Shown one piece after another: positions 1 through 10,206 of a stretch of 10,206 bases of DNA. The first letter of the stretch is position 1, and every line of letters starts with the position of its first letter. Source of the DNA: Oscillospiraceae bacterium (GTDB lineage Bacteria > Bacillota_A > Clostridia > Oscillospirales > Oscillospiraceae); contig JAFQUA010000012.1 of the NCBI GenBank assembly GCA_017408725.1, positions 1 to 10,206 on the forward strand, read 5' to 3'. The notes below the pieces were generated by a model, which saw only the letters and a list, made by a program, of their open reading frames with translations, did no database searches and had not been told where the DNA came from. Position numbers and translations under genes: made by a program.

Positions 1-138
1 AGCAAATTTACTCAAGAATTTTCGTTGGCTGTTATTCGATATACATCGCTTAAACAATCCATTATAATTGTCCAAGGTGTTTATAGTTCGTCTCACATTA
101 TTCAATTTACAAGGTACAGGCGCTCACTCGCGGTGAGC
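1..138 (-). other. Probable rRNA operon leader (5' part), structural gene off the left edge
   Basis: Downstream of the tandem promoters the minus strand begins with a 6-bp hairpin (GCTCAC/GTGAGC, 122-138). It then reads GTACCTTGTAAATTGAATAA, very like the GTACCTTGAAAACTG-type segment found in leaders and spacers before Clostridia 16S and 23S genes. No start codon with a ribosome binding site is present. At the edge the minus strand ends with CTTGAGTAAATTTGCT, which could be one arm of a processing stem completed outside the window. I infer that a 16S rRNA gene begins just beyond position 1. It could instead be another stable RNA. Confidence 0.5.
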
Positions 139-144
139 CTGCTT

Positions 145-173
145 ATTCTAGCACAGCTTCAATCCTATGTCAA
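145..173 (-). promoter_or_regulatory. Downstream tandem promoter (P2), probable rRNA operon
   Basis: On the minus strand a perfect -35 TTGACA (173-168) is followed after exactly 17 bases by TAGAAT (150-145). It lies 94 bp downstream of an equally strong promoter on the same strand. Two near-consensus promoters in tandem with no protein gene between them is typical of Firmicutes rrn operons. Transcription would start near 138. Confidence 0.7.
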
Positions 174-238
174 GAACTTTTTTCAGTTTTTAAAGGATTT
201 TCTGTTGCTTGAATTCCGCTTTTGCGGACAGCTTCGAT

Positions 239-267
239 ATAATAGCAGAAGTATCACTCGTTGTCAA
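239..267 (-). promoter_or_regulatory. Upstream tandem promoter (P1), probable rRNA operon
   Basis: On the minus strand a perfect -35 TTGACA (267-262) is followed after exactly 17 bases by TATTAT (244-239). The sequence just upstream (about 268-300) is rich in A tracts on this strand, as in the UP elements of strong rRNA promoters. It reads leftwards toward a second promoter and a leader that leaves the window. The promoter is seen directly; the assignment to an rRNA operon is inference from the paired strong promoters and the leader. Confidence 0.7.
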
Positions 268-395
268 GACTAATTTTCTATTTTTTACGATCTTTTTTTC
301 AGCCCTACAATTTGTGGTTTTGTACTGTTGCAAAACCTAAATATTGGTCTCTTCTCACCCCTTCTAAACCCAATATCGTCATATCGCACAACGAA

Positions 396-1841
396 TCATT
401 TCTGATTCCTGCGGTCCACGGGTTTTAGATGCTCTGGCCTCTGTTTCCGGCATTTCATTCTGCTGCGCAACAACCCGGGTTCGAAGAATCTAAGATAAGG
501 AACTCCTAAACTTCTGAGCATCAGTAAATGAATCAAAAGAATTCCCAACCCAATTAATATGCCAATTAAGCCAGTTATTGATCCTGCGACTCCAAGGACA
601 AATCTCCACACCCGCACAGCAGATGCCAGATCTCTGTTCGGCAAAACGAATCCGCAGACTCCGGCAATGCTGACAGCGATCAGCGCAATTGGGGAAACAA
701 GTCCTGCCTCCACGCCGGCTGTGCCCACAACAATTCCACCAATAATAGAAACAGACTGTCCAATGCTCTGTGGCAGGTGTACACCGGATTCCTGAAGCAG
801 TTCGAATGCCACAAGAAGTCCCAGCACTTCCCAAACGGTTGAAAAGGGAGCGGATTCCTTACTTTTCAAAATCACACTTAAGAGCGGTTCCGGTATCAGA
901 TTCTGATGATAGACGGTCATTGCGATAAAGATTCCCGGCAGCAACAAACTTAGCAGCAGCGCAACATACCGCAGCACCCGCACACAGGAAGCGGAAACAT
1001 AATCCCTTCCCACATCCTCCGCTGACGACATCAAATATCCAATATCCACCGGCGCAAGATACCCCACCGGTATCCCATCCACAAACAAACCTACTCTTCC
1101 GGTAAGCAATCCACGGCAAAACCGGTCTGTCCGCTCAGTATACTGCAGAAGTGGAAACGCTGTAGCCCGGGAACCGGTTACATACTCCTCTACTGCTGAA
1201 GGGACGATCAAACCGTCGATATCGATCTCATCCAACCGCCTTTTCATTCTTTTCACATATTCCGGATTGGTGATTCCTTCTATCCAGACCACCGTCACAT
1301 TTGTCAGGCTTCGTCTGCCCACCTTCGTTTCGTACAGTCGCAGGTCCGGAGTGCGCAAGTGGCGGCGGACCAAGCTGGTATTGGAGCGCACGGTTTCTAC
1401 AAATGCATCTTTCGGCCCTTTTACGGTATTTTCCAGATCAGGCGGTGCAATGCTGCGTTTTTCCCCTGTTTTCACTTCAAATGCAATCGCACCAACACCG
1501 GGAAAGAGAATGACGCAAAAACCGTTGACCAGCATAAGCGCCACATCATCTAATGATTTGCAGGGCTTGGCAACGGAATTGACAACAACACCGTTCAGAG
1601 CTTTGTCATACAATTTCTGCATACTGTCCCCGGTCAAATTCTCAACCGCAGGCTGAAAAACATACTCAGATATATCCGCGCCGGAGGTTAGACCATCAAT
1701 GGCATAGGCATATAGGCTATATTCTCCGCAGTTCAATGTACGGGCATTAAAATCCCCTGCCCCATCGAAGATCCCACGGATATTGTCATCGTTCATTTCT
1801 CCCGGATACATAGGCTCAGGGCGCTGCGTTGGTTTCTCCAT
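396..1841 (-). CDS. GerA-family spore germination receptor subunit (GerAA/SpoVAF-like)
   Basis: Subunit A of a nutrient germinant receptor in the inner spore membrane; the family senses amino acids or sugars and triggers release of spore solutes. The protein has 481 residues, the usual family size. The soluble N-terminal half carries the conserved block beginning [13 protein letters not shown] (about residues 142-167, followed by [11 protein letters not shown]). The C-terminal half has about five hydrophobic segments (about 292-311, 335-351, 364-383, 384-401, 412-441), including the family signature [19 protein letters not shown]. The frame stays open upstream to a TTG at 1910, but the ATG at 1841 has a clear GAGGTGG site 5 bases before it, so I use that start. 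The usual partners gerB and gerC are absent: downstream is the putative rRNA promoter region, and upstream is divergent mnmE. Family membership is secure; the germinant cannot be told. Confidence 0.93.
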
Positions 1842-1879
1842 TTTAACCACCTCACAGGCAGTTTCTCCCAAAACTTGCG

Positions 1880-1909
1880 GATTATGTGCATAGGAATTGC
1901 AATTGTCCA
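1880..1909 (-). promoter_or_regulatory. Candidate sporulation (sigma-G-like) promoter of the gerA gene
   Basis: On the minus strand TGGACA (1909-1904), a 17-base spacer and CATAATC (1886-1880) resemble the forespore sigma-G pattern of B. subtilis (TGAATA, 17-18 bases, CATACTA), with 4/6 and 5/7 matches. The family is normally expressed under sigma-G. The same bases also read as a weak sigma-A promoter (TTGGAC, 18 bases, CATAAT). It overlaps the -35 region of the divergent mnmE promoter. Inference from pattern only. Confidence 0.35.
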
Positions 1910-1925
1910 AAAAGGGTGGTATAAT
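1897..1925 (+). promoter_or_regulatory. mnmE promoter (sigma-A type)
   Basis: TTGCAA (1897-1902), a 17-base spacer and a perfect TATAAT (1920-1925) lie just upstream of mnmE. A ribosome binding site AAGGAGA (1944-1950) precedes the ATG at 1961. The -35 half overlaps the candidate promoter of the divergent germination gene. Confidence 0.6.
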
Positions 1926-1960
1926 CTTACATTATAATAATATAAGGAGATATTTACTCC

Positions 1961-3319
1961 ATGTCTCATGTAATCGCGGCCGTTTCTACCTCCCATGCGG
2001 TAAGCGCCATCGGTATCATTCGTTTAACCGGTGACGGATGCGCACAAGTGGCAGAAAAGGTTTTTACTTCAAGCACAGTAACACTTTCAAACGCCCCAGA
2101 CAGAAAGCTGATTCTGGGCACTCTGCAGGATCGATCCGGCAGAGTGATCGATCAGTGCATGGCTGTCTATTCCCGAGGTCCTCACAGCTATACCGGTGAG
2201 GATACGGTAGAATTTCACTGTCACGGCTCTCCCGCCGTTCTGACCGCAGGTTTGGAAGCGCTGTACGCGGCAGGTGCCTTGCCAGCCAAACGGGGAGAAT
2301 TCACAAAGCGCGCTTTTTTGTACGGAAAACTGGATTTAACGCAAGCAGAAGCAGTGATTGATTTGATCGAAGCCGAAACTGCCGACGCAGCAGCCAATGC
2401 AGCAGGTCAAGTCGGCGGTGTTCTGCAGAAAAAACTCTCCCCTGTCTACAGAGATCTGACGGATCTTTGCAGCCATTTCCATGCGGTTCTTGACTATCCC
2501 GACGAGGACATCGAGGACTTTGGACTCAGTAATTACGAAAGCATGCTGAAAGCCGATGCGAAGAAGTTGGATGCGTTGCTTAATACCTACGGACAAGGCC
2601 GGATTCTGCGTCAAGGCGTTTCCGCCGCTATTGTCGGTAAACCCAATGTCGGAAAATCCAGCCTGTTAAACGCTCTGGCCGGCTACGAGCGGGTCATCGT
2701 TACGGAAATTGCAGGCACTACCCGGGATACTGTGGAAGAAACCGTTATGATCGGCACTACCCGTGTGCGGCTCATCGATACCGCAGGCATTCGGGATACC
2801 GACGACCGGATCGAAGCGATGGGTGTTGAGCGGAGCAAACAGGCTGTGGAAAATGCTGATCTTGTCATTTTTGTCTGTGACGGTTCTCAGCCATTGACTC
2901 CGGAGGATCACGCCATCATTGAATTCTGCGCGGATCGGGAAAACGCCATCGCGCTGATCAACAAAACCGATCTTGGCAGCGCCGTTGTACCAAGCGATCT
3001 GCCTTTTATGAATATCATTAAGGTCTGTGCCAATACCGGCGAAGGGCTGGATCAGCTTGGAGATGTGGTGGATTATCTTTTCACAGGCGAAACACCCTGC
3101 GACGGTTCGATCCTCACCAACGCAAGGCAGTTTGATGCCATCCGCCGGGCTTATGAGGCAATGCTTCGTGCTATGAATGCTCTGAGACTGGGCTTGACCC
3201 CTGATGCAGCGCTAACAGATGTGGAAGAAGCCATGGAAGCCATGGGCGAGGTCACCGGCGCAACCGTGCGGGAGGACATTACCGCAAGAATTTTTGAACG
3301 ATTTTGTGTAGGAAAGTAA
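1961..3319 (+). CDS. mnmE: tRNA uridine-5-carboxymethylaminomethyl(34) synthesis GTPase MnmE
   Basis: GTPase that works with MnmG to install the carboxymethylaminomethyl group at C5 of the wobble uridine U34 in certain tRNAs, using a folate-derived one-carbon unit. At 452 residues it has the normal length. The N-terminal tetrahydrofolate-binding domain begins IAAVSTSHAVSAIGIIRLTG. The inserted G domain shows G1 GKPNVGKS (226-233), the G2 loop GTTRDT (252-257), G3 DTAG (273-276) and G4 NKTD (334-337). The C-terminus ends in FCVGK with the conserved cysteine C449. The ATG at 1961 has AAGGAGA upstream. The next gene, a cysteine desulfurase, starts 2 bases after the TAA, so the two are probably cotranscribed and translationally coupled. 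All key residues are present. Confidence 0.97.
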   Translation: MSHVIAAVSTSHAVSAIGIIRLTGDGCAQVAEKVFTSSTVTLSNAPDRKLILGTLQDRSGRVIDQCMAVYSRGPHSYTGEDTVEFHCHGSPAVLTAGLEALYAAGALPAKRGEFTKRAFLYGKLDLTQAEAVIDLIEAETADAAANAAGQVGGVLQKKLSPVYRDLTDLCSHFHAVLDYPDEDIEDFGLSNYESMLKADAKKLDALLNTYGQGRILRQGVSAAIVGKPNVGKSSLLNALAGYERVIVTEIAGTTRDTVEETVMIGTTRVRLIDTAGIRDTDDRIEAMGVERSKQAVENADLVIFVCDGSQPLTPEDHAIIEFCADRENAIALINKTDLGSAVVPSDLPFMNIIKVCANTGEGLDQLGDVVDYLFTGETPCDGSILTNARQFDAIRRAYEAMLRAMNALRLGLTPDAALTDVEEAMEAMGEVTGATVREDITARIFERFCVGK

Positions 3320-3321
3320 CT

Positions 3322-4449
3322 ATGATTTATTTGGACAATTCTGCCACCACCAAGCCTTGCAACGAGGCTGTGGAGGCAATGACAGCAGCTTTAACCGAAG
3401 GCTGGGCAAATCCCAGCGCCCTTTACGCCTTCGGCTTTGATGCCGCAAAACAGCTTCGCTCTGCGAGGCACTCTGTCGCCAGTGCCATGGGCGCTGAGCC
3501 TGACCGGATTTTTTTCACTTCCGGCGGTACGGAAGCAGACAACTGGGCCATTTTCGGCACTGTCAAGCGTATGGGCAAGCGAGGCAAGCATATCATTACC
3601 ACTGCCATTGAGCACCACGCAGTCTTAAACTGCATGAAGGATCTGGAAGCCCAAGGCTTTGAAGTAACCTACCTGCAGCCAGACAACCTCGGCAACATTT
3701 CTACAGACAGTTTGAAAGCCGCACTGCGCAAGGATACCATCCTTGTTTCCATTATGATGGTCAATAACGAGGTCGGTTCCGTGATGCCCATCCAGCAAAT
3801 GGCCAAGCTGACCCACAAGCTTTGCCCCGATGCAATCTTTCACACCGATGCGGTGCAGGGATTCTTGAAGATCCCCTTCTCCGCAAAAACACTGGGTGCG
3901 GATCTGATCACCGTTTCTTCCCATAAGATCCACGGTCCGAAAGGCGCGGGAGCACTGTATATCTCCCCCAGGCTCAAGTCCTTCCCCGCCCTGCTTTTAG
4001 GCGGTGGGCAAGAAGGCGGATATCGTAGCGGAACTGAGGCCATCCCCGCCATTTTGGGCTTTGCAGCAGCCGTCGTGGCCGGTGTTGCCAGCTTCCGGGA
4101 AGATATTCAGAAGGAAAAAGCTTTATTAAACAGTCTTGTGGAGAAATCATCTACCATAAAGGGTATCGTCATTAACGGCGCACATGACGCACCGCATATT
4201 CTGTCCCTTTCCATACCTGGTGTGCCCACACAGAATACCATCAACATTTTGCAGGATCACGGCATCTGCATTTCCGCAGGTTCTGCCTGCGCCAAAGGGC
4301 ACCGCAGCCATACGCTGACCGCCATGAACCTCTCTCCTGAAGTCATGGACGGCTCTTTCCGGATCTCCCTTTGCCGTGACAATACGCCAGAAGAACTGGA
4401 CGAATTTGTTGACATTATTAAAACAGAAATTGTTCCCCGAGCCAGATAA
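3322..4449 (+). CDS. Cysteine desulfurase, NifS/IscS-like
   Basis: PLP-dependent enzyme that converts L-cysteine to L-alanine and passes the sulfur, as a persulfide, to acceptors such as iron-sulfur scaffolds or tRNA thiolases. The 375-residue protein starts YLDNSATTKP, typical of the family. It has the PLP-stacking region IEHHAV (about 96-101), the Schiff-base lysine in SSHK (K202) and the catalytic cysteine in SAGSACAKGHRSH (C323). The loop after the cysteine looks a couple of residues shorter than in YrvO/IscS-type sequences. The frame is open back to a TTG inside mnmE, but the ATG at 3322 follows an AGGAAAG site and gives the expected N-terminus. It lies 2 bases after mnmE and is followed by a strong terminator. 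The link to mnmE suggests supply of sulfur for U34 2-thiolation, though a general iron-sulfur role is equally possible. Confidence 0.94.
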   Translation: MIYLDNSATTKPCNEAVEAMTAALTEGWANPSALYAFGFDAAKQLRSARHSVASAMGAEPDRIFFTSGGTEADNWAIFGTVKRMGKRGKHIITTAIEHHAVLNCMKDLEAQGFEVTYLQPDNLGNISTDSLKAALRKDTILVSIMMVNNEVGSVMPIQQMAKLTHKLCPDAIFHTDAVQGFLKIPFSAKTLGADLITVSSHKIHGPKGAGALYISPRLKSFPALLLGGGQEGGYRSGTEAIPAILGFAAAVVAGVASFREDIQKEKALLNSLVEKSSTIKGIVINGAHDAPHILSLSIPGVPTQNTINILQDHGICISAGSACAKGHRSHTLTAMNLSPEVMDGSFRISLCRDNTPEELDEFVDIIKTEIVPRAR

Positions 4450-4453
4450 GAAC

Positions 4454-4481
4454 AGCCCTCGCCGTAGCCGGCGAGGGCTTT
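4454..4481. terminator. Bidirectional terminator between the cysteine desulfurase and proS units
   Basis: A perfect 11-bp GC-rich stem (AGCCCTCGCCG 4454-4464, CGGCGAGGGCT 4469-4479) closes a 4-base loop and is followed by TTTCATCTT on the plus strand. It starts 5 bases after the cysteine desulfurase stop codon. On the minus strand it is followed by GTTCTT and lies just beyond the proS/small-ORF unit, so it probably ends both converging transcripts. The T tracts are short. Confidence 0.8.
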
Positions 4482-4498
4482 CATCTTGGGTCAATCGA

Positions 4499-4656
4499 TC
4501 ACTTTTTCTTTGCTGCAATCTTACGGACCAGTTTGACAGTTCCCCAAACAATCAACGAGAAGCAGGTAAAAATGGCAACATAGCACAAAACAAACAGCGG
4601 ATAACTGAATTCCTGAACCGCACCCAGCAGTGTGAACTGGGTAGGATAATTTTCAT
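4499..4656 (-). pseudogene. Small single-pass membrane protein gene with an apparent 1-base deletion
   Basis: The ATG (4656-4654) touches the proS stop codon. Read directly it gives a short arginine/cysteine-rich peptide. Shifting frame right after ATGAAAA gives a convincing protein: MK then NYPTQFTLLGAVQEF, a hydrophobic segment from about residue 20 to 40, and a basic tail ending RKIAAKKK at a TGA (4501-4499). The span is 158 bases, one short of the 159 needed for 52 residues plus stop, so adding one A to the four-A run after the start codon would restore the gene. It may be a real frameshift, a sequencing error in a homopolymer, or a gene starting at a non-ATG codon inside proS (CTG is in frame). 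I do not recognise the protein. It would be cotranscribed with proS. Confidence 0.5.
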
Positions 4657-6093
4657 TTAGTATGCCACGCCCCAGTAAATCATCTTATCTGCAGGCTTTC
4701 CGCAGCAGGCGCAGGTCTCGCCCAGCTTCTCCTGCGCGAAGGGGATACAACGGGAAGACATACCGGCCTTTTCCTTCATGGCAAGCTCACATTCCAGATC
4801 GCCGCACCACATGGTCTTGATGTAGCCGCCGTGCTCGTCCTGCAGAGCCTTGGCTTCCTCGATAGAGTGCGCCTCATAAATATGCTCCTGCAGATTCTTC
4901 TTGGCGCGGTCATACATACCCCGATGGACCAACTCCAGCTGCTCCGCAACGGCAGTCTCTAGATCGGTCAGCTTGCAAACAATCTTTTCCCGGTCGGTAC
5001 GGCGAACCAGTACACATTCACCACTTTCCAGATCCCGGGGGCCGCACTCGACACGCAGAGGCACGCCCTTCATCTCATATTCGGCGCACTTCCAGCCCAT
5101 GGAATTGTCACTGTCGTCCAGCTTGACACGCAGGCCGGCATTTACAAGGCGAGCCTTCAGCTCATTGGCAGCTTCCAGAACACCGGGCTTATGCTGCGCC
5201 ACGGGCAGAATGACAACCTGAACAGGAGCGACCTTGGGAGGCAGCACCAGACCGTTATTGTCGCCGTGGGTCATGATGATTCCGCCGATCAGGCGGGTGG
5301 AAACGCCCCAAGAGGTCTCATGAGGATTGGTCTTCTGATTATTCTTATCTGTAAATTCAATCTCAAAAGCCTTTGCAAAACCGTCACCAAAGTAGTGGGA
5401 AGTACCCGCCTGCAGAGCCTTACGATCATGCATCATGCATTCGATGGTGTAGGTAGCTTCGGCACCGTTGAACTTTTCCTTTTCGGTCTTTTGACCGCGG
5501 GTCACGGGCATTGCAAGCACATTCTCGCAGAAGTCAGCATAGACATTCAGCATGGTCTCAGTGAATTCCTTGGCTTCCTCTGCGGTTGCATGGATGGTGT
5601 GACCCTCCTGCCACAAAAATTCTCTGTGACGCAGGAAGGGGCGGCTGGTCTTTTCCCAACGCAGAACACTGCACCACTGGTTATACTTCATAGGAAGATC
5701 CCGGTGAGACTGCAGAACATTTGCAAAATGCTCACAGAACAAAGTTTCGGAGGTAGGACGGATAGCATAGCGCTCTTCTAATCTTTCGCCACCGCCCATG
5801 GTGACCCAAGCGCACTCAGGAGCAAAGCCTTCCACATGATCCTTTTCCTTCTGCAGCAGGCTTTCGGGGATCAGCAGAGGCATGTACACATTTTCGACAC
5901 CCTGCTTTTTAAACTCAGCATCCATGATGCGCTGAATATTCTCCCAGATGGCGTAGCCATAGGGGCGGTAAATAAACACGCCCTTGACGGAAGAATAGTC
6001 GATCAACTGGGCTTTTTTGCATACATCAGTAAACCACTGGGCAAAGTCTACCTCCATATCGGTGATCTGTTCTACTTTTTTATCCTTAGCCAT
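4657..6093 (-). CDS. proS: Prolyl-tRNA synthetase, archaeal/eukaryotic-type (ProS3)
   Basis: Class II enzyme that charges tRNA-Pro with proline in the cytoplasm. The 478-residue protein is the short form: it lacks the large editing insertion of the E. coli type and has a C-terminal extension. Visible are the class II motif 2 region [16 protein letters not shown] (about 144-159), motif 3 [10 protein letters not shown] (262-271), an anticodon-binding domain starting at [14 protein letters not shown], and a zinc-type C-terminal domain with cysteines at about 430, 435, 449, 461, 463 and 464. It ends in YWGVAY with the terminal tyrosine usual in this family. The frame is open to a TTG at 6153, but that TTG belongs to a -35-like sequence. 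The ATG at 6093 has GAGAGG 9 bases upstream and gives the family N-terminus [13 protein letters not shown]. There is no room for a T-box leader upstream. Confidence 0.96.
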
Positions 6094-6134
6094 TGTTTTC
6101 ATCCTCTCAGGTTTTTCCGTTTTCATTTCCTTAC

Positions 6135-6143
6135 ATTTTATCA
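6135..6143 (-). promoter_or_regulatory. Candidate proS promoter (extended -10)
   Basis: On the minus strand TGATAAAAT (6143-6135) matches an extended -10 (TGn plus a 5/6 TATAAT-like hexamer), 42 bases before the proS ATG. A TTGACA lies only 7 bases upstream of the hexamer, too close to be its -35; with a normal spacing that TTGACA would pair only with a poor -10. The promoter call is therefore tentative. Confidence 0.35.
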
Positions 6144-6199
6144 CACATGTCAAGTGGTTGCATAGGATGAATTACAGTTTTGATCAAAGGAGCCCGTAT

Positions 6200-6355
6200 A
6201 TGAAGCAGGTTACTCTAACTCTGGAACCGTCTCTGGTTCTCTTTTATACCCGCATTGCCATATGCTCCGGAAAAACATTGGAACAAGTCCTTGCTGATGC
6301 TCTTTTTAAACTGGCGGGAGAACTGTCTCTGGAGGCGCTACAGTGCAGAGAATAA
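6200..6355 (+). CDS. Small ribbon-helix-helix-like protein (51 aa), function unknown
   Basis: The ATG at 6200 has an excellent site AAAGGAG (6186-6192) 7 bases upstream; the longer open frame to the left has no such signal. The 51-residue product starts with a short strand-like segment KQVTLTLEP, then two predicted amphipathic helices (about 10-22 and 26-48) joined by a turn at CSGKTLEQ. This strand-helix-turn-helix order and size fit the MetJ/Arc/CopG ribbon-helix-helix fold of small DNA-binding regulators and antitoxins, but I base this on pattern, not a confirmed match. No toxin-like gene follows. It lies between divergent proS and the L-serine dehydratase gene, 74 bases before the latter, on the same strand. 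That it is a gene is likely; its role is unknown. Confidence 0.7.
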   Translation: MKQVTLTLEPSLVLFYTRIAICSGKTLEQVLADALFKLAGELSLEALQCRE

Positions 6356-6368
6356 TTCACAATAAGCA

Positions 6369-6397
6369 TTGTATTTCCTTGTAAGATTTGATATACT
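6369..6397 (+). promoter_or_regulatory. L-serine dehydratase promoter
   Basis: TTGTAT (6369-6374), a 17-base spacer and TATACT (6392-6397) make a good sigma-A promoter 32 bases before the dehydratase ATG. Transcription would start near 6404. The -10 overlaps the left arm of a perfect inverted repeat, so promoter access may be controlled. Confidence 0.6.
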
Positions 6398-6416
6398 TTT
6401 GTCAAAGCAAAAGTAT
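6393..6416. promoter_or_regulatory. Perfect 9+9 bp inverted repeat over the dehydratase promoter (candidate operator)
   Basis: ATACTTTTG (6393-6401) and CAAAAGTAT (6408-6416) are exact inverted copies 6 bases apart. The left arm covers the -10 and the expected start point falls in the spacer, so a complete RNA hairpin would not form in the transcript. That favours a protein-binding operator. The right arm ends just before the GGAGG ribosome binding site (6418-6422). The repeat is seen directly; its function is inferred. Confidence 0.5.
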
Positions 6417-6429
6417 CGGAGGTTATTGC

Positions 6430-7641
6430 ATGAAATCCATCCGGGATATTTATAAAATTGGAAAAGGACCGTCTTCCTCTCACACTATGGGCCCTGAGCG
6501 GGCTGCAAAGCTGTTTCGGGAGCGTTACCCGGAGGCAGACTCTTTTAAGGTGATCCTTTACGGCAGCTTAAGCAAGACAGGCGTGGGCCACGGTACTGAC
6601 CGGGTCATTCGGCAGGTTCTCTTCCCCCTGCCCACAGAAATCGTTTTCTCCCAGGAGGAGCTTGTCGGCAGCCATCCCAACACACTGGACTTCATCGCAC
6701 GGAAAGGCGATGAAGAAATTGGCTTTTTGCGTGTTGAATCCATCGGCGGCGGCGATATTCGTTACCCAGGGCAGTCTGACGAGAAGAGTGACGAGGTTTA
6801 TATTGAGCATTCCTTTGCGGAAATCGCAGATTTCTGCAAGTGGCGCTACATCCATACACTTAGTGAATATGTGGAGCTGAACGAAGGCCCGGAGATCTGG
6901 GATTTCCTGATGGAGGTCTGGCAGGTAATGAAACAAGCCATCACCGTTGGTTTACAGGCTGAAGGTGTCCTCCCAGGAGGACTGAATGTCCAGCGGAAGG
7001 CAAAGTATTTATATGAGCAGAAGCCGGAAGTTAACGAGCCAGGGCTTCTGGAATTCCAGCGGATCGCCGCCTATGCCTACGCAGTTGCGGAGCAAAATGC
7101 GGATAATGGTACCATCGTGACGGCCCCCACCTGTGGTGCCTGCGGTGTATTGCCTGCCGTACTTAAATACGCACAGGATACCAAGGGATATACGGACGAG
7201 CAGATCTGCCGCGGCCTTGCCACCGCCGGCATCATCGGCAATCTGACCAAGCGCAACGCATCGATTTCCGGTGCGGAAGCTGGCTGTCAAGCTGAAATTG
7301 GCACTGCCTGCTCCATGGCAGCGGCTGCTCTTGCAGAGCTTTACCAGCAGAATCTGGATCAGGTAGAATACGCCGCGGAAGTTGCCATGGAACATCATCT
7401 GGGTCTGACCTGCGATCCTATCTGCGGGTTGGTGCAGATTCCCTGCATTGAGCGCAACGCCGTTGCCGCCATGCGTGCCATGAACGCCTGCAATTTGAGT
7501 TATTTCCTCACCGGCTCCCGAAATATCAGCTATGATATGGTCTGCCGGGCCATGCACGAGACCGGCATCAACTTAAATAACCGTTTCCGGGAAACCAGCG
7601 AAGGCGGTCTTGCCAAGCTCTATTCCAGAAACAAACGGTAA
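6430..7641 (+). CDS. L-serine dehydratase, iron-sulfur-dependent, single chain
   Basis: Deaminates L-serine to pyruvate and ammonia with a [4Fe-4S] cluster in the active site. At 403 residues it is a fused beta-alpha chain, somewhat shorter than the roughly 450-residue fused enzymes, mainly because the N-terminal part is compact. The N-terminus has the family motif [14 protein letters not shown] (13-26). The alpha part has [13 protein letters not shown] (231-243), [17 protein letters not shown] (281-297) and [19 protein letters not shown] (325-343). C286, C328 and C339 are the likely cluster ligands by family comparison. C332 is an extra cysteine at a position that is usually Ala or Gly. The ATG at 6430 has GGAGG 7 bases upstream; the open frame to 6388 only adds promoter sequence. 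A strong terminator follows. It probably acts in serine catabolism. Confidence 0.95.
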
Positions 7642-7656
7642 CCCATAACAAACAAT

Positions 7657-7694
7657 ACCTGCCTGCGCATTTCGCGCAGGCAGGTGCTGTTTTT
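7657..7694. terminator. Bidirectional terminator after the L-serine dehydratase gene
   Basis: A perfect 12-bp stem (ACCTGCCTGCGC 7657-7668, GCGCAGGCAGGT 7674-7685) with a 5-base loop is followed by GCTGTTTTT on the plus strand, 15 bases after the dehydratase stop. On the minus strand it is followed by ATTGTTTGTT, so it can also end the converging membrane-protein transcript that stops at 7704. Confidence 0.88.
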
Positions 7695-7703
7695 ATGCCA
7701 TTT

Positions 7704-8543
7704 TTACACTTCGGTATTCGGAATTCCCCGCTGGGTCACAAAGATGTTACCTTCTTCATTGACCGTAATGTCAAAAATCAGAGTTTCTGTAGTTCCATTG
7801 GTGTAATCGATCTTAATTGTAATTGTATCCCGGATGGACTCCAGAGGGATCGTGGGATCCTTGTGAAGTTCAAAGGCAAGTTCACTGGAAATCGACCAAC
7901 GAAAATCAGCTTTACGAACATTAGGCCAGTATATCGTGCCTTTTTCCGGGTTTGGCCCAAACAAGCGCGCTCCCTTGCTTACGGAGCCCACTCCCGTAGT
8001 TTCAATATCAACGTTCTTGACCGTGGAGCAATCACTAAAATCCAGCGTTATTCCACCGTTGCTTATAATGGTTGTAATAGCACCAGGGTATCCCCATCTG
8101 ATCACCGAACCTTTGCCTCCCAAACTGAACTCATCGGCAATTGCCATTTCTTCAGCATATACTTTCTCATGTTCCTCTTTGGTAAGTGCTCTGGTGTCAC
8201 GAATCCGGATCATGCCATTTAGAGGAATAGACACATCCGGAGACACATTTTTCTGGGTTGTTTGACCTTCAATGTTGGTCAAACATGTGATCTTCACTTT
8301 TGCCTGCTGCGTCGGCTGGGGCGTATCGGTAGCGTCCGCCGAGAGTCCGGGCTGCTCACCGGGTAGAGTCGTCACAACTGTCGGAGACTGCTCAATTCCC
8401 ATACCCAGCACCGTCACCAGCAGCGCGAAGCAGAGACCCGACGCAGCGATGAATACGCCGTTTCTGCGTCTGCGTTCTTTCTTCACAATTTCTGCGCCTG
8501 CTTTTTCAAGCACGCTTTCTGTCATTTCACGATAAGTTTTCAT
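7704..8543 (-). CDS. Single-pass membrane protein downstream of an ECF sigma gene, putative anti-sigma factor
   Basis: The 279-residue product has a short, charged cytoplasmic N-terminus (about 1-28, ending KKERRRRN), one membrane segment (about 29-50), a Thr/Pro-rich linker (about 51-80) and an outer domain of about 200 residues rich in predicted beta strands. I recognise no known domain in the outer part. The ATG at 8543 has GGAGGG 8 bases upstream; the open frame to a TTG at 8549 is less likely. It overlaps the 3' end of the ECF sigma gene by 17 bases, the classic sigma/anti-sigma arrangement, so sequestering that sigma factor at the membrane is the natural guess. It lacks the HxxxCxxC zinc motif of many anti-sigma factors, and its cytoplasmic part is very short. 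The gene looks intact although the sigma gene is broken. Confidence 0.8.
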   Translation of the reverse strand: MKTYREMTESVLEKAGAEIVKKERRRRNGVFIAASGLCFALLVTVLGMGIEQSPTVVTTLPGEQPGLSADATDTPQPTQQAKVKITCLTNIEGQTTQKNVSPDVSIPLNGMIRIRDTRALTKEEHEKVYAEEMAIADEFSLGGKGSVIRWGYPGAITTIISNGGITLDFSDCSTVKNVDIETTGVGSVSKGARLFGPNPEKGTIYWPNVRKADFRWSISSELAFELHKDPTIPLESIRDTITIKIDYTNGTTETLIFDITVNEEGNIFVTQRGIPNTEV

Positions 8544-9116
8544 AATCAAATCCCTCCATTATCAGTATTGTTTTCAACGCCTGCCGTGCACGGTAAGCAA
8601 TCGTTTCAATATTGTGGGTAGTCTTATGCAGGATATGGGCGATTTCCTTATAAGAAAAGCCCTCAAAGTACGCAAGCCACAGTACCTGCTGATACTCCTG
8701 CTTCAGCTTCTTCATGCAGCGATGCACCATGATCTTATTTTCCTGCTGTATGTACCGCTGTTCTAAGTCTTCTTCGTCATTGCAGATCTGCAGGCAGTCA
8801 TCCAATGGCAGTTCCGCTTTCCTGCTTCGCCGCAGATGGTCGATAGCCGTGTTTCTGCCGATGGTATACAGCCACGTCTTGAAAGCAGACTGATGGTATA
8901 CAGCCACGTCTTGAAAGCAGACTGCTGAGAAAAACGGGGGCGCTTGACCACCAGCTTTACGAATGTATTCTCCGTCAGCTCTTCAGCAAGCTGTAGATCA
9001 TTGACGACACCGTGCAAATACAGGATTAAGCCGTCTTTGTACACGCAGATGATCTCTTCCAATCCGCTGTTATCCCCACTTAAGAAGCGGCGGTAGCTGT
9101 CCATCCCGCTGTCCAT
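8527..9116 (-). pseudogene. ECF RNA polymerase sigma factor, frameshifted by a 32-bp tandem duplication
   Basis: The ATG at 9116 has a consensus site AAAGGAGG 6 bases upstream. The frame encodes sigma region 2 (about residues 18-75, including LAEELTENTFVKLV and SAFKTWLYTI), then meets a second copy of a 32-base segment, shifts frame and stops at 8763 after 117 residues, the last 42 foreign. Another frame continues with GRNTAIDHLRRSRK, a linker and region 4 with a helix-turn-helix (FSYKEIAHILHKTTHNIE) to a TGA at 8527. Removing one 32-base copy joins the two into a normal 185-residue sigma-70 family ECF protein, which would direct RNA polymerase to specific promoters, probably under control of the overlapping downstream membrane protein. 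As written the gene makes no region 4. It may be an inactive allele, a phase-off state or an assembly error. Confidence 0.88.
8860..8923. repeat. Perfect tandem duplication, unit 32 bp, inside the ECF sigma gene
   Basis: Bases 8860-8891 and 8892-8923 are identical, directly abutting copies, and the following G is shared too. The unit starts GATGGTATACAGCC and ends GAAAGCAGACT on the plus strand. As 32 is not a multiple of 3, the second copy shifts the sigma reading frame. Loss of one copy by slippage or recombination would restore it. Confidence 0.97.
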
Positions 9117-9211
9117 TGAATTCCTCCTTTATTTCTCTTTTCACCTATTAGACGATCTCAGGCAATAAAACCTCACAGCAAAAACCATCAAGGAAAAATA
9201 TTGAAACGATA

Positions 9212-9240
9212 TTGAATAATTAATTATTTTGTGCTAAACT
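9212..9240 (+). promoter_or_regulatory. Candidate promoter in the intergenic region right of the sigma gene
   Basis: TTGAAT (9212-9217), a 17-base spacer and TAAACT (9235-9240) fit a sigma-A promoter pointing right. It overlaps a perfect 14-bp AT palindrome (AATAATTAATTATT, 9215-9228). The only thing downstream on this strand is a 24-codon ORF, so its target is unclear. The AT-rich context makes chance matches likely. Confidence 0.35.
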
Positions 9241-9316
9241 TATATGGTTAGAGTTTCAAAGCTTACCACCCTGCTATATATAAAGAATAACAGAAAACGA
9301 AGGAGTTTTACAATAT

Positions 9317-9391
9317 ATGAAATTAGGTATCGGCGCTGAAGCTACCGATTCCATATTTCAATGTATCTCTACAAATGCCGATATAGCTTGA
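9317..9391 (+). CDS. Very short ORF (24 aa) with ribosome binding site, doubtful
   Basis: The ATG at 9317 follows AAGGAG by about 11 bases and lies downstream of a candidate promoter. The product MKLGIGAEATDSIFQC (then ISTNADIA) resembles the start of a normal enzyme cut off by a TGA and may be the remnant of a longer gene or a leader peptide. It overlaps an antisense open frame. I do not recognise it, and it may not be expressed. Confidence 0.25.
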   Translation: MKLGIGAEATDSIFQCISTNADIA

Positions 9392-9528
9392 TAAACACTA
9401 GGTTTTTCAACATCTTTAAAACACATAAGTCCACGCAACTCTATGCCTTCCAATGCAAAAATGGCGTAAAATTGGCGTAAAATGGCGTAGAGAAAATCAG
9501 CCGACAGCCTGGGAAAAAGTACATACTG
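9358..9528 (-). other. Possible gene remnant, 56 codons open without a start
   Basis: On the minus strand this frame is open from a TAG to a TGA and reads as protein-like sequence, ending LEGIELRGLMCFKDVEKP and then SVYQAISAFVEIH. It has no ATG or GTG start and no ribosome binding site. It contains the three-fold short repeat at 9462-9488, which encodes YAILRQFYAIF. It could be the decayed end of a gene or a chance open frame. I do not recognise the family. Confidence 0.22.
9462..9488. repeat. Three spaced direct copies of TGGCGT
   Basis: TGGCGT occurs at 9462-9467, 9473-9478 and 9483-9488, with AAAA-rich spacers of 4-5 bases, giving periods of 11 and 10 bases, about one helical turn. This could be a protein-binding array or simple slippage in a decaying sequence. 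No neighbouring gene explains it. Confidence 0.6.
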
Positions 9529-9530
9529 CT

Positions 9531-9578
9531 ACCAAAACAACACCCCGTCTTCGTACTTAACCGTACAAAAGCGGGGTG
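9531..9578 (-). terminator. Terminator of the LysR-family gene
   Basis: On the minus strand CACCCCG (9578-9572) pairs with CGGGGTG (9547-9541), and an inner GTAC/GTAC pairing extends the stem. It is followed by TTGTTTTGG (9540-9532). The hairpin begins 6 bases after the LysR stop codon. Confidence 0.7.
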
Positions 9579-9584
9579 ATAATT

Positions 9585-10206
9585 TTATCCAAATTTCAAG
9601 AACTGCTCCGCATAATTCCTGGCGCTTGTATTGCGTGTATAGACCACGTGGAATGGGTGTGGTTCTGTGATCCCATCCACAGCAAAGGTTCCGATTCCAT
9701 TTTCTTTAGAGATTACAGATTGGTACATAAAGCTGATACCGATTCCACTGCCAACTAAAGCCTTGATTGAAACGAAGCTGCTTATGGAAATCTCTCTGTT
9801 AAAATCACTCAGTTCATACCCCGCCGCAATCAGACGCTCCTCAAAAATGCGGCGCGTTCCGGAGCCCTCTTCCCGGACGATAATCGTCTCCTTCAGCAAA
9901 TCCTCAATTGCAACTTGTTTTCCGCATAAAGGACTGCTCTTTGCACAGATCCCCACAAAGGGTTCCATCCGCAGCAAATAGGAATCGTATTTGGTTTTAC
10001 TGAATGTGCCTTCAATTACGGCAAAGTCCAGTTGATTCTCGTCAAGCATTTGCAGAAGATGCTTAGTGTTATCCACCACAAGGGAAATCTCGTGACTGGG
10101 ATCACGGAGATATTCTTTGATGGAATCGATCAGCACATAGTCGCCGATGGTCTTGGTTGCACCGATCCGTAACTTCAGGCGCTTCTTATCTGAAATTGCC
10201 AGTTGA
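9585..10206 (-). CDS. LysR-family transcriptional regulator, C-terminal part (start outside window)
   Basis: The frame is open to the right edge, giving about 206 residues of the inducer-binding half of a LysR-type regulator. The N-terminal winged helix-turn-helix lies beyond the window. The visible part begins LAISDKKRLKLRIGATKTIG, the usual start of the periplasmic-binding-protein-like domain. It contains the family-typical LDFAVIEG, IIVREEGSGTRRIFEE and SISSFVSIKALVGSGIGISF segments and ends near EQFLKFG. The ATG at 10136 is internal and not the real start, because the domain continues upstream of it. A hairpin terminator follows the stop. The EEGSGTR segment is shared with CysB/CbbR-like members, but the effector and targets cannot be read from this fragment; target genes are often divergent from the missing 5' end. 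Confidence 0.93.
   Translation of the reverse strand, partial: QLAISDKKRLKLRIGATKTIGDYVLIDSIKEYLRDPSHEISLVVDNTKHLLQMLDENQLDFAVIEGTFSKTKYDSYLLRMEPFVGICAKSSPLCGKQVAIEDLLKETIIVREEGSGTRRIFEERLIAAGYELSDFNREISISSFVSIKALVGSGIGISFMYQSVISKENGIGTFAVDGITEPHPFHVVYTRNTSARNYAEQFLKFG

Follow-up and report, generated by a model that had tools for sequence, protein, structure and literature searches.

The window analysed here, a stretch of 10,206 nucleotides from an Oscillospiraceae bacterium, carries on its minus strand an ECF sigma factor gene (start codon ATG 9116) that is interrupted by an exact tandem duplication of 32 bases. The preliminary description had proposed that this duplication is an on/off switch, by which precise gain and loss of one copy would turn a regulon off and on. 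Is the locus such a switch, an allele that has lost its function, or an error of assembly? In our view it is probably, though by no means certainly, a recent allele that has cost an autoregulated ECF sigma gene its function, within one lineage of a relative of gut Oscillospiraceae.

The duplicated unit and the divided sigma gene

The two 32-base copies adjoin each other and are identical, as had been claimed. A repeat search found them at 100% identity, and Tandem Repeats Finder reports 8860-8924 with period 32, copy number 2.0, match 100% and indels 0; base 8924 extends the period by one further position. The unit falls where the gene is best conserved (SAFKTWLYTI), and the ends of the duplicated stretch have 1 matching base in common. 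The window and 48 further loci, 49 sequences with 781,558 bases in all, were surveyed for directly adjoining exact copies of a 20-100-base unit. Four such repeats came up, among them the 32-base repeat of the window; in two of the remaining three the unit length is a multiple of three, and the last is at a locus end (L036, 11-199). The tandem duplication is beyond chance. Its exact unit occurs in 0 of 68 loci and 26 bases of it had 0 matches in viral contigs; a plasmid search with 8400-9300 gave no match, nor did an Rfam search of the window at gathering thresholds.

The predicted effect on the reading frame was confirmed as well. The frame is lost after residue 75, from where ORF1 continues for 42 out-of-frame residues, and without one copy the true sigma pieces, 75 and 110 residues long, together make 185, which is also the length of all eight close relatives compared (P0001-P0008). 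Pfam finds on ORF1 a partial Sigma70_r2 alone (profile 10-56 of 71), and the second sigma frame, open from 8982, matches Sigma70_r4_2 (E 1.9e-13). Both frames are simultaneously open for 217 bases (8982 to 8765). With TIGR02937 (cut-off 42.9 bits) the relative P0003 scores 95.4, the second frame of the window 74.1 and ORF1 20.2. The preliminary description had region 4 removed; it is indeed absent from ORF1, but it is still present in the DNA in the other frame, and ORF1 also lacks the end of region 2. Sigma-70 regions 2 and 4, which an ECF factor combines within one protein, are thus split over two frames in the window. A shorter call of the second frame, 92 aa from TTG 8805, corresponds to protein P0011.

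Table 1. Features of the sigma operon in the window
Feature	Position	Strand	Remarks
32-base unit, first copy (by + coordinate)	8860..8891	-	repeat search, 100% identity
32-base unit, second copy	8892..8923	-	identical to first copy; repeat search, 100%
ORF1	8763..9116	-	117 aa: sigma residues 1-75 and 42 out-of-frame residues; partial region 2 only
Second sigma frame	8527..8907	-	126 aa from GTG 8907; region 4, preceded by the last part of region 2
Ribosome binding site AAGGAGG of sigma gene	9123..9129	-	ends 6 bases upstream of ATG
ECF-type promoter motif TGTGAGGTTT-N13-CGTCTAA	9148..9177	-	conserved ahead of sigma gene in relatives
Putative anti-sigma partner gene	7704..8543	-	279 aa, intact; overlaps sigma gene

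Promoter, partner gene and predicted regulon

Both flanks of the gene had been described as undamaged, which agrees with the intact promoter motif, the AAGGAGG ribosome binding site and the overlapping downstream gene (Table 1). The promoter motif at 9148-9177 had 0 matches in 200 shuffles. G001, the Oscillospiraceae genome from sheep colon that contains locus L001, belongs to a genus of which 136 genomes were searched. Sigma matches at E 1e-30 numbered 58, in 45 of these genomes, and the motif was searched in the nine of the 45 with the best sigma matches. Seven of the nine contain it exactly, with a single match each that always lies directly ahead of the sigma gene. At no more than one mismatch there are 9 matches, of which 8 precede a sigma gene; the remaining one, in G003, is past a second sigma gene at a distance of about 1 kb. 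At up to three mismatches the nine genomes contain 17 matches vs 50 for a reversed control. Since near-exact matches almost all precede the sigma gene, this gene is likely autoregulated. A wide regulon with the strict motif was not seen in the nine related genomes, though one with a looser motif may exist, and since the motif stands almost solely ahead of the sigma gene there, the regulon may be just the sigma operon. The claimed switch for a regulon is weakened by this distribution.

The partner gene starts at ATG 8543 and overlaps the end of the sigma gene (whose stop ends at 8527) by 17 bases. Sigma and partner genes are adjacent in relatives too, in L069 beside the same serine dehydratase gene as in the window. 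For the partner protein, structure prediction (mean pLDDT 72.4; residues 15-79 under 50) gave a single long helix at the N terminus and, with confidence, an outer domain rich in beta strands, and a search at E 0.001 retrieved 30 related proteins, itself included. In its sigma domains, gene overlap, adjoining partner and own promoter motif, the last two both present at the sequence level, the locus resembles ECF operons with a membrane anti-sigma partner. It differs from them in its broken sigma gene and in its partner protein, for which Pfam and NCBIfam gave no family match and the predicted fold had no match among PDB chains at a threshold of E 0.001.

Two further elements of the window were observed beside this operon. 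Upstream of the sigma gene, 9430-9548 holds an intergenic element with three TGGCGTA-like direct repeats, which is 92% identical at the same place in G001, vs 72% DNA identity for the sigma-gene stretch. A second copy (about 80%) lies in the same orientation beyond the partner gene in L001. At E 1e-5 the element was found in 10 of the 136 genomes, where its position varies; its neighbour in the window is a LysR-like gene, as it is in L085 on visual inspection. The element is possibly the end of an integrating element. At the left end of the window, 77-192 matches L069 1-121 at 87%, above the surrounding coding DNA, and has no Rfam match.

Age of the break and competing explanations

The duplication appears to be recent, in agreement with the preliminary description. 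Compared with the eight close relatives P0001-P0008, residue 102 is the sole residue of 185 that is private to the window, and the sigma gene has no further stop or gap; the further stops, indels and unusual substitutions of an old pseudogene are thus not seen beyond this one private residue. Because so few residues are private and the flanks are intact, the break would be young. By codon position, the differences to L001 number 23, 13 and 48 in the 75 codons of the N half and 19, 21 and 47 in the 108 codons of the C half, which favours third positions in both halves, but this is a weak test of age because most of the divergence from L001 predates the break.

A comparison with related genomes, which the preliminary description had suggested as a check, gave no sign of a switch: neither a stop nor a duplication was found in any of 40 distinct related genes (E 1e-30; 46 rows minus 6 repeats; identity 41 to 68%). 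Likewise, 57 of the 58 sigma matches listed from the 136 genomes have no internal stop, the exception being a 33% identical paralogue, and one of the 58, in G111, spans residues 1-107 only. At E 1e-100, 111 of the 136 genomes contain a relative of the window's proline-tRNA ligase, with identities of up to 93%, and many other close matches are labelled as ruminant gut assemblies. Among 120 sigma relatives listed of 547 matches, P0121, P0141, P0145, P0157 and P0186 are shorter than 130 aa. The last four do not have the break of the window, because their sigma sequence continues past residue 75, and the idea of the duplication site as a hot spot was rejected on this ground. Second-frame relatives shorter than 100 aa, among 120 listed of 234 matches, are P0011, P0039 and P0109; P0039 is on a 554-base contig and P0109 lacks a start residue, and the shortness of these two may be due to contig ends.

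P0121 is identical to the frameshifted 117-aa protein and has 1 member sequence on 5 contigs, the longest of 11,487 bases; P0213 is identical to the partner protein and has the same figures, all of which come from a protein-level listing that does not imply independence of samples and whose 90% clusters may hide a one-copy form. The 92-aa region-4 fragment P0011 has 2 members and 1 contig of 3,385 bases. Since P0121 and P0213 are each on 5 contigs with the same longest one, an isolated error of assembly is not the most probable explanation and the break would extend beyond one assembly; the same figures suggest that an allele fixed in one lineage fits better than a mixed population.

An unlikely, though not negligible, alternative is that two contig ends overlapping by 32 conserved bases, perhaps from two strains, were joined unmerged. 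The high conservation at the site of the unit agrees with such a join, and so does the comparison with P0003, the closest relative: none of the 75 residues ahead of the break differ, as against 10 of the 110 that follow (Fisher 0.006, one of eight comparisons, uncorrected). Such a jump in similarity may be a hint that two strains were joined. P0002 has 1 difference before the break and 9 after it (0.05), and for the other six relatives p ranges from 0.07 to 1. However, C halves diverge more elsewhere too, with 246 N vs 508 C differences summed over 28 pairs, and given these shares the chance of 0 of 10 differences falling in the N half is about 0.02. Moreover, the C half of the window has residues such as R88 and V120, which among the eight relatives are otherwise found only in P0002 and P0003. 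Since the window has these residues beyond the break in common with P0002 and P0003, the contig is not taken for two unrelated halves put together. Collinearity with L001 on either flank and the presence of the identical frameshifted protein on 5 contigs also argue against a faulty join. In favour of such a join are two proteins of short contigs with a mosaic appearance around the stretch of the unit or after it: P0122 (821-base contig) has 67 of 75 N residues as the window and a different C half, and P0014 (982-base contig) has 45 of 75 N residues as the window and final 53 residues identical to those of the window. Both could be assembly chimeras or products of recombination. Among the titles listed on false tandem duplications in assemblies, none concerned bacteria.

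Quite unlikely, in our estimate, is phase variation, in which cells would alternate between one and two copies and thereby turn the sigma/anti-sigma operon on and off. The copies are exact, their length is out of frame and the gene is otherwise undamaged, and reversible in-gene duplications are described in pneumococcus in the excerpts discussed below. The claim was nevertheless not borne out: no mixture and no second, one-copy allele of the same strain was seen among the listed P0121 and P0213 contigs (at the protein level, where 90% clusters may hide a one-copy form), 0 of the 40 related genes are duplicated, and the predicted regulon barely exceeds the operon. The ends of the duplicated stretch match by 1 base, and therefore the one-copy form would be without a repeat for slippage; with no resident array, switching OFF would require a new and rare mutation, not slippage. 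Simple-sequence contingency loci show slipped-strand phase variation in which the frame is set by repeat number. The frame of the window likewise depends on repeat number, but there are two copies of a 32-base unit and no array in the compared relatives, so that a repeat in both states, as such loci have, is not found. Fixed two-copy alleles together with other decay in the gene had been named beforehand as the outcome that would speak against a switch; the two-copy allele is apparently fixed, but other decay was not seen. Among the literature titles listed on ECF sigma factors and phase variation, none concerned an ECF sigma gene switched by tandem duplication. The two-copy allele is in principle revertible, and a two-copy OFF state with precise reversion in few cells would amount to bet hedging via a transcription regulator instead of a surface gene, which we regard as very unlikely.

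Two-part sigma factors exist, for example SigO/RsoA of B. subtilis. Joint action of ORF1 and the region-4 frame, both being translated, is highly improbable here: the two frames are open across the same 217 bases, the second has GTG and TTG starts and P0011 is predicted on its 3,385-base contig, but ORF1 ends within region 2 (profile 56 of 71) and carries 42 out-of-frame residues, the GTG has no recognisable ribosome binding site, the TTG has a weak one at best (AGGAAAG, 12 bases upstream), and the split form is absent from all compared relatives.

Known in-gene duplications and the meaning of the allele

For pneumococcal capsule genes, the available excerpts of two papers (PMC4022640, PMC4243769) describe, after Waite et al. 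2001, 2003, reversible sequence duplications within the gene, and one of them puts the reversion to be expected of a nine-base insertion at about 1e-5 or below (PMC4022640). The window has the same type of change, an exact, short tandem duplication inside the reading frame by which the frame is lost and the gene would be silenced, a state described in these excerpts as reversible. Unlike the capsule case, in which phase variation was observed according to the excerpts, the window is known from sequence and the target is a regulator gene. So far as sequence can show, the event in the window may work like the pneumococcal kind. In fission yeast, microhomology-mediated tandem duplications are described, in the excerpts at hand, as lying within genes, causing a premature stop and being revertible (Dan et al. 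2021; review PMC13207564). The window resembles these in its in-gene duplication and premature stop. However, reversible fungal duplications are flanked by short matching sequences according to the excerpt of the review (PMC13207564), whereas such a pair is missing in the window, where the ends share 1 base.

According to the preferred explanation, loss of function in one lineage, a spontaneous out-of-frame tandem duplication of 32 bases would have arisen by template slippage or end joining, almost without matching sequence. The frame has been lost after residue 75, which leaves regions 2 and 4 in two frames. The 117-aa product would be inactive because it lacks region 4 altogether and region 2 in its final part, and the sigma operon would be left at basal expression because the sigma factor could not drive its own promoter. 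The two copies might recombine or slip back, which would allow rare reversion without providing a built-in switch. The natural reading is thus a one-way OFF event with rare reversion.

If this is a plain loss-of-function allele, the locus is an example of the loss of a signalling operon in gut bacteria and little more. If, on the other hand, a mixture of one-copy and two-copy forms were true, the locus would represent a switch of a whole operon by a mechanism that the excerpted literature describes for pneumococcal capsule genes and fungi.
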